NCBI RefSeq assembly: GCF_033547095.1
Contig: NZ_CP137852.1
Coordinates: 5,047,001 to 5,111,000, forward strand
Direction of reading: 5' to 3'
DNA: 64,000 nt
From: Sediminicoccus rosea
Lineage (GTDB): Bacteria; Pseudomonadota; Alphaproteobacteria; Acetobacterales; Acetobacteraceae
Shown here piece by piece: positions 1 to 64,000 of the stretch. Below the pieces are notes generated by a model. The model did no database searches, had not been told where the DNA came from, and saw nothing but the letters and a program-made list of their open reading frames with translations. Every line of letters begins with the position of its first letter. The stretch's first letter is position 1. The translations under genes and the position numbers were made by a program.

Positions 1-2
1 TG

Positions 3-215
3 GTGGCCGAGCGGGACCTGAACCCTCTGCTCCAGGTGCGCGGGATGGCCGAGGTGGCACCGCGGCTCGCCGCGGTGCGGAACCGGTCCCGGCTGGTGCG
101 TTGGCTCGGCCTCGGCGTGCGGGCGGAGGCCGAGATCGGCGGCCTGCTGCTCGAAAGTCTGCAGACCGAGGGCTGGGTGCATTACCGGCTGCTGGTGGCG
201 CGGCGCCCGGCCTGA
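3..215 (+). CDS. C-terminal fragment of an unrecognised protein
   Basis: The frame is open from the left window edge to a TGA at 213-215, so this is probably the tail of a longer protein whose start lies outside the window. The visible 70 residues are rich in Arg, Leu and Ala and end in a stretch reading YRLLVARRPA. Endings of this sort occur in some SAM-dependent methyltransferases, but that is weak evidence and no function is assigned. The gene converges on sufE, with a hairpin between them. Confidence 0.4.
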   Translation: MAERDLNPLLQVRGMAEVAPRLAAVRNRSRLVRWLGLGVRAEAEIGGLLLESLQTEGWVHYRLLVARRPA

Positions 216-249
216 TCCGCCGAGGCGGAATCGCCGAAGCGGCGGATCA
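213..249. terminator. Hairpin between convergent genes
   Basis: Ten-base arms TGATCCGCCG (213-222) and CGGCGGATCA (240-249) are perfect complements, and a smaller GGCG/CGCC stem is nested in the loop. It sits between the stop of the leftmost gene and the stop of sufE, so it could end transcription from both sides. There is no U-tract, so intrinsic termination is uncertain. Confidence 0.35.
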
Positions 250-264
250 GCCGCTCAGCAAAGC

Positions 265-693
265 CTAGACCGCTGCCCGGGCGGCCGCCTGGATGCGCGC
301 CAGCACCGCCATCACGCCATTACGGCGCGAGAGGCTGAGATGCTCGCCCAGGCCAAGCCGCGTGAGGAAGCCCGCATCCGTCGCCAGGATCTCCTCCGCG
401 CGCCGGCCATCCAGCACGCGCAGCAGCAGTGCCAGCAGCCCCTGGACGAAGGCGGCGTCGCTCGCGGCGCGCAGATGCACGCGCCCGCCCTCGAGGCGCG
501 GCACCAGCCAGACACGCGACTGGCAGCCCGAGACACGGTTGGCCTCCACCATCTCCTCCGGCGCGAGGGGTGCGAGTTCGCGCCCCATGTCCATCAGGTA
601 GCGGTAGCGGTCCTCCCAATCATCGAAGAGGGCGAAGCCCTCCTCGAGATCGGCGATGACCTCTTCGATGGTGGAACTGTCCTGCGCGCTCAC
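265..693 (-). CDS. sufE: SufE-family cysteine desulfuration protein
   Basis: A 142-residue protein of normal SufE length. In this family SufE accepts persulfide sulfur from a cysteine desulfurase (SufS) and passes it to Fe-S scaffold assembly in the cytoplasm. The diagnostic motif NRVSGCQSRVW is present, with the acceptor cysteine at about residue 57, and the family's C-terminal RRNG motif follows (SLSRRNGVMAVL). The start ATG overlaps the carD stop (ATGA, 690-693), so the two genes are probably translationally coupled. No sufS or sufBCD is visible in the window. Confidence 0.87.
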   Translation of the reverse strand: MSAQDSSTIEEVIADLEEGFALFDDWEDRYRYLMDMGRELAPLAPEEMVEANRVSGCQSRVWLVPRLEGGRVHLRAASDAAFVQGLLALLLRVLDGRRAEEILATDAGFLTRLGLGEHLSLSRRNGVMAVLARIQAAARAAV

Positions 694-1913
694 GTGGACT
701 TGGCGAAGGCGACCAGCGCCTCGCTGGCGGCGAGCTTGTCGATCTTCTCGATGGCCGCGTATTCGGCGGCCAGGCGCTCCAGCGCCTGCTCATAGATCTG
801 GCGTTCGCTGAAGGACTGGTCCGGCTGGCCGGCATTGCGCTGCAGGTCGCGCACCACTTCCGCGATCTGGATGGGATCGCCGCTGTTGATCTTCGCCTCG
901 TATTCCTGCGCGCGGCGGGACCACATGGTGCGCTTGATGCGCGCGCGGCCCTTCAGCGTGTCGATCGCTGCCTCGAACTCCTTCTGGGTGAAGAGCTTGC
1001 GCAGGCCAGCCGTGGGCACCTTGTTGACCGGGACGCGCAGCGTCATCCGGTTCTCCTCGAAGGTGACGACGATCATGTGGTGGTCCATGCCGGCCACCTC
1101 GATCACCTCGATGCCCTGCACCGTGCCGACGCCATGCGTCGGATAGACGACATGGTCACCGGCCTTGAACTCGACCTTGGGGCCGGGCGGGCGCGGCGGC
1201 GTGGACTGGCCCTCGGCGAAGCCGGGGCGGCCCGGGCTGCGGACGGCGAAGGAGGGCGGCATGTTGGGCCGCCCCATGGGCGGGCGGGGCGACATGGGAT
1301 TGGTGGCGTTCCGCACCGGCATGTTGGGCGGCGCCGCGACCACGATGGAGGGGCGCGGGCCGGCGGCGGCGGGCTCGGGGGCGGGCGGCGGCGCCTCGGC
1401 GACGGCGGCCGGCTTCTCGGCCTTGGCCGGGGCCGCCTTCTCGGGCGCGGATTTCGGAGTGGACTTGGCCTCGGAGGCCTTGCTCTTGGTCACTGGAGGT
1501 AAGGTTGCCTTGCTGGTGGAGACGGCGGGGGTCGCCGATGGGGTGGGCTTGGGCGGCAGGGCCGGGCTGGCCTTGGCCGGAGGGGTGGGCGGCTTGGCCT
1601 TGGTAGGCTTGGCCAGGACAGGGACGGGCGCGGGCTTCGCCTTGGCGGCCGGCTTCGGCGCGGATTTGGCGGCGGGCTTCGGCGCTGGCTTCGGGGCCGT
1701 CTTGGCAGCGGGCTTCGCCGCCTTGGGCGCGGGCTTGGCCGCCGGCTTCGGGGCGGACTTGGCGGCGGTCTTCGGCGCTGGCTTCGGGGCGGGCTTCTTC
1801 ACAGGCTTGGCGGCAGCCTTCGCGGAGGGCTTCGGCGCGGGTTTGGCCGCCGGCTTGCTGGCCACGCGGGCGGGCTTGGCTTTCGCCTTGGCGGGCTTTG
1901 CTGACGAGGCCAT
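690..1913 (-). CDS. carD: CarD-family transcriptional regulator with long Lys/Pro/Ala N-terminal tail
   Basis: The C-terminal 160 or so residues form a CarD domain: an RNA polymerase-interacting Tudor-like part beginning GDHVVYPTHGVGTVQ, then a helical DNA-binding part. CarD proteins bind the RNAP beta subunit and stabilise open promoter complexes. Residues 1 to about 242 are an unusual low-complexity tail of KPA, KPAP and AAKS units grading into a Pro-rich linker, resembling a histone H1 tail; CarD proteins of many bacteria are only about 160-170 residues. I chose the ATG at 1911-1913 because AGGAG lies 11 nt upstream and MASSAKPAKAK fits a basic tail; an upstream in-frame start at 1988 is possible. 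The gene is coupled to sufE. Confidence 0.85.
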   Translation of the reverse strand: MASSAKPAKAKAKPARVASKPAAKPAPKPSAKAAAKPVKKPAPKPAPKTAAKSAPKPAAKPAPKAAKPAAKTAPKPAPKPAAKSAPKPAAKAKPAPVPVLAKPTKAKPPTPPAKASPALPPKPTPSATPAVSTSKATLPPVTKSKASEAKSTPKSAPEKAAPAKAEKPAAVAEAPPPAPEPAAAGPRPSIVVAAPPNMPVRNATNPMSPRPPMGRPNMPPSFAVRSPGRPGFAEGQSTPPRPPGPKVEFKAGDHVVYPTHGVGTVQGIEVIEVAGMDHHMIVVTFEENRMTLRVPVNKVPTAGLRKLFTQKEFEAAIDTLKGRARIKRTMWSRRAQEYEAKINSGDPIQIAEVVRDLQRNAGQPDQSFSERQIYEQALERLAAEYAAIEKIDKLAASEALVAFAKST

Positions 1914-2094
1914 GGGGCGCTTTGCTCCTGCATGCCGAGGAAAGGTTCGGAACGCGCGCCCCTGCCCGGTCGGAAGCAGGTGGAACAAGGGCTAGCGACG
2001 TCTCCGGCGCTGAAGCCTAACACAAAAACCGGTCCTGGTCACGCCCGACGGGGCAAGGCGGCGCAGGATGCCCCCCATCCGGCCGCCTCGCGGC

Positions 2095-2433
2095 TCAGGG
2101 CTTGCCGGGCTCGGGGCTCAGCAGGGCCCGCTTGCCGGGCTTGTCCTTCCATTCATCGGCATCGGCCGGCGGCTCGCCCTTGCGGGTGATGTTCGGCCAG
2201 GACTGGGCGTAGTTGCGGTTCAGCTCGACCCAGGGCGTGGCCTTGTCGTCGCTGTCCGGCAGGATCGCCTCGGCGGGGCATTCCGGCTCGCAGACGCCGC
2301 AATCGATGCACTCGTCGGGATGGATCACGAGCATGTTCTCGCCGACGTAGAAGCAGTCCACGGGACAGACTTCCACACAGTCCATGTACTTGCACTTGAT
2401 GCAGTTTTCAGTGACGACGTAGGTCACAAACAC
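2095..2433 (-). CDS. fdxA: 7Fe-8S-type ferredoxin FdxA
   Basis: A 112-residue small electron carrier. Cysteines at 11, 14, 19, 23 and 27 and a second C-x2-C-x2-C-x3-C set at 42, 45, 48 and 52 match the FdxA pattern of one 3Fe-4S and one 4Fe-4S cluster. The N-terminal sequence [20 protein letters not shown] and the acidic C-terminal extension after the second cluster ([17 protein letters not shown]) are typical of alphaproteobacterial FdxA. It lies just upstream of carD on the same strand, an order that recurs in this class. Confidence 0.92.
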
Positions 2434-2502
2434 AGCTCCCGATGGCGACGAGGAGCCTTAGGAATGGCCCTCCCGCGCGGGATTGTCCAGCCATCCGGCC
2501 TG

Positions 2503-2781
2503 TCATTCCGTGATTGAAATCTTCTCGTAGAGGCCGCGCGCCTCCTCGGGCGGGCCGCGGCGCGTGCCCAGTTCCAGCACGCGCCAGACATGCACCTCGC
2601 CATGGCGCGGAAAGGTGAGGATATCCCCGACCCGCACGCGCGCATGCGCCTTGGTGACGGGCTGGCGGTTGAGGCGGAAGCCGCCCCCCTCGATCAGCGC
2701 GGCGCATTCGGCCTTGGACCGGGCCAGGCGCGCATGCCAGAGCCAGGCGTCGAGACGCAGGAAGGGCGCGCCCCCCTCCAT
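2503..2781 (-). CDS. S4-domain RNA-binding protein (Hsp15-like)
   Basis: A 92-residue protein made almost entirely of an S4 RNA-binding domain: LRLDAWLWHARLARSKAECAA, then the loop GGGFRLNRQPVTKAHARVRVGD. Hsp15 (HslR) in other bacteria binds stalled 50S subunits carrying nascent chains; this protein is shorter, lacking most of the basic C-terminal tail of E. coli Hsp15. Only 3 nt separate it from the helicase stop, so the two are probably cotranscribed. The RNA-binding role is well supported; identity with HslR is less so. Confidence 0.8.
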   Translation of the reverse strand: MEGGAPFLRLDAWLWHARLARSKAECAALIEGGGFRLNRQPVTKAHARVRVGDILTFPRHGEVHVWRVLELGTRRGPPEEARGLYEKISITE

Positions 2782-2784
2782 GGG

Positions 2785-5715
2785 TTATCTGAGCTTGAGC
2801 TTCATGAGCGCGGCGAAGGGGCTGTCCTCCACCTTGCTGGCGGGGCGGTCCTCATGGAAGGTTCGCGTCTCCGGACCGCCGGGCCCACGGTCGCGATCGC
2901 GGCCCGGGCGGGGACCGTCACGGCGGCCTTCGTCGCGCTTGCGCTCATCCCGGCCGCCATGCCCGCCCTGGGGCGGGCCGTCGCGGCGCGGACCGTCCTT
3001 GCGGAACCCTTCCTTGCGCGGGCCATCACGCCGGCCCGGCGGGCGCTCGCCCTCCGGACGCGCGCCCTCGGGACGCGGCGCATCCGCGGGCTGGCCCTCG
3101 GCCGGGCGCGGGGCGCCGTGGCGCTGACGGTCGCGGCGCGGGCCATCGCGGCGCGGGGCGCGGACCTCGGCACCTTCGGCCGTGGCGCCTTCCGCCGGCG
3201 CCTCGCCCCCGGCGCGCGGCGCTTGCGGGCGCTGGCCTTCGCGGCGCGGGCCTTGCGGGCGGCCCTGGCGGTTGTGGCGCGGCCCCTGGGCGGGGCGCGC
3301 CCAGGCCACCATCGTCGGCAGCACGGGGCCTTCCATGCCCTCGGCCAGCGGCTCGGAGGGGATCAGCCGGAAGCCGAGCTCAGCCAGCACCGGGCCCAGC
3401 GCATCCCCCTTGATGCCAAATCGGCCCAGGATCTCGGGTGGCAGCGGCGCCGGCGCGCGGCGCGTCAGATAGCCGAGCTCCGCCGCCACGCGCTCCGCCA
3501 CGTCGAGGCGCAGCAGCACGGGGCCGGCCGGCACCCATCCCATCATGGCGGCGAAGCCCGGCGGCCAGGAGAGCGCCATGACGCCATCGCTCGGGATGGA
3601 GACGAGGCCCGGCGCGGGCAGCGTCGGCGTCGGCACATCGTAGCTCAGCGCCCAGATCTGCGCGCGCAGCGCCATGGGGCGCGGCTTCAGCGCCTCGGGC
3701 ACATAGAGCGCGAAGCGGCCGGCGCGGATGCCGATGCCCTTCAGCTTGGTCCGCAGCTCCTGCCCGATATGGTTGCGCGTGTCCCCGGGCTTCAGGCCCA
3801 GCGTCTCGCGCAGCTGGAAGGCCGGGCCGCGCAGCGTGTTGTCTTCCGCCGCCTTGGCCTCGATGGCGGCGATGGCGGCGAGGTCCTTCGCGATCACCCC
3901 CTCGATCCAGCCGGCGAGGCGCGCGCGGATGCGCTCGCGCTGCGGGCCGTCGAGGAATTCGCTGTCCTTCACCTCGATCAGCGGCTTGCCCGGCTCGCTG
4001 CCCATCTTGAGGCGGGCGATCTCCGCCCCATCCCAGGTGACGCGGTGCTCGGCGGTCAGGCCGAAGCTCTCGGTCTTGGCGATGTCGAGTGCCGCCACCC
4101 GGCGCGGGATCTCCTGCACCAGGGCGCGGCGCGCGGCGCGGAGGATGAGCTTCTTCTCCTCCTCGCCGCCCTCGCCCAGCTCGGGCTGGAATTCGAAGCC
4201 GACGACGCGGCCGACCTTGTGGCCCTCGACCACCACCTCGCCCTGGCGCGTGACGGCGCTGAGCAGCTCCTCCTCGGTGTTGTCGAGGCTGCGGATCAGG
4301 TGGGCGGCGCGGCGGTCCACGAAGCGCGCGGTCAGACGCTCATGCAGCGCGTCGCTCACCGCATCCTCGGCGGCGCGGGCCGCTTCCTGCTGGGTGGCGG
4401 CATCGCGCACCCAGTCGGCGCGCGCGGCGACATAGGCCCAGACGCGGATCGAGGCGAGGCGCGCCATCAGCGTGTCCAGGTCGCCCTCGATGCTGGTGCA
4501 GGTGGCGATCTGCGAGGCGATCCAGTCGGACGGCAGGTGCCCGTCCTCGCAGAGATGCGTGAAGAGCTTGGCGCAGAGCCGCGTGTGGGTGTCATCCGCC
4601 AGCTTGCGGAAATCCGGCACCTGGCAGGTCTCCCACAGCAGCTGCAGCCGCGCGCGGGAGGAGGCCATGCGGCGGATGCCCTCCTCGCGCGCCAGCAGGC
4701 TCAGCGTGATGTGGTCCGTTGCGTCATGGCCCTTGGTGAGGCCGGGCTGGGGCGGCGGCGCGCCTAGGCTGTCGAGCAGCGCCTCGATGCCGGAGAAGTC
4801 GAGGTCGCTGTTGCGCCAGGCCAGGGCCTGGATGGGCTCGAAATGATGCCCTTCGATCTTCTCGACCATCTCCTCCGGCAAGGGCGGGCACTCGCCCGTC
4901 ACACCGAAGGTGCCGTCGCGCATGCCGCGGCCCGCGCGGCCGGCGATCTGCGCGGCCTCCTGCGGGGTGAGCTGGCGCGGCGCATGGCCGTCGAACTTGT
5001 TGAGGCTGGCGAAGGCCACATGGTCCACATCCATGTTCAGGCCCATGCCGATGGCGTCGGTCGCGACGAGGAAATCCACCTCGCGGTCCTGGTACATCTT
5101 CACCTGCGCGTTGCGCGTGCGGGGCGAGAGGCGGCCCATCACCACCGCGCAGCCGCCGCGCCGGCGGCGGATGGCTTCCGCGATCGCATAGACCTCGCCG
5201 GCGGAGAAGGCGACGACGGCGCTGCGCGCGGGCAGGCGCGTGAGCTTGGCGGGCCCGGCATATTCCAGCTTGGAGAGGCGCGGCCGCGTCTCGATCTCGA
5301 CCTGCGGCACCAGGCGCTGCAGCAGCGGGCGGATGGTCTCCGCCCCCATGAACATCGTCTCGACCAGGCCGCGCGCATGCAGCAGCCGGTCTGTGAAGAT
5401 ATGGCCGCGATCGGGGTCGGCGCAGAGCTGGATCTCATCCACCGCCAGGAATTCCACCTTGCGGTCCAGCGGCATGGCCTCGACCGTGCAGGCGAACCAC
5501 TTGGCCTCGGGCGGGACGATCTTCTCCTCGCCGGTGATGAGGGCGACGTGCTTCTCGCCCTTCTGCGCCACCATCCGATCATAGTTTTCCCGCGCCAGGA
5601 GGCGCAGCGGGAAGCCGATGATCCCCGAGGAATGCGCGAGCATGCGCTCCATCGCGAGATGGGTCTTGCCGGTGTTGGTGGGGCCGAGGATGGCCTTGAC
5701 GCGCGCTTCGAACAT
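2785..5715 (-). CDS. SUV3-like superfamily 2 RNA helicase with RG-rich tail
   Basis: A roughly 976-residue helicase. Walker A GPTNTGKT lies near residues 11-18, the DEAD-like motif is VDEIQ, and motif VI is QIAGRAGRGM, matching the SUV3 family, whose mitochondrial member works with RNA decay enzymes. The last 170 or so residues are low complexity (RRDGPRR, PEGARPEGE and GRDRDRG units), like RNA-binding arginine-rich tails, ending in a short ordered segment FAALMKLKLR. I chose ATG at 5713-5715 because the helicase fold begins there; an in-frame ATG at 5778 would add 21 residues without family support. It is downstream-coupled to the S4 protein. Confidence 0.85.
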   Translation of the reverse strand: MFEARVKAILGPTNTGKTHLAMERMLAHSSGIIGFPLRLLARENYDRMVAQKGEKHVALITGEEKIVPPEAKWFACTVEAMPLDRKVEFLAVDEIQLCADPDRGHIFTDRLLHARGLVETMFMGAETIRPLLQRLVPQVEIETRPRLSKLEYAGPAKLTRLPARSAVVAFSAGEVYAIAEAIRRRRGGCAVVMGRLSPRTRNAQVKMYQDREVDFLVATDAIGMGLNMDVDHVAFASLNKFDGHAPRQLTPQEAAQIAGRAGRGMRDGTFGVTGECPPLPEEMVEKIEGHHFEPIQALAWRNSDLDFSGIEALLDSLGAPPPQPGLTKGHDATDHITLSLLAREEGIRRMASSRARLQLLWETCQVPDFRKLADDTHTRLCAKLFTHLCEDGHLPSDWIASQIATCTSIEGDLDTLMARLASIRVWAYVAARADWVRDAATQQEAARAAEDAVSDALHERLTARFVDRRAAHLIRSLDNTEEELLSAVTRQGEVVVEGHKVGRVVGFEFQPELGEGGEEEKKLILRAARRALVQEIPRRVAALDIAKTESFGLTAEHRVTWDGAEIARLKMGSEPGKPLIEVKDSEFLDGPQRERIRARLAGWIEGVIAKDLAAIAAIEAKAAEDNTLRGPAFQLRETLGLKPGDTRNHIGQELRTKLKGIGIRAGRFALYVPEALKPRPMALRAQIWALSYDVPTPTLPAPGLVSIPSDGVMALSWPPGFAAMMGWVPAGPVLLRLDVAERVAAELGYLTRRAPAPLPPEILGRFGIKGDALGPVLAELGFRLIPSEPLAEGMEGPVLPTMVAWARPAQGPRHNRQGRPQGPRREGQRPQAPRAGGEAPAEGATAEGAEVRAPRRDGPRRDRQRHGAPRPAEGQPADAPRPEGARPEGERPPGRRDGPRKEGFRKDGPRRDGPPQGGHGGRDERKRDEGRRDGPRPGRDRDRGPGGPETRTFHEDRPASKVEDSPFAALMKLKLR

Positions 5716-5840
5716 GCTGGCTTCCGAGGATGGGCCCGACGGGAATGATCCGACAGGGGCCGCAGGGTTATGAACCATGCGGCGGTGATTGCAACTTGCC
5801 CCGTTGCAAAGGTGGGGTTCCCCGGCGGAGATTGGCCGGC

Positions 5841-7025
5841 GTGACTCCCCCGCAAAGCTTCGCCCTGGTCTTCGGCGCCCAATTCGCGGCTTTCGGCGCC
5901 ATGATGCCCTTCCTGCCGGCCATCCTGGCCGAGGGCGGGCTCAGCGCCAGCGAGGTCGGCGCCGTGCTGGCCGCGGGCTCGCTGGTGCGGCTGGTGGCGG
6001 CGCCGCTGAGCGGGCGGCTCGCGGATGCGGTGCCCGACATGCGCCGCCTCCTGGCCGTGGCGTCCCTGCTGGCCGCCGCCGCTGCCCTGGGCTTCGGGCT
6101 GGCCGCCGGCTTCGCGTTGCTGCTGGCGGTGCAGGTGCTGCACAGCACGGCCGCCGCGCCCATCGTGCCGCTCTCGGACGCGCTGGCGGTGGGGGCGGTG
6201 CGGCGGGGCGGCTTCGACTATGCGCGGGTTCGTTCCATGGGCTCCATCACCTTCATGCTGGGGGCGCTGGCCGCCGGCCTCGCCGCCGAATGGGTGGGGC
6301 CGCGCATCGCCGTCTGGATGCTCGCCCTGGGCCTGCTGCTGACCGCCTGGGCGGCGCTGCGGCTGCCCGCGCCGCCGGGGCGCGAGACCGGGGCCACGCC
6401 CTCCACCAGCATCTGGGCGCCGCTGGCCGAGCCCGGCTTCCTCTGGGTGTTGCCGCTGGCGGCCCTCATCCAGGGCAGCCACGCGGTCTATTACGGCTTC
6501 TCGACCCTGCATTGGCAGGCGGCGGGTTTGAGCACGGGCTTCATCGGCCTGCTCTGGGCGCTCGGCGTGCTGGCCGAGATCGTGCTGTTCCTGTGGGGGC
6601 GGCCGGTGGTGGAACGGCTGGGCGTGCGCGGCCTCGCGCTGCTCGCCGCGGGCGCAGGGGTGCTGCGCTGGGCGGTCACGGCCGTCACCGTGGAGCCAGC
6701 GGTGCTGGTGGTGGTGAACCTGCTGCACGGGCTGACCTTCGGCGCCATGCATCTCTCGGCCATGCGCGCCCTGGTCTCGCTGCCGGCCGGGCTCTCGGGG
6801 CGGGCGCAGACGCTGCTCGCCTCGGCCGTCTCGGCCAGCACGGGCGGGCTGATGTGGGGCAGCGGCTGGCTCTATGGCGCGGTGGGCGGCCTCGCCTTCC
6901 TCGCCATGGCGGGGCTTTGTGGGCTGGCCTTCGCCCTCGCGCTCAGGCGGTTCCCAGCGACCCCTGCTGCAAGGCCCGGTCCAGCAGCGCCTCGATCTGG
7001 GACGGATCATCCCAGCGCAGCGTGA
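5841..7025 (+). CDS. Major facilitator superfamily transporter, HcaT/LacY-like
   Basis: About 394 residues with 12 hydrophobic segments and the MFS loop motif GRLADAVPDMRR after the second helix. The pattern FYGFSTLHWQ-like (here YYGFSTLHWQAAGLS) in the second half resembles the nucleoside/phenylpropionate-transporter-like branch (HcaT). The substrate is unknown. GTG at 5841 is preferred: CGGAG lies about 12 nt upstream and the protein then begins just before helix 1; upstream in-frame codons encode no membrane segment. The gene is divergent from the helicase, and its 3' end overlaps the lpxK 3' end by 83 nt tail to tail. Confidence 0.78.
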   Translation: MTPPQSFALVFGAQFAAFGAMMPFLPAILAEGGLSASEVGAVLAAGSLVRLVAAPLSGRLADAVPDMRRLLAVASLLAAAAALGFGLAAGFALLLAVQVLHSTAAAPIVPLSDALAVGAVRRGGFDYARVRSMGSITFMLGALAAGLAAEWVGPRIAVWMLALGLLLTAWAALRLPAPPGRETGATPSTSIWAPLAEPGFLWVLPLAALIQGSHAVYYGFSTLHWQAAGLSTGFIGLLWALGVLAEIVLFLWGRPVVERLGVRGLALLAAGAGVLRWAVTAVTVEPAVLVVVNLLHGLTFGAMHLSAMRALVSLPAGLSGRAQTLLASAVSASTGGLMWGSGWLYGAVGGLAFLAMAGLCGLAFALALRRFPATPAARPGPAAPRSGTDHPSAA

Positions 7026-7932
7026 CGCTCACCACGCGCACCCGGCCCTGGAATTCGGGCGGGATCCGCACCCAGTCCTTGCGGGTGGTGACGGGAATGG
7101 CGCCCAGCCGCTCGGCCTGGTCCAGCAGGGCCTTCAGGTCGCCGGCATCGAAAGGGTAGTGGTCGGCGAAGCTCTCGGTGCCGGCTACCACTGCGCCGCC
7201 CTGGCGCAGCGTGTTGAAGAATTTCCGCGGACTCGCGATGCCGCAGAAGGCAAACACGTTCTCCCCCGCCAGCCCGGCCATCTCAGGGCCGGAGACGAGG
7301 TCGCCGCGCAGCACAGGCAGGGTCGGCGGCAGCAATTCCAGCGCGCCGGTCTCGTCCGGGCCGATCAGCACCGCGGCGTCGCAGCGGGCGGCGGCGGCGG
7401 CGACGCTTTCGCGCAGCGGGCCGGCCGGGATCACATGGCCGTTGCCGAAGCCGTAGCCGCCATCGATCGTGAGCAGGGAGAGCGTCTTGGCGAGCGTCGG
7501 GTTCTGCAGCCCATCATCCATGACAATGGCGCCCGCCCCCTCGGCCACGGCGAGCTGGGCGCCGGCCGCGCGGTCCGCGCTGACCCAGGTGGGGGCCAGG
7601 GCCGCCAGCAGCAGCGCCTCATCACCCACCGCCTCGCTCCCGTGCCGCCCGGGCTCGACCTGGACCGGCCCCTTCACCGAGCCGCCATAGCCGCGCAGCA
7701 GGAAATGCGCGGGCGTGCCGCGCGCCTGGATGCGGCTGCCGATATCCATGGCCAGCGTGGTCTTGCCGGCACCGCCCGCCGTGGCGCCGCCGCAGCAGAT
7801 GACGGGCACGGGGGCCTGCCAGCCGGGGCGCGCCATGCGCCGCGCGGTCGCGGCCGCGTAGATGGCGGCCACGGGCGAGAGCAGCAGGGGCGCAATTCCC
7901 CCGCGGCGACCCCAGAAATCGGGCGCTCGAAT
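6943..7932 (-). CDS. lpxK: Tetraacyldisaccharide 4'-kinase LpxK (apparent ATT start)
   Basis: LpxK phosphorylates the 4' position of the lipid A disaccharide at the inner membrane. The Walker A loop GGATAGGAGKTT and the family motif DDGLQNPTL are present. The first conventional start is a GTG at 7872, but that removes the conserved N-terminus; the same frame reads on upstream as RAPDFWGRRGGIAPLLLSP, the canonical LpxK beginning, and is closed by an in-frame stop with only an ATT (7930-7932) at the expected methionine. GGGAAG lies a few bases before that ATT. The gene follows waaA by 21 nt. Family identity is certain; the start codon is inference. Confidence 0.88.
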   Translation of the reverse strand: MRAPDFWGRRGGIAPLLLSPVAAIYAAATARRMARPGWQAPVPVICCGGATAGGAGKTTLAMDIGSRIQARGTPAHFLLRGYGGSVKGPVQVEPGRHGSEAVGDEALLLAALAPTWVSADRAAGAQLAVAEGAGAIVMDDGLQNPTLAKTLSLLTIDGGYGFGNGHVIPAGPLRESVAAAAARCDAAVLIGPDETGALELLPPTLPVLRGDLVSGPEMAGLAGENVFAFCGIASPRKFFNTLRQGGAVVAGTESFADHYPFDAGDLKALLDQAERLGAIPVTTRKDWVRIPPEFQGRVRVVSVTLRWDDPSQIEALLDRALQQGSLGTA

Positions 7933-7953
7933 GCTGATCTTCCCAACCCTTCC

Positions 7954-9210
7954 TTAAACCCGGCCGGCCTTGCCCAGCAGGGCCAGCAGCGCCTCCGCCA
8001 TCCGGCCCGGCAGCGCGGCATTGGCGGCAACCCATTCCCCGGCGGCTCGCGCCATGGCGGCCGTCGCTTCCGTCTGGGTTAGCATATCCGCAACGGTCGC
8101 CGCCAGCACGGCGGAATCGGGCAGCTGGCGGGCGCCCCCCGCGGCCAGCAGCCCGGCCGTCGCCTCGGTGAAGTTCTGCATGTGCGGGCCGAAGACCAGC
8201 GGGCAGCCCAGGCGCGCCGCCTCCAGGGGATTCTGCCCGCCATGCGGCACCAGGCTGCCGCCGATGAAGGCGACATGGGCCACGCGGTAGAGCAGCCCCA
8301 TCTCGCCGATCGTATCGGCCAGGTAGACCGGCCCGGCATCGGGCAGGGCACCCAGCGCGCGCCGGGGCCAGGGGCCGAGTTCGGCCCCGCGCTCCGGATG
8401 GCGAGGGGCAAGGATGGTCAGCAGGTCCGGCCGCTCGCGCCGCAGCACCTCGGCGGCGGCGAGCACCTGCGCCTCCTCGCCTGGATGTGTGCTGGCGGCG
8501 AGCAGCACGGGCCGGCCGCCGATGGCGCCCTGGAGGGCCGCCAGCGCCGCCGCATCGGCCGGCAGCGGGGGCGCGGCCAGCTTGAGATCGCCCGGCGGCG
8601 CCACCGCACGGGCGCCGAGCGCCAGCAGCCGGGCCGCATCCTCGGCCGAACGGGGCATGATGAGCTGGAAGCGGCCCAGCAGCTCGCGCGCGAAGCCCGG
8701 CGCGAAGCGCCCCCAGCGCCGCGCGGTGCGGGCCGAGATGCGGGCGTTCAGCAGTGCCAGCGGAATGCCGCGCGCCTGGGTGGCGGCCAGCGTGTTGGGC
8801 CAGAGCTCGCTCTCCACGAAGCCCGCCGCATCCGGCCGCCAACCATCGAGGAAGCGCGCCACCCAGCCGGGCACGTCGAGCGGCGCATAACGATGCGTCA
8901 CGCGCGCACCGAGCGCCGCCGGCACCCGCTGCGGCAGCACCCGCGCCGAGGTGACCGTGCCGGTGGTAACGAGGATGTGGAGGGCGGCATCCCGCTCGGC
9001 CAGCGCCTCGATCAGCGGCAGGATGGAGAGGCTCTCGCCCACGCTTGCCGCATGCAGCCAGATCAGGCGGCCTTCCGGCCGGGCGGCGCCATGGCCCTCG
9101 CGCTCCGGCAGGCGCGCCGCCTCCTCCTTGCCGCGCGCCACGCGGCGGCGGAGGTTCCAGCGCAACGCAGGGGCGGCGAGCGTCGCCGCGATGTGCCAGG
9201 CGCCGCTCAC
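7954..9210 (-). CDS. waaA: 3-deoxy-D-manno-octulosonic acid transferase
   Basis: A 418-residue GT30-family enzyme that transfers KDO from CMP-KDO to the lipid A precursor at the cytoplasmic face of the inner membrane. Evidence includes the motif WLHAASVGES, with the conserved acidic acceptor-site residue, SELWPN, LLNARIS and the CMP-binding region IGGSLVPHGGQNPLEAA. The length is normal. The start ATG overlaps the upstream acyltransferase stop (ATGA at 9207-9210). With lpxK behind it and kdsB elsewhere in the window, it forms part of the lipid A-KDO pathway. Confidence 0.92.
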   Translation of the reverse strand: MSGAWHIAATLAAPALRWNLRRRVARGKEEAARLPEREGHGAARPEGRLIWLHAASVGESLSILPLIEALAERDAALHILVTTGTVTSARVLPQRVPAALGARVTHRYAPLDVPGWVARFLDGWRPDAAGFVESELWPNTLAATQARGIPLALLNARISARTARRWGRFAPGFARELLGRFQLIMPRSAEDAARLLALGARAVAPPGDLKLAAPPLPADAAALAALQGAIGGRPVLLAASTHPGEEAQVLAAAEVLRRERPDLLTILAPRHPERGAELGPWPRRALGALPDAGPVYLADTIGEMGLLYRVAHVAFIGGSLVPHGGQNPLEAARLGCPLVFGPHMQNFTEATAGLLAAGGARQLPDSAVLAATVADMLTQTEATAAMARAAGEWVAANAALPGRMAEALLALLGKAGRV

Positions 9211-9890
9211 CGCCGCGGCTTGCCCAGCGCCGCATCAGCGGCATCGCAGGCAGCGTCCAGCCCGGCGGCGATGGCGGGCAGCGCCGCCTCCGGCGCCTCC
9301 CGCGCGACGGGAATGGCGGGACCGGCCACGATCACGCCGCGGCCGAAGGGCAGCGGGAACTCCATCCGGTCCCAGGTCTTCAGGCCGATCGCCCAGGCGA
9401 AGCGGCCGGCGCAGGGCAGCACGGGCTTGCCGCTGAAGGCCGCGAGCTGCGCCACGCCCGGCGCCGGCTGGCGGCGCGGGCCGCGCGGGCCGTCGGGCGT
9501 GATCACCATCATGGCGCCCGTGCGGATCAGCCGCGCCATGGCCAGCATGCCCACCGCGCCCCCCTTGGATGTGGAGGCATGGATCATGTTCAGGTCGAAG
9601 CGCTTGACCACATCGCCGATCAGCCGCCCGTCCCGATGGCGCGAGACCAGCACATGCGCCGAGGGGATGCCGGCGCGCGCCTTCCCGGTCCGCCAGAGAT
9701 GCGGCATGGAGGGAAGGTTCTCGTGCCAGAAGGCGGCGATGACATTGCCATGCTGCGCGAAGGCAGTGTCGATCGCATCGCCGCCGATGAGCGTCCAGCG
9801 CGTGGTCCGGTAGACCAGCGCGAGGTAGAGGCCCAGCAGGTTCGCGGCAAAGGCCTGAAAGGCCGGATGGCGCGTCAGCCGGCGCAGCAT
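9207..9890 (-). CDS. DUF374 lysophospholipid acyltransferase-like protein
   Basis: A 227-residue protein with the DUF374 pattern: a membrane-proximal N-terminal helix, an FWHENLPSMPHL catalytic-type His region (variant of HxxxxD), SRHRDGRLIGDV, then the substrate motif TPDGPRGPRR. The family is related to glycerol-phosphate and lipid A acyltransferases and is often encoded beside waaA and lpxK. Its likely role is acylation of a lipid A or envelope lipid intermediate, which is inferred from context. It overlaps waaA by 4 nt. Confidence 0.82.
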   Translation of the reverse strand: MLRRLTRHPAFQAFAANLLGLYLALVYRTTRWTLIGGDAIDTAFAQHGNVIAAFWHENLPSMPHLWRTGKARAGIPSAHVLVSRHRDGRLIGDVVKRFDLNMIHASTSKGGAVGMLAMARLIRTGAMMVITPDGPRGPRRQPAPGVAQLAAFSGKPVLPCAGRFAWAIGLKTWDRMEFPLPFGRGVIVAGPAIPVAREAPEAALPAIAAGLDAACDAADAALGKPRR

Positions 9891-9956
9891 GCGTCAATCT
9901 CGAACATAGGCTGCGCGCCTCGCATGCCGGCGCGCGCGAGGCAAGTCCGGCCCCGG

Positions 9957-10949
9957 TCAGACCAGGGTGAGGCTCTCGCGGAAGGCGCGGGCGCTGGCGG
10001 GCCAGGAGAAGCGCTCGGCCTCGGCGCGGGCCTGGGCGCGCGGCACCTCCAGCGCGGCGAGGCAGGCGCGGTGCAGATCCTCGTCCAGAACGCCGCCCGC
10101 GCCCACCACATCCTTCGGGCCCATCACGGGAAAGGCCGCGACCGGCGTGCCGCTCGCCATCGCCTCCAGCAGCACGAGCCCGAAGGTATCGGTGCGGGAG
10201 GGGAAGACCATGACATCCGCGCCGCGATAGGCATGGGCCAGCGCCTCACCCTCGCGCCAGCCAGCAAAATGGACGGCGGGGTGGCGCGATTGCAGCGCCG
10301 CGCGCTGCGGCCCGTCGCCCACCACCACCTTGCTGCCGGGAAGGTCGAGCTCAAGGAAGGCGGCGATGTTCTTCTCCACCGCGACACGGCCCGCATAGAG
10401 GAAGACGGGGCGCGGCAGGCCATGCCAGGCATCCCGTGCGCCGGGCCGGAACAGCTCCAGGTCCACGCCGCGCGTCCAGGGGAGGATGCGGCGGAAGCCC
10501 CGCCGGACCAGCTCCTCGCGCAGGCTCGGCGTCGCGGCCAGGGTTCCCGCGCCGGCATTGTGGAAGCGGCGCAGCAGCGCCCAGGTGGCGCGTGGCGGGA
10601 TTCGCGTGCGCGCGCTGACATATTCGGCGAAGCGGGTGTGGAAGCTCGTCGTGAAGCGCCAGCCGCGCCGGATCGCGATGGCGCGCGCCGCAAGGCCGAG
10701 CGGGCCTTCCGTCGCCACATGCAGCGCATCGGGCCGGATCTCGTCCAGCATGCGGGCGAGCCGCGCGCGCGGCAGCAGGGCGAGGCGGATCTCGCCATAG
10801 CCGGGCATGGCGAAGTTCCGGAACCGGTCGGGGCCGATCACCTCCACCGTGTCGCCCGTCGCGGTCAGCTCGGCCGTGATCCGCTCCAGCGTGCGCACCA
10901 CGCCGTTGATCTGCGGCCGCCAGGCATCGGTGACGATGGCGAGGCGCAT
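9957..10949 (-). CDS. GT4-family glycosyltransferase
   Basis: A 330-residue GT-B glycosyltransferase beginning MRLAIVTDAWRPQINGVVRTL, characteristic of the MgtA/SqdX-like GT4 branch. The donor-binding half holds FLYAGRVAVEKN, VGDGPQR and the E-x7-E region SRTDTFGLVLLEAMASGTPV. Related enzymes glycosylate diacylglycerol or other envelope lipids, so a glycolipid product is plausible; the donor and acceptor cannot be read from the sequence. Its ATG overlaps the stop of the upstream phosphoesterase by one base, so the pair is coupled. Confidence 0.85.
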   Translation of the reverse strand: MRLAIVTDAWRPQINGVVRTLERITAELTATGDTVEVIGPDRFRNFAMPGYGEIRLALLPRARLARMLDEIRPDALHVATEGPLGLAARAIAIRRGWRFTTSFHTRFAEYVSARTRIPPRATWALLRRFHNAGAGTLAATPSLREELVRRGFRRILPWTRGVDLELFRPGARDAWHGLPRPVFLYAGRVAVEKNIAAFLELDLPGSKVVVGDGPQRAALQSRHPAVHFAGWREGEALAHAYRGADVMVFPSRTDTFGLVLLEAMASGTPVAAFPVMGPKDVVGAGGVLDEDLHRACLAALEVPRAQARAEAERFSWPASARAFRESLTLV

Positions 10950-11740
10950 CAGGCGGGCTGCACCGCCGGCAGGCGCAGGGGCGCGCGCTGCATCGCGGCC
11001 CAGTCCAGCAGCTCGAACCGGCCATCGGCATGCTCGACCAGCGCGGTGCAGCTCTCCACCCAGTCGCCGTCATTCATGTACATCACGCCGTTCACCAGGC
11101 GCATCTCGGCGTGATGGATATGGCCGCAGATCACGCCATCCAGCCCGCGCCGCCGCGCCTCGCCGGCCAGCGCCACCTCGAAGCGGTCAATCGCCTTCAC
11201 CGCCTCCTTCACCTGGCGCTTCAGCCATTGGGAAAGCGACCAGTAGGGATATCCGAGCTTGCGCCGCGCGAGGTTGAACCAGCGGTTCAGCACCAGCGCC
11301 GTGTCATAGGCCCAGTCCCCCAGATAGGCGAGGAACTTGGCGTAGCGGATCACGCCGTCGAATTCATCGCCATGCAGCACCAGGAAGCGGCGGCCATCCG
11401 CGCCCTCATGCACCGCCTCGCGCCGCAGTTTCACGCCGGCGATCTCGAGGCCGAGCCATTCGCGGAACATCTCGTCGTGATTGCCGGGGATGTAGGTGAC
11501 GGCGGTGCCGCGCTCGGCATGGTCCAGCACGGCGCGCATGACCGCATCGAACTCCGCATGCCAGTACCACGCCTTGCGCAGGCGCCAGCCATCGATCACG
11601 TCCCCCACCAGGTAGAGCTGCTCGCATTCGACCCGGGCAAGGAAGTCCAGCAGCATGTCGGACCGCGCGCCCCGGGTGCCGAGATGGATGTCCGAGACGA
11701 AGACGCTGCGGACCCGGATGGTCTGATCCCGTGGCGGCAT
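10949..11740 (-). CDS. Metallophosphoesterase, UDP-2,3-diacylglucosamine diphosphatase-like
   Basis: A 263-residue calcineurin-like phosphoesterase. The metal-binding motifs are in order: SDIHLG, GDVIDGW, GNHDEM, HGDEFD and GHIHH. The pattern matches the LpxH-like subgroup that hydrolyses UDP-2,3-diacylglucosamine to lipid X in lipid A synthesis; the subgroup also includes proteins of other function, so lpxH is not assigned. I chose ATG at 11738-11740, with GGAG about 9 nt upstream; an in-frame upstream extension has no family support. It heads the leftward envelope operon ending with lpxK. Confidence 0.78.
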   Translation of the reverse strand: MPPRDQTIRVRSVFVSDIHLGTRGARSDMLLDFLARVECEQLYLVGDVIDGWRLRKAWYWHAEFDAVMRAVLDHAERGTAVTYIPGNHDEMFREWLGLEIAGVKLRREAVHEGADGRRFLVLHGDEFDGVIRYAKFLAYLGDWAYDTALVLNRWFNLARRKLGYPYWSLSQWLKRQVKEAVKAIDRFEVALAGEARRRGLDGVICGHIHHAEMRLVNGVMYMNDGDWVESCTALVEHADGRFELLDWAAMQRAPLRLPAVQPA

Positions 11741-11943
11741 CAGGGATGCTCCGTGCTGTGCATGCGGCCGGAATGGGTGGGAAAGCGGCGGGTTGCACGT
11801 GAATCTTCCATGACCCCTGCGCGGCGCGCATGTCTCGGTTCCGACACGCAACCGACCGCGAATCGCCTCGGGACGGATGTTATGGGACGGGCTTCCCCGA
11901 TCGCGCGCCGCGTGGTGGCATGGCGCGAATCGAGGAGGATTTC

Positions 11944-12618
11944 ATGACCATCGGCTTTCGTATCCGCCCCATCGCCGCGCGCGTGGCGCCTGCCATCATC
12001 CAGCGCGCCGCCAAGGTTCCCGCCGCCAATATCGGCGACGTGATGAACCGCCTGCAGTCCCTGAGCGGCACCTTCCATTCCTATGGCGGGCGCAAGCGCA
12101 TGGTGGGCCCGGCCTTCACCGTGAAGGCGCGCTCGGGCGACAACCTGCTGCTGCACCGCGCGGTGGACATGGCCCAGCCGGGCGACATCATCGTCTGCGA
12201 CGGCAATGGCGATCTCTCGGTGGCGCTGATGGGCGATCTGATGCTCGGCCACGCGACCAAGCGCGGCGTAGCCGGCGTGGTGCTGGACGGCGCGGTGCGC
12301 GACGTCGCTTCGCTCGCCAAGATGGATCTCGGCGTCTGGGCGCGCGGCCACACGCCGGCCGGCCCCTGGAAGGAAGGCCCGGGCGAGATCGGCACGCCGA
12401 TCTCCTGCGGCGGCCAGGTGGTGATGCCAGGCGACCTGATCTGCTGCGACGAGGATGGCGTGGTGGTGGTGCCGATGGACGAGGCGGAGGCCGTGATCGC
12501 GGCGGCCGAGGCGCACCAGGCCAAGGAGATCAAGGCCGAGCAGGACATCCAGGCCGGCACCTGGCCGCGCGACTGGGTGGTGCAGAGCCTGCGCGAGAAG
12601 GGCTGCGAGGGGGCTTGA
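11944..12618 (+). CDS. RraA-like / HMG aldolase-family protein
   Basis: A 224-residue protein of the RraA/4-hydroxy-4-methyl-2-oxoglutarate aldolase family. Key segments are PAANIGDVMNRL, GPAFTVKA, PGDIIVCDGNGD, ALMGDLM and GVVLDGAVRDV; the last contains the R-D pair that binds pyruvate and the divalent metal in class II aldolases. Enzymes of this group cleave HMG or oxaloacetate-type substrates, while true RraA inhibits RNase E; family context favours aldolase or decarboxylase activity. The start ATG follows AGGAGG. It is divergent from the LpxH-like gene. Confidence 0.8.
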   Translation: MTIGFRIRPIAARVAPAIIQRAAKVPAANIGDVMNRLQSLSGTFHSYGGRKRMVGPAFTVKARSGDNLLLHRAVDMAQPGDIIVCDGNGDLSVALMGDLMLGHATKRGVAGVVLDGAVRDVASLAKMDLGVWARGHTPAGPWKEGPGEIGTPISCGGQVVMPGDLICCDEDGVVVVPMDEAEAVIAAAEAHQAKEIKAEQDIQAGTWPRDWVVQSLREKGCEGA

Positions 12619-12629
12619 GGCCCCGCGCC

Positions 12630-12665
12630 TGATCGTCCCTGGCAGCGCGCCAGGGACGCGGATCA
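12630..12665. terminator. Hairpin between convergent rraA-like and DMT genes
   Basis: GTCCCTGGC (12635-12643) pairs with GCCAGGGAC (12649-12657) around a 5-base loop, and an outer TGATC/GATCA pair extends it. It lies between the stops of two convergent genes. No U-run follows on either strand. Confidence 0.45.
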
Positions 12666-12685
12666 GCCGCGCAGCAACGCCCGCT

Positions 12686-13522
12686 CTACCGCGCCGTGGC
12701 GGCCAGCCAGCCGCCACCGGCGACAAGCGCCAGGGCCAGCGCCACATTCCAGGTGAAGGCCCCCGCCCCCGCGGCGATGAGCAGCAACGTGGAAGCGACC
12801 GGGACGCCATAGGCCAGCGTGCCGAGCAGGCGCGGATCGCCGCGCTTCATCCCCAGATCCCACAGGAAGAAGGCCGCGCCCACCGGGCCGAGGCCGAGCA
12901 GCAGCGCCGCCAGCGCCTGCCGCGCATCGGGCATCACGCTCGGCTCGAAGACCAGGTGCGCGAGTGCCGCCAGCACTGCCGCACCGCCACAGAAGCCGGC
13001 CACCGCGCCGGTCGGCACGCGATCGAGCCGCCGCGCCGTGACCGAGTAGAGCGCCCAGACGAAGGCGCAGCCGATGGCGCAGAGAAAGCCGAACCAGGCC
13101 TCCGCCGGGAAGCGCGCGCCGCCGCCCAGCAACAACGCGCAACCCGCGAAGCCGAGCACGACGCCCGCCAGCCGGCGCGGCCCAAGCCGCAGCCCCAGGA
13201 TGGGCGCCGAGAGCAGCACGATCAGCAGCGGCCAGAGATAGTTCAGCAGATTGGCCTCGACCGCCGGGGCATAGGCCAGCGCCGCGAAATACAGCGCGTG
13301 ATACCCGAACAGCCCGCCCACCCCATGCGCCCAGGCGAGCGGCCCCTGCCTGAGCGCGCCCAGCTCGCCCCGTGCGGCGACGACGCCGAGGCCCGTCAGT
13401 GCCGCGACGAAGAAGCTCATCGCCGTCAGCTGCAGGGGCGGCAGCCCCGCCGCCAGCTTGGAGAGCAGCGCGAGGAAGGCCCAGAGCAGCAGCGCACCGA
13501 TCCCGGCGAGCGTGGCATTCAC
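12686..13522 (-). CDS. DMT-superfamily (EamA-type) permease
   Basis: A 278-residue integral membrane protein with about ten hydrophobic segments arranged as two EamA repeats, the layout of drug/metabolite exporters. The beginning MNATLAGIGALLLWAFLALLSKLAAGLPP and the second-repeat region LLGLGPVGAAFFLWDLGMKRGDPRLLGTLAYGVPVAS (shown here in part only as GVPVAS) fit the family. The substrate is unknown. Its ATG overlaps the upstream AhpD-like stop by 4 nt, so the three-gene set YciI, AhpD-like and EamA is probably one operon. Confidence 0.8.
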   Translation of the reverse strand: MNATLAGIGALLLWAFLALLSKLAAGLPPLQLTAMSFFVAALTGLGVVAARGELGALRQGPLAWAHGVGGLFGYHALYFAALAYAPAVEANLLNYLWPLLIVLLSAPILGLRLGPRRLAGVVLGFAGCALLLGGGARFPAEAWFGFLCAIGCAFVWALYSVTARRLDRVPTGAVAGFCGGAAVLAALAHLVFEPSVMPDARQALAALLLGLGPVGAAFFLWDLGMKRGDPRLLGTLAYGVPVASTLLLIAAGAGAFTWNVALALALVAGGGWLAATAR

Positions 13523-13905
13523 TGGAATTGCGGGTCCACCGGCACGCGCAGCGCCTCGGCCAGGCGGTTGGTCTCGGCCGCCATGGCGATCACGGCCAGC
13601 AATTCGCCATGCATCGCGTCATCCATGCCCTTGGCCCGCGCGGCCGCGGTGTGCGAGGCGACGCAGTAGTTGCAGCCCGCCGTGGCGCTCACCGCGAGGT
13701 AGACCATCTCCTTCACCAGCGGATCGAGCGCGCCCGGCGCCATCACCTGCTTCAGATTGTCCCAGGTGCGCGCCAGCGTGGGCGGGTGCACCGCGAGGGC
13801 CTTCCAGAAATTGTTGACGTCGGGCACGCCGCGCGTGGCCTTGATGTCGTCGAAGACGGCGCGCACCTCGGGCGGGGCGTCCTCGTATTCGATGAGCCGG
13901 CTCAT
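13519..13905 (-). CDS. Carboxymuconolactone decarboxylase (AhpD-like) family protein
   Basis: A 128-residue CMD-domain protein. The redox motif is CNYCVASHTAAAR, the C-x2-C-x3-H pattern of AhpD-type alkylhydroperoxidases, in which the two cysteines and the histidine reduce peroxides or partner proteins. The preceding DPLVKEMVYLAVSATAG is also family-typical. I chose ATG at 13903-13905, overlapping the YciI-gene stop by 4 nt. The substrate is unknown; a peroxidase-type role is inferred from the motif. Confidence 0.82.
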   Translation of the reverse strand: MSRLIEYEDAPPEVRAVFDDIKATRGVPDVNNFWKALAVHPPTLARTWDNLKQVMAPGALDPLVKEMVYLAVSATAGCNYCVASHTAAARAKGMDDAMHGELLAVIAMAAETNRLAEALRVPVDPQFQ

Positions 13906-14537
13906 TCCGGCTTCGGCAGCGGCTTGTAGGGCAGCGGCGCGAAGCGCGTCGGGAAGAAGCGCATCCTCTGCCAGACGCCGTTCTGCACATAGGGGTCGTC
14001 CGCCCACCAGGCGCGCGCCTCCTCCTCCGTCGCGTGGCGGGTGACGGCGATGGAGCCAACCATCTCGCCCTGCGCGCCCAGCAGCGCGCCGCCGCAGGCC
14101 AGCGTGCCATCCTCGGCGAAGCGCATCACGCGCTCCATATGCGGCTGCCGCACGGCGAGGCGCTTCTCCACGCTGTTCTCCGCATCCTCGGCGATCACCA
14201 CGCAATGCGTCATGCCGGCCGGCGTGGGGCCGGAGGGGAGCGGCTGGTAGTGCATCGGCGCGATCCGATAGGGCCGCATCTGGTAGCTGAGCCAGACGCC
14301 ATCCCGCGCGAAGGGCTCCTCCAGCAGGTATTCGCGGGCACCCAGCTCATCCTCGTCGTTCAGGATCATGATGGAGCCAGCCGCCGTGCCGTCGGCGCGG
14401 AACAGCGGCACGGCCAGATGCAGCCGCCCGGCCGCGACCCAGCGCGTGATGACCTCCAGATGGCGGTCCCGCACGGCGGCGCGCCGCGCCGGGGCCTCCG
14501 CATCCTCGCCGTCCCAACCCAGGATCACATAGCCCAT
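13902..14537 (-). CDS. Tandem YCII-domain protein
   Basis: 211 residues made of two YciI-like domains: the first begins MGYVILGWDGED and the second THCVVIAEDAEN. Each has the family's conserved His in a loop (RDRHLEVITRW and RQPHMERVMRF), a GxLxxxGxL-like strand, and a terminal DP[FY]... DGVW/NGVW motif. YciI domains are dimeric ferredoxin-like folds, so this tandem copy may form a pseudo-dimer in one chain. The start has GGAAGGG upstream. It heads a three-gene leftward operon with the AhpD-like protein and an exporter. Confidence 0.8.
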   Translation of the reverse strand: MGYVILGWDGEDAEAPARRAAVRDRHLEVITRWVAAGRLHLAVPLFRADGTAAGSIMILNDEDELGAREYLLEEPFARDGVWLSYQMRPYRIAPMHYQPLPSGPTPAGMTHCVVIAEDAENSVEKRLAVRQPHMERVMRFAEDGTLACGGALLGAQGEMVGSIAVTRHATEEEARAWWADDPYVQNGVWQRMRFFPTRFAPLPYKPLPKPE

Positions 14538-14687
14538 GGCCTGATTCCCTTCCCTCGTCCCGTGCCCGATGGTCGCGGCTCGGGCGCGTTCCGGCAATGG
14601 GGGGCGCGGGTTCACAACCGCACCGAAGCCGGGCACAAGCGGGGGCCCGATCCAAGCTGGCCGGGGCCGAGTTTCAGGGGCCTGGAA

Positions 14688-14987
14688 ATGTCTCTCCGTT
14701 GGGACGTGGTGCTGGCCATCTTGGGCATGGCGCTCGCCACCTACCTGCTGCGCGCGGGCGGCTACGCCCTGCTGCGCGCCTTCCGCCCGCCGCCCTTCGT
14801 GACCTCCATGCTGGGGCACATGCCGGGCTGCATCTTCGTGGCCTTCGTCACGCCCGCGCTGGTGACCGGCGGCTGGCCCAGCCTGCTGGCGGCCGCCGCC
14901 GTCACCGGCATCATGATCGGCACGCGCAGCTACATGCTGGCGATCCTGGGGGGTGTGGCCGTCATCTGGCTGTCGCGGCTGGCGTAG
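14688..14987 (+). CDS. azlD: AzlD-family branched-chain amino acid transport subunit
   Basis: A 99-residue membrane protein with three to four hydrophobic segments and the AzlD pattern (LATYLLRAGGYALL, HMPGCIFVAFVTPAL). AzlD normally works with AzlC as a two-part exporter of branched-chain amino acids. No azlC is adjacent, so this copy is an orphan or its partner is outside the window. The ATG at 14688 is the start consistent with the first helix. The 3' end overlaps the MscS gene by 26 nt, tail to tail. Confidence 0.75.
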   Translation: MSLRWDVVLAILGMALATYLLRAGGYALLRAFRPPPFVTSMLGHMPGCIFVAFVTPALVTGGWPSLLAAAAVTGIMIGTRSYMLAILGGVAVIWLSRLA

Positions 14988-17280
14988 GCGTCACGGGCTG
15001 GGCCGCCGCCTTCACCGCCGCGTAGAGCGGGATGCCCGCCGCGTCGCAATGCTGCTTCACGCGCCGGTTCAGTTCGCGCCCCACCGCCCAGCGGCGGGCG
15101 GGCGGCGTCATCACGCGGGCGCGCAGGATCACGCCAGCATCCGTCATCTTGTCCACGCCCAGCACCTCGAGCGGCGCCAGCAATTGCGGCGCCCAGGCCT
15201 CATCCTCGCGCATGCTCTCGCCCACCTGGCGCAGCATCATCACCGCCTGGTCCGTATCCGCGCCGTAGTCGAGGGCGAGGTCGAGCACGGCATAGCCGAA
15301 GTCGCGCGTCTGGTTCGTCACCGTCGTCACCGCGCTGAAGGGCACGATATGGACCGAGCCATCCACGGCACGCAGCCGGATGGAGCGGATGGAGAGCTCC
15401 TCCACCGTGCCGGACAGGCCGCCGACGGTGATGGTGTCGCCCACCGCCACCGCATCCTCCAGCAGCAGGAAGATGCCGGTGATGACGTCGCGCACCAGCG
15501 TCTGGCTGCCAAAGCCGATGGCGAGGCCGAGCACGCCGGCACCGGCCAGCAGGGGCGCCACGTTGATGCCGATCTCGGTCAGCAGCGTCAGGCCGACGAT
15601 GACGAGAAGCAGCGCGCCGAGCGCGGTCCGCAGCATGGGCAGCAGCGTGCGCACCCGGGCCGAGCGCGCGGCCGAGCCATCCTTCGGCAGCCGCGCCAGG
15701 TGCCGCTGGATGGCGGCGTTCGCCCCCTCCCAGATGAGCAGCGCCACGACGAGCGTGATGCCGATGCTGGTGGCGCCCGAGATCAGCCGCCCGCCCCAGC
15801 GCCCGCTGCCGAACCAGGAGAGGGAGCCAAGCCCCCAGGCCTCCAGCAGCAGCACGACACTGCCGGCGGTGATGACGGCGGAGATCAGCGTGCGCAGCGC
15901 GGGCAGGTAGCGGTTCGCGCGCTGCTCCAGCCCGGGATAGCGGATCGAGAGGTCGGCGCTGATGCGGAAGAGCCGGTCCAGCAGCCGGCGCATGCCCTCA
16001 TCCAGCAGCTTGCCGCCGATGATGATGCCGATGGTGGCGAGCGAGGCCTCGGCCAGACGCTCGAAGCCGCGGTCGATCTCCAGCGCCCAGACCGTCCAGG
16101 CGGCCAGCAGCCACATGATGATGGCCACATGCCAGGCCTCGGCCAGGCGCGAGCGCGCGGCGCGCATGAGGGCGCGGCTGCGCGTCGGCACGTCGCCCTC
16201 CTTGAGGTCCGGCGCGTCGAGCAGGGTGGCGACGGTGGCGCGGTTCTGCAGCACGATCTGCGCCACCAGCAGCGAGAGCACGAGCAGGCCGAGGCGCCAG
16301 ATGCTCTCATAGGCGCCCTGCGGCAGGCCGAAGAGCATCGCGACCTCCGCCGTCGCGTAGAAGGTGACGCCGGTCAGCGCGAGGCGGCGGATCCAGAGCG
16401 TGGCATAGGCCGCCGTCTCGTCGTCGCAGCGGATCAGCCGGAGGCGCGTGAGGCCGGGCGCGAAGACCAGGCGGCCTGCCGCCATCACGGCGCGGGCGGC
16501 CATGTAGGCGAAGGTCACGGCCTCCATCACCAGACGGTTGGAGGGCCAGATGGCGAAGGTGCCGATGATGGCGAGCGCGGTCGCGCCAAAGCCCAGGATG
16601 GGCACGAGGTCGAGCCCGAGATGGCCCAGCATGTAGGGCAGCCGGCGCAATCCCTGGAGCGGCCCCTGCACCGCCATGCCGCGGCTCTCCAGCCAACCAT
16701 TGGGCCGCTTCATGAGCCAGCGCAGCAGGCGCTCCGTCGCCATGCCGGCGAGCAGCACGAGGGCGAGCTTCCAGGCCAGCGCCAAGACCTGGGTCTGCAG
16801 CGCCTCATCCGTCACCAGCCGCTCGAACCAGGCGCGGATCAGGCCGAGCTCGGCGGCGGCGGAGAGGGTCGTCCAGGCCTGGACCAGGAACTGGCCGACG
16901 CGGCTGGCGATGCCGACGACGATGTCGGCCGGGGCGGAGATCACCTCCTCGGGCGTCGGCGCGTCCGCCTCGGGCGCGGCGGGTGCGCCGGTGGTGGCCT
17001 CCAGCGCGCGGATCAGCGCGCCGCGGCGCGCCTCGTCGCGCAGGATCTCGAGCAGGGCGCCGAGCTCGGGCGTGGGCGCGGGGGCGGCGGCAGGCGCGGC
17101 GGCCGCTTGCGGCTGGGCCGGGGCTGGTGCCGGCGCTGGTGCCGGCGCTGGGGCCTGCAGTGCCGCGGCGGCCGGGCGCGGCGCCGCGGGTGCCGCCGTC
17201 TGGCCTCCCGTCTGGCCTCCCGTCTGGGCCAGCGCGAGGGGCGAGAGCAGCAGCAGCAGGGGAAGGGCGCGGAGCATCAT
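14962..17280 (-). CDS. Mechanosensitive channel (MscS family) with Pro/Ala-rich periplasmic N-terminus
   Basis: About 772 residues. A signal peptide (MMLRALPLLLLLSPLALAQ) is followed by a Gln/Gly and Ala/Pro-rich stretch (APAPAPAP units), a helical periplasmic region, many membrane helices, then the MscS core: FGSQTLVRDVITGIFLLLED and AVAVGDTITVGGLSGTVEEL. MscS channels release osmolytes on hypo-osmotic shock. The length resembles the multi-domain MscK/YbdG-like group rather than the 286-residue E. coli MscS. ATG at 17278-17280 is chosen because the signal peptide begins there. Confidence 0.82.
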   Translation of the reverse strand: MMLRALPLLLLLSPLALAQTGGQTGGQTAAPAAPRPAAAALQAPAPAPAPAPAPAQPQAAAAPAAAPAPTPELGALLEILRDEARRGALIRALEATTGAPAAPEADAPTPEEVISAPADIVVGIASRVGQFLVQAWTTLSAAAELGLIRAWFERLVTDEALQTQVLALAWKLALVLLAGMATERLLRWLMKRPNGWLESRGMAVQGPLQGLRRLPYMLGHLGLDLVPILGFGATALAIIGTFAIWPSNRLVMEAVTFAYMAARAVMAAGRLVFAPGLTRLRLIRCDDETAAYATLWIRRLALTGVTFYATAEVAMLFGLPQGAYESIWRLGLLVLSLLVAQIVLQNRATVATLLDAPDLKEGDVPTRSRALMRAARSRLAEAWHVAIIMWLLAAWTVWALEIDRGFERLAEASLATIGIIIGGKLLDEGMRRLLDRLFRISADLSIRYPGLEQRANRYLPALRTLISAVITAGSVVLLLEAWGLGSLSWFGSGRWGGRLISGATSIGITLVVALLIWEGANAAIQRHLARLPKDGSAARSARVRTLLPMLRTALGALLLVIVGLTLLTEIGINVAPLLAGAGVLGLAIGFGSQTLVRDVITGIFLLLEDAVAVGDTITVGGLSGTVEELSIRSIRLRAVDGSVHIVPFSAVTTVTNQTRDFGYAVLDLALDYGADTDQAVMMLRQVGESMREDEAWAPQLLAPLEVLGVDKMTDAGVILRARVMTPPARRWAVGRELNRRVKQHCDAAGIPLYAAVKAAAQPVTPTPAATAR

Positions 17281-17356
17281 GCTGCCTGCTTTCCGCGCAG
17301 ATTCCGCCCGGGTCAAGTTGCCTCGCCGCAGCGCAGCATGCACCATATGGAAATTC

Positions 17357-18562
17357 ATGCGCGCTTCGCCCTCCATCTGGCTCATCATGCTGGCCCTTCT
17401 GGGCACCCATATGGCGGGAATGGGCGCTTTCCTGACGGTGCCCGTCCTGGCGCCCGCGATCGCGGCCGAGACCGGGCTTTCCGCCAGCCTCGCCGGCATC
17501 CACACGGCGCTGGTCTATGCCGGTGCGCTGTTTTCGGGACCGGTCACCCAGGGGCTTCTGCTGCGACATGGCGGCGTGCGCGTCTGCCAGGGCGCGCTGG
17601 TCGTGGTGGCGGCGGGGATCGCCCTGGCGGCCATCGGGCATCCCGTTGCGCTGCTGTTCTCCGCGCTATTGGCCGGGCTTGGCCATGGGCCGATCACGCC
17701 CGCGGGAAGCCATCTGCTGGCGCCGCGCACGCCGCCGCGCATCCGCAGCCTCGTCTTCGGCCTCAAGCAATGCGGGGTGCCGGCCGGTGCCATGATGGTG
17801 GCGGCGGTCGCGCCCATCCTCGCCATCCACCATGGCTGGCGTGCGGCGGTGCTGGCGATGGCGGCCTTCTCCCTCCTGCTGGCGCTGGCCCTGCAACCGC
17901 TGCGCGCGGCGCTCGACACCGACCGCGCGGGCCCCGGGGCCGGGGCGCTGCGCCCCTGGCAGGATGCGAAGTCGAGCCTTTCCATCCTGCGCGATGATGC
18001 CCGCATCCGCGCGCTGACCTTCGCCGCCTCCAGCTATGGCATCGCGCAGTTCTGCTTCGGCTCCTTCTTCGTGGTCTGGCAGGTGCAGGTGATGGGGGCG
18101 GGGCTGGAGCAGGCGGGCCTCATGCTCGCCCTCGCCCAGGGCAGCGGCGTCGCGGGTCGCATCGCCTGGGCGCTGATCGCGGACCGCATCGGCGCGGCCC
18201 CGGTGCTGCTGGCGCTCGGCCTCGCCATCGGCGGCGCCTGCGGGCTGCTGGCGCTGGCCGGGCCCGGCTGGCCTTCGCTCATCATCGCCGTGGTCGCGGT
18301 TGCCATGGGCGCCTCGGCCGTGGGCTGGAACGGGGTGATGCTGAGCGAGGTGGCGCGCGTCGCCCCCGCCGGCCGCGTCGGCGCGGCGACGGCCGCGCTC
18401 GGATTCGTCTTTGCCGGCGTGATGATCGTGGCCCCCACGCTCTTCTCGGCCCTGGTGCTGACCACGGGCGGCTTCGCGCTCGGCTTCGCGCTCTGCGGCC
18501 TGGCGGGGCTGGCCGGCGCGGCGGCGCTGGCCCGGTTGCGCTTCGCGCGGCCCGCCCCATGA
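17357..18562 (+). CDS. Major facilitator superfamily transporter
   Basis: 401 residues with 12 predicted membrane segments. The first half contains a GLSASLAGIHTALVYAGA segment typical of helices 1-2 and the conserved LKQCGVPAGAMM motif after helix 4, which is common in CynX/NarK-type MFS permeases. The start ATG at 17357 gives MRASPSIWLIM, directly entering helix 1. The substrate is unknown. It is divergent from the MscS gene with a 76-nt gap, and only 7 nt separate its stop from the HIG1-like gene. Confidence 0.8.
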   Translation: MRASPSIWLIMLALLGTHMAGMGAFLTVPVLAPAIAAETGLSASLAGIHTALVYAGALFSGPVTQGLLLRHGGVRVCQGALVVVAAGIALAAIGHPVALLFSALLAGLGHGPITPAGSHLLAPRTPPRIRSLVFGLKQCGVPAGAMMVAAVAPILAIHHGWRAAVLAMAAFSLLLALALQPLRAALDTDRAGPGAGALRPWQDAKSSLSILRDDARIRALTFAASSYGIAQFCFGSFFVVWQVQVMGAGLEQAGLMLALAQGSGVAGRIAWALIADRIGAAPVLLALGLAIGGACGLLALAGPGWPSLIIAVVAVAMGASAVGWNGVMLSEVARVAPAGRVGAATAALGFVFAGVMIVAPTLFSALVLTTGGFALGFALCGLAGLAGAAALARLRFARPAP

Positions 18563-18569
18563 TGGGGTC

Positions 18570-18761
18570 ATGCAGACCTTCCTCACCATTCTCGTCGCCC
18601 TCGCCATGCTGGCGACACTCGGCGTCCTGTTCGCCGGGCTGATCGGCATGGCGCGAGGCGTGAGCGGCGCCACCTCGCAGAAGCTGATGCGCTATCGCGT
18701 GCTGCTGCAGGGCGCCGCGCTCGTGCTCTTCGCGCTGCTCATGCTCAGCCTGAAGGGCTAG
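18570..18761 (+). CDS. Small twin-transmembrane HIG1-domain protein
   Basis: 63 residues with two hydrophobic helices joined by a short polar loop, and the motif SQKLMRYRVLLQGAAL matching the HIG1 (QRRQR-like) signature Q-x3-[RM]-x-R-x2-LQG. HIG1 proteins associate with cytochrome oxidase or supercomplexes in mitochondria, and bacterial versions occur in alphaproteobacteria. The cytochrome oxidase genes further right in this window make a respiratory role plausible, but no direct link is visible. Confidence 0.72.
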   Translation: MQTFLTILVALAMLATLGVLFAGLIGMARGVSGATSQKLMRYRVLLQGAALVLFALLMLSLKG

Positions 18762-18867
18762 GCCTGGCCCGGGCGCGCGGCGGATGAAGCGAACTTAATC
18801 TCGCGGCCCTTGGCGTCGGATGCAGCCGAAACATAGGCTGCCTGCTGCATCGCAGCAGGAGATCCGG

Positions 18868-20433
18868 ATGGCGCGTCGTTCCCTCGGTCGTTGGCTGGCC
18901 CTTCTTCTCCTCGGCGGCATCGGCCTCGCGCCCAGCGCGCCGCGCGCCCAGACCCTGACCGCGGTGCTGGAGGCCGAGGTCGTCACGCTCGATCCGCATT
19001 TCACCACCGCCTATATCAGCCGCACCTTCGGCTACATGGTCTTCGACACACTCTTCGGCATGGACCGCTCGGGCACCCCGCGGCCGCAGATGGTGGAGAG
19101 CTGGACCACCTCGCCCGATGGGCTCACCTGGCGCTTCACCCTGCGCGAGGGGCTGCTCTGGCACGATGGCACGCCCGTCACCGCCGCCGATTGCGTCGCC
19201 TCCCTCCGCCGCTGGGCGCCGCGCAGCGCGCTCGGCGCGCGCCTCCTCGCCGCCACCGCCAGCATCGAGGCGAATGACGCCCGCAGCTTCACGTTGACGC
19301 TGAAGGAGTCCTACGGCCTGGTGCTCGAGACGCTCGGCACGGCCGCCTCGCCCGGCCCCTTCATGCTGCCCGAGCGCCTGGCCCGCACGCCCGGCACCGA
19401 GCGCATCACCGAGATCATCGGCTCCGGCCCCTTCATGTATCGCCGCGAGGATCACCGCCCGGGCGACCGCATGCTGCTGCGCCGCAACCCCCGCTACAAT
19501 TCGCGGCCCGAGCCCAATGACCTCTTCGCCGGCGGCAAGCCCGTGCGGATCGAGGCGCTGGAGCTGCGCGTGGTGCCGGACGGCCTGACCGCCGCCAACG
19601 CCATCCAGGCGGGCGAGGTGGACTACATGCAGTATGCGCCCTTCGACCTGCTGCCACGCCTGGAGCGCGACCGCCGGGTGCGCGTGCTGGGCTTCACCGG
19701 CCTCGACACCTTCACTGGCCACTACCGCACCAATGCGGCCACTGGCCCCTTCTCGGACCCCGCCATCCGCCGCGTGCTGCTGCGCCTGGTGGACCAGGCC
19801 GAGGTGATGGCGGCCTTCGGCCTCTCCTCCCAATACCAGCGCACCTGCCCCGCCATCTTCGTCTGCGGCGGCCCCTACGAGACCGCCGTCGGCAGCGAGG
19901 TGGCGCGCGACCCCTCCATCGAGGCCGCCCGCGCCGCGCTGCGCGCCACCAGCTACAATGGCGAGCCGGTGATCGTGATGGTGGCCAATGATCTGGAGGC
20001 CGCGCGCATCTCCTCGGAAGTGCTGGCCAACCGCATGCGGCAGGCCGGCTTCAACGTGGACATGCAGGTGATGGACTGGGCCTCGCTGCTCGCCCGCCGC
20101 ACCCGGCGCGACGGCTGGCATGTGTTCGGCGTGCACGCCATCGGCATCGACCTGCAATCGCCGATCACCAACCCCTTCGTGGCCTTCACCTGCTCCGGCA
20201 TTCCGGCCAGCGGCTATCACTGCAACGAGCGGCTGACGGCGCTGTTCGACGCCTTCACCAAGGCGCCCGACCAAGCGGCCCGCATGCGCCTGATCGAGGA
20301 GATGCAGCGGCTGATCTACAGCGAGGTCATCACCCTGCCCTGGGGCCAGTTCGCCCAGCCGGCGCTGCATCGCGCCAATCTGCGCAACCTCGTGCCCTCG
20401 GCCATCCCGGTCTTCTGGAACGTGGAGAAGTAG
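18868..20433 (+). CDS. Family 5 ABC-transporter substrate-binding protein
   Basis: 521 residues. It has a cleavable signal peptide (RWLALLLLGGIGLAPSAPRAQ) and the SBP_bac_5 fold: VTLDPHFTTAYISRTFGYMVFD, RFTLREGLLWHDGTPVTAADC and the GSGPFMYRRE segment. Such proteins bind oligopeptides, nickel chelates or similar ligands in the periplasm. ATG at 18868 is preceded by AGGAGA. No permease or ATPase genes follow; instead a GMC oxidoreductase starts 5 nt after the stop, so ligand binding and oxidation may be linked. Confidence 0.85.
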   Translation: MARRSLGRWLALLLLGGIGLAPSAPRAQTLTAVLEAEVVTLDPHFTTAYISRTFGYMVFDTLFGMDRSGTPRPQMVESWTTSPDGLTWRFTLREGLLWHDGTPVTAADCVASLRRWAPRSALGARLLAATASIEANDARSFTLTLKESYGLVLETLGTAASPGPFMLPERLARTPGTERITEIIGSGPFMYRREDHRPGDRMLLRRNPRYNSRPEPNDLFAGGKPVRIEALELRVVPDGLTAANAIQAGEVDYMQYAPFDLLPRLERDRRVRVLGFTGLDTFTGHYRTNAATGPFSDPAIRRVLLRLVDQAEVMAAFGLSSQYQRTCPAIFVCGGPYETAVGSEVARDPSIEAARAALRATSYNGEPVIVMVANDLEAARISSEVLANRMRQAGFNVDMQVMDWASLLARRTRRDGWHVFGVHAIGIDLQSPITNPFVAFTCSGIPASGYHCNERLTALFDAFTKAPDQAARMRLIEEMQRLIYSEVITLPWGQFAQPALHRANLRNLVPSAIPVFWNVEK

Positions 20434-20438
20434 CGCCC

Positions 20439-22013
20439 GTGTATGACGTGATCGTGGTGGGCGCCGGTTCGGCCGGCGCCCCGCTGGCCGCGCGACTCTC
20501 CGAGGATGGCCACCGCCGGGTGCTGCTGCTGGAGGCCGGGCGCGACTGGCGCTCGGCCGAGGCGCCGCATGCGCTGCGCAGCGCCAACATCATCCCCTTC
20601 ATGCATGACCCCGCGCACCAGGCCCAATGGCAATGGCCGGGGCTGATGACGCGCCGCACCGCCGCCCAGGCGCCCAAATTCTATTGGCGCGGCAAGGCGC
20701 TGGGCGGCTCCTCCGCCGTGAACGCCCAGATCGCCATCCGTGGCGTTCCCGCCGCCTTCGACGCCTGGGCCGAGGCCGGCTGCGAAGGCTGGGCGGCCAG
20801 CGACGTGCTGCCCCTCTTCGACGCCATCGAGGATGACGCCGATACGGGCGTGGCGCCCGGCATCCGCCGGGGCGGCCCGCTGCCGGTCTTCCGCATGCCG
20901 GTCCCGGAATGGGGTGCGGTGGATCTCGCCCTGCGCGACGCCGCGCTGGCCGAGGGCTACCCCTGGAAGCCCGACCTCAACGCGCCCGAGGGCGAGGGGA
21001 TTTCCTGCAACCCGATCAACCTCCGGGGCGGGCTGCGCGTCACCACCAATGATGGCTACCTGGAACCCGCGCGCGGCCGCGCGAACCTCACCATCCGGGG
21101 CGGCGCGCTGGTGGACCGCATCCTCTTCGAGGGCAATCGCGCCCGCGCCGTCCGCGTGCGCTTCGGCGATGCCTGGGAGGAGATCGCGGGCCGCGAGATC
21201 GTGCTTTGCGCCGGCGCCATCCACAGCCCGACCATCCTGATGCGCTCGGGCCTTGGCCCCGCCGCCGCGCTGAAGGCGCTCGGCATCGCGGTCCAGCAGG
21301 ACCTGCCACATGTCGGGCGGAACCTGATGGACCACCCCATCCTGCGCGCCAGCCTCGCGCTCAAGCCCGAGCATCGCGCGAGGGGCGCCGATGCGCGCCA
21401 CACCAATTGCTGCCTGACCTACTCGAGCCGCCTCGCCGGGGGCGGCGAGCGCGACATGATCATGATCGCCTACAACCATCGCGGCCTGGGCGAAGGCGCC
21501 GAGCCCGCGCCGGGCGGGGCCGTGGGCGTGGCGCTCTATGACGCCTTCTCGCGCGGGGAGCTGCGCCTCGCCTCGGCCGATCCCGAGGCCCAGCCGGAAG
21601 TGGATGAGAACATGCTGGCCGACCCGCGCGACCGGCTGCGCCTGCGCGACGGCGTGCGGCGCCTCGCGCGCCTCACCGCGCGCGACCCGCTGACGCGGCT
21701 GGCCGAGGGCATCACCTTCGGCGAAAGCGGCCTCACCATGCCCGAGGCCGCCGCCCTGCCGGATGACGACCTGGACGCGATCATGCTGGCCGAAGCGAGC
21801 GACATCCAGCACGCCGCCGGCACCTGCCGCATGACCGCCCATGAGGATCCGCGCGGCGTGGTGGACCCCGACCTGCGGGTGCGCGGCGTGGAGGGGCTGC
21901 GCGTGGCCGATGCCTCCATCATGCCGACGGATTGCCGGGCCAACCTGCACTTCACCTGCGTGATGATCGGCGAGAACCTGGCGCGGCGGATGCGCGCCGA
22001 AGCGGCGGGTTAG
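20439..22013 (+). CDS. GMC-family FAD-dependent oxidoreductase (choline dehydrogenase-like)
   Basis: 524 residues. The N-terminal dinucleotide fold VVGAGSAGAPLAARLSEDG binds FAD; the GMC signature RGKALGGSSAVNAQIAIRG-like segment and IVLCAGAIHSPTILMRSG follow; and the C-terminal catalytic His region is IQHAAGTCRM. The family oxidises alcohols. It begins at GTG 20439, 5 nt after the binding-protein stop, so the two are almost certainly one transcript. The specific alcohol is unknown. Confidence 0.85.
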   Translation: MYDVIVVGAGSAGAPLAARLSEDGHRRVLLLEAGRDWRSAEAPHALRSANIIPFMHDPAHQAQWQWPGLMTRRTAAQAPKFYWRGKALGGSSAVNAQIAIRGVPAAFDAWAEAGCEGWAASDVLPLFDAIEDDADTGVAPGIRRGGPLPVFRMPVPEWGAVDLALRDAALAEGYPWKPDLNAPEGEGISCNPINLRGGLRVTTNDGYLEPARGRANLTIRGGALVDRILFEGNRARAVRVRFGDAWEEIAGREIVLCAGAIHSPTILMRSGLGPAAALKALGIAVQQDLPHVGRNLMDHPILRASLALKPEHRARGADARHTNCCLTYSSRLAGGGERDMIMIAYNHRGLGEGAEPAPGGAVGVALYDAFSRGELRLASADPEAQPEVDENMLADPRDRLRLRDGVRRLARLTARDPLTRLAEGITFGESGLTMPEAAALPDDDLDAIMLAEASDIQHAAGTCRMTAHEDPRGVVDPDLRVRGVEGLRVADASIMPTDCRANLHFTCVMIGENLARRMRAEAAG

Positions 22014-22390
22014 GCGCCGCTCAGGTCGCGCGCCAGCACCGGCCGCGGGCCGGGGGTGAGGCGCACGCGTTGGCCCGCGCGCAGCCAGGGTTCGGCGGGC
22101 TGGATCAGCGTCACGTCGCGGTTGCCGCGCTCCAGCCGCACCACGACCTCGACGGCATTGGCCTCCGGGCTGCCGGCACCGCGTGCGGCCCCCACCACCT
22201 GGGAGACGAGGCGCAGCCGCGGTTCGCCCGGCGGCGTGGCGGGCAGCGGGCGCGTGCCGAGGACGGTGCCCCGTTCGAAGGCCGGTTCCGCCACCGCCTC
22301 GACCGGCGCCGCGGCCTCGGGCGCGGCCCCGCCGCATCCGGCCAGGGCCAGGCCGAGAGGGAGAAGCAGAAGGCATCGCAGGTGTGGCAT
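22010..22390 (-). CDS. Putative outer-membrane lipoprotein (SlyB/Pcp-like C-terminal domain)
   Basis: About 126 residues. The N-terminus is a lipoprotein signal with lipobox LALAGC, followed by an Ala/Glu/Pro linker. The C-terminal half (NAVEVVVRLERGNRDVTLIQ, LRAGQRVRLTPG) resembles the beta-rich end of SlyB/Pcp envelope lipoproteins, but the glycine-zipper helix is not evident. AAGGGAGG lies immediately before the ATG at 22388-22390. Its stop overlaps the GMC gene stop by 4 nt, tail to tail. The family assignment is tentative. Confidence 0.65.
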   Translation of the reverse strand: MPHLRCLLLLPLGLALAGCGGAAPEAAAPVEAVAEPAFERGTVLGTRPLPATPPGEPRLRLVSQVVGAARGAGSPEANAVEVVVRLERGNRDVTLIQPAEPWLRAGQRVRLTPGPRPVLARDLSGA

Positions 22391-22440
22391 GCCTCCCTTG
22401 TAGAGCATGCGGGGCGGGCGCGAAATCACCATGCGGGCGC

Positions 22441-22476
22441 TGAATCAAGCCGTGAATCACGGCGTGAATCATCCGG
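22441..22476. repeat. Three 12-bp direct repeats (TGAATCA-type)
   Basis: Units TGAATCAAGCCG, TGAATCACGGCG and TGAATCATCCGG follow each other without gaps, each sharing TGAATCA at the same position. They lie in the 274-nt region between the leftward lipoprotein and the rightward transglycosylase, 50 nt from the former start codon. Helically phased direct repeats suggest a regulator-binding array. Confidence 0.6.
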
Positions 22477-22524
22477 GTAATATCCGCGCCATCCGGCAGC
22501 CCGCCACAGGAATGTCGTCTTTGC

Positions 22525-22553
22525 TTGATTTGAGGGAGGGGCTGGCGTTATGA
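22525..22553 (+). promoter_or_regulatory. Candidate sigma-70-type promoter for the transglycosylase
   Basis: TTGATT (22525-22530), a 17-base spacer and TTATGA (22548-22553) match the sigma-70 layout with two mismatches in each hexamer. Transcription would begin near 22560 and give a leader of about 105 nt. Confidence 0.35.
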
Positions 22554-22664
22554 GTCCCCCGTCCCCGGTCGTCTTGCCGCAGGGACATTCGCTGCTGCGT
22601 TCCGCGCCATGGGGGTGGTTCGGGGCATCTCTTCAGCGGTGAAGCAAGGGGGAGTTTCCACAGG

Positions 22665-24044
22665 ATGGCCCAGTCGTTTTTGGGGCGCAGCAAGGCGTTG
22701 AGCCGGCCCTTGGCCGCAATCTCGGTGCTTTGCCTTCTGGCGGCCTGCGCGCAGACGCCGACCGCGCCCACCCGCTCCGCCAGCGTCACGCGCGGCAGCT
22801 ATGATCCGCCCGGCCCGCCCAGCGACCCCTGGGGCCCCTGGATCCGCGAGGCCTCCCGCCGCTTCGACGTGCCCGAGCGCTGGATCCGCGAGGTGATGCG
22901 CCAGGAATCTGGCGGCCGCGCCGGCGCCACCTCGCCGGTCGGCGCCATGGGCCTCATGCAGGTCATGCCCGGCACCTACCGTGAATTGCAGCGCCGCCAC
23001 GACCTGGGTGACGACCCCTATCACCCCTACGACAACCTGATGGCCGGCACGGCTTATATCCGCCAGATGTATGAGCTCTACGGCTCGCCCGCCTTCCTGG
23101 CCGCCTATAATGCAGGGCCACGCCGGCTGGAGAACTACCTCTACAACAACCAGGGCCTGCCGGCGGAGACGCGCAACTACGTCGCCCGCGTCGGGCCCCG
23201 CGTCATCACCAGCAGCCCGGTCCGCCGCGCCCCGCCGGAGATCTACGCGGCCGGCGAGATTCCGCTGAACGTGCCGCAAGGCCCGCGCCGCATGGACGCG
23301 GCCACCCGCACCGCCCTGGCCGAACAGCGCCAGATCCGCGAGCAGAACGCCCAATTCGCCGCCCTGCCCCCGGCCGAGCCCAGCGCCGCGCCGGTCCGCA
23401 TGGCCGCCGCCGCACCGCCGCCGCCCGTCACCGCCAGCGGCGGCAGCTTCATCGCCCGGGGCGGCGTGGTCGCGATGGAACCCATCGCCGACGGCTCGAC
23501 GCCCGAGGGCGCCGCGCGCCTGGCCGAGAGCGCCACGCGCAGCACGCCCATCGAAGGCGAGCCGACGGCGGATGGCCGCATCATCGTGGCCCGCATGGAC
23601 CCGATCCCCGATGGCTCGACGCCCGAGGGCGCAGCCCGCCTGGCCGAAAGCACGGGCCGTCGTGAGCCGCCACCGCTGACGGCCCCCAGCCGTGCGCCCG
23701 TGGCGGCGCAGCCGCTGGCCCAGCCGCAGCGCGCCTTCGGCCTGATCAGCACGGCCCAGGCCGGCACGCTGCCGGCCGGCTTCCGCCCCGGCGCAACGCC
23801 CCCCTCGCCCGGCGGCTGGGGCGTTCAGGTCGGCGCCTTCAGCTCCCCCGAACTGGCGCGCCAGGCGGCCCAGGCGGCGCAAAGCAGCGTGGGTGGCCGC
23901 GTGCAGGTAACGCCGGTGCAGGTCGGCCGCGGCACGCTGTTCCGCGCCCGCGTCACTGGCCTGACCCAGGCCAGCGCGCAGCAGGCCTGCGATCGGCTGC
24001 GCAGCCGCAGCGGCTGCAACACGCTTTCGCCCGGCCAGCTCTGA
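22665..24044 (+). CDS. Lytic transglycosylase (SLT) with C-terminal SPOR domain
   Basis: 459 residues. A lipoprotein-type signal ends at CLLAACAQ. The SLT domain contains the catalytic Glu in RQESGGRAGATSPVGAMGLM and the family motifs MQVMPGTY and AAYNAGPRRLENY. A disordered Ala/Pro-rich linker holds a duplicated 19-residue motif, MxPIxDGSTPEGAARLAES, coded at 23475-23531 and 23595-23651. The end is a SPOR domain (GGWGVQVGAFSSPELARQAA), which binds denuded glycan at division sites. The likely role is peptidoglycan turnover in the periplasm during division. Confidence 0.85.
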   Translation: MAQSFLGRSKALSRPLAAISVLCLLAACAQTPTAPTRSASVTRGSYDPPGPPSDPWGPWIREASRRFDVPERWIREVMRQESGGRAGATSPVGAMGLMQVMPGTYRELQRRHDLGDDPYHPYDNLMAGTAYIRQMYELYGSPAFLAAYNAGPRRLENYLYNNQGLPAETRNYVARVGPRVITSSPVRRAPPEIYAAGEIPLNVPQGPRRMDAATRTALAEQRQIREQNAQFAALPPAEPSAAPVRMAAAAPPPPVTASGGSFIARGGVVAMEPIADGSTPEGAARLAESATRSTPIEGEPTADGRIIVARMDPIPDGSTPEGAARLAESTGRREPPPLTAPSRAPVAAQPLAQPQRAFGLISTAQAGTLPAGFRPGATPPSPGGWGVQVGAFSSPELARQAAQAAQSSVGGRVQVTPVQVGRGTLFRARVTGLTQASAQQACDRLRSRSGCNTLSPGQL

Positions 24045-24054
24045 TGGCGTGAAG

Positions 24055-24076
24055 GAAGGGCGGGTTACCGCCCTTC
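24055..24076. terminator. Hairpin between convergent transglycosylase and pheA
   Basis: GAAGGGCGG (24055-24063) and CCGCCCTTC (24068-24076) pair perfectly around GTTA. The stem contains the pheA stop codon and lies 11 nt after the transglycosylase stop, so it may serve both genes. Confidence 0.5.
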
Positions 24077-24916
24077 ATGCGCCAGCCGGAACGGGCTGGC
24101 GGGATAGGTGCCGAGCACGCGAAGCTCGCGCGAGAAGTAGCGCAGCTCCTCAAGTGCCCGGAACAGGCCGGGCTCGTCCGGGTGGCCATCCACGTCGCAG
24201 AGGAATTGCGTGGCGGTGAAGGCGCCGTCGAGCATGTAGCTCTCCAGCTTCGTCATGTTCACGCCATTGGTCGCGAAGCCGCCCAGCGCCTTGTAGAGCG
24301 CGGCCGGCATGTTGCGGACGCGGAAGACGAAGGTCGTCACCGGGTGCGGCACCTCCTGCGCGGGGGGCAGCTTGCGCTCACGCGACATGACGTAGAAGCG
24401 CGTGGTGTTGTGCGAGGCGTCCTCGACATTGCGGCGCAGGATCTCGAGGCCGTACACCTCGGCCGCCAGTTCGCTCGCGACCGCCGCGTCCTCCAGCGTG
24501 CCCTCGCGGGCGATCAGCTCGGCCGCACCCGCCGTATCGGCCTGGATCACGGGGGTGAGCGACAGCTCCTTGATGACCTTCAGCACCTGGCCCAGCGCCA
24601 TCGGGTGGCTGTGCGCGCGGCGGATGCCCGCGAGCTTGGCGCCCGGGCGGGCCAGCAGGCAGTGCTCCACCCGCTCGAAATGCTCGCCGATCACGGAGAG
24701 GCCCGATTCGGGCAGCAGGCGATGGATGTCCGGCACGCGACCGGCCAGCGAATTCTCGCAGGGCAGCATGGCGAGGTCCGCTCGGCCGTCCCGCACAGCC
24801 GCCATCGCCGCCTCGAAGCTCGGGCAGGGCAGCGTGGTCCAGCCGGGATAGGCGTGCCGGCAGGCGAGGTCGGAATAGGCGCCAGGAACCCCCTGGAAGG
24901 CGATGATCTGGTTCAT
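24065..24916 (-). CDS. pheA: Prephenate dehydratase
   Basis: 283 residues, a monofunctional prephenate dehydratase converting prephenate to phenylpyruvate for phenylalanine synthesis. The catalytic domain starts IIAFQGVPGAYSDLACRHAYP and holds CENSLAGRVPDIHRLLPES and the catalytic NTTRFYVMSRE. The C-terminal ACT domain (VFRVRNMPAALYKALGGFAT, MTKLESYM) binds phenylalanine for feedback inhibition. No chorismate mutase domain is present. Its ATG overlaps the kdsB stop by 4 nt. Confidence 0.92.
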   Translation of the reverse strand: MNQIIAFQGVPGAYSDLACRHAYPGWTTLPCPSFEAAMAAVRDGRADLAMLPCENSLAGRVPDIHRLLPESGLSVIGEHFERVEHCLLARPGAKLAGIRRAHSHPMALGQVLKVIKELSLTPVIQADTAGAAELIAREGTLEDAAVASELAAEVYGLEILRRNVEDASHNTTRFYVMSRERKLPPAQEVPHPVTTFVFRVRNMPAALYKALGGFATNGVNMTKLESYMLDGAFTATQFLCDVDGHPDEPGLFRALEELRYFSRELRVLGTYPASPFRLAHEGR

Positions 24917-25647
24917 GATGTTCCCAAGAGATGGCGGGCCCGTTCGAGATCCTCGGGCGTGTCCACGCCGAAGGGGCCATGTTCGACGCGCGCGGCGCCG
25001 ATCCGCATGCCGGCCTCCAGCGCGCGTAGCTGCTCCAGCTTCTCGCGCCGCTCGAGCGGCGATTCGGGCAGGCGGACGAAGCGGTCCAGCGCCGCGCGCC
25101 GATAGGCATAGACGCCGATATGGTGCCAGCGCGGCCCCTCCCCCCAGGGGATGGGGTTGCGGCTGAAATAGAGCGCGGGCGCGACCTCCGCCCCGTCCGG
25201 GAAGGCGCAGGCGGCCTTCACGAAGGAGGCGGTGTTGGCCTCCTTCTCGTCGGCGATGGGGCAGACCAGCGTGCCGATCTCCACCGCCTTGTCGGCCAGC
25301 GGCTTGAGCACGGACCAGAGCAGGTTGGGCTCGAGCGTCGGGAAATCGCCCTGCAGGTTCACCACGATGTCGTGCGCGCCGAAGGGGTCGAGCTGGGCGA
25401 GCGCGCGGTGGATGCGGTCCGTGCCGCTCGGAACGTCATCCGCCACCAGAACGGCGCGGCCGCCCGCGGCCTCCACCGCCTGCACGATCTCGGGCTCGCC
25501 GGCGGCGACCGCGACGGGGCCGATCCCGGCCTCCTTCGCCCGCTCCAGCACATGCAGGATCATCGGCCGGCCGGCGATCTCCGCGAGCGGCTTGCCCGGC
25601 AGCCGGGTGGCCGCCATGCGGGCGGGGATGATGATGATGGGGTTCAC
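24913..25647 (-). CDS. kdsB: 3-deoxy-manno-octulosonate cytidylyltransferase
   Basis: KdsB activates KDO as CMP-KDO for LPS core assembly. The protein contains the nucleotide-binding start IIIIPARMAATRLPGKPL, DDVPSGTDRI, and the motif VNLQGDFPTLEP (variant of the usual QGDxP). GTG at 25645-25647 gives 244 residues, the usual family length; an in-frame ATG upstream would add a poorly conserved stretch and run into the cytochrome c promoter region. Its product feeds WaaA encoded at 7954-9210. Confidence 0.88.
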   Translation of the reverse strand: MNPIIIIPARMAATRLPGKPLAEIAGRPMILHVLERAKEAGIGPVAVAAGEPEIVQAVEAAGGRAVLVADDVPSGTDRIHRALAQLDPFGAHDIVVNLQGDFPTLEPNLLWSVLKPLADKAVEIGTLVCPIADEKEANTASFVKAACAFPDGAEVAPALYFSRNPIPWGEGPRWHHIGVYAYRRAALDRFVRLPESPLERREKLEQLRALEAGMRIGAARVEHGPFGVDTPEDLERARHLLGTS

Positions 25648-25790
25648 GCTGAAATCCGTGGGTGAAACGAGGGCCGGGGACGGTTGATGCGGCGCAGCAC
25701 CGCCTGTATGGAAGTCTACGAATAAGTCAGGGGACGGCATCGCGCAAACAGCGCCCAAGCCGCCCAGTCGTTGAGAAGGGTCTGCTCGGC

Positions 25791-26330
25791 ATGAGCCTGG
25801 AAGCCAATAAGATTTTCGCGGCCGTCCTCACCGCCGGCGTCACCTTCATGAGTGCCGGCGTGATCGGTGGCCTGGTGGTGCACCCGCACAAGCTGGAGCG
25901 CTCGGCCATCAGCATCGGCGCCACGCCGCAGACCGCCGCCGCCCCGGCCGCCCCCGCCGCCCCGGCGGTGGAGCCGATCGGGCCGCTGCTCGCCGCCGCG
26001 AATGTGGACAATGGCCGTGCGCTGACCGGCCGCCTCTGCGCCTCCTGCCATACCCTCAACGAGGGCGGTCGCGCGGGCGTGGGCCCGAACCTCTGGAACA
26101 TCGTGAACAACAAGCACGCGCACCAGCCGGGCTTCAACTACAGCGCGGCCAACCGCGCGCTGGCCGACAAGCCCTGGGATTACGAGGCGCTGAACGCCTT
26201 CATCGCGGCCCCCAACCGCGCCATGCCCGGCACGCGCATGGGCTTCGCGGGCCTCGCCAATACGGCGCAGCGCGCGGACGTGATCGCCTTCCTCCGCACG
26301 CTCTCCGCCAACCCGGCGCCGCTGCCCTGA
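25791..26330 (+). CDS. Membrane-anchored c-type cytochrome
   Basis: 179 residues. One uncleaved-looking N-terminal helix (FAAVLTAGVTFMSAGVIGGLVV) anchors an Ala/Pro-rich linker and a class I cytochrome c domain with heme motif CASCH and an axial Met in the TRMGF region. The layout matches the CycM/c552 group that carries electrons from bc1 to the oxidase. It depends on the Ccm machinery, encoded at 47.9-53.5 kb. It is divergent from kdsB-pheA. ATG at 25791 is the start nearest the helix. Confidence 0.85.
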   Translation: MSLEANKIFAAVLTAGVTFMSAGVIGGLVVHPHKLERSAISIGATPQTAAAPAAPAAPAVEPIGPLLAAANVDNGRALTGRLCASCHTLNEGGRAGVGPNLWNIVNNKHAHQPGFNYSAANRALADKPWDYEALNAFIAAPNRAMPGTRMGFAGLANTAQRADVIAFLRTLSANPAPLP

Positions 26331-26344
26331 TCTCGCCGGATCTC

Positions 26345-27103
26345 GTGACGGCAGCGGAAGCCGCCGCTGATCTCGCGGGCGGCATCATTCGCCCGCTCTT
26401 CCGCTCGGGCCTGCTGGTGGAAGCCAAGGGCGACGCCTCGCCCGTCACCGAAGCCGACCGCGCCGCCGAGCGCGCACTCCGCGCCTTCCTGACCGAGCGC
26501 TTCCCGACCCATGGCATCATGGGCGAGGAGTACGGTACCGAGCGCGGCGACGCCGAATATCTCTGGGTGCTCGACCCCATCGACGGCACCCGCGCCTTCC
26601 TCACCGGCCGCCCGCTTTTCGGCACGCTGATCGGCCTGCTGCACAAGGGCCAGCCAGTCCTTGGCCTGATCGACCAGCCGGTGACGCGGGAGCGCTGGAT
26701 CGGCGTGGCCGGCCAGCCCACGCGCTTCACGAGCCCCATGGGGGGCACGGCGGCCTGCCGGCCTTGCGCCAGTCTCGCCACCGCCGAGCTCTCCTGCACC
26801 TCGCCCGACATCTTCGACGCCGCCGGCACCGCCCGCTTCGATCGCGTGCGCCAGGCCGCGCGCCGCGTGACCTGGGGCGGCGATTGCTATGCCTATGGCC
26901 TGATCGCCCTCGGCCTGGTGGATGCCGTGGTGGAGGGCACGCTCAAGCCCTGGGACTGGGCGGCACTGGTGCCGGTGATCGAGGGCGCGGGCGGACGGAT
27001 GACGGATTGGCAGGGCCAAGCCCTCACCCTCCACAGCAAGGGCGAGGTCATCGCGGTGGGGGATGCGGCCCTGCTGCCGGAGATCGTTTCGCTGCTCAGC
27101 TGA
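26345..27103 (+). CDS. Inositol monophosphatase-family phosphatase, histidinol-phosphatase-like
   Basis: 252 residues of the IMPase fold. Metal sites are IMGEEYG and VLDPIDGTRAF, with the C-terminal KPWDWAALVPVIEGAGG motif. The sequence features, including TEADRAAERALRAFL and WGGDCYAYGLIALG, resemble the HisN-type histidinol-phosphate phosphatases of alphaproteobacteria more than SuhB or CysQ. The start GTG is at 26345, 14 nt after the cytochrome stop, so cotranscription is likely. Substrate assignment is by similarity only. Confidence 0.8.
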   Translation: MTAAEAAADLAGGIIRPLFRSGLLVEAKGDASPVTEADRAAERALRAFLTERFPTHGIMGEEYGTERGDAEYLWVLDPIDGTRAFLTGRPLFGTLIGLLHKGQPVLGLIDQPVTRERWIGVAGQPTRFTSPMGGTAACRPCASLATAELSCTSPDIFDAAGTARFDRVRQAARRVTWGGDCYAYGLIALGLVDAVVEGTLKPWDWAALVPVIEGAGGRMTDWQGQALTLHSKGEVIAVGDAALLPEIVSLLS

Positions 27104-27147
27104 CTTGCAGGTTGCCCTGGGCGCATCGCACCCCCAATCTCTTCCGC

Positions 27148-28977
27148 ATGATGCAACGCCGAGACCTCTTCGCCGCCGGCTTCGGCCTGGTCGCCGCCAC
27201 CGCCGCCGCGCAAGGCGCGCCGCCGATCCGCACCCACGCGCTCTCGCTGCTGGGAGAACCCGCGCTGCCCGCCGATTTCACCCATTTTCCCTGGGTGAAT
27301 CCGAACGCGCTGAAGGGCGGCGAGGTCACACTCACCGCGCTCGGCAGCTATGACAGCTTCAACCAGTTCATCCTGCGCGGCACGGCCGCCGTCGGCCTCA
27401 ACAACCTCTATGACAGCCTGCTGGTGGAAAGCGCCGACGAGGCCAGCACGGAATACGCCCATCTGGCCGAGACCATCGAGATCCCGGCCGACCGCATGGG
27501 CGTCACCTTCGAGCTGCGCGAGACTGCCCGCTGGCATGATGGCCGCCCCATCACCGCCGAGGATGTGGCCTGGACCTTCAACACGCTCCGCACCCAGGGC
27601 CGCCCGTTCTACCGCGCCTATTGGGGCGATGTGAGCGAGGCCGTCGTCGAGGGTCCGCGCCGCGTGACCTTCCGCTTCCGCACCAACGAGAACCGCGAGC
27701 TGGCACTGATCCTCGGCCAGATGTGGATCCTGCCGAAGCATTACTGGGAAGGCCGCGACTTCGCCCGCCCCTCGCTCGATGTGCCGCTCGGCTCCGGTCC
27801 CTATCGCGTTGACCGCTTCGAATCCGGCCGCAGCATCGCCTATCGCCGCGTGCCGGATTATTGGGCGGTGAACCTCAACACGCGGCGCGGCACGCAGAAT
27901 TTCGACGTGATGCGCTACGAATACTTCCGCGACGTGACGGTCGCCTTCGAGGCCTTCAAGGCGGGGCAGATCGACTTCCGCACCGAGAACATCGCCCGCA
28001 ACTGGGCCACCGGCTACGATTTCCCGGCCGTGCGCCGCGGCCTCGTCAAGCGCGACGAGATCCGCCACCAGCTGCCCACCGGCATGCAGGCCTTCGTGAT
28101 GAACCTGCGCCGGCCGCTCTTCCAGGATGCGCGCGTGCGCGAAGCCCTGATGCAGGTCTTCGACTATGAGTGGTTGAACGCGAACATCTTCAACGGCGCC
28201 TATGCGCGCACCACCAGCTTCTTCTCGAACAGCGAGCTCGCCTCCTCCGGCCTGCCGACCGGCCGCGAGCTGGAAATCCTGACGCCCTTCCGCGCGCAGT
28301 TGCCCGAAACCGTCTTCACCACCGAGCACCGGCTGCCCACCACCGATGGCAGCGGCAACAACCGCGACGGCCTGCGCCGCGCGCTCGACCTCATGCGCCA
28401 GGCGGGCTGGACCATCCGTGACCGGCGGCTGGTCAACGCCCAGGGGCAGCGCTTCGAATTCGAGATCCTGCTGAACGGCGCCAGCTTCGAGCGCGTGGCC
28501 CTGCCTTACGTGCAATGGCTGCAGCGCCTCGGCGTCGAGGCCCGCGTCCGCACGGTGGACCCGGCCCAATACCAGGTGCGCATCGACGCCTTCGACTTCG
28601 ACATGACCGTGGACGTGATGGGCCAGTCCCTCTCGCCCGGCAACGAGCAGCGCGACTACTTCACCTGCGCCAAGGCTCAGGAAAACGGTTCCCAGAACGT
28701 GGCCGGCATTTGCCATCCGGTGATCGACGCGCTGGTCGAACTCGTCATCACCGCACCCGACCGCGAGGAACTCATCCAGCGCACCCGCGCGCTGGATCGC
28801 GTGCTGCTGCACAACCACTTCGTCATCCCGCAATGGCACAACCGCGCCTTCTGGATCGCCTTCTGGGACCGCTTCGGCCGGCCGGAACGCAACCCGAAAT
28901 ACGCGCTGGGCTTCGACAGCTGGTGGATCGACCCGGCGCGCGACCGCGCGCTGCAAGAGGCGAAGCGGAGCCTGTGA
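27148..28977 (+). CDS. yejA: YejA-like family 5 substrate-binding protein
   Basis: About 609 residues with a twin-arginine-like start (MMQRRDLFAAG) and a signal sequence ending near AAAQG. The segment LPADFTHFPWVNPNALKGGEV is diagnostic of the YejA group of oligopeptide-binding proteins, whose E. coli member takes up microcin C-type peptides. Adjacent ATGs at 27148 and 27151 are both possible starts. It is followed by yejB, yejE and yejF homologues in the usual order, separated from yejB by 160 nt of hairpin-rich sequence. Confidence 0.87.
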   Translation: MMQRRDLFAAGFGLVAATAAAQGAPPIRTHALSLLGEPALPADFTHFPWVNPNALKGGEVTLTALGSYDSFNQFILRGTAAVGLNNLYDSLLVESADEASTEYAHLAETIEIPADRMGVTFELRETARWHDGRPITAEDVAWTFNTLRTQGRPFYRAYWGDVSEAVVEGPRRVTFRFRTNENRELALILGQMWILPKHYWEGRDFARPSLDVPLGSGPYRVDRFESGRSIAYRRVPDYWAVNLNTRRGTQNFDVMRYEYFRDVTVAFEAFKAGQIDFRTENIARNWATGYDFPAVRRGLVKRDEIRHQLPTGMQAFVMNLRRPLFQDARVREALMQVFDYEWLNANIFNGAYARTTSFFSNSELASSGLPTGRELEILTPFRAQLPETVFTTEHRLPTTDGSGNNRDGLRRALDLMRQAGWTIRDRRLVNAQGQRFEFEILLNGASFERVALPYVQWLQRLGVEARVRTVDPAQYQVRIDAFDFDMTVDVMGQSLSPGNEQRDYFTCAKAQENGSQNVAGICHPVIDALVELVITAPDREELIQRTRALDRVLLHNHFVIPQWHNRAFWIAFWDRFGRPERNPKYALGFDSWWIDPARDRALQEAKRSL

Positions 28978-28993
28978 TGGTGGGCACGCGCCT

Positions 28994-29120
28994 GCGAGGG
29001 GGCGCCGCCCCCTCGCGCTCCCCCGCCAGGGATCTTGATCCCTGGACCCTGGGACTTGGTCGCGTGGGGGTAGGGGCCCAAAGTCCCAGGCGGGAGGGTC
29101 CGGGAGGGCAGCGCCCTCCC
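28994..29120. repeat. Cluster of four REP-like hairpins between yejA and yejB
   Basis: Four inverted repeats lie end to end: 28994-29016 (11-base GC-rich arms), 29026-29045 (CCAGGGATC/GATCCCTGG), 29048-29090 (CCTGGGACTT/AAGTCCCAGG around 23 bases including a GG/CC extension) and 29102-29120 (GGGAGGGC/GCCCTCCC). They fill the gap between two operon genes. Such clusters can protect the upstream message from 3' exonucleases or dampen read-through; here that would raise the binding protein relative to the permease. Confidence 0.65.
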
Positions 29121-29137
29121 GCGGCGCGCACCCACCC

Positions 29138-30235
29138 GTGACCGGCTATCTGCTTCGCCGCCTGCTGCTGGTGGTGCCGACGCTGTTCGGCATCATCCTG
29201 ATCAATTTCGCGGTGATTCAGTTCGCACCGGGCGGTCCGGTCGAGCAGATGATCGCGGAGATTCGCGGCCAGGGTGACACGATGGGCCGCCTGACGGGCG
29301 AGGGTGCCAACGAGACTCGCCCGCAGCCGACCTCCACGGCGGAGGGCGGTGGCTCGCAGTATCGCGGGGCGCGCGGGCTCGATCCCGAGGTGGTGAAAGA
29401 GATCGAGCGCGCCTTCGGCTTCGACAAGCCGGCGCATGTGCGCTTCGGCGAGATGCTCTGGGGCTATATGCGCTTCGATCTCGGGCGGTCGCTGTTTCGC
29501 GATCGGCCGGTCTGGGACCTGGTGGTGGAGAAGCTGCCGGTTTCGATCTCGCTCGGGCTGTGGTCCACGCTGATCATCTATCTGATCTCCATTCCCCTCG
29601 GCATCCGCAAGGCGGTGCGGGACGGCACGCGCTTCGATCTGACGACGAGCGCCGTGGTGCTGGTGGGCTATGCGATCCCGGGCTTCCTCTTCGCCATCCT
29701 GCTGGTGGTGCTGTTTGCCGGCGGCAGCTTCTTCCAGTGGTTCCCGCTGCGCGGCCTGGTGAGTTCGGGCAGCGAGACCTGGCCCTTCTGGGACCGCGTC
29801 TGGGACTATGCCTGGCACATGGTGCTGCCCACCATCACCCTGGTGATCGGCGGCTTCGCCGGGCTGACCATGCTGACGAAGAACTCCTTCCTGGAGGAGA
29901 TCAACAAGCAGTATGTCGTCACCGCCCGCGCCAAGGGCGCGGCGGAGCGGCGCGTGCTCTATGGGCATGTCTTCCGCAACGCGATGCTCATCATCATCGC
30001 GGGGTTTCCGGCGGCCTTCATCGGCATCCTCTTCACCGGCGCGCTGCTGGTGGAGATCATCTTCTCGCTGGACGGGCTCGGCCTGCTCGGCTTCGAGGCG
30101 GCGATCCGGCGGGACTACACGGTGATGTTCGGCACGCTCTACATCTTCACCCTGCTCGGGCTCATCATGCAGATCGTCAGCGACTTCACCTATACGCTGG
30201 TGGACCCGCGCATTGATTTCGAGAGCAGGCGATGA
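29138..30235 (+). CDS. yejB: YejB-like ABC transporter permease
   Basis: 365 residues of the DppB/OppB family: helix 1 is [20 protein letters not shown], followed by a long periplasmic insert with Gly/Thr/Glu-rich sequence characteristic of YejB, then the permease core and the EAA loop [24 protein letters not shown]. It pairs with YejE in the membrane and YejF at the cytoplasmic face. It starts at GTG 29138, directly after the hairpin cluster. Its stop overlaps the next gene by 4 nt. Confidence 0.88.
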
Positions 30236-30960
30236 TCCTCTGGTCTCAAGCCGACGGCAGCGTGCTGGCCACGCCGCAACCCGCCCATGCCGTGCTGGCC
30301 GGCCAGCTCATGCGCGCACTGGCCGAGCCGCCCGCGCCGCTGGAGCCGGTGGTCAACGCCGCCGCCCAGCATGACTGCGCCTGGATGGAATGGGAGCGCG
30401 ACCCGGAATTCGACGCCGCGACCGGCCTGCCCCGCCATTTCAATGCGCTCTCCGGCGGCGAGCATGTGCCGATGTGGGAACAGGGCGTGCGCGACGCGCT
30501 GGCCAATTGGGGCCTCTGGGCGGGGCTGCTGATCCTGCGCCATGGCAGCCACATCTACCGCCTGGGCATCCTCGGCAACCGCATGGCGCCGAGTGCCGAG
30601 AGCCTCGCCGCCATGGAAGGCTACATGGCGCGCGAGAAGGATTGGAGCGCCGAGCTGATGGGCAAGCTCGGCGCGACGGAAGCGCAGGTGACCGCCAACC
30701 AGCGCAAGCTTGCCATGGTGGACTCCATCGCTCTCGGCCTCTGCTGGGGGCAGGAGCGTTTCGACTGCAACGGCACCACGCTGATCCGCCGCAGCGCGCG
30801 CGTGGCGACGCTGGATCCCTGGCCTCTCGCCATGCCGCGCCTCACGCTGGAGACGGAGACGGTGCATCTGCCCGGCCGCTTCGCCAATGCCGAGGCGATG
30901 CGCGCGGGCCTCGCCGCGGCCCCGCGCGAGCGGCTGGTGTTCGAGCTGGAGGCCGCGTGA
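30232..30960 (+). CDS. DUF3891-family protein inside the yej operon
   Basis: 242 residues beginning [29 protein letters not shown], a pattern I recognise as DUF3891. Conserved-looking features are HDCAWMEWE (after NAAAQ), [12 protein letters not shown] and a late [13 protein letters not shown] segment. Repeated His and Asp in helices (AQHDCAW, RHGSHIY) resemble metal-dependent HD-type folds, but I cannot confirm that. No signal peptide is seen. It overlaps yejB by ATGA and precedes yejE, an uncommon position between two permease genes. Confidence 0.7.
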
Positions 30961-31007
30961 AGGTCGGCTGTTCTGATCGGAGTTGCAGGAACCTGAGGTT
31001 CTTGCCG

Positions 31008-31040
31008 GGGTCATCGAGGGGCGGCGCCCCTCGATGACCC
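31008..31040 (+). promoter_or_regulatory. Perfect inverted repeat covering the yejE start codon
   Basis: Arms of 15 bases (GGGTCATCGAGGGGC at 31008-31022 and its exact complement at 31026-31040) flank a 3-base centre. The right arm includes the yejE ATG (31034-31036), and the left arm contains the only purine-rich ribosome-binding candidate, so folding in mRNA would hide both. The GC-rich core resembles the hairpins at 28994-29120. Confidence 0.6.
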
Positions 31041-32074
31041 TCTCCCCGCTCACCCGCCGCCGCATCGCGAATTTCCGCGCGAACCGCCGCGGCATGATCT
31101 CGCTCTGGATCTTCGGCACGCTCTTCGTGCTGACGCTCTTCGCCGAGCTTCTGGCCAATGACCGCCCGCTGGTGGCACGGGTGGACGGGAACTGGTTCTT
31201 CCCCGTCGCCGTCGAATATGCCGAGAGCGACATCGTCCCTGACGGCCTGCCGACCGAGGCCGATTGGCACGACCCGGAATTCATGCGCGACGTGCATGCG
31301 CGCGGCTGGGTGGTCTGGCCGCCCATCCGCTACAGCCACGCGACGGTGGTGCGCGACCTCGGCCGGCCCGCGCCCTCCCCGCCCAGCACCCGCAACTGGC
31401 TCGGCACGGATGACCAGGCGCGGGATGTGCTGGCGCGCGTCATCTACGGCTTCCGCATCTCGGTCCTGTTCGGTTTCACGCTGACCATCGCGGCCTCGAT
31501 CATCGGCATCGCGGCGGGCGCGGTGCAGGGCTATTATGGCGGTTGGACCGACCTGCTGTTCCAGCGCTTCATCGAGATCTGGTCCGGCATGCCGCAGCTC
31601 TTCCTGCTGATCATCCTTGGCTCCGTCATCGAACCGAGCTTCTGGACGCTGCTGGTCTTCCTGCTGCTGTTTTCCTGGATGGGCCTGGTGGGCGTGGTGC
31701 GCGCGGAATTCCTGCGTGGACGCAACCTGGATTATGTGCGCGCGGCACGGGCGCTCGGCGTTTCCGACAGCGCGCTGATGTTCCGCCACATCCTTCCCAA
31801 TGCGATGGTGGCGACGCTGACCTTCCTGCCCTTCATCCTCTCCGGTTCCGTCACCGTGCTCTCCACGCTGGATTTCCTGGGCTTCGGCCTGCCGCCCGGC
31901 TCGGCCTCGCTGGGCGAGCTCTTGAGCCAGGGCAAGAACAACCTCCAGGCGCCCTGGCTCGCCTTTACCGGCTTCGTCGTGCTGGGCGGCGTGCTGACCT
32001 TGCTGATCTTCATCGGCGAGGCGGTGCGCGATGCGTTCGATCCCCGGAAACTGCCCGGCGGGAGTTTGAGCTGA
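31034..32074 (+). CDS. yejE: YejE-like ABC transporter permease
   Basis: 346 residues of the DppC/OppC family starting MTLSPLTRRRIANFRANRRG, the typical YejE N-terminus that precedes helix 1 (ISLWIFGTLFVLTLFAELLAND). A long periplasmic segment holds HDPEFMRDVHARGWVVWPP, also found in YejE proteins, and the EAA loop is RAARALGVSDSALMFRHILPNA. ATG at 31034 is chosen on this homology; an in-frame TTG at 30983 lacks a spaced ribosome-binding site. The start lies inside a perfect hairpin. The stop overlaps yejF (TGATG). Confidence 0.87.
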   Translation: MTLSPLTRRRIANFRANRRGMISLWIFGTLFVLTLFAELLANDRPLVARVDGNWFFPVAVEYAESDIVPDGLPTEADWHDPEFMRDVHARGWVVWPPIRYSHATVVRDLGRPAPSPPSTRNWLGTDDQARDVLARVIYGFRISVLFGFTLTIAASIIGIAAGAVQGYYGGWTDLLFQRFIEIWSGMPQLFLLIILGSVIEPSFWTLLVFLLLFSWMGLVGVVRAEFLRGRNLDYVRAARALGVSDSALMFRHILPNAMVATLTFLPFILSGSVTVLSTLDFLGFGLPPGSASLGELLSQGKNNLQAPWLAFTGFVVLGGVLTLLIFIGEAVRDAFDPRKLPGGSLS

Positions 32075-33687
32075 TGGAGAGCCAACCCCTCCTCACCGTC
32101 GAGAACCTCGCCGTCGCCTTCCGCGGCAAGCGCGTCGTCAGCGGCGTCTCCTTCACCGTGAATGCGGGTGAGACGGTGGCGCTGGTGGGCGAGAGCGGCT
32201 CCGGCAAGTCGGTCACCGCACTGTCCATCCTGCGGCTGCTGGCCAATACCGGCAGCAATCCGGAAGGCCGCATCACGCTGGACGGGACCGAGGTGCTGAC
32301 GGCGAACGAGGGGACGCTGCAGCGCCTGCGCGGCGGCGTGGCCGGGATGGTCTTCCAGGAGCCGATGACCTCGCTCAACCCGCTGCACACCATCGGCCGG
32401 CAAGTGAGCGAGGCGATCACGCTGCACCGCCCGCTGCGCGGCGAGGCGTTACGCCAGGCCGTCATCACCACGCTCCAGCGCGCCGGCCTGCCGAACGCGG
32501 AGGAGCGCATCAACGCCTATCCGCACCAGATGTCGGGCGGCCAGCGCCAGCGCGTGATGATCGGCGCGGCCCTGGCCAACGAGCCCAAGCTGCTGATCGC
32601 CGATGAGCCGACCACCGCGCTGGACGTGACCATCCAGGCGCAGATCCTCGAATTGCTGGCCGACCTCAAGCGCCGCCTCGGCATGGCCATGCTGCTCATC
32701 ACCCATGATTTGCAGATCGTCCGCCGCCACGCCGACCGCGTGGTGGTGATGAAGGATGGCGCGGTGGTCGAGCAGGGCCTGGTGGCCGAGGTCTTCGGCA
32801 ACCCGCAGCATGCCTATACCCGCATGCTGCTGGCGACCGAGCCGCGCGGCCGCCCCGCACCCATCCCGGAGGGTGCTGAGGAGATCCTGCAGGGACAGGA
32901 CATCCGCGTGCATTTCCCCATCCGCCGCGGCCTGCTCCGGCGCGTCGTCGCCCAGGTGAAGGCGGTGGATGGCGTGGACATCGCGCTGCGCGAGGGGGAG
33001 ACGCTCGGCCTCGTCGGCGAAAGCGGCAGCGGCAAGACGACACTGGGCCTCGCCCTCATCCGCATGGAGAACAGCCAGGGCCAGATCCGCTTCGAGGGCC
33101 GCGACATCCAGCCGCTCACCCGCGCCGAACTGCGGCCCTTGCGCGCGCGCATGCAGATCGTCTTCCAGGACCCCTATGGCTCCCTCTCGCCGCGCATGAA
33201 TGCGGGCGAGATCGTGGGCGAGGGCCTCGCCGTGCACGAACCCGGCCTGCGCGAGGCGGAGCGCGCCATCCGCGTGGCCCAGGCGCTGGAGGAAGTGGGC
33301 CTCGAGGCTGCCATGGCCGAGCGCTACCCGCATGAATTCTCGGGCGGCCAGCGCCAGCGCATCGCCATCGCGCGGGCGCTCGTCCTGAAGCCACGCCTGG
33401 TCGTGCTGGACGAGCCAACCTCCGCGCTGGATGTGAGCGTGCAGGCGCAGGTGGTGGAATTGCTGCGCGGGCTGCAGGCGAAGCACCGGCTGGCCTATCT
33501 CTTCATCAGCCATGACCTGCGCGTGGTGCGTGCCATGGCGCATCGCATCATCGTCATGAAGAATGGCCGCATCGTCGAGGCGGGCGAGGCCGAGGCCCTT
33601 ACGCAAAACCCGCGCGAGCCCTATACGCGCGCCCTGATGGCCGCCGCCTTCGAGCTGCGCGCGGCCGAGGGGAACGGACCGAATTGA
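32074..33687 (+). CDS. yejF: YejF-like ABC transporter ATPase with two nucleotide-binding domains
   Basis: 537 residues carrying two fused ABC ATPase domains, as in E. coli YejF. Domain 1 has Walker [17 protein letters not shown] signature and [12 protein letters not shown] Walker B; domain 2 has [17 protein letters not shown] and [11 protein letters not shown]. An oligopeptide-transport-type linker ([15 protein letters not shown]) joins them. It energises uptake through YejB-YejE. It overlaps yejE by one base and the next gene by 4 nt (TTGA), so the operon continues. Confidence 0.9.
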
Positions 33688-34175
33688 GCGCGACGACCGA
33701 GGAAACGGCGGCCCACCCTTGGGCCGGCCAGGAGCGGCAGAAGCTCCAGGCGCTGATGGATATCGAGCTGGTGAAGCTCGGCATCCATATCCGCAAGATG
33801 AATTCGCCCGGCAGCCCGGTCTATCGCTATGCCGAGAACATCATCCCGGCCGGCCTGATCCTCACCAGCTCCTTCCTCGCCACCGCGCTGATCCATTTCT
33901 ATGTGGGCGCCGTGGTGCTCGCGATCGGCTGCTGGTGGTGGCTCGCCAAGGTGCAGCCGAAGATCAAGGAGGACGTGTTCATGCGCACGGCCGCTTACGT
34001 CCTCCAGGCCGACCTGAACTTCGACGTGATGTGGGCGCGCGGCGTGCTGAGCCTCTACGCCAAGCTGCCCGACGGCACCGAGCGCGTGGCGACGCGCCGC
34101 GACGATTGGCGCGCCTATGTGCGCAGCTTTCATGGGCTGGAGGGCGTGAACCTCCCCGAACAAGGACCCGGCTGA
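33684..34175 (+). CDS. Small membrane protein of unknown function
   Basis: 163 residues with one or two hydrophobic segments near the middle (IIPAGLILTSSFLATALIHFY and VGAVVLAIGCWWWLA, adjacent) between charged N- and C-terminal parts. No family recognised. The reading frame begins at TTG 33684, overlapping the yejF stop; an internal methionine at codon 25 or so is another candidate start. Its stop overlaps the following reductase start (TGATG), so it sits in the yej operon by position. Confidence 0.6.
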   Translation: MSATTEETAAHPWAGQERQKLQALMDIELVKLGIHIRKMNSPGSPVYRYAENIIPAGLILTSSFLATALIHFYVGAVVLAIGCWWWLAKVQPKIKEDVFMRTAAYVLQADLNFDVMWARGVLSLYAKLPDGTERVATRRDDWRAYVRSFHGLEGVNLPEQGPG

Positions 34176-35107
34176 TGGCCATTCTTCTCTCCACCAAGGC
34201 CAATGCCATGCAGGATTGGCGCGACGCGCTGCTGGCCGAGGATCCCACGCTCGACATCCGCCTCTTCCCCGATGCGGGCGACCCCGCCGATATCGAGGCG
34301 GCGGTCTGCTGGACGCAGCACGACATGGCGGAGTTGCGCCGCTATCCGAACCTCAAGCTCGTCGTCTCCATGGGCGCGGGCGTGGACCACCTGCTGCGCC
34401 CGCCGGGCCCGCCGCCCGGCATTCCCGTGGCGCGCCTGAAGGATGAGCGCCTGACCAGCGGCATGACCGAATGGGTGCTGCTCAACGTGCTGCGCTTCCA
34501 CCGGCAGGATCTGGAATACCGCGCGCAACAGGCGGCCCGCATCTGGGACGAGCTGCCCGCGCCGGACACGGCCAAGCGCCGCATCGGCATGCTGGGCCTG
34601 GGGCAGCTCGGCAATGCCTCGGCGCAGGCGCTGCGCGGCCTCGGCTTTCCGGTGATGGGCTGGACGCGCAACCCGCGCCAAGTGGAAGGCGTCACCTGCT
34701 TCTCCGGCGCCGAGGGGCTGGAGGCCATGTTGCGGCAGACTGACATCCTGGTTTGTCTGTTGCCGCTGACGCCCGAGACGCGCGGCGTGATCAACGCGAA
34801 AAGCCTCGCCTGGCTGCCGCGCGGCGCCTTCGTCATCAACGCCGCGCGCGGTGGCCACCTCGTCGCCGAGGATCTGCTGGCGGCGCTGGATTCGGGCCAT
34901 GTGGCGGCAGCGGCTCTCGATGTGTTCGAGCCCGAGCCCCTGCCCGCCGATCATCGTTTCTGGACGCACCCCAAGGTGCTGGTCTGGCCGCATGCCTCGG
35001 CCATCACCATCCCCGCCAGCGCGGCGCCGCAGGTGGTGGAAAATCTGCGCCGCGCACGCGAGGGGCGGCCGCTGATCAATCTGGTCGATTTCAGCGCCGG
35101 CTACTGA
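34175..35107 (+). CDS. D-2-hydroxyacid dehydrogenase, glyoxylate/hydroxypyruvate reductase A-like
   Basis: 310 residues of the D-isomer 2-hydroxyacid dehydrogenase family, closest in pattern to GhrA. The NAD(P)-binding motif is GMLGLGQLGNASAQAL, preceded by the substrate-binding region VVSMGAGVDHL; the catalytic Arg lies in NAARGGHLV, Glu in VFEPEPLP, and His in VWPHASAIT. It reduces glyoxylate or hydroxypyruvate in the family. It is the last gene of the yej-led cluster, and faces marR. Confidence 0.83.
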   Translation: MAILLSTKANAMQDWRDALLAEDPTLDIRLFPDAGDPADIEAAVCWTQHDMAELRRYPNLKLVVSMGAGVDHLLRPPGPPPGIPVARLKDERLTSGMTEWVLLNVLRFHRQDLEYRAQQAARIWDELPAPDTAKRRIGMLGLGQLGNASAQALRGLGFPVMGWTRNPRQVEGVTCFSGAEGLEAMLRQTDILVCLLPLTPETRGVINAKSLAWLPRGAFVINAARGGHLVAEDLLAALDSGHVAAAALDVFEPEPLPADHRFWTHPKVLVWPHASAITIPASAAPQVVENLRRAREGRPLINLVDFSAGY

Positions 35108-35150
35108 GCCGGCGCCGGGCCGTCCCGCGCGGAACGCGCCGGGCGGCTCA
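35105..35150. terminator. Hairpin between convergent reductase and marR
   Basis: TGAGCC (35105-35110) and GGCTCA (35145-35150) close an imperfect GC-rich stem with an inner GCGCG/CGCGC pair. It overlaps both stop codons. No U-tract. Confidence 0.35.
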
Positions 35151-35525
35151 GGCCTCGACGGAATCCGCGACCGGAATCTCGGCCACCACGCCATCGGCCT
35201 CGGCCATGGTCTGGCGCAGCTCGCGCAGGAAGACCGTGCCCTTGAGCGTCCGCTGCACCAGCACGCTGCGGCGATCCATCGGGTCCACCTTGCGGCGGGC
35301 GAGGTCGAGCTCGCCAAGGCGGTCGAGCGCGCGCGTGATGGCGGGTTTCGAGACGTTCAGGTTCTGCGCCAGGCCGCGCACCGTGTGCGGGCCGGGGCTG
35401 AGATAGACCGACAGGAAGACGCCCAATTGGCGCGCCGAGAGATCCGGCCCATCGCGGCGAACCAGCGCGACCGTCGTATCCCGCAGGATGCCGATCAGCT
35501 GGTCAGGATTGATCTGGACAGACAT
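35148..35525 (-). CDS. MarR-family transcriptional regulator
   Basis: 125 residues with a winged helix: the recognition helix region is TVRGLAQNLNVSKPAITRALDRL and the wing KVDPMDRRSVLVQRT. MarR proteins are dimeric repressors that often respond to small phenolics or oxidants. It is on the shorter side for the family. AAGGAAAG lies before its ATG. A long AT-rich inverted repeat, candidate operator, is 137 nt upstream of the start. Targets cannot be read; the M17 peptidase gene lies just upstream on the same strand. Confidence 0.83.
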   Translation of the reverse strand: MSVQINPDQLIGILRDTTVALVRRDGPDLSARQLGVFLSVYLSPGPHTVRGLAQNLNVSKPAITRALDRLGELDLARRKVDPMDRRSVLVQRTLKGTVFLRELRQTMAEADGVVAEIPVADSVEA

Positions 35526-35661
35526 CGCGACTTTCCTTCAGGCACCGATACCTTGGGCGCCAGCTTGGATCACCCCGCGCCCGGCGCGCGAGATGTAAGC
35601 ACTCTCTGACAGGTCATATTGGTTGCGTCAGCCGCGTGAGTAGGCCCGATTCCACATTGGA

Positions 35662-35697
35662 TTGCAAGAAATTCATTTGCGCCTGGATTTCTTGCAA
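35662..35697. promoter_or_regulatory. AT-rich inverted repeat, possible MarR operator or pepA terminator
   Basis: TTGCAAGAAAT (35662-35672) and ATTTCTTGCAA (35687-35697) are perfect 11-base arms separated by 14 bases, in a patch much more AT-rich than the surroundings. It lies between the pepA stop (35708) and the marR start (35525), both leftward. Confidence 0.5.
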
Positions 35698-35707
35698 ATT
35701 TTGGGTG

Positions 35708-37048
35708 TCACCCCGCGGAACGCTCAAGAAACCGCCCGAGCCCGGCCAGCGCGGCCCGCATCCCCGTCGCCTCGCCACCCTCCGGCCGCCCGGGGCGCGT
35801 CGCGTCGTTCCAGGCATAGAGGTCGAGATGCGCCCAGGGCGTGCCCTCCGGCACGAAGCGCCGCAGGAAGAGCGCCGCGATGATGGCGCCCCCCATCGGC
35901 TTGCTGGCGACGTTGTTCAGGTCGGCGATGGGGCTATCGAGCCAGTTCGCGTAGCCGTCATGCAGCGGCAGCCGCCAGAGCGGATCGCCCGCCGCCTGCC
36001 CGCCAGCCAGCAGCGCCTCGGCCAGCGTGTCGTCATTGCTGAACAGTGCGGGCAGGTCGGGCCCGAGGGCCACGCGCGCGGCACCCGTCAGGGTTGCACC
36101 GTTCAGGATCACGCGCGGCTGATGCTCCGCCGCGAAGGTGAGAAGATCGGCCAGCACCAGGCGCCCCTCGGCATCCGTGTTGCCGATCTCCACCGTCAGC
36201 CCCTGGCGGGTGCGGATCACGTCGAGCGGGCGGAAGGCCTCGCCGCTCACGCTGTTCTCGACGGCGCCGATCACCAGCAGCAGGCGGATGGGCGCGCGCT
36301 GCGCCATCAGCGCCTCGGCCAGCGCCAGCATCACGGCGGCACCGCCCATGTCCTTCTTCATGCGCAGCATCGCGCTCGACGGCTTGAGGTCGAGCCCGCC
36401 GGTGTCGAAGCACACGCCCTTGCCGCAGAGCGCGACGAGCGGCGCATCCGCCGCCCCCCATTCCAGCACCGCCACGCGCGGCGCGCGCGGGCTTCCCTGG
36501 CCCACCGCCTGCACCGCCGGGAAGCCCTGGCGCAGTTCCTCCCCCTCGATCACGCGGAAGCGCGCGCCATGCTGCGCCGCCACCTCGCCCACCATGGCGG
36601 CGAGTTCGGCCGGGCCCAGATGGTTGGCGGGCGTGTTGATGAGGTCGCGCGCGCGGCAGATGGCGGTGGCCACCGCCTGCGCCGATTCGCTGCCGGCCGG
36701 CGCCACCAGCCGCGCCGGTGCGCGCTTGCCCGGCTTGAAGCGGGTATAGCGATAGGCGCCCAGCGCCCAGCCCAGCGCCGCCGCCGCGCCATCGCCACCC
36801 TCGAGGCGCCACACGCTTCCCTCGGGCAGGCCATAGGGCAGCGCGCCATAGCCCTCGGCCGTCCGCGGCTCGCCGAAGAGCGCGCCCGCCACACCGTCCG
36901 CGCCCGGCAGCAGCACGATCTCGCCCGGCTTGCCGGTGAAGCCCGCGGCCCGGGCGAAAGCGGCGCCCGGCAGGGCGTCCCAGGTCTCGGGCGTCACGAC
37001 ATGCAGCGGTAGCGCGTGGGCGGCGTCGTTCAAGAGGCTGGGCAGCAT
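35708..37048 (-). CDS. M17-family leucyl aminopeptidase
   Basis: 446 residues. The M17 signature [14 protein letters not shown] is complete, and the metal-ligand region [16 protein letters not shown] with catalytic Lys is conserved; [15 protein letters not shown] and [14 protein letters not shown] also fit. These cytoplasmic di-metal enzymes remove N-terminal residues from peptides, completing degradation after proteases such as HslUV, whose genes diverge from it. The start ATG at 37046-37048 has AAGGAG 6 nt upstream. The protein is somewhat shorter at its N-terminal domain than E. coli PepA (503). Confidence 0.88.
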
Positions 37049-37130
37049 GCGATTCTCCTTGGATGCAACAGGTTGGGATCAGACATGCGCCCCGGCAAGC
37101 CGCATTGCCGAAGCCGCCCGGACGGGCCAC

Positions 37131-37697
37131 ATGCGCCCCATGACAACAGACACGCATGATCCGCTGGGGTGGCACGGCACGACCATCCTTTGCGTCCGCC
37201 GCAACGGGAAGGTGGCCATGGCCGGAGACGGCCAGGTCTCGCTCGGCCAGACGGTGGTGAAGGGCAATGCCCGCAAGGTGCGCCGCATCGCGCAGGGCCG
37301 CGTGCTCGCGGGCTTCGCCGGCGCCACAGCCGATGCCTTCACCCTGCTGGAGCGGCTGGAAGCCAAGCTCGAGCGCTTCCCCGACCAGCTGGAGCGCGCC
37401 TGCGTCGAGCTGGCGAAGGATTGGCGGACCGACCGCTACCTGCGCCGGCTGGAGGCGCTGCTGGCCGTGGCCGACAAGGACCGCTCCCTGCTGCTCACCG
37501 GCCAGGGTGACGTGCTGGAGCCGGAGGACGCCGTCATCGGCATTGGCTCCGGCGGCAACTACGCGCTGGCCGCGGCCCGCGCGCTGCTGACGGTCGAGGG
37601 CGTGGAGGCGGAGGAGATCGCGCGGCGGTCCATGACCATCGCCGCCAGCATCTGCGTCTACACCAACGGCAACTTCATCCTGGAGACGCTTGGTTGA
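37131..37697 (+). CDS. hslV: ATP-dependent protease peptidase subunit HslV
   Basis: HslV forms the proteolytic double ring of the HslUV complex. After a short propeptide, the mature N-terminal catalytic Thr lies in [37 protein letters not shown] and [16 protein letters not shown] are hallmark segments. Two starts are possible, ATG 37131 (GGACGG about 6 nt upstream) and ATG 37140; both leave the propeptide intact. It overlaps hslU by one base (TGATG), so the subunits are coupled. Confidence 0.92.
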
Positions 37698-39031
37698 TGA
37701 GCGACGTGACAGCCCCGGAGATGGTGAATCTCTCGCCCCGCGAGATCGTGAGCGAGCTCGACCGCTTCATCATCGGCCAGAACGACGCGAAGCGCGCCGT
37801 CGCCATCGCGCTGCGCAACCGCTGGCGGCGCCAGCAACTGCCGGAGAGCTGGCAGGAAGAGGTGGTGCCGAAGAACATCCTGATGATCGGGCCGACCGGC
37901 TGCGGCAAGACCGAGATCGCTCGCCGCCTCGCCAGGCTCGCCAATGCGCCCTTCCTCAAGGTCGAGGCCACGAAATTCACCGAGGTCGGCTATGTCGGCC
38001 GCGACGTGGAACAGATCGTGCGCGACCTGGTCGAGGCCGCGATCGTGCAGGCGCGCGACGCTGCCCGAAAGGATGTGCGCGCCAAGGCCGAGCTCGCCGC
38101 CGAGGAAGCCCTGGTGACCGCGCTGGTGGGCGAGGGTGCGGCCGGCGAAACCCGCCAGAAGTTCCGCAGGATGCTGCGCGAGGGCCAGCTCGAGGCGCGC
38201 GAGATCGAGGTTCAGGTGAGTGAGCCCACGGGCCAGCCCATCGGCATGATGGACATGCCCGGCATGCCCCCCGGCCAGATGCAGAACATGCAGGAGATGC
38301 TGGGCAAGATGTTCGGCGGCCGCCCCAAGCCCCGCCGCATGACCGTCGCCGCCGCGCGCGAGGCGCTGACGCGCGAGGAGGCGGACAAGCTGCTGGACAA
38401 TGAGGCGGTGACCCGCAGCGCCGTGCTCAACGCCGAGAACAACGGCATCGTCTTCCTCGACGAGATCGACAAGATCGCCCGCAGCAGCGAGGGCGGCGTG
38501 CGTGGTGGCGACGTCTCCCGCGAGGGCGTGCAGCGCGACCTGCTGCCGCTGATCGAGGGCACGACGGTGAACACCCGCCACGGCCCGGTGCGGACGGACT
38601 TCATCCTCTTCATCGCCTCCGGCGCCTTCCACCTCTCCAAGCCCAGCGACCTGCTGCCCGAACTCCAAGGCCGCCTGCCGATCCGGGTGGAGCTGAAGGC
38701 CCTGACGCGCGAGGATTTCCGCCGCATCCTGACCGAGCCCGAGCACTCGCTGCTCAAGCAGGCCAGTGCGCTGATCCGCACCGAGGGCGTGGAGCTGGAC
38801 TTCGCGGACGAGGCGGTGGACGCGCTGGCCGACCTCGCCGCCGAGATCAACGCGACGGTCGAGAATATCGGCGCGCGGCGGCTCGCCACCGTGATCGAGC
38901 GGCTGCTGGAGGATGTCAGCTTCACCGCCAGCGACCGGCGCGGCGAGACCGTCACGGTCACCGCCGCCATGGTGCGCGAGCGCGTGGCGACGCTCGCCGC
39001 CAGCGCCGACCTCTCGCGCTACATCCTGTAG
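37697..39031 (+). CDS. hslU: HslU ATPase subunit of the HslUV protease
   Basis: 444 residues of the Clp/AAA+ family: [22 protein letters not shown] start, Walker [10 protein letters not shown], pore motif region [10 protein letters not shown] (GYVG), the I-domain insertion (about residues 110-235, with a Met-rich [18 protein letters not shown] run), Walker [12 protein letters not shown] and sensor motifs [15 protein letters not shown]. It unfolds substrates and feeds them to HslV. The C-terminal SRYIL tail that activates HslV is conserved. Confidence 0.94.
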
Positions 39032-39052
39032 CGCGGGCGGTCCCTCAGCCCG

Positions 39053-40138
39053 TCACCGCATCGGGAAGCTGTACATCAGCCCGCCGCGCGTCCACTGGTC
39101 GTTCAGGCCGCGATCCATCCCGAAGACGGAGGCGCGGCCGAGGTTGCGCTCGAAGACCTCGCCGTAATTGCCCACGCTGCTGAGGACGCGGGCACCCCAG
39201 TCATCCGGCAGGCGCAGCGGGCGGCCGAAGCCGGGCAGTACGCCCAGCATCTGCCGCACGCGCGGATCGGGATTGCCCAGGTTCTCGGCCAGGTTGGCGG
39301 AGTTCACGCCGAGATATTCGGCGCCGAGCAGCAGGTGCGTCACCCAGAAGACCAGGCCCCGCCATTCATCGTCGCCCGCGTGCACGAAGAGGGCGAGCGG
39401 CTCGCGCGAGATCACCTCGGCCAGCACCAGCCATTGGTCGGGCACGCGGAAATCGGTGACGCGGCGCGAGGCGAGGGCGCCGCTATCGGCGGCGAAGGCG
39501 TGGCAGGTGCCGGCCTCCATGGCCGTGACCACCTCGGCCGGCGTGCCGAAGCGGCGGATGGTCAGATTCAGGCCATGCCGGCTGTTGAAATTCTCGATAT
39601 TGCCACCGGCCGTCCCGGGCCCCTCGGCGCCGGCCCAGCACACCGTCCGGCCACTGAGCTGCCGCGGGGAGCTGACATTGAGCGAGCGCGGCACCAGGAA
39701 GCCCATGCCGTCGTAGAAATTCACCGCCGTGGGCGTCACCGGCCGGCCCGCATCGCGGGTCAGCGTCACGGTCGCGTTGCGGGCCAGCACGTCAATCCGC
39801 CGCGCGGCCAGGGCATCGAGCCCGGCCTCGACCGTGGCCTGCGTCACGAAGCGCACCTTCTCCGCATCGCCAAGTGCGGCGGCGGCGATGGCGCGGCAGA
39901 AATCCGCATCCAGCCCGCGCATCACGCCGGCCGGGTCGGGCGCGGAGAAGCCGGCAAGGCCGCCATTCACACCGCAGAGCAGCTGGCCCCGCGACCGCAC
40001 GGCGTCGAGCGTCGAGGCCGGCGCGGCAGGCCGCGCCTGTTGCCGGTTCTGCCCGCCCTGGGGCGCGTTCTGCGCCAGGACCGGCCCCGGGGCGATGAGC
40101 AGGGCAGCGAGGCCGAAGCCCGCGAGCAGACGGCGCAT
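39053..40138 (-). CDS. AapJ-like family 3 amino-acid-binding protein
   Basis: 361 residues. A signal peptide (RRLLAGFGLAALLIAPGPVLAQ) precedes a Gln/Ala-rich linker and an SBP_bac_3 domain of the AapJ/BztA group: LDAVRSRGQLLCGVNGGLAGFS and GLDADFCRAIAAAALGD. The AapJ-like ends include GRASVFGMDRGLNDQWTRGG (here ending LMYSF). The group binds general L-amino acids, but no aapQMP permease genes follow. AGAGAGGAAA lies upstream of the ATG. It is downstream of the DUF4189 gene by 40 nt. Confidence 0.85.
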   Translation of the reverse strand: MRRLLAGFGLAALLIAPGPVLAQNAPQGGQNRQQARPAAPASTLDAVRSRGQLLCGVNGGLAGFSAPDPAGVMRGLDADFCRAIAAAALGDAEKVRFVTQATVEAGLDALAARRIDVLARNATVTLTRDAGRPVTPTAVNFYDGMGFLVPRSLNVSSPRQLSGRTVCWAGAEGPGTAGGNIENFNSRHGLNLTIRRFGTPAEVVTAMEAGTCHAFAADSGALASRRVTDFRVPDQWLVLAEVISREPLALFVHAGDDEWRGLVFWVTHLLLGAEYLGVNSANLAENLGNPDPRVRQMLGVLPGFGRPLRLPDDWGARVLSSVGNYGEVFERNLGRASVFGMDRGLNDQWTRGGLMYSFPMR

Positions 40139-40178
40139 GACGGATTTCCTCTCTGTCGTTGAAAGCGGCTGGGTCATT

Positions 40179-41075
40179 TCAGCACCCCCCGGCCACGATG
40201 CGGCACTGGACGCCCGGCCCCTCGGCCCGGCGGCAGGCCTGCATGGCATCGGCCTCCGCCGCCTCGCGCGTGGCTCCACGCCCGGTGGTGGCCAGGTTGA
40301 GCACCTGGGTGGAAAGATCGGCCGTCATGGCCAGGGCGCGGGGATGGCGGCTGATCGCCATGGCGATGGCGCCGCACTGGTTCACCAGCTCGCCGTGGAA
40401 CTTGCAGGGCACCTGGCCGGCCAGCGTCTGGCAGATGCGAACCGCGGCCATGTTCACCGCCAGCCGGTCCGTGTTGCCATTGGCGAAGCCATAGGCGGCG
40501 ACGGGCTGGTCGGTCATGTACATGGCGCCGAAGCGCGTGCCGGGCGGCAGGGAGGCGGCGGCCTGCTGGCCGACCTCGATGCCCTGGCCGGAGAGGCAGC
40601 GCTGCACGCACTGGTTCTGCCCCGCCGCCGGCTGCCGCCCGCAGGCGGCCCGGCAGGAGGCCTCATTGCCAGCGCCCGAGGCCGCGACCTGCGCCGCCTG
40701 CCCGGTCACCGCCTGGAAGCAGGGGCCGCCGTGATGCGGCTGTGGCGCCGCCGCGCCGCAGCGCAGGAAGGCGACGGCCGCGAAGCGTTCGGAAGGCAGG
40801 CGCGCGCGGTACTGGGCGCCATCGGCGCAGCGGAAATCCCAGAAGGCGTTGCGCTGCCCGTCCATCCCTGCATGGAAGGCAAGGATCACGCTGTTGCACT
40901 GGTCGCCCTGGCTGCGCACCGCCTGGTGCAGCGCCTGGCGCCGCTCGGCGTCCGAGCGCGCCTGCAGCGCGTCATGCGTGGGGTTGCCGGTCTGGGCAAG
41001 GGCCTGCCCGCCCAGCATCAGCAGCAGGCCCACCCCGATCCGGAATGGATGCAAGGCTCGTCCGATGCGCCACAT
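40179..41075 (-). CDS. Secreted cysteine-rich protein with C-terminal DUF4189-like domain
   Basis: 298 residues. A signal peptide ends near GGQALAQ. The middle is Cys-rich (SCRAACGRQPAAGQNQCVQRC). The last 100 residues (AAYGFANGNTDRLAVNMAAV, VNQCGAIAMAIS, GRGATREAAEADAMQACRR) have the paired-Cys repeat pattern of DUF4189, a domain of unknown function found in exported proteins. ATG at 41073-41075 is preceded by GAGGGAGG. It probably shares a transcript with the AapJ-like gene behind it. Confidence 0.7.
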   Translation of the reverse strand: MWRIGRALHPFRIGVGLLLMLGGQALAQTGNPTHDALQARSDAERRQALHQAVRSQGDQCNSVILAFHAGMDGQRNAFWDFRCADGAQYRARLPSERFAAVAFLRCGAAAPQPHHGGPCFQAVTGQAAQVAASGAGNEASCRAACGRQPAAGQNQCVQRCLSGQGIEVGQQAAASLPPGTRFGAMYMTDQPVAAYGFANGNTDRLAVNMAAVRICQTLAGQVPCKFHGELVNQCGAIAMAISRHPRALAMTADLSTQVLNLATTGRGATREAAEADAMQACRRAEGPGVQCRIVAGGC

Positions 41076-41530
41076 GACTGCTGCCTCCCTCAACGCGAAG
41101 TTGAACCCGACCTCAAACTTCCCGCAACGGTAACGTTTTGCAGACGCGAGAAGCCACCCCCCCCCCCCCGCCGGGCGCCCCGTCCCGGCCGGGGCTTGCC
41201 AAGCATGCTAGGGGGGGCGGAGCGTTCCAGCGGAATATCCCTGGCCATCATTTTTTCATTTCGTAAACCGCATATTTCGAATGGCGGGGGTCCTTGGCTC
41301 CTCGCCCCAGCGCGCGACGCGCAGCCCGGCACGGATCGAGGCGCAGCAGCGCGACTCCCTGGCCAAGAGACTGGCAGCCGTGCGCGGCGCCCAGCTCGGC
41401 CGCGGGCCATGGCCCGCGCCATCCCGTCGCCATAGCCGACGCCGCGCGAATAAAGGCCTTCGCGCTTCCCCCGCGCGCGGCTCTGCGTTATGCGCGTCTC
41501 ACCAGGATGTCATCTTTGGAGGCAAACGTC
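41076..41530. other. 455-nt divergent intergenic region with a 13-C run
   Basis: No gene is supported here. The contents are the upstream regions of the DUF4189 gene (leftward) and the TRAP binding-protein gene (rightward), a run of 13 C at 41157-41169, and an AT-rich patch (41250-41279) that could hold a promoter. A frame open across 41294-41530 is continuous with the binding-protein gene but encodes an Arg/Ala-rich stretch unlike a signal peptide. Confidence 0.6.
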
Positions 41531-42613
41531 ATGAATCGTCGTCTCATTCTCGGCACGGCCGCGATGGCCGCGCCCGCCGCGCTGGCCACCCCCGCGCTGG
41601 CCCAGGCCAATCCCGAGATCCGCTGGCGCTGCCAGTCCAGCTTCCCGCGCAACCTCGATGTGCTGTTCGGCACGGCGGAGCGCGTCGCCAACCGCGTGGC
41701 CGCGCTGACCGAGAACCGGTTCCGCATCCAGGTCTTCCCGGCCGGCGAAATCGTCCCCGGCCTGCAGGTGCTGGACGCGGTGCAGGCCGGCACCATCGAT
41801 TGCGGCCACACCGCCGCCTATTGGTACATCGGCAAGGAGCCGGGCTTCGCCTTCTTCACGGCCATCCCCTTCGGCCTGAACACCCGGCAGATGACGGCCT
41901 GGCTGCGCCATGGCGGCGGCAATGCGCTCGGGGACGCCCTCTTCGCCGAATACAACATCGTGGGCCTGCCCGCCGGCGACACGGGTGCCCAGATGGGCGG
42001 CTGGTTCCGTCAGGAAATCCGCACCCAGCAGGATGTGCAGGGCCTGAAGTTCCGCATTTCCGGCCTCGCCGGCCAGGTCTTCCAGCGCATGGGCGCGAGC
42101 CCGACCCTGGTTGCCCCGGCCGACATCTACCCGGCGCTGGAGCGCGGCACGATCGACGCGACGGAATTCGTCGGCCCGCATGACGATGAGCGCCTGGGCT
42201 TCTTCCGCGTGGCGCGCTTCTACTACGCGCCCGGCTTCTTCGAGCCCTCCGCCCGCCTGCACTTCATGAGCAACAAGCGCCAGTTCGACGCGCTGCCGCA
42301 GCAGTACAAGGACGCGCTCGCCATCGCCTGCGCCGAGGCGGACAGCGAGATGGTCAGCCGCTATGACCACCTGAACCCGATCGCGCTGCGCCGCCTCGTC
42401 GCGCAGGGCACGCAGCTGCGCTTCTACTCGCGCGAGATCCTGCAGCTCGCCTGGCGCTCGAACGAGGCGCTGATGGCCGACCTGGCCGGCCAGAACGCCC
42501 GCTTCAAGACGATCTGGGACAGCTACCGCCCCTATCGCTCGGAGCTGTTCCAGTGGTTCCGCGTGGCCGAGAACAGCTACGACAACTTCGCCTTCGCCGC
42601 GGCGGCGGGCTGA
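41531..42613 (+). CDS. TRAP transporter substrate-binding protein (DctP family)
   Basis: 360 residues. The N-terminus [25 protein letters not shown] is a signal peptide. The DctP fold is recognisable in [53 protein letters not shown] with the conserved carboxylate-binding Arg, and [24 protein letters not shown], typical of the YiaO/TakP-like 2-oxoacid-binding branch. The ATG follows GGAGG. The DctQ and DctM membrane subunits are absent nearby, so this is an orphan binding protein or its partners are elsewhere. Confidence 0.85.
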
Positions 42614-42648
42614 GACCGGCCGGGGTCCAGAGGGAGCGACGGGCGAGC

Positions 42649-43167
42649 ATGAGCAATTTCGTCCGCCGCATCCCCGAGGGCGAGGACCGTGAGCGCCTCA
42701 TCTGTGGCGATTGCGGCTACATCGCCTACGAGAACCCGAAGATCGTGGTGGGCAGCGTGGTGTCGGAGGGGGGGCGCGTCCTGCTCTGCCGCCGCGCCAT
42801 CGAGCCCCGCCGCGGCTTCTGGACCTTGCCCGCCGGCTATATGGAACTCGGCGAGACCACCGAGGAAGGGGCGAAGCGCGAGGCCTGGGAAGAGGCCCGC
42901 GCGCGGCTTGAACTGGATGGCCTGCTGGCCATCTATTCCATTGCGCGAATCGGACAGGTCCAGATCATCTACAGGGCCCATCTGGCCGAACCGGGCTTCG
43001 CACCCGGTCCCGAAAGCCTGGATGTGCGATTTTTCGCCTGGGAGGAGATCCCGTGGGACGAGTTGGCCTTCCCCTCCGTGCATTGGTCCCTGAAGGCCTG
43101 GAAGGCGGGCGGCCCCGGCATCGCCGGCAATCCGCCGCAGGATCCGCGTGGCGTGGCCGGGCTCTAG
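42649..43167 (+). CDS. NUDIX hydrolase with N-terminal Cys motif
   Basis: 172 residues. The Nudix box reads [20 protein letters not shown] with Arg in place of the last consensus Gly, which is common in this subgroup. A short [18 protein letters not shown] segment precedes it and resembles the zinc-ribbon of NADH-pyrophosphatase-like Nudix proteins, though only one CxxC is present. Family enzymes hydrolyse nucleoside diphosphate derivatives; the substrate is unknown. A purine-rich GAGGGAG lies upstream of the ATG at 42649. Confidence 0.83.
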
Positions 43168-43595
43168 CCCCCGCCCTCGGCCTGCTGCTCGCCGCGCTGA
43201 TGGTCGCCCCGGCGCCGGCCCAGACCCCCGCCTCGACGCCTCAGGCCGCGCCCGCCCGCCCCACGCCGGAGGCGCCGCCCCGCCAACGCCCGCGTGACCC
43301 GCGCGACCGCGCCTTCATGGATGGCGGCATCGCCATCACGCCCGGCTTCTCGGGCAGCCTGCTCGGCCAGGGCATGCCGCCCGCCCCGCAGGCGCAGTTG
43401 GCCCCGCGCCCCAATCTCGATATCGAGGCGCGGCCGGTCGCTCCCTCGCAATCGCCGACACTGGCACCCACCATGATCCATCCGCGCGTGCCCAGCCGCA
43501 GCGCGGCGACCGACCCCGCGCCCACCCATCCGGACCAGCGGCTGCTGCAGACCCCCGCCCCCGGGGCGCGCCTCAACGTGCCGCTGACCTGGTAG
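43053..43595 (+). CDS. Putative secreted Pro-rich protein, start uncertain
   Basis: The clear part runs from a hydrophobic stretch ([21 protein letters not shown]) that looks like a signal peptide ending AQ, into a Pro/Ala/Gln-rich secreted chain with no recognised domain. In-frame starts are GTG 43053 and TTG 43083, both inside the NUDIX gene, or an ATG within the signal stretch; none is clearly right. The GC pattern supports coding through 43595. Neighbouring small genes downstream also encode Ala/Pro-rich proteins. Confidence 0.5.
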
Positions 43596-43630
43596 GGCGG
43601 AAGCTCTCGCCTCCGGCCCGCGCCTCGGCT

Positions 43631-43930
43631 ATGGCTTCAGCGATGGACAACCAGACCTCTCCCGGCTCCGCCCTCTTCGGTGCCACCATCTTCGCCGACG
43701 GTTTGCTCGACGCTTCCGTTCAGCATGGCGTGGTGCGGCTGACGCTCGGGCGCCTGGGCGCCGACAACAAGCCCGTCCCGGCGGGGCTGCTGGTGGTCCC
43801 CCTGGTGCAACTGGCCGGGCTGACCCAAGGCCTCGGGCGGCTGATGCAGCAGATCGAGGCGAAGATCAAGGAAGCGGCACCCGCCGCGGCCGAGACCCCG
43901 CCGGACAGCTTCACCTTCGGAGGGCGCTGA
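43631..43930 (+). CDS. Small protein of unknown function
   Basis: 99 residues, no signal peptide or membrane helix. An N-terminal beta-like region (ASVQHGVVRLTLGRL) is followed by an amphipathic helix (LTQGLGRLMQQIEAKIKEA). A second ATG at 43643 is possible. Not recognised. It ends 1 nt before the ankyrin gene, so they are probably cotranscribed. Confidence 0.55.
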   Translation: MASAMDNQTSPGSALFGATIFADGLLDASVQHGVVRLTLGRLGADNKPVPAGLLVVPLVQLAGLTQGLGRLMQQIEAKIKEAAPAAAETPPDSFTFGGR

Positions 43931-43931
43931 A

Positions 43932-44561
43932 ATGACACGCTATCCTGTCCTGCTCCTCGCGGGCGCCATGCTGCTGCCGGCCCTGCCTGCCACGGCCCAG
44001 GGCATGCTCGGCTCCAGCCGCACCACCGCGCCGCCGGCGGCGGCCGCGCCGCGCGAGCCGCCGCCCGCCCTGCCCGGCGTGGCCGCCCGGCGTGGCGTGG
44101 CCCCCATCCCGGCCGAGACCCCGCCTTCCGCGATGAACCCCAATGACGCGCTGTTCGACGGCATCAACCGTGGCGACATCGCCACGGTGCGCGATGCCGT
44201 GGCGCGCGGCGCCGATGTGAACGCGCGGAACGCGCTGGGCCTGACGGCCGTGGACTCCGCCATCGACCAGGGCCGGCCGGAGATCATGTTCTACGTGCTC
44301 TCGGTGCGCGGCACGGCCGGCTACGCGCCGCCCCCGCCCGACACCATCCCGCTGCGCGGCCCGCCGGTCCGTACCCGCACCCCGCCGCCGACCCGTGAAG
44401 CGCGCGAGGCACCGGTCCAGGCGGCGAACGCGACGCCGCGCCTGCCGCAGCTCTGGCAGGCCAATGGCGGCGCACCGCAGCCCTCGATCGGGTTCCTCGG
44501 CTTCGATGCTGGCACGCCGGCCGGCGCGCGGCCGCCCCATGCGGAGCGGCGCGGGCGGTAA
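43932..44561 (+). CDS. Secreted ankyrin-repeat protein
   Basis: 209 residues. A signal peptide (LLLAGAMLLPALPATAQ) and a Pro/Ala-rich linker lead to ankyrin-like helices: ALFDGINRGDIATVRDAVARGADVNARNALGLTAVDSAIDQGRPEIMFYVL (shown by its core RGADVNARNALGLTAVD). Only about two repeats are present. The C-terminal third is Pro/Arg-rich and disordered. The role is unknown; periplasmic protein binding is inferred. Confidence 0.68.
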   Translation: MTRYPVLLLAGAMLLPALPATAQGMLGSSRTTAPPAAAAPREPPPALPGVAARRGVAPIPAETPPSAMNPNDALFDGINRGDIATVRDAVARGADVNARNALGLTAVDSAIDQGRPEIMFYVLSVRGTAGYAPPPPDTIPLRGPPVRTRTPPPTREAREAPVQAANATPRLPQLWQANGGAPQPSIGFLGFDAGTPAGARPPHAERRGR

Positions 44562-44570
44562 GGCCCGCGC

Positions 44571-45197
44571 CTAGACCACCTTCTCGGTGATGGTCTGCGG
44601 CACCGGCACGGTCGCCGCGAAAGACGGGCGCGCCTCCAGCCGCGCGCTCATCGCCGCGAGGCTGGGGTATTGGCCGGCCCAGTCGAATTCCGGAAAGCGC
44701 ACAGCGAGGTAGCGCAGCGCCGTGCCGGCCGCGATGTCGGCCAGGCCGAAGCGGCCGCCCACGAGGAAGCCATCGCCCGCGCGCTCGGCCAGGGCGCGCA
44801 CGCCACCCTCCACCTTGCGGCGCTGGCGCGCGATCCATTCCGCACTCGGCTCCTGGCGCAGCCGCTCGAAGAAGAGCAGCACCACGGCGTCACAGACACC
44901 ATCGGCGATGACCTCGACCTGGCGCGCGGCGAGGATCTGCTCGGCATCATCGGGCAGCAGTCGCGGCGTGGGGTGCTTCACCTCCAGCCATTCCAGGATG
45001 AAGCGGCTCTCATAGATGCCGGTGCCGTCGGGCTGCACCAGCACGGGCAGTTTTTCCAACGGGTTGTAGGCCGGCGTCGCGGTGGTGCCGTGCCAGGGCA
45101 CCTCGGTCTGGAGCGTGAAGGGAATGCCCTTCTCGATCAGCGCGATGCGCACCTTGCGGGCATAGGGCGAGGGGGTGGCGCTGATCAGCGTGTACAT
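44571..45197 (-). CDS. Glutathione S-transferase family protein
   Basis: 208 residues. A thioredoxin-like N-terminal domain begins MYTLISATPSPYARKVRIAL, with the Ser-Pro/Tyr motif region that contacts glutathione, then KLPVLVQPDGTGIYESRFI (cis-Pro and Glu-Ser motifs). The all-helical C-terminal domain has FGLADIAAGTALRYL, typical of class I bacterial GSTs. Substrate unknown. It follows the Bug-type binding-protein gene by 54 nt on the same strand. Confidence 0.85.
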   Translation of the reverse strand: MYTLISATPSPYARKVRIALIEKGIPFTLQTEVPWHGTTATPAYNPLEKLPVLVQPDGTGIYESRFILEWLEVKHPTPRLLPDDAEQILAARQVEVIADGVCDAVVLLFFERLRQEPSAEWIARQRRKVEGGVRALAERAGDGFLVGGRFGLADIAAGTALRYLAVRFPEFDWAGQYPSLAAMSARLEARPSFAATVPVPQTITEKVV

Positions 45198-45251
45198 GCG
45201 CGGCTCCGCGAGGGCAGGACGGGCGGGGGAGGCCCCCGCCCGACAGGGGGC

Positions 45252-46220
45252 TCAGTTCAGATAGGCGCCGGTGGCCTGCACCACCTCGCCCCAGGCGGCA
45301 CGCTCGCGGCGCTGCAGCTCGGCCAGCGCCTCGGGCGTCGAGGGCTCGGGCACGGCGCCCTGCAGGCGCAGCACCTCGATGAATTGCGGCTGGCGCATCG
45401 CCTCGTGCACCGCCTGGTTCAGGCGGGTGATGACCGGCGCGGGCGTGCGGGCCGGCGCGTAGATCGCCTTCCACAGCCCCGCATCCAGCGTGCCGCCGAG
45501 TTCAAGGATGGTCGGCGCATCGGGGTAGAGCGGCACGCGCTGCTTGGCGGCGACCGCCAGCACGCGGAGCTGCCCGGCGCGCCAGGCGCCCTCGGCGCCG
45601 CCAGCCGGCAGCGCCATGCAATCCACCTGGCTCGCGATGATCGCCTGCATGCCCGGCGCCTGGCCGGTGAAGGGCACATGCAGCATCTCCACCTGCTGCT
45701 GGCGCAGCACGCGCTCCATCGCGAGGTGCGAGGTGGAGGCGACGCCCCAGCTGGCGAAGCTGATCACGCCCGGGCGTGCCTTGCCGGCCGCCATCAGCGC
45801 GCGGAAGTCGCGGATATTGGGCTGCGAGGGGCCGCTGATGAAGGCGAAGGGCACGTTCGCGACGAAGCTGATCGGCGCGAAATCGCGGTCCGGGTCGTAT
45901 TGCAGGGCGCGCATCGCCGTCGGCAGGATGGCCTGGGTGTCCACAATGCCCATCCAGAGCGTGTGGCCATCGGGCGCGGAACGCGCGGCGGCCGTGCCGC
46001 CCACGCTGCCGCCCGCGCCGACGCGGTTCTCGACGACGACGGAAACGCCGAGGATGGGCGTCAGCGCCTGCGCCATGGCGCGGCTCACCACGTCATTCAG
46101 GCCGCCGGGCGGGAAGCCCGAGATGATGCGGATCGTGCGATCCGGGAAGGCCAGGGCGGGGCTGGCCAGGGCCACGGCGGCGCCGGTGCCGAGCAGGGCG
46201 CGGCGGGTGATGTTCGACAT
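45252..46220 (-). CDS. Bug-family tripartite tricarboxylate transporter binding protein
   Basis: 322 residues. MSNITRRALLGTGAAVALASPALA is a twin-arginine-like signal. The Bug fold follows: IRIISGFPPGGLNDVVSRAM, VENRVGAGGSVGGTAAARSAPDGHTL, and the HVPFTGQAPGMQAIIASQVD motif. These periplasmic proteins bind carboxylates for TctAB-type permeases, which are absent here; expansion of orphan Bug genes is usual in Burkholderiales and Acetobacteraceae. ATG at 46218-46220. Confidence 0.88.
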   Translation of the reverse strand: MSNITRRALLGTGAAVALASPALAFPDRTIRIISGFPPGGLNDVVSRAMAQALTPILGVSVVVENRVGAGGSVGGTAAARSAPDGHTLWMGIVDTQAILPTAMRALQYDPDRDFAPISFVANVPFAFISGPSQPNIRDFRALMAAGKARPGVISFASWGVASTSHLAMERVLRQQQVEMLHVPFTGQAPGMQAIIASQVDCMALPAGGAEGAWRAGQLRVLAVAAKQRVPLYPDAPTILELGGTLDAGLWKAIYAPARTPAPVITRLNQAVHEAMRQPQFIEVLRLQGAVPEPSTPEALAELQRRERAAWGEVVQATGAYLN

Positions 46221-46323
46221 GCAGGGGATTCCCTCTCTAGGGGACTGAAATTTCCTCGAGCCGCAAACTAGCGCGCCCATTCGTCCGGTCAAACCCCCGC
46301 CATGCGCTGAGAGGCTGCTCCAC

Positions 46324-46347
46324 GTCTTTGGTGCCTGCACCAGAGAC
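46324..46347 (-). terminator. Hairpin downstream of the Rieske gene
   Basis: Eleven-base arms 46324-46334 and 46337-46347 pair with one G-U wobble. It lies 9 nt past the Rieske stop in the direction of transcription, but has no U-tract. Confidence 0.4.
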
Positions 46348-46356
46348 GCTCAGGCC

Positions 46357-46713
46357 CTAGATCCCTGCATCCGGCGGGACGCGCACCTCGCCCTCGACCA
46401 GCCGCACCTCCACCGCCTCCAGCACATCGCCCATGCAGGGGCCGGAAACGCATTCGCCATCCTCGATGCGGAAGCGTGCGCCATGCGCGGCGCAGACGAT
46501 CATCTCCCGCTTGCGATCCAGAAATCGGTCAGGCACGGGCTCCAGCGGCAGGCCGATATGCGGGCAGGAATTCACATAGACCAGCACGCGCGCCCCGCGG
46601 CGGATGGCGAAGAGGCCGGTGAAGCCGCCGGGTGGCGCGGGAAAGCCGCGCGCCTCGCCATCCGGGATGTCCTCGACGCGGCAGAGGACGCGCCAATCAG
46701 CCGCGTCACTCAT
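46357..46713 (-). CDS. Rieske [2Fe-2S] ferredoxin-like protein
   Basis: 118 residues. The cluster ligands are NSCPHIGLPL (C-x-H) and IVCAAHGARF (C-x2-H), the Rieske pattern. It is soluble and single-domain, like the ferredoxin components of ring-hydroxylating systems, but no oxygenase is nearby. Its ATG overlaps the stop of the HXXEE-domain gene by 4 nt. Electron transfer is inferred from the motif; partners are unknown. Confidence 0.83.
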   Translation of the reverse strand: MSDAADWRVLCRVEDIPDGEARGFPAPPGGFTGLFAIRRGARVLVYVNSCPHIGLPLEPVPDRFLDRKREMIVCAAHGARFRIEDGECVSGPCMGDVLEAVEVRLVEGEVRVPPDAGI

Positions 46714-47267
46714 GCCGAGCGCCGCGTGACATGCAGCACGATGATGGCGTGCAGCGCGAGGATGAAGAGCAGCGCGCCCAGGTGCTCCACCACACCCACG
46801 CCCGGCTGGCCGGAGACGAGGATGAGGGTGACGAGGCCCGCCGGCAGGAAGAGCAGAACGGCCGTGACCAGCCCCGGATTGTAGAGCTTCAGCTTCACCG
46901 CTGCCGCCACATGGGTGGCCGCGTTCACCACCATGAGATAGGCGGCGGCCAGCCCCCAGCCGGGGTGATGCGTGGCCGCCAGCAGTAGCGCCAGCGCGTT
47001 CACCATCCAGACGCCGCCGATGTTGATGACGGCGACGGCGGCCGGCGTCAGCGCCTCGGCGCCACCGGCCAGGCGCGCATTCACGAAGTGGCGGAAGCGG
47101 TCGCCCACATGCTCTTCCAGCTGGTGCATCATGTAGAGTGGCTGCGCGAGAAAGACCCAGAGCAGCCAGGGCGGCATCACCGTCTGCTGCACCGGCGCCA
47201 GCGCCAGCAGCAGGGGCGCGCCGGTCAGCGCGCCGATCAGCCAGTGGTCGCGCAATGCCCGCATCAT
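46710..47267 (-). CDS. HXXEE-domain membrane protein
   Basis: About 185 residues with five to six hydrophobic helices and the diagnostic HQLEE motif (MMHQLEEHVGDRF), giving the family its name. Other polar spots inside helices (VVNAATHVAA, HLGALLFILALHAIIVLH) also carry histidines. The function of HXXEE proteins is unknown. Adjacent ATGs at 47267 and 47264 are both possible. It overlaps the EVE gene (ATGA) and the Rieske gene. Confidence 0.75.
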   Translation of the reverse strand: MMRALRDHWLIGALTGAPLLLALAPVQQTVMPPWLLWVFLAQPLYMMHQLEEHVGDRFRHFVNARLAGGAEALTPAAVAVINIGGVWMVNALALLLAATHHPGWGLAAAYLMVVNAATHVAAAVKLKLYNPGLVTAVLLFLPAGLVTLILVSGQPGVGVVEHLGALLFILALHAIIVLHVTRRSA

Positions 47268-47704
47268 GCGCCGGCCATCTCCAGGATCACCGCCGCATGC
47301 TCGGGCGCGATCGGCATGACCGAAAGGCGCGACTGGCGGATCAGGCCGATGCCCTCCAGCCGCGGCTCGGCCTTGATGGCGGCGAGCGGCACAGGCTGCG
47401 GCAGCTTGGAGACGGTCTTCACATCCACGCAGACCCAACGGCCCGTCTCATCCGTCGGGTCGGGATAGGCGGTCCGGACGACTTCGACGATCCCCACCAC
47501 CTCCTTGCCGATGTTGGAGTGGTAGAAGAAGACGCGGTCCCCAACCTGCATCGCGCGCAGGACATTGGCGGCCTGGGCGTTGCGCACGCCCGTCCAGGGT
47601 TCGACGCCATTGGCCACCTGCTGGTCCCAGCCGAAGACATCGGGCTCGGACTTCACGAGGAAGGTGGGCGGGTGGGGCTTGGCTTTCGGCGGGGGCTTGG
47701 CCAT
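47264..47704 (-). CDS. EVE-domain (PUA-like) protein
   Basis: 146 residues. The EVE core is clear: FLVKSEPDVFGWDQQ, WTGVRNAQAANVLRAMQVGDRVFFYHSN and the end RQSRLSVMPIAPEHAAVI. EVE domains are PUA-like folds thought to read modified bases; the eukaryotic relative is thymocyte nuclear protein 1 (THYN1). ATG at 47702-47704 is chosen at the Lys/Pro-rich start; the ribosome-binding site is weak. It heads the three-gene leftward operon and diverges from ccmC. Confidence 0.85.
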   Translation of the reverse strand: MAKPPPKAKPHPPTFLVKSEPDVFGWDQQVANGVEPWTGVRNAQAANVLRAMQVGDRVFFYHSNIGKEVVGIVEVVRTAYPDPTDETGRWVCVDVKTVSKLPQPVPLAAIKAEPRLEGIGLIRQSRLSVMPIAPEHAAVILEMAGA

Positions 47705-47865
47705 CGGATTCTTCGCAGCGGCAGGTGGCGTTCCCGCCAAGGCTTCGCATATCTGGCGCGACCTCGCCAATGGGGCGCAAATCATTGCGCGAGGATAACT
47801 TTCGGCTGGCGGATGCATCGCGCGGGACGCTTCAATCCCGGGGCGCATCTGCCTATGGTGGTGAC

Positions 47866-48663
47866 GTGGAAAACGCTGCTCCAAACCCGCGGTCTTCAGG
47901 CTCGCTGCATCGCTTCGCCAATCCGGGCCGCTTCCTGCGGCTGACCGAGAGCTGGCTGCCCTGGCTTTCGGGTGCGGCGCTGGTCGTGCTCGGCATCGGG
48001 ATCGTCTGGGGTCTCTGGCTCGCGCCGCGCGACTGGCAGCAGGGCGAGACCGTGCGGATCATGTTCGTCCATGTGCCGATGGCCTGGCTGGCCATGGGGG
48101 GATACATGGGCCTCGCCATCCTCTCCATCATGTCGCTGATCTGGCGCCACCCGCTGGCCGACCTCACGGCGCGGGAGCTTTCGCCGATCGGCGCCGCCGT
48201 CACCGCGCTCTGCCTGCTCACCGGCAGCCTCTGGGGCAAGCCGATGTGGGGCACCTGGTGGGTCTGGGATGCGCGGCTGACGTCGGTGCTGGTGCTGTTC
48301 TTCCTCTGGCTCGGCCATGCCGCGCTGGTGCGCGCCTTCGACGACCCGGAGCGCGGCGCGCGCATGGGCGCGATCCTCGCGCTCGTCGGCGTGGTGAACG
48401 TGCCCATCGTCAAGTTCAGCGTGGATTGGTGGAACACGCTGCACCAGCCGGCTTCGGTGACGCGGCTCGACGCGCCGGGCATGCATGTGGACATCCTCTA
48501 CCCGCTGCTCTGGTGCACGCTCGGCTTCACGCTGGCCTTCATGGCGGTCACGCTGGCCGCGACGCGCGCCGCCGTGATGGAGCGTCGCGTCCGCGCCCTG
48601 CAGATGGCCGCCGCGCGGCGCGCGGATGCGAGCCCGGGCCAGATGCGGAGTGTGGAGGCATGA
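47866..48663 (+). CDS. ccmC: Heme exporter/handling protein CcmC
   Basis: 265 residues, six membrane helices, with the heme-handling signature GTWWVWDARLTSVLVLFFLWLGH (core WGTWWVWDARLTS) in the periplasmic loop between conserved histidines (FVHVPMAW before, NTLHQPASV after). CcmC loads heme onto CcmE. GTG at 47866 is the start consistent with the family; frame upstream is not conserved. It begins the ccmCDEFGHI operon; ccmA and ccmB are not beside it. Confidence 0.9.
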   Translation: MENAAPNPRSSGSLHRFANPGRFLRLTESWLPWLSGAALVVLGIGIVWGLWLAPRDWQQGETVRIMFVHVPMAWLAMGGYMGLAILSIMSLIWRHPLADLTARELSPIGAAVTALCLLTGSLWGKPMWGTWWVWDARLTSVLVLFFLWLGHAALVRAFDDPERGARMGAILALVGVVNVPIVKFSVDWWNTLHQPASVTRLDAPGMHVDILYPLLWCTLGFTLAFMAVTLAATRAAVMERRVRALQMAAARRADASPGQMRSVEA

Positions 48664-48677
48664 GCGCACACCTCGGG

Positions 48678-48811
48678 GAATCCAGCCGCAAAACAGCCGG
48701 CGCCACCCAACCGGGCGCCTGGCCCAGCGCGCCGGCAACGCGGCGAAGCCAAGGCGGCAGGGTGCGCGCGTCGTGCCGAAGTCGCGCCTCCGGCGGGACG
48801 CGCCTGAGGGC
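48678..48811 (-). repeat. Interspersed repeat copy A, between ccmC and ccmD (inverted)
   Basis: Read on the minus strand this segment contains GCCCTCAGGCGC, CTTGGCTTCGCCGCG and CCGGTTGGGTGGCGCCGGC in order, ending GGATTC. The same blocks, in the same order, occur on the plus strand at 52153-52260 inside ccmH. The copy here is about 26 nt longer between the first and second blocks. It fills most of the 154-nt gap between two otherwise tightly packed genes. Confidence 0.75.
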
Positions 48812-48817
48812 GGCAAC

Positions 48818-48958
48818 ATGACCCTCTCCACACACTGGCTGCACGTCATCGCGAGCTGGGCCGCCGTTCTGGGCGTCTTCGCCGCGCTCGCCCTCTCCGC
48901 ACTCGGTCGCCATCGCGCGGCGAAGCGGCAACTCGCCCAGCTGGAACGGCAAAAATGA
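48818..48958 (+). CDS. ccmD: CcmD, small membrane protein of cytochrome c maturation
   Basis: 46 residues with one membrane helix (HVIASWAAVLGVFAALALSAL) followed by the basic tail RHRAAKRQLAQLERQK, the usual CcmD layout. CcmD helps release holo-CcmE from CcmABC. It overlaps ccmE by 4 nt (ATGA), while 154 nt separate it from ccmC, a gap occupied by the inverted repeat copy A. Confidence 0.85.
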   Translation: MTLSTHWLHVIASWAAVLGVFAALALSALGRHRAAKRQLAQLERQK

Positions 48959-49572
48959 CGCGCAAGAAGCGCCGGCTCTACATCCTCCTGCTTTGCGCCA
49001 TCGGCCTCGGCAGCGCCACCGCGCTGACGCTGACGGCCTTCCAGGACAATCTCGTCTTCTTCCGCTCGCCGTCCGACATCGTGCGCGAGACGCCGCCACC
49101 CGGCCGCGCCTTCCGCCTGGGCGGCCTGGTCGAGGAAGGCAGCGTGCAGCGCCAGGGCGAATACCAGGGCCGCCCGGCGATCCATTTCCGCGTGACCGAC
49201 GGCGCGCATGCCATCCCCGTCGTCTTCACCGGCGTCCTGCCTGACCTGTTCCGCGAGGGCCAGGGCGTGGTGACGCAGGGCGTGATGGGCGAGGACGGCA
49301 CTTTCCGCGCGCGCGAGGTGCTGGCCCGCCATGACGAGACCTACATGCCGCCCGAGGTGGCCGATGCGCTGAAGCGTTCCGGCCACTGGAACCCGGCGCA
49401 GGGCGCGGCCCCGGCGCCGGCCACCTGGAACACGCTGGATCCCGCGCGCCCCGGCGCGACCGACCCCGCGCGCCCCGGCGCGACCGACCCCGCGCGCCCC
49501 GGCGCGACCGACCCCGCGCGCCCCGGCGCGACCGACCCCGCCCGCACCCAACCGCCGAGGAGCGGCTCATGA
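48955..49572 (+). CDS. ccmE: Heme chaperone CcmE with repetitive C-terminal tail
   Basis: 205 residues. One N-terminal helix anchors an OB-fold domain; the heme-binding motif HDETYMPPE places the covalent His at 126 and the axial Tyr at 130. After about residue 155 the chain becomes a tandem repeat of the octapeptide DPARPGAT, four copies, ending with a partial. The usual CcmE tail is flexible and poorly conserved, so the repeats probably leave heme delivery intact. It is coupled to ccmF by a 4-nt overlap. Confidence 0.9.
   Translation: MTRKKRRLYILLLCAIGLGSATALTLTAFQDNLVFFRSPSDIVRETPPPGRAFRLGGLVEEGSVQRQGEYQGRPAIHFRVTDGAHAIPVVFTGVLPDLFREGQGVVTQGVMGEDGTFRAREVLARHDETYMPPEVADALKRSGHWNPAQGAAPAPATWNTLDPARPGATDPARPGATDPARPGATDPARPGATDPARTQPPRSGS
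49438..49533 (+). repeat. 24-nt tandem repeat, 4 copies, within ccmE
   Basis: Four head-to-tail units of 24 bases encode DPARPGAT. Copies 2-4 are identical at the DNA level and copy 1 differs by one base (GAT for GAC); a partial fifth follows to about 49548. Near-perfect identity points to recent expansion and likely copy-number variation between strains. Confidence 0.9.
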
Positions 49573-51554
49573 TCCCCGAACTCGGCCATTTCGCGCTGAT
49601 CCTGGCGGCGATGCTCGCCATCGCGCAGTCCATCCTGCCGCTCTGGGGCGCGCAACGCGGCGATGTGCGGCTGATGGGCTCGGCGGCGCCGCTCGCGGTG
49701 GCGGGGCTCATCGCCATCACCATCAGCTTCGCGGCGCTGATCTGGGCCTATGTGACCAACGACATGACGGTGGTGAACGTCGTCGCCAACAGCCACTCGG
49801 CCAAGCCGATGCTGTTCAAGGTCACCGGCGTCTGGGGCAATCACGAGGGCTCGCTGATTCTCTGGGTCATGGTGCTGGCCGGCTGCAGCGCCGCGGTCGC
49901 GGCCTTCGGGGGCGCCTTGCCCTCGGCCCTGCAGGCCCGCGTGCAGGCTGTGATGGGCATGATCCTGCTCGGCTTCCTCGCCTTCATCATCTTCACCTCC
50001 AACCCCTTCGAGCGCATCTGGCCGCCACCGCCCGATGGCCAGGGGCTGAACCCGCTGCTGCAGGATATCGGCCTCGCGATCCATCCGCCGCTGCTCTACA
50101 TCGGCTATGTCGGCTACGCCGTGACCTTCGCCTTTGCCGTGGCCGCGCTGATCGAGGGCCGCGTGGACGCCGCCTGGGGGCGCTGGGTGCGGCCTTGGTC
50201 ACTCGCCGCCTGGTCCTTCCTGACCATGGGCATCTCGATCGGCTCCTGGTGGGCCTATTACGAGCTGGGCTGGGGCGGCTACTGGTTCTGGGACCCGGTG
50301 GAGAACGCCTCGCTGCTGCCCTGGCTCGCCGGCACGGCGCTGCTGCATTCGGCCATCGTGGTCGAGAAGCGCGAGGCGCTGAAGATCTGGACGGTGCTGC
50401 TGGCGCTGCTGGCCTTCGCGCTCTCGCTGCTCGGCACCTTCCTGGTGCGTTCGGGCGTGCTGAACTCGGTCCATTCCTTCGCTTCCGACCCGGCGCGCGG
50501 GCTCTTCATCCTCTGCCTGCTCGGCATCTATGTCGCGGGCGCCTTCGCGCTCTTCGCCTGGCGCGCGCCGGCCATGGCGCCAGCCGGCGTCTTCGCGCCG
50601 ATCTCGCGCGAGGGCGGCATCGTGCTGAACAACCTGCTGCTGTGCTCGATCACAGCGGTGGTCTTCGTCGGAACGCTCTATCCGCTCTTCCTCGACCTGC
50701 TGACGGGGCAGATGATCTCGGTCGGCCCGCCCTTCTTCAACGCGGCGACGGCGCCCCTGGCACTCCCGCTGGTGATGGCCATGGCCGTCGGGCCCATGCT
50801 GGCCTGGAAGCGCGCGAGCCTCTGGCCCGTGCTGCAACGCCTCTGGTGGGCCGCCTGCGTGGCGCTGCTGGCCTTCATCCTGACGCTGGCGCTGGCCGGC
50901 TGGCATGTGCTGAGCGCGCTTGGCTTCGCCTGCGCCTTCTGGCTGCTGGCGGGCGCCGTGGCCGACATCGCGGACCGTGCCGGCGTGGGGCGCACGAGCC
51001 TCGGCAATGCCTGGAACCGCGCGCGCAACCTGCCGCGCGCCGCCTGGGGCGCCGCCATCGCCCATGCGGGCGTGGGTGTCACCATCCTCGGCATCTCGGG
51101 CATGGGGCTCTCCACCGAGAAGCTGGTCGCGGTGCCGCCCGGCGGCTCCACGACATTTGCCGGCTATGAATGGCGGTTGGAGGGCGTGCGCGATTTCGTC
51201 GGCCCCAACTTCACCGCCCGCAAGGCCACCATCACCGTGCTGCGCGACGGCCGCGTGGTGCATGTGATGGAGCCGAGCAAGCGCTACTTCCCGACCGGCC
51301 GGATGACGACGACCGAGGCCGCGATCCGCACCTCGCCGGCCGGCGACCTCTACGCCGTTCTTGGCGAGGAGCGGGCCAATGAGGCGGGCGTGAACGAGGC
51401 GGTGCTGCGGCTGCACAACAACCCGCTCGCGCCCTGGATCTGGATCGGCGCGGGCATCATGGCCCTCGGCGCCGCCTTCTCGCTGAGCGACCGGCGCATC
51501 CGCATCGCCGCCCCCGCAAGGCGGCGGAAGGAGGAGGCGGAGGCGCCGGCATGA
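49569..51554 (+). CDS. ccmF: Cytochrome c heme lyase subunit CcmF
   Basis: 661 residues, multi-helix membrane protein with the WWD-type motif WGGYWFWDPVENASLLPWL and conserved histidines around it (HPPLLYIGYVG, LLHSAIVVEKRE). CcmF with CcmH and CcmI ligates heme to apocytochrome CxxCH motifs in the periplasm. A large periplasmic domain (GLSTEKLVAVPPGGSTTFAG) precedes the last helix. It overlaps ccmE and ccmG by 4 nt each. Confidence 0.94.
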   Translation: MIPELGHFALILAAMLAIAQSILPLWGAQRGDVRLMGSAAPLAVAGLIAITISFAALIWAYVTNDMTVVNVVANSHSAKPMLFKVTGVWGNHEGSLILWVMVLAGCSAAVAAFGGALPSALQARVQAVMGMILLGFLAFIIFTSNPFERIWPPPPDGQGLNPLLQDIGLAIHPPLLYIGYVGYAVTFAFAVAALIEGRVDAAWGRWVRPWSLAAWSFLTMGISIGSWWAYYELGWGGYWFWDPVENASLLPWLAGTALLHSAIVVEKREALKIWTVLLALLAFALSLLGTFLVRSGVLNSVHSFASDPARGLFILCLLGIYVAGAFALFAWRAPAMAPAGVFAPISREGGIVLNNLLLCSITAVVFVGTLYPLFLDLLTGQMISVGPPFFNAATAPLALPLVMAMAVGPMLAWKRASLWPVLQRLWWAACVALLAFILTLALAGWHVLSALGFACAFWLLAGAVADIADRAGVGRTSLGNAWNRARNLPRAAWGAAIAHAGVGVTILGISGMGLSTEKLVAVPPGGSTTFAGYEWRLEGVRDFVGPNFTARKATITVLRDGRVVHVMEPSKRYFPTGRMTTTEAAIRTSPAGDLYAVLGEERANEAGVNEAVLRLHNNPLAPWIWIGAGIMALGAAFSLSDRRIRIAAPARRRKEEAEAPA

Positions 51555-52141
51555 GCGATGTGGTGAAACCGGCGCCCAAATCCTCGCGCCGCAAGCTGCT
51601 GCTCTTCGCCCCGCTCGGCGTCGCGGCCGCGGCGGGCCTGGGCTTCTGGGCCATGCTGCGCGGCCTGCAGGATGGCAGCTTCAATCCGCGCGGCGTGCCC
51701 TCGGCCCTGCTGGGCAAGCCGCCGCCGGAATTCAGCCTGCCCGCGCTCGACAGTTCCGGCCTGCCGGCCCTGGCATCGGGCGATTTCCGGGGACTGCCCG
51801 GCCCGGTCGTGGTGAATTTCTGGGCCAGCTGGTGCGCGCCCTGCATCATCGAGCACCCGCATCTCATGGCCTTGCAGCGCCAGGGCGTGCCGGTCTGGGG
51901 CGTGAACTACAAGGACCGCCCGCGCGAGGCGCAGGCCTTCCTGACGCGCCACGGCAACCCATTCGCCCGCCTCGGCGTGGACGAGCCGGGCCGGGTCTCG
52001 ATTGACTGGGGCGTCTATGGCGTGCCCGAGACCTACATCCTGGATCGCGGCGGCATCATCCGCTGGCGCTTCGCAGGGCCCCTGACGCCCGAACTCATGG
52101 CGCAGGACGTACTGCCTCTCCTCCGGCGGCTTGCCGGATGA
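51551..52141 (+). CDS. ccmG: Thiol:disulfide interchange protein CcmG (DsbE)
   Basis: 196 residues: an N-terminal membrane anchor and a periplasmic thioredoxin domain with the active site WCAPC (Cys95, Cys98), the family insert GVNYKD, and cis-Pro GVPETY. It keeps apocytochrome CxxCH cysteines reduced. Its stop overlaps the ccmH start (ATGA at 52138-52141). Confidence 0.92.
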   Translation: MSDVVKPAPKSSRRKLLLFAPLGVAAAAGLGFWAMLRGLQDGSFNPRGVPSALLGKPPPEFSLPALDSSGLPALASGDFRGLPGPVVVNFWASWCAPCIIEHPHLMALQRQGVPVWGVNYKDRPREAQAFLTRHGNPFARLGVDEPGRVSIDWGVYGVPETYILDRGGIIRWRFAGPLTPELMAQDVLPLLRRLAG

Positions 52142-52734
52142 GATTTTTTGACGCCCTCAGGCGCCGGGCGCGCGCTCCGCGCGCTTGGCTTCGCCGCGCG
52201 GCGGGCGCGCTTGGCCATGCCTCCGGTTGGGCGGCGCCGGCCGCTGTGCGGCCGGATTCTCATTTGGCTGGCCCGTTGCTGCTGGCGTTCGCGCTGCTGT
52301 CGGCCGCCCCCGCCTTCGCCCAGATCGGTGACACCACCTACCGCCTGCGCGACCCCGCGCAGGAGCAGCGCGCGCGCGAGATCGGCAAGGAGCTGCGCTG
52401 CCTCGTCTGCCAGAACCAGTCCATCGAGGACAGCGACGCCTCCCTCGCGCGGGACCTCCGCCGCATCGTGCGCGAGCAGGTGGAGCAGGGCGCGACCGAC
52501 GAGCAGGTGATGCGCTTCGTGCACGAGCGCTACGGCGATTTCGTGCTGCTGCGCCCCCCCTTCCGCTGGAGCACGCTGCTGCTCTGGGCCACCCCGGCCC
52601 TTGCCCTGCTGGGCGGGCTCTTCGCCATTTGGCGCGCGCGCCGGCATGCGAACCCGACCGGCATCGGGCCGACCGAATTGACCGAGGCCGAGCGCCAGCG
52701 ACTCGCCGCATTGCAAGGTGAACCGAAGGCGTGA
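52138..52734 (+). CDS. ccmH: CcmH with an N-terminal insertion derived from an interspersed repeat
   Basis: 198 residues. The functional part is normal: a signal sequence (GPLLLAFALLSAAPAFAQ), then the thiol motif LRCLVCQNQSIEDSDA (Cys88, Cys91) and a C-terminal helix. Between the first five codons (MRFFD) and the signal lies a 36-residue Arg/Ala-rich stretch, residues 6-41, encoded exactly by repeat copy B. A TTG at 52264 after the insert could restart translation with a clean signal peptide. Otherwise the extension must be tolerated in front of the signal. Confidence 0.9.
   Translation: MRFFDALRRRARAPRAWLRRAAGALGHASGWAAPAAVRPDSHLAGPLLLAFALLSAAPAFAQIGDTTYRLRDPAQEQRAREIGKELRCLVCQNQSIEDSDASLARDLRRIVREQVEQGATDEQVMRFVHERYGDFVLLRPPFRWSTLLLWATPALALLGGLFAIWRARRHANPTGIGPTELTEAERQRLAALQGEPKA
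52153..52260 (+). repeat. Interspersed repeat copy B, inserted in frame in ccmH
   Basis: 108 nt (36 codons) matching copy A (48678-48811, minus strand) in order: GCCCTCAGGCGC, then CTTGGCTTCGCCGCG, CCGGTTGGGCGGCGCCGGC and GGATTC. Near its end CCGGCCGC and GCGGCCGG form a hairpin. The length keeps the ccmH frame open. It looks like a small palindromic repeat element rather than a transposon: no transposase is near. Confidence 0.78.
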
Positions 52735-53525
52735 TGTGGTTGGCTCTGGGCCTGGTGGCCGCGCTCATTCTCTCGCCGCTCGCCTATGCGGTGCTGCGCC
52801 CGCCCCGCCCGCGCGGCCGGGGCGAGGCCGACATGGCGCTGTTCCACGCGCAACTCGCCGAACTCGAGGCCCAGCGCGCCGAAGGTCGCCTGGATGAGGC
52901 CGCCTTCAAGTCGGCCACCGTCGAGGTGCAGCGCCGCCTGCTGGCCGCCCCAGCCCCGGAATCGCTGAACGCGCCCGGGCGCCCCTCCCTGCTGCTGCTG
53001 GCCGCCCTCGCCCTCGTGCCGGTCGCCGGCGTGGTGCTCTATGTGGAGCGCGGCTTCCCCGACATGCCCTCGGCCACGCTCGCCGTCCGGCAGGAGGCCG
53101 ATGCGCAGGACGAGGCGATGATCACGCAGCTGCGGGCCCGCCTCGCCACGGCCGATCCCAACACGCAGCTTGGCCGCCAGGGCTTCATCCTGCTCGGCAA
53201 TGCCGAGCGCAACCGCGGCCGCCTGGCCGAGGCCGTCGCCGCCTGGGAAAAGGCGCTCGGCGGCGGCTTCGATGTAGGCCTGGCCGGCGACGTGGCCGAG
53301 ATCGAGATCGAGCTGAATCGGCCCGAGAACGCGCTGCGCTGGATCACGCGCGGCCTCGCGCTGCAACCGCAGGATCCCCGGCTGCGCTTCCTGGGCGGCC
53401 TCGCCGAGGCGCGGGCCGGCCGGGACACCACGGCGCGTGCCATCTGGACGCAACTGCTGGCCGATGCGCCGGCCGACGCACCCTGGCGCAACATCGTCGA
53501 GGAACGGCTCCGCGGCCTGAACTGA
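52734..53525 (+). CDS. ccmI: Cytochrome c biogenesis protein CcmI (CycH), short form
   Basis: 263 residues: helix, LFHAQLAELEAQRAEGRLDEAAF cytoplasmic segment with the coiled-coil typical of CcmI-1, a second helix (SLLLLAALALVPVAGVVLY), then a periplasmic TPR-like region (QGFILLGNAERNRGRLAEAVAAWEKAL). CcmI presents apocytochrome c to CcmFH. Many alphaproteobacterial CcmI proteins approach 400 residues; this one has a shortened CcmI-2 part. ATG 52734 overlaps the ccmH stop (TGATG). Confidence 0.85.
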   Translation: MWLALGLVAALILSPLAYAVLRPPRPRGRGEADMALFHAQLAELEAQRAEGRLDEAAFKSATVEVQRRLLAAPAPESLNAPGRPSLLLLAALALVPVAGVVLYVERGFPDMPSATLAVRQEADAQDEAMITQLRARLATADPNTQLGRQGFILLGNAERNRGRLAEAVAAWEKALGGGFDVGLAGDVAEIEIELNRPENALRWITRGLALQPQDPRLRFLGGLAEARAGRDTTARAIWTQLLADAPADAPWRNIVEERLRGLN

Positions 53526-53534
53526 GGCGCGGTT

Positions 53535-55718
53535 TCAGCCGGCGTGAGCGAGCCGCACGCCGGGCCGCTGCGCAGTGCCGTCCCGCGCGGCCTCCCGGTG
53601 CAGTTCCGCCAGCCAGTCCGCCCCGCCCGGCGGCGGCGCCTGCACCAGCGCGACCCAGCCCGTCGGGGCGGCGGCACCGGGCGGGAGCAGCCTCAGCCGG
53701 GGATCGAGGCCAGCCAAGGCCCGCAACGCGGCCGCCAGCGCCTCGGGCCAGTCCGGCTGCAAGGTCAGCAGACATTCGAACGGCGCGGCGGTGCCGCCCA
53801 GCACCCGCTGGATGGTCGAGGAGAGCGCCTCGGGCGGCGCCGCGATCACGATCGAGGTGAAGGGCGCCGCCAGTTCCATCAGCGCATCGGCTGAACGCCC
53901 GCCATCGCGCCGCATGGCGGGCGGGGGCAAGGCGAGATCGGGGCATTCGAAGCCCTGCATCGCAGGCTGGGCCAGACGCAGGCGCGAGAGCGGGCGCGGC
54001 GGCCGCAGCAGGACGGCACCCGGCCCCTCCAGCCGCAGCACCAGCTCCAGCCCGGCGGCGTCCAGCTCGGCGCCTTCCGGAGCCAGGTCGAAGCGGTGCA
54101 GGCGCGGGCGCGGCGATGGCTCGAGGCGACGGAGCACCCGCTCCCCGGCCTCGGCGCCTTCGGCATCGGTGCGGCGCAGCGCCAGCACCACGGCCGGGCC
54201 GGGCGCCCAGGCCCGCAGATCGAGACCCATGCGCAGGCCATCCCGCCGCGCCAGGGCGAAGCCGATTTCCGCAGCTCCGCCCTCGCCGCGCAGCAGCAGT
54301 CCGTAATCCGGCAGGTCTCCGGCGCGGACCTGCCGGGGCTCGACCGGCGTGGCCATGGCCCGTGCACCGAGGGCGCAGAGGCGAAGGCCGGGCGCCGGCC
54401 AGCTGGGCTCCGCGCCGGCCCAGGCCTCCAGCGGGCCCTGCCAGTCGCGCAATTCCGGATTGACCAGGGGCGAGGCGAGGGCCTGCTCCACGGGCGGGCC
54501 GAACATCTGCTCCAGCGCACGGAGACGCTCGCGCCCCGTCGGATCCCCGGGCAGGGCGTCCAGCAGCCGGCGCCAATGCGCCAGCGCGGCGCGGGGCGCC
54601 CCCACCGCCTCCGCCGTCAGCGCCAATTGGCGCAGCAATTCCGGATCGGCGGGAACCTGCCGCACCGCCTCCGCCGCCTCCTGCACCGCCTCGGCCCGGC
54701 GATTGAGGGCGATCAGGCCGCGCGTCCGCTTCGCCACCCGTTCGCGAAAGGCCGCATCGCGCGGGCCGATGGCCGCCCAGGCCTCGATCGCGGCCTCGTG
54801 CCGGCCCAGCGCGGTGGTAGCCCGCGCCAGGATCAGCGCGGCGCGCTCATGCCCCGGATGCTCCCGCAGCACGGTCCGGGCCAGGCGCTCGGCCGGCTCC
54901 AGCTCCTGCTGCGCGAGGTGGATGCGGGCGCGGATCGAGAGCAGGTCCGGATCCTCCGGATGCTCCAGCAGGGCGGCCTCCAGCAGCCGCGCCGCGGCCG
55001 CATGGTCCTGCGCGGCCTCAGCCTTGCGGACCAGCGCCAGATAGTCCCTGCGGCTCAGGCCCGCCGCGGCCGAGGGCGAAGGGGCCGGCGGGCGGATCTG
55101 GCCGGCCAGGACGGTCACCGCGCCCAGCATCCATTCCCCATGGGCGCCCACCGCGCGCAGCTCCAGCCGGGCGCCCTCGGCCGGGGGCGGCTGCAGCCGG
55201 GCGAGGTCGAAGGCGAAGCCGTGCGCGCCATCGCCGATCCCGGCGCGAGCCAGTTCCGCGCGGCGCAGGGCGGCAGGCTGCCGCGCCAGCAACCGCCCCT
55301 CCTGCGACAATTCCACCGTCACCCGGTCGAGCGGGCGCGCCGCATCCCAGGCCCAGCCGACGCAATGCCCGCCCGAGATGCCCTGCACACGCCCGCGCAG
55401 CATATGCAGCCGGGGCGGCAGCGGCAGGGCGAGGCGATCCACCTCGATCGGAATCCAGAGCTGTTCGGCGACGAGGCGCAGCTCATGCGTCGCGCCATCC
55501 TGCGCGGTGATGGGCAACGGATACGCGAAGCCACCGCCGCCCTCGCCAAAGCCAATGGCCTCCAGGTCGGACCGGGGAAGGTCCCCGCGCACCTCGGCGA
55601 GGGGCTGGCCGTCGAGCAGGATCTGGCCGGAGAAGCGGCGCAGCGGGTCATCGGGGTCCCAGAGCCAGCCGCGGAGCATGCCGTCGAAGACCCCGTCGAT
55701 GCGTCCACGCAAGGCCAT
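53535..55718 (-). CDS. Multidomain protein with tandem glycan-type beta domains, TPRs and a vestigial-looking transferase end
   Basis: 727 residues, no signal peptide. Two related beta domains (about 3-80 and 105-185) share the pattern GRIDGVxDGMLRGWLWD/GRVQGISGGHCVGWAWD...RPLDRVTVEL with DLExxGxGxGxxGFAY/F ends, of a kind found appended to bacterial glycosyltransferases. TPR-like helices span about 215-400 (AAAARLLEAALLEHPEDPDL, AERLARTVLREHPGHERA). A beta-sandwich-like region follows, and residues 640-720 (FTSIVIAAPPEALSSTIQRV) resemble the start of a GT2 domain without a DxD motif. GAGGGG precedes the ATG. Function unknown; a glycan role is inferred from the domains and the neighbouring GMD-like gene. 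Confidence 0.65.
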   Translation of the reverse strand: MALRGRIDGVFDGMLRGWLWDPDDPLRRFSGQILLDGQPLAEVRGDLPRSDLEAIGFGEGGGGFAYPLPITAQDGATHELRLVAEQLWIPIEVDRLALPLPPRLHMLRGRVQGISGGHCVGWAWDAARPLDRVTVELSQEGRLLARQPAALRRAELARAGIGDGAHGFAFDLARLQPPPAEGARLELRAVGAHGEWMLGAVTVLAGQIRPPAPSPSAAAGLSRRDYLALVRKAEAAQDHAAAARLLEAALLEHPEDPDLLSIRARIHLAQQELEPAERLARTVLREHPGHERAALILARATTALGRHEAAIEAWAAIGPRDAAFRERVAKRTRGLIALNRRAEAVQEAAEAVRQVPADPELLRQLALTAEAVGAPRAALAHWRRLLDALPGDPTGRERLRALEQMFGPPVEQALASPLVNPELRDWQGPLEAWAGAEPSWPAPGLRLCALGARAMATPVEPRQVRAGDLPDYGLLLRGEGGAAEIGFALARRDGLRMGLDLRAWAPGPAVVLALRRTDAEGAEAGERVLRRLEPSPRPRLHRFDLAPEGAELDAAGLELVLRLEGPGAVLLRPPRPLSRLRLAQPAMQGFECPDLALPPPAMRRDGGRSADALMELAAPFTSIVIAAPPEALSSTIQRVLGGTAAPFECLLTLQPDWPEALAAALRALAGLDPRLRLLPPGAAAPTGWVALVQAPPPGGADWLAELHREAARDGTAQRPGVRLAHAG

Positions 55719-55743
55719 CTAGTTGCCCCTCATGGCGGCACCG

Positions 55744-56760
55744 TCACGCCGTTTGCCGGGCCACGGCCATCCGCTCATCCTCCAGGATCTCGGCCAGCAT
55801 GGCGTCGAGTTCGGTGGCGGGCTCCCAGCCGAGCAGGCGGCGCGCCCGCGCGGCATCGCCCAGCGGGCCACGGCAGGCGGGGCCCGCCGGGTCCAGCCGG
55901 ACCAGCACGCGCCCGCTGGTGGCGCAGCGCCCGGTCTCGGCCCAGCCCTCCCCCTGCCAGGTGAGCGGCGCCCCGGCCAGGGCGAAGGCGCGCTCCACCA
56001 CCAGGCGCAGCGGATGGACGGGCCCGCCGGCCAGGACGAAGTCGCCCGGCTGCGGCTGTTGCAGCATGCGCCAGGCCGCCTCGGCATGGTCCCGCGCATG
56101 GCCCCAATGCTGCGCGTGGTCGAGCGCGCCGAGGGTGAGCGGCGGCGCGGCGCCCACCGCGAGTGCGGCCGCGCCGCGCGCGATGTGGCGCAGCAGCGCG
56201 TCCGGCGCCGCGCGGGCGCTGGCATGCGGGAAGGCGATGCCGCTGGAGGCGTGCATCCCGTGCCGCTCGCGGGCGCCGGCGATGAGCCAATAGGCCTGGA
56301 GGCGGGCGACGCCGGCCGGCGAATCCGGGGCGAAACCCGCTGTCTCATCGGCCGGGGCGGCGCCGCCGGGCCCGAAGATCTCGTAGCTCGAGCCCTGGAA
56401 CAGCCGGACGGCGCGGCCGGGATCATGCAGCCGCAGCGCATCCAGCAGGCGCTGCGTCCCCAGCGCGTGGAGGGCCGCGGCGTTCTGCGGCGCGCGCCCG
56501 GCGGCGAGGCTCATCCCGACCAGGTTGTAGACCTCATCCGGCCGGACCCGCTGCAGGACGCGCAGCAGGCTGCCCCCCTCGGTCAGGTCGCCATGGTGCA
56601 GGTGGAGATCGGCCCCGAGGGCGGCGAGATTGCCGAGATTGGGGAGGGAGGTGCGGCGGCGCAGCCCGTGCACCGCATAGCCCTTGCCCAGCAGAAGCTC
56701 GGCGAGGAAGGAACCGTCCTGACCGGTGATGCCGATGATCAGCGCGACAGGGCGAGACAT
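55744..56760 (-). CDS. GDP-mannose 4,6-dehydratase-like protein lacking the catalytic Tyr/Lys
   Basis: 338 residues clearly related to GMD: LIIGITGQDGSFLAELLLGKGY, HGDLTEGGSLLRVLQRVRPDEVYNL, WGHARDHAEAAWRMLQQ and LLGWEPATELDAMLAEI. The catalytic residues are altered. By alignment to E. coli GMD, the Thr of STSE is Ser125 and the Glu is kept (Glu127), but Tyr of SPYxVAK is Ala149 and the Lys is Arg153, and the RGETFV loop is lost. It is therefore probably not a working dehydratase and may bind GDP-mannose as a regulator or scaffold. It is 25 nt upstream of the 727-residue gene. Confidence 0.8.
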   Translation of the reverse strand: MSRPVALIIGITGQDGSFLAELLLGKGYAVHGLRRRTSLPNLGNLAALGADLHLHHGDLTEGGSLLRVLQRVRPDEVYNLVGMSLAAGRAPQNAAALHALGTQRLLDALRLHDPGRAVRLFQGSSYEIFGPGGAAPADETAGFAPDSPAGVARLQAYWLIAGARERHGMHASSGIAFPHASARAAPDALLRHIARGAAALAVGAAPPLTLGALDHAQHWGHARDHAEAAWRMLQQPQPGDFVLAGGPVHPLRLVVERAFALAGAPLTWQGEGWAETGRCATSGRVLVRLDPAGPACRGPLGDAARARRLLGWEPATELDAMLAEILEDERMAVARQTA

Positions 56761-56847
56761 CTCAACTCCGAAAGGAAGGCCCGCCGGAAATGCGGCGGGC
56801 CCGACATGTCACTTCCGATACATGAGGTTGCACAACCGCGCCAGCAC

Positions 56848-56869
56848 GGCGGGGCGCGAAGGCCCCGCC
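56848..56869 (-). terminator. Hairpin downstream of ctaE
   Basis: GGCGGGGC (56848-56855) and GCCCCGCC (56862-56869) pair around 6 bases, starting 9 nt past the ctaE stop. A second 9-base hairpin (GGCCCGCCG/CGGCGGGCC) follows at 56778-56801, before the GMD-like gene. Confidence 0.45.
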
Positions 56870-56877
56870 CGGCGCGC

Positions 56878-57711
56878 TCAGTGGTGGGCGATCTCGCCCG
56901 CGCCGAAGATGTAGATGGACACGAAGAGGAAGAGCCACACCACGTCCACGAAGTGCCAGTACCAGGCGGCGGCCTCGAAGCCGAAATGCTTCTCCGGCGT
57001 GAAGTGGCCGGCCATGGCGCGGAACAGGCAGACCGCGAGGAAGATGGTGCCGACGATCACGTGGAAGCCGTGGAAGCCCGTCGCCAGGAAGAACACGGAA
57101 GGATACACGCCGCCGGTGAAGGCGAAGGGCGCGATGCTGTATTCCCAGGCCTGCAGGCCGGTGAAGGCGATGCCCAGGAACACGGTGAGCGCGAGGCCGA
57201 CGATCAGGCCCTTGCGGTCATTCTCCATCAGGGCGTGGTGCGCCCAGGTGACCGTGCAGCCCGAGAGCAGCAGGATCATCGTGTTCAGGAAGGGCAGGCT
57301 CCAGGGATCAAAGGTCTTGATCCCGGCCGGCGGCCAGATCGCCGAGGCGGCGCCCGAGACATGCTCGGGGTAGAGGGCGAAGTGGAAATAGGCCCAGAAG
57401 AAGGCCACGAAGAACATCACCTCGGAGGCGATGAACAGGATCATGCCATAGCGCAGGCCGAGGCGGACGACCGAGGAGTGCAGGCCCGGCGTGCGGCTCT
57501 CCTTCAGGACGTCGCGCCACCACCCGAACATGCAGGCCAGCACGGCCACGGCGCCCACGCCCAGCACCCACTGCCCGCCGCCATGCGCCAGCACGATGAT
57601 GCCGAACAGCATGATGCCTGCCGAAAAGGCCGAGAGGATGGGCCAGTAGGAAGGCTCCACCAGATGGTAGGGGTGCTTGTAGGGGCTCGCGCCCTCGGCG
57701 TTGCTGGCCAT
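56878..57711 (-). CDS. ctaE: Cytochrome c oxidase subunit III
   Basis: 277 residues, seven membrane helices, opening with the conserved [20 protein letters not shown] segment. Family signatures include [39 protein letters not shown] and [12 protein letters not shown], and the end [19 protein letters not shown]. Subunit III supports the catalytic core of aa3-type oxidase. ATG at 57709-57711 gives the normal N-terminus. It lies downstream of ctaG with a 140-nt gap. Confidence 0.94.
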
Positions 57712-57851
57712 CGCTCGTCCTGCGTCTTGTCCCCCGGAATGCGAGAGGGCCCCGGGCGTTGCGGCGCACAATCCTGGAAAACGTGGCGCGGATCAAGGGT
57801 GGGAAGGCAGGAAAGCGGTGGATTTGCCGCCTTCCACCGCGCGAAAATTCT

Positions 57852-58451
57852 TTACCTGCGCGCGCCCACATGCGGCCCGGCATTGGCCAGCGCGCCGCTG
57901 CGCTCCGCATCGTTCAGGCTGCGGAAGAAGGTGTAGTTGATGCTGATGGTGCGGATGCCGCGCGTGGCGGGATCTTCGGCGATTCGCGGATCCACCCAGA
58001 AGGCCAGCGGCATGTCCACCGACTGGCCGGGCTCCAGCGTCTGCTCCTCGAAGCAGAAGCAGGCGGTCTTGTGGAAATACTTGGCTGCGATGTCGGGCGT
58101 GACATTGTAGGTCGAGATGCCGGTGACGGGGGTCGTCCCCGTGTTGCGCGCGACATAGAAGGCCAGAGCCTCCTCGCCCACGCGCATCTGCATGGCGGGC
58201 TGCTGCGCCTCGAACCGCCAGGGCAGGTTGGGGTGGGTCTGCGCGTTGAAGCGCACGGTGACGCTCGCGGTGCCCGGCGTGGCCGGCGCCGCCTGGCCGA
58301 TCATCGGCGTGCCACCGAAGCCGGTGACGCGGCAGAACAGGTCATAGAGCGGCACCGCCGCGAAGCTCACGCCCACCATGAAGGCGACGAAGCCGAAGGC
58401 GGCGAAGCCAAGGCGGCGATTCTTCCGGGCGAGGGCCTCTTGCGGGGTCAT
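57852..58451 (-). CDS. ctaG: Cytochrome c oxidase assembly protein CtaG/Cox11
   Basis: 199 residues: one N-terminal helix and a periplasmic immunoglobulin-like domain that delivers copper to the CuB site of subunit I. The copper motif CFCFEEQ (Cys131, Cys133) is present, with the preceding KYFHKTACFC and the family segment VPLYDLFCRVTGFGGTP. Normal length. Between it and the CoxF-like gene lie 479 nt that hold a rightward gene and a candidate structured leader. Confidence 0.93.
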   Translation of the reverse strand: MTPQEALARKNRRLGFAAFGFVAFMVGVSFAAVPLYDLFCRVTGFGGTPMIGQAAPATPGTASVTVRFNAQTHPNLPWRFEAQQPAMQMRVGEEALAFYVARNTGTTPVTGISTYNVTPDIAAKYFHKTACFCFEEQTLEPGQSVDMPLAFWVDPRIAEDPATRGIRTISINYTFFRSLNDAERSGALANAGPHVGARR

Positions 58452-58518
58452 GCGGGTGAATTGGCCCCTCCCGGCGGGGCGCGCAAGCCTCTTGCCGCGT
58501 CGTTCCGCCGCCGCTAAT

Positions 58519-58613
58519 CGGGAGGGGCATCAAGAGTTGGGCCGGCGCCCAACGCCAACCTGCCTTCCCGGGCAAGGTGGCGCCCTCCGCAAGGAGGGGA
58601 TGTGGCCGTCCCG
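58519..58613 (+). ncRNA. Candidate structured cis-RNA leader with three hairpins
   Basis: A closing stem CGGGA (58519-58523)/TCCCG (58609-58613) encloses three consecutive hairpins: GTTGGGC/GCCCAAC (58536-58553, loop CGGC), an arm pair with matching single-A bulges (58554-58582) and CCCTCC-GCAA-GGAGGG (58583-58598, a GNRA tetraloop). Unpaired CATCAAGAG lies before the first hairpin and GGCAACC directly after the closing stem; both recall conserved blocks of SAM-I riboswitches, but the rest of that fold is not seen. It ends 55 nt before a start codon with a strong ribosome-binding site. Confidence 0.45.
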
Positions 58614-58668
58614 GCAACCAAGCGGGCCTTCCACGACAAGCGCCGTCCCTCGACACGAGGAGAAGCGC

Positions 58669-58962
58669 ATGTTGACCGCCCCGCACGACCTGTCCCCCTG
58701 CCTCGCCCCGGGCGATGAGGCGATGCATCTGGGCGGCCGCGCCTGGACGGACCGCACGGGCCGCAGCGCCTGGGCCGAGTTCTACCTGGTGCTGCACCGG
58801 GCCGATGGCGGCTGGACGCATCTCTGCCGCGTGGCGGCGGGGCCACGGCTGGAACTGGTGCTGGTGCAGGCGGCGCGCGGCGATGCGCGCGAGGCGCTGC
58901 GCGAGCGCTTCTTCGCGCCCGAGGGCGGACTTAGTCCCGCAGCAGCCGGGCGATCGAGATGA
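58669..58962 (+). CDS. Unrecognised 97-residue protein following the structured leader
   Basis: Begins MLTAPHDLSPCLAPGDEAMHL; the centre reads WTDRTGRSAWAEFYLVLHRADGGWTHLCRV, beta-strand-like with Trp and Cys. No family recognised and no signal peptide or helix evident. GAGGAG sits 7 nt upstream of the ATG, so translation is likely. Its last 32 nt overlap the CoxF-like gene on the opposite strand. It is the only rightward gene between coxF and ctaG. Confidence 0.6.
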   Translation: MLTAPHDLSPCLAPGDEAMHLGGRAWTDRTGRSAWAEFYLVLHRADGGWTHLCRVAAGPRLELVLVQAARGDAREALRERFFAPEGGLSPAAAGRSR

Positions 58963-59059
58963 AGTAGAACAGCACCGAAAGCCCCGCCAGCGCGGCGAGG
59001 ATGGCCCAGTTCCGCGCCCGGCGCCGGCGCTCGAAGATCGCCTTTTCCTCAGGCGTCAT
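58931..59059 (-). CDS. CoxF-like small membrane protein
   Basis: A 42-residue frame, MTPEEKAIFERRRRARNWAIL at its start, with one hydrophobic helix (AILAALAGLSVLFYFISIA) and a basic end. Proteins of this size and order (polar charged head, one helix) lie between ctaB and ctaG in alphaproteobacteria and are called CoxF. Its ATG overlaps the ctaB stop by 4 nt, so it is translated with it. It is too short for most gene-callers. Confidence 0.78.
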   Translation of the reverse strand: MTPEEKAIFERRRRARNWAILAALAGLSVLFYFISIARLLRD

Positions 59060-59976
59060 GCGAGCAGCAGCCGGTCCAGCGCCAGCGCGCCGAAGAGCAG
59101 GAACAGGTAGGAGATGCTGTACTTGAAACAGCGCTTCGCCGGCATGTCCTTGGTGAGGGAGACACCCGCCTCATCCTGCTCGTCGCGCCAGGTGAGCCAG
59201 GCATGGCGCAGGAAATTCGCGCCCAGCAGGGCGGCCACGGCGCCATAGACCCAGGTGTTGAAGCCCATCAGCCAGGGCACCAGCGTCAGCGGAACCAGCA
59301 GCACGGTGTAGATCACCACCTGCTTGCGCGTCTCGCGCGCGCCATGGGTCACGGGCAGCATCGGCACGCCCGCGCGCTCGTAATCCTGGTGCGCCCAGAG
59401 CGAGAGGGCCCAGAAATGCGGCGGCGTCCACATGAAGATGATGGCAAAGAGCACCAGCGGCAGCGCCTCGATGCTGCCGGTCACGGCGATCCAGCCGATC
59501 AGCGGCGGGAAGGCGCCGGCCGCGCCGCCGATCACGATGTTCTGCGGCGTCCGGCGCTTCAGCCACATGGTGTAGATCACGACGTAGAAGAAGATCGAAA
59601 AGGCCAGAACGCCGGCCGCCAGCCAGTTGGTGGCCAGCGCCATCAGCACGACCGAGCCCACGGCCAGCAGCACGCCATAGGTCAGCGCGCCATCGGCGCT
59701 GATGCGCCCGGTCGGGATGGGGCGCTTGATCGTCCGGCGCATCACGCTGTCGATGTCGCGGTCGTACCACATGTTCATCGCCCCCGCGGCGCCGGCCGCG
59801 ACGGTGATGCAGAGGATGGCGGTGACGGCGAGCACCGGGTGCATGGTCCCGGGCGCCACCAGCAGGCCGATGATGCCGGTATAGACCACAAGCGTGAGCA
59901 CGCGCGGCTTGAGGAGCGTGATCCAGTCACGCACCTCGGAGGCGCCGGCGATGTCTGTCGTGGTCACGTCACTCAT
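59056..59976 (-). CDS. ctaB: Protoheme IX farnesyltransferase (heme O synthase)
   Basis: 306 residues of the UbiA superfamily with about nine helices. The first polyprenyl-diphosphate motif is NMWYDRDIDSVMRRTIKRP, the second WTPPHFWALSLWAHQDYERAGVPMLP. It converts heme B to heme O for the oxidase. GAGGAA precedes the ATG at 59974-59976. It is separated from ctaD by about 3.7 kb of rightward genes, which is unusual. Confidence 0.94.
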   Translation of the reverse strand: MSDVTTTDIAGASEVRDWITLLKPRVLTLVVYTGIIGLLVAPGTMHPVLAVTAILCITVAAGAAGAMNMWYDRDIDSVMRRTIKRPIPTGRISADGALTYGVLLAVGSVVLMALATNWLAAGVLAFSIFFYVVIYTMWLKRRTPQNIVIGGAAGAFPPLIGWIAVTGSIEALPLVLFAIIFMWTPPHFWALSLWAHQDYERAGVPMLPVTHGARETRKQVVIYTVLLVPLTLVPWLMGFNTWVYGAVAALLGANFLRHAWLTWRDEQDEAGVSLTKDMPAKRCFKYSISYLFLLFGALALDRLLLA

Positions 59977-60138
59977 TGAGGTTCCTCAATGGAGGGGCTT
60001 GCCCCCCGGTCCTTTTTTCGCGCTCTGCTTCGTGGGCGTTCGATGGCCCGGAGAGGCCTCAGCGTCAACCCGGATTGTGCGGGAACGCGCATGTGGTCCG
60101 GGCGTGCCGGGCCAGGAATCCTGGTAGGATCGGGTCGG

Positions 60139-61047
60139 ATGATCAATGACCGCGCCCTGCGCTATTTCCTCGCCGTCGCGCGGGCCGGCTCCATCCGGGG
60201 CGCGGCCGGCGCGCTGAACGTCGCCGCCTCGGCGGTCAGCCGCCAGGTGGCGGAGCTGGAGGCGGGATGCGGCGCCGCGCTGCTGGAACGCCTGCCGCGC
60301 GGCGTGGCGCTGACCGAGGCCGGCCGCATCGTGGCCGAGCACGCGCAGCGCCAGGCCGATGACGGCGCCCTGCTGGCCGAGCGGCTGCGGCGGCTGCGCG
60401 GCGTCCAGGCGGGCCAGGTTCGCCTGTGCTGCGGCGGCGGCTTCCTGACCGACCTCGTGGACAATGCGCTGGCGGGCTTCGCGCGGGCGCATCCCGGCGT
60501 CACCTACCGGGTGACCCTGGGCGGCACCGACCGCATCCTGGCCGCCGTGGCGGAGGGGGAGGCGGATATCGGCCTGGCCTACAACCCGCCCGCCCATCCG
60601 GATCTCCGCTCTCTGGCCAGCGCGGCACAGCCGCTTGCCGCCCTGCTGCGCCCCGAGGATCCGCTGGCGCGGGGCCGCGCGCCGCCCGGCCTCGCCGCCT
60701 TCGCCGAGACACCCTGCGCGGTGCTGCCGCCCGACCACGGCGTGCGCCGCCTGCTTGGCCGGGTCGAGGCGGATGGCGGCTTTCGCCTGCGCGTGCGGCT
60801 GGAGACCCCCTCGATCGAGCTGCAACGGCGCTTCGTCCTGGCCGGGATGGGCGTGACCTTCCTGCCCGGCTTCGCCGCCGCCACCGAGGTGAAGGCCGGC
60901 CAGCTGGTGGCGGTGCACCTGGCCGATGCGCTGCTCGCCCAGGCCACCACCCATCTGCTGGTGCGCGCGGGGCGGCGCCTGCCGGAGGCCGTGGCGGGAA
61001 TCGCCGAGCGGCTGGCAGCGGAGTTGGAGGCGTTTCGCCCGGCGTGA
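60139..61047 (+). CDS. LysR-type transcriptional regulator
   Basis: 302 residues. The N-terminal winged helix-turn-helix is MINDRALRYFLAVARAGSIRGAAGALNVAASAVSRQVAELE; a periplasmic-binding-protein-like effector domain follows (GQVRLCCGGGFLTDLVDNAL, ADIGLAYNPP, GVTFLPGFAA). It is divergent from ctaB by 162 nt and upstream of the dehydrogenase pair on the same strand, so it probably controls that pair. Effector unknown. Confidence 0.85.
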   Translation: MINDRALRYFLAVARAGSIRGAAGALNVAASAVSRQVAELEAGCGAALLERLPRGVALTEAGRIVAEHAQRQADDGALLAERLRRLRGVQAGQVRLCCGGGFLTDLVDNALAGFARAHPGVTYRVTLGGTDRILAAVAEGEADIGLAYNPPAHPDLRSLASAAQPLAALLRPEDPLARGRAPPGLAAFAETPCAVLPPDHGVRRLLGRVEADGGFRLRVRLETPSIELQRRFVLAGMGVTFLPGFAAATEVKAGQLVAVHLADALLAQATTHLLVRAGRRLPEAVAGIAERLAAELEAFRPA

Positions 61048-61150
61048 GGCGTTGCGTTGCCGGTGGACGAACATTCCGTTCTGATCTCTCGTCTTGTGGC
61101 AACGCTCGCCCGGCTCGATGCTCCCGCCGGCATCAGCGAGGAGCAGCCGC

Positions 61151-62032
61151 ATGGAGATCAGGACGGTGGGCGTGGTCGGCCTCGGGAATATGGGGCTCGG
61201 CATGGCCGCGACGCTGGCGCGCAAGGGCTTCACCGTGCTCGGCACCGACCTCAGCGCCGCGCGGCGCGCGCCGGCCGAGGCGGCCGGCGTGCATTTCCAC
61301 GCAGAGTTGGCGCCGGTGCTGAACGGCGCGGATGCGCTGGTCTTCTCCCTGCCCTATGCGCGCGACGTGGAGGCGGTGGTGACCGCGCCGGGCGGGCTGC
61401 TCGAACGGCGGGACCGCAAGCTGGTGGTGATCGACACCTCCACCTCCGACCCCGTGACCTCACGCCGGCTGGCCGAGCGCTTGGCCAAAGCCGGGCATGG
61501 GCTGCTGGACGCGCCCGTCAGCGGCGGCCCGGCCGGGGCTGCGGCCGGGACCATGACCATGATGATCGGCGGCGCGGAGGAAGATCTCGCGCTGGCGCAG
61601 CCCGTGATCTCGGCCATGTCGGGCACGGCGGTGCATGTCGGACCTTCGGGCGCGGGGAACATCGCCAAGCTCGTGAACAACATGCTGGTGGCGGCCCACC
61701 TCATCACGACGGGCGAGGCGATGCGCCTCTCCGAGGCTGCCGGCCTGCCCGCCGAGGCGGCGCTGAAGGTAGTGAACGCCGCCACCGGCCGCAGCGCGGT
61801 GAGCGAGCTGATGGTGCCGCGCTGGGTGCTGACCGAAAGCTTCGACAGCGGCTTCTCGGCCGGGCTGATGCGCAAGGATGTCGGCCTCGCCGCCGCATTG
61901 GCCGAGGCCACAGGAACGCGCCTGCCGCTCTCGGAGGCGGTGGCCCGCATCTGGGCCGAAACGCGCGAGCGCATCGCCGATGCCGACGACTTCACCCGCA
62001 TGGCGGATCACCGGATGGAGAGGGAATATTGA
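61151..62032 (+). CDS. Beta-hydroxyacid dehydrogenase (3-hydroxyisobutyrate dehydrogenase family)
   Basis: 293 residues. The NAD(P)-binding motif is GVVGLGNMGLGMAATLARKG; the substrate motif is DAPVSGGPAGAAAGTMTMMIGG, and the catalytic Lys lies in GAGNIAKLVNNMLVA. The family includes 3-hydroxyisobutyrate, tartronate-semialdehyde and related reductases. A GAGGAG precedes ATG 61151. The aldehyde dehydrogenase starts 2 nt after its stop, suggesting sequential oxidation of one hydroxyacid or aldehyde pathway. Confidence 0.85.
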   Translation: MEIRTVGVVGLGNMGLGMAATLARKGFTVLGTDLSAARRAPAEAAGVHFHAELAPVLNGADALVFSLPYARDVEAVVTAPGGLLERRDRKLVVIDTSTSDPVTSRRLAERLAKAGHGLLDAPVSGGPAGAAAGTMTMMIGGAEEDLALAQPVISAMSGTAVHVGPSGAGNIAKLVNNMLVAAHLITTGEAMRLSEAAGLPAEAALKVVNAATGRSAVSELMVPRWVLTESFDSGFSAGLMRKDVGLAAALAEATGTRLPLSEAVARIWAETRERIADADDFTRMADHRMEREY

Positions 62033-62033
62033 G

Positions 62034-63560
62034 ATGGCCGACAGCACCACGCGCATCGAGGAATTGCTGGCCGCCCTGCTGCCGGGCGGACAGGTCGGCA
62101 GCCTGGTCGCGGGCGAGATCCTGCCCGGCAACGGCGCCGCGCTGGAATTGGTGAACCCGGCGGATGGCCGGGTCTTTCTCACCTATGCGGATGGCGGCGC
62201 CGCGGTGGTGGATGCCGCCATGGCCGCCGCGCGCGAGGGCCAGCGCGCCTGGTGGGGCATGACCGCCTCCGCCCGCGGCCGCGCCATGTGGGAGGTGGCG
62301 CGGCTGGTCCGCGCCGAGGCCGCGCTGCTCGCGGAGCTGGAAACGCTCGCCGCCGGCAAGCCGATCCGCGACACGACGGGCGAGGTCACCAAGGTCGCGG
62401 AGATGTTCGAGTATTACGCCGGCTGGTGCGACAAGCTGCATGGCGAAGTCATCCCCGTCCCCACCAGCCACCTGAACTACACCCGGCCCGAGCCCTTCGG
62501 CACCGTGGTGCAGATCACGCCCTGGAATGCGCCGATCTTCACCGCCGGCTGGCAGATCGCGCCCGCCATCTGCGCCGGCAACGCCGCGGTGCTGAAGCCC
62601 TCGGAGCTGACGCCGCTCACTTCGCTGGCGCTCGGCGCCCTCTGTGACCGGGCCGGGCTGCCGCGCGGCCTGGTCTCGGTGCTGGCCGGGGCGGGGCTCA
62701 CGACGGGGGCGGCGGCGGTCGGCCATCGCGATACGCGCCTTGTCGTCTTCGTCGGCTCGGCGGCGAGCGGTGCCGCCATCGCGGCCCAGGCGGCGCGCAA
62801 CATCGTGCCCTGCATCCTGGAGCTCGGCGGCAAGTCGGCCAATATCGTCTTCGAGGACGCAGATCTCGACCGCGCGCTGCTCGGCGCGCAGGCGGCCGTG
62901 TTCAGCGGCGCGGGGCAGAGCTGCGTCGCGGGATCGCGCCTGCTGGTGCAGCGCGGCGTGCGGGATCGCTTCCTGGAGCGCCTGGCCCGCGCCGCCGGGC
63001 GCATCCCGGTGGGGGCGCCGACCGATCCCGCCACGCAGATCGGCCCCATCAACAACCGCCGCCAGCTGGAGCGCATCACCGGCATGGTGGGCGCGGCGCA
63101 GGCGGCAGGCGCGCGGCTCGCGGCCGGTGGCGGCTGCCCGGAGGCGCTGCGCGGGACCGGCGGCTTCTACTACGCGCCCACCATCCTGGACGGCGTCCCG
63201 CCCGCGGCGGAGATCGCGCAGGAGGAGGTGTTCGGCCCCGTCCTCGCCGCGCTGACCTTCGAGACGGAGGAGGAGGCGATCGCGCTCGCCAATGCCACGC
63301 CCTATGGCCTGGCGGGCGCGGTCTGGACGCGGGATGTGGGGCGCGCGCATCGCGTCGCCGCGCAGGTGCGCGCCGGCACCTTCTGGATCAATGGCTACAA
63401 GACGATCAGCGTGATGTCGCCCTTCGGCGGCTTCGGCCAGAGCGGCTTCGGCCGCTCCTCCGGGCGGGAGGCGCTGATGGCCTATACCCAGAGCAAGAGC
63501 GTCTGGACCGAGACGGCGGCGGAACCCGCCGCGCCCTTCGGCTACGGCGACAAGGGCTGA
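62034..63560 (+). CDS. NAD(P)-dependent aldehyde dehydrogenase
   Basis: 508 residues of the ALDH superfamily: TPWNAPIFTAGWQIAPAI and KPSELTPL (cofactor), VFVGSAASG, catalytic Glu in LELGGKSAN and catalytic Cys in GAGQSCVAGSRL. The C-terminal NPFGGFxxSGxGR equivalent reads SPFGGFGQSGFGRSSG. Paired with the hydroxyacid dehydrogenase and the LysR gene, it probably degrades an aldehyde intermediate; the specific substrate is unknown. A strong hairpin follows 25 nt after the stop. Confidence 0.88.
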   Translation: MADSTTRIEELLAALLPGGQVGSLVAGEILPGNGAALELVNPADGRVFLTYADGGAAVVDAAMAAAREGQRAWWGMTASARGRAMWEVARLVRAEAALLAELETLAAGKPIRDTTGEVTKVAEMFEYYAGWCDKLHGEVIPVPTSHLNYTRPEPFGTVVQITPWNAPIFTAGWQIAPAICAGNAAVLKPSELTPLTSLALGALCDRAGLPRGLVSVLAGAGLTTGAAAVGHRDTRLVVFVGSAASGAAIAAQAARNIVPCILELGGKSANIVFEDADLDRALLGAQAAVFSGAGQSCVAGSRLLVQRGVRDRFLERLARAAGRIPVGAPTDPATQIGPINNRRQLERITGMVGAAQAAGARLAAGGGCPEALRGTGGFYYAPTILDGVPPAAEIAQEEVFGPVLAALTFETEEEAIALANATPYGLAGAVWTRDVGRAHRVAAQVRAGTFWINGYKTISVMSPFGGFGQSGFGRSSGREALMAYTQSKSVWTETAAEPAAPFGYGDKG

Positions 63561-63585
63561 GCCGCCGACGAGCCCCGAAAACAAG

Positions 63586-63613
63586 AAACCCTGCCAGCGT
63601 GCTGGCAGGGTTT
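63586..63613. terminator. Bidirectional rho-independent terminator
   Basis: AAACCCTGCCAGC (63586-63598) pairs perfectly with GCTGGCAGGGTTT (63601-63613) across a 2-base centre and is followed by T-rich sequence on the plus strand (TTTTTCGTTT) and, with AAA tracts on the other side, on the minus strand. It separates the convergent aldehyde dehydrogenase and ctaD. Confidence 0.88.
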
Positions 63614-63662
63614 TTCGTTTCAGGCCCGAGGGATCGAGAGGGCCGAGGCCCCCTCGCCCGGA

Positions 63663-64000
63663 TCACCGGATCTTCGGCAGCTCGTCGAAGCTGTGGAAGG
63701 GCGGCGGGCTGCTGACCTGCCACTCCAGCGTGGTCGCACCCTCGCCCCAGTAGTTGGCGGGGACGGTCGCGCCGCGCTTGAAGGTCACGTACATCACGTA
63801 GAAGAAGAAGATGAAGCCGGCCACCGAGATGTAGGCGCCCAGCGAGGCGACCAGGTTCCAGCCCCAGAAGGCGTCCGGGTAGTCCGGATAGCGGCGCGGC
63901 ATGCCCTGGTTGCCCAGGAAGTGCATCGGGAAGAAGGTCAGGTTCACGCCGACGAAGGTGAGCCAGAAGTGGATCTTGCCCAGCTTCTCCGGATACTGGC
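63663..64000 (-). CDS. ctaD: Cytochrome c oxidase subunit I, C-terminal part (cut by window edge)
   Basis: The frame is open to the right edge: it reads [22 protein letters not shown], then [17 protein letters not shown], the classical end of subunit I helices XI-XII, and closes with a [16 protein letters not shown] tail. Subunit I holds hemes a and a3 and CuB; the catalytic histidines are outside the window. The next gene leftwards on the same strand is ctaB, 3.7 kb away. Confidence 0.93.

Follow-up and report, generated by a model that had tools for sequence, protein, structure and literature searches.

The 5' end of ccmH in Sediminicoccus rosea raises the question of how a segment resembling the reverse complement of the ccmC-ccmD gap came to lie in frame within a coding sequence, and whether it is translated there. 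The window, the whole stretch of 64,000 nucleotides that was analysed, corresponds to C1:5047001-5111000 within the 5.14-Mb genome. The ccmG/dsbE-type thioredoxin gene (51551..52141, plus strand; Redoxin/AhpC-TSA match) is followed by ccmH (52138..52734, plus strand), whose start ATG at 52138 overlaps the ccmG stop as ATGA, and the TGA (52139-52141) lies 11 nt ahead of the GCCCTC end of a repeat, called element A. This copy 1 spans 52142..52265 on the plus strand (125.3 bits against the covariance model, genome-wide E 7e-26), and its conserved core (52153-52259), with GCCCTC at 52153 and GGATTC at 52259, forms the in-frame ccmH codons 6-41. The frame is open throughout and the Pfam CcmH match covers residues 50-192, in agreement with the preliminary description, in which the remainder of the gene was regarded as intact and the insert as lying in frame ahead of the signal sequence; there are close relatives that lack the insert.

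A second copy of element A is present on the minus strand at the ccmC-ccmD junction, 48672..48822 (covariance model 52.2 bits, E 7e-9). Between the two, 52168-52259 aligns with the reverse complement of 48678-48769 over 92 ungapped nt at 80% identity (E about 1e-19 within the window), and the local alignment score of the segments is 98, whereas 2000 shuffles reached at most 40, ruling out chance similarity. As seen by BLASTN, both copies also share an extra block of 17 nt towards the GCCCTC end, being split from the 92-nt match in copy 2 by a nested 34-nt palindrome, GCGTC...GACGC (48768..48801, plus strand). The reverse-complement relation proposed earlier is thus upheld, with the covariance model reaching slightly past its limits of 52153-52260 and 48678-48811 on both copies. 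Regarding the nested palindrome, it is the single regex match in 569 kb of sequence from this genome; palindromes similar to it, in or beside elements, were seen by eye in the ccmH leaders of L066, L080, L100 and L116, other genera included.

The ccmH segment belongs to an interspersed family. A BLASTN search with it returned 55 genome matches at E<=10, the weakest being partial or chance-level, with identities between copy 1 and other copies of up to 91%. The covariance model, built from 51 copies, gave 105 matches at E<=0.1, from which the 95 at E<=1e-4 were taken as the copy set, leaving out the ten with E>1e-4, and these 95 copies form 76 sites once tandem copies are merged. The copies fall into two length classes over the model, of about 124 and about 99 nt, where the shorter class keeps the 5' module and carries other hairpins behind it. 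At nine of the 76 sites, two to four copies are arrayed in tandem, the period being 117-121 or 88-95 nt, and unequal crossing-over can lengthen such arrays. The array at C1:4883255-4883736 holds four nearly identical copies where G009 (L056, L236) has one, which suggests tandem growth by unequal exchange at this site, and a further array of four copies in L208 (2685-3469) begins directly downstream of the tmRNA gene. The search for further copies called for by the preliminary description was also positive in relatives, as BLASTN matches at E<=0.001 were found in each of the 21 genus genomes (this one included; panel of 41). Model matches at E<=1e-5 occur in 22 of 160 Acetobacteraceae genomes, representing 15 of the 102 sampled genera, and a class sample gave model matches in 12 of 190 genomes, mostly of the shorter type at 38-62 bits. 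Plasmid carriage of the element was considered and rejected, since PLSDB held no match to the window copy at 1e-5 and none to an L294 stretch at E<=1.

The position of the copies follows a rule. With gene borders taken from a home-made codon-usage caller, which sets the ccmH start at 52276 and overlooks ccmD, the GCCCTC end lies <=12 nt from a called gene at 58 of the 76 sites, compared to 2 of 76 for the other end, and the median distances to a gene are 7 and 57 nt, respectively (Wilcoxon p 1.9e-7). No site is wholly within a called gene (0/76), two overlap one, and divergent gaps hold four. The GCCCTC end faces a stop codon at 51 sites and a start on the other strand at 25, and the sequence upstream of this end is T-rich, with T at -5 in 73% and at -4 in 75% of 81 copies. 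In three genomes belonging to two other genera there were 43 matches, which were reduced by merging two L346 neighbours and omitting the second L338 match, and 40 of the resulting 41 sites were usable, one having no right-hand gene. Here, the GCCCTC end lies <=12 nt from a gene at 20 of 40 sites, compared to 1 of 40 for the opposite end (p 6e-4), no site is in a divergent gap (0/40), and an ATG is found 8-9 nt after GAGGGC at 12 of the 16 start-facing sites, so that in these genera the rule is weaker for stops but upheld for starts.

At the start-facing sites of S. rosea, an ATG lies 5-8 nt past GAGGGC in 21 of 25 cases, compared to 4 of 51 stop-facing sites (as CAT). A called start, that ATG or another, lies 6-8 nt past the motif at 16 of the 25, and for the five sites with the called start elsewhere the frame of the ATG was checked for ccmD alone; among the 564 called genes, 125 have GAGG between -18 and -4. 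At ccmD (48818-48958, Pfam CcmD match), the GAGGGC of copy 2 is followed by a 6-nt spacer and the ATG at 48818 (48806..48820, plus strand). In L059, whose CcmC is 96% identical, ccmC and ccmD overlap as ATGA without an insert, and the element is equally absent from this junction in L063, L065 and L067; the reversed element is present in the window, L060, L062, L064, L066 and, by eye, L071, and the element-bearing junctions have a new ATG about 6-8 nt after GAGGGC. Due to the motif itself, its spacing and a spacer with no room for another, GAGGGC likely serves as the Shine-Dalgarno motif of start-facing copies. Similar elements are also found in the ccmD-ccmE gap of L082 (by eye), L100, L105, L116 and L125.

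The ccmG-ccmH junction was compared among 99 ccmH loci, 98 of them usable (L127 omitted). The nearest named ccmH relatives are Roseococcus sp. and other Acetobacteraceae, among the best 80 of 203 matches, a set of 80 loci in which Neoroseomonas-like and Roseomonas-like sequences are over-represented. Short leaders (<85 nt) are present in 61 of the 98, each with a junction start that is in frame, so that the stretch is not carried by all orthologues, the comparison that the preliminary description had proposed. In the insert-free relatives, ccmH starts at the overlap with the ccmG stop and the signal sequence follows directly; in the window and in L059/L267, the element lies in frame between the overlap and the signal sequence, the L059 leader keeping its frame despite 12 nt lost in helix 2. 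Apparent remnants in the same frame are seen in L063/L268 and L066/L270, and L100 and L116 carry the element in another frame, open from the overlapping start. A different palindrome pair, AGGTCCAGGAGG...CCTCCTGG and AGAGGGC...GCCCTCT, occupies the same ccmG-ccmH site in the leaders of L060-L062, L264-L266 and L269.

Among the 37 long leaders, 36 have an open in-frame start overlapping or beside the ccmG stop; in L132, the long leader lacks an overlapping start. After removal of six identical leaders, 29 of the 31 distinct ones, all from Acetobacteraceae, fall in the length class of the overlapping start, and 19 of 21 distinct leader lengths keep the frame (binomial p 8e-8 against 1/3), with lengths being a rough proxy for independent events. 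All 31 are open in the core frame, compared to 18 and 17 in the two remaining frames. The long leaders cannot be counted as independent samples, and those of L099, L102, L123 and L130 contain no recognisable insert. Such conservation of frame suggests, and is good evidence from sequence comparison, that the leader is translated from the junction, whatever the function of the added residues. Between the window and L059, dN and dS are 0.072 and 0.052 in the leader and 0.058 and 0.282 in the ccmH core, the dN/dS of the leader being far above that of the core; the leader amino acids are weakly constrained and the leader may be merely tolerated.

An in-frame start running open through the element is present in two of 52 co-directional junction entries, ccmH and a gene for a PF09608 membrane protein. 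In the latter, the element follows a TAATG overlap and lies in the same frame as in ccmH, with a leader peptide nearly identical to that of ccmH. Among the PF09608 orthologues, the element is visible in 7 of 19 and the overlapping start is in frame in 5 of these 7. In L297 and L298 the overlapping start is out of frame, and an ATG is found past the 3' end of the element, preceded by GAGGGGG or GGAGGGGGG; L298 also has an in-frame GTG 5 nt past the stop. This junction was therefore repaired in two ways.

Taken from these comparisons, the origin of the ccmH leader is probably a structured gene-border repeat that was placed after the ccmG stop and became an in-frame translated part of ccmH. Copies of this small, structured non-coding repeat, found in Roseococcus and related Acetobacteraceae, sit at gene borders, the GCCCTC end turned towards the gene. 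Beside a stop codon the element lies in sense direction, immediately after the stop; beside a start codon it is reversed, its GAGGGC end on the other strand probably acting as a ribosome-binding site. Since the ccmG stop and the ccmH start share the ATGA, an ordinary after-stop placement puts the element inside ccmH, in codons 3-42. With ccmH initiating at the overlap, only frame-keeping inserts would survive selection, the outcome being an in-frame leader peptide ahead of the CcmH signal sequence.

Regarding structure, RNAalifold on 51 copies gave four helices, in which 98.9% of 1215 cells are standard pairs and 10 of 24 pairs changed on both sides, with a covariation score of 0.171 compared to 0.037 in shuffles, which ignore relatedness, and 0.006-0.029 with slid partners. 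On the plus strand of copy 1, helix 1 (52153..52169) pairs GCCC 52153-52156 with GGGC 52166-52169 and hardly varies, hence being outside the covariation test. The compensatory changes occur in the other three: helix 2 (52170..52184, GCGCGC-TCC-GCGCGC) has four pairs with two-sided changes, helix 3 (52192..52236, CGCCGC 52192-52197 with GCGGCG 52231-52236) has two, and helix 4 (52237..52255, CCGGCCGC-nnT-GCGGCCGG) has four. Single-sequence folding gave z values of -1.97 and -2.11 for copy 1 and about 0 for copy 2, so the structure rests on the alignment. G-U and A-C pairs occur at similar rates, 25 and 20 of 2002 pairs in the genome's own copies and 5 and 3 of 1544 in those of relatives; thus, a strand preference of the structure was rejected, neither strand being favoured as folded RNA, with either RNA of one strand or hairpin DNA as the possible target of selection. 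A known RNA family was rejected as well, since Rfam 15 gave 0 matches at E<=1 in 48500-52800 of the window and no match across the element in seven other loci.

A different reading of the ccmH 5' end would keep the element purely intergenic, with ccmH starting at GTG 52246, TTG 52264 or TTG 52276 and the N-terminal addition being an annotation artefact. The family is nearly always found between genes, the codon-usage caller chooses the last of these starts, and L297 and L298 show that new starts can arise after an element; moreover, the in-frame GTG (52246..52248, plus strand), located in the last hairpin (loop and arm), is ATG in L059 and would give a short signal peptide. However, the TTG (52264..52266, plus strand), which the preliminary description had offered as an alternative start, is TGG in the nearest relative L059/L267, the ATGA overlap is retained in both the window and L059, and the keeping of frame in 29 of 31 distinct long leaders would be unexpected if the leader were untranslated. 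The ATG at 52138 is favoured by these leader frames, and a downstream start seems improbable. More plausible, yet still the lesser possibility, is that the element is selected as a functional mRNA structure, for stability or attenuation at junctions, leaving the ccmH leader as a by-product. The compensatory changes in three helices, the rarity of divergent-gap sites in this genome and in the three from other genera, and the L208 array beside the tmRNA gene are in line with such a role, whereas the similar G-U and A-C frequencies and the occurrence of the element in both orientations speak against it, and hairpin DNA during transposition would yield the same covariation.

The placement could also be due to dedicated machinery that targets junctions through T-runs or stop and start codons, rather than to selection filtering insertions. 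The tight GCCCTC end, the loose other end and the T-rich 5' neighbourhood would fit such targeting, which is nevertheless rather unlikely: a Y1 transposase (PF01797) was found in 0 cases in this genome and in 1 of 21 genus genomes, which also led to the rejection of RAYT/Y1 mobilisation, and the few empty sites established neither exact insertion boundaries nor a clean target duplication. Clean empty counterparts were found for only two of the genome's own sites. With regard to the target site duplications and terminal inverted repeats of MITEs (ERIC, Correia and the like), ATGA-like sequence flanks the insert on both sides at ccmC-ccmD, which could result from start/stop selection, and at ccmH there is none. 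By eye, some copies show candidate terminal inverted repeats, with GCCCTCAGA at the 5' end and a weak TCTCGGAGGGTG at the 3' end, which is poorly conserved (79 copies). The element was probably mobile in the past. Going beyond the preferred origin of the leader by insertion after the ccmG stop, one may tentatively picture a travelling translation module, a border-targeted repeat giving a ribosome-binding site or an N-terminal leader by orientation and repeatedly uncoupling or extending overlapping, translationally coupled genes, although this wider view is doubtful.

As for known systems, insertion of RPE and REP units into ORFs, with N-terminal cases and doubts on their translation, is treated in the consulted portions of PMC10969869 and PMC3733652, the latter noting that many repeats at ORF N-termini are possibly non-coding, with the start lying downstream; ERIC-type units fused to ORFs appear in the portion consulted of PMC2759123. 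The preliminary description had compared the insert to the Rickettsia palindromic elements, and the likeness holds for the in-frame position at ccmH, the length of about 100-150 bp, the palindromic structure, the in-frame protein additions and the alphaproteobacterial host (PMC10969869, PMC3733652, in those portions). However, RPE are described there as very often located in ORFs, and the present family is overwhelmingly intergenic, which sets it apart by description. With ERIC / RU-1 and similar repeat units of enterobacteria, the element shares a size of about 127 bp, intergenic location, hairpins and occasional intragenic fusions beside signal/membrane segments (PMC2759123, same portion), but differs in sequence and hosts, and a start-anchored end supplying a Shine-Dalgarno motif is not part of the ERIC / RU-1 description in that portion.

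The GTAG/CGTC-tagged REPs, as presented in the same portion of PMC3733652, are likewise palindromic, mostly between co-directional or convergent genes and near ORF ends, where they at times provide stop codons or N-terminal codons. In contrast, the element is a unit of about 110-124 nt with four helices and no RAYT-type transposase. The CGTC-tagged stem of that account has 8-9 bp with A-T as first and second pairs, a loop of 4-5 and a CCA tail, whereas the stems of the element are almost all G-C and helix 2 has 6 bp and the loop TCC. Caulobacter CIRs are also long intergenic repeats of alphaproteobacteria (PMC10969869, same portion) and are associated with GANTC, by the title of a work cited therein; GANTC is present in only 28 of 95 copies of the element (2.10 per kb versus 0.89 per kb in own stretches), being the one feature by which element and CIR were compared. 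The element was not found in literature on Roseomonas/Roseococcus repeats, motif strings and Shine-Dalgarno/overlap repeats, as covered by titles and abstract openings and thinly for subscription papers. The kind is known (Rickettsia RPE, intragenic ERIC/REP); the family and its unusually strict rule of placement appear to be new.

A single overlapping-start junction followed through many species turns length modulo 3 into a comparative test of repeats adding coding sequence. It also suggests a route by which overlapping bacterial genes can be separated without loss of translation, as well as how N-terminal extensions ahead of signal peptides recur.

An orientation bias relative to replication was rejected, with 41 of 76 sites pointing the way that was tested (p 0.57); a higher-scoring subset, picked after seeing the data, gave 25 of 36. 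Along the chromosome, 60 of the 76 sites are in the half nearest the origin (p 4e-7), 38 in the nearest quarter and 6 in the farthest, with the origin placed at 0.1 Mb from a weak GC skew. Other repetitive stretches of the window are four 24-nt tandem repeats encoding DPARPGAT units in the 3' part of ccmE (49438-49557) and dense 12-nt-register repeats at 1596-1873, apparently a low-complexity coding region.
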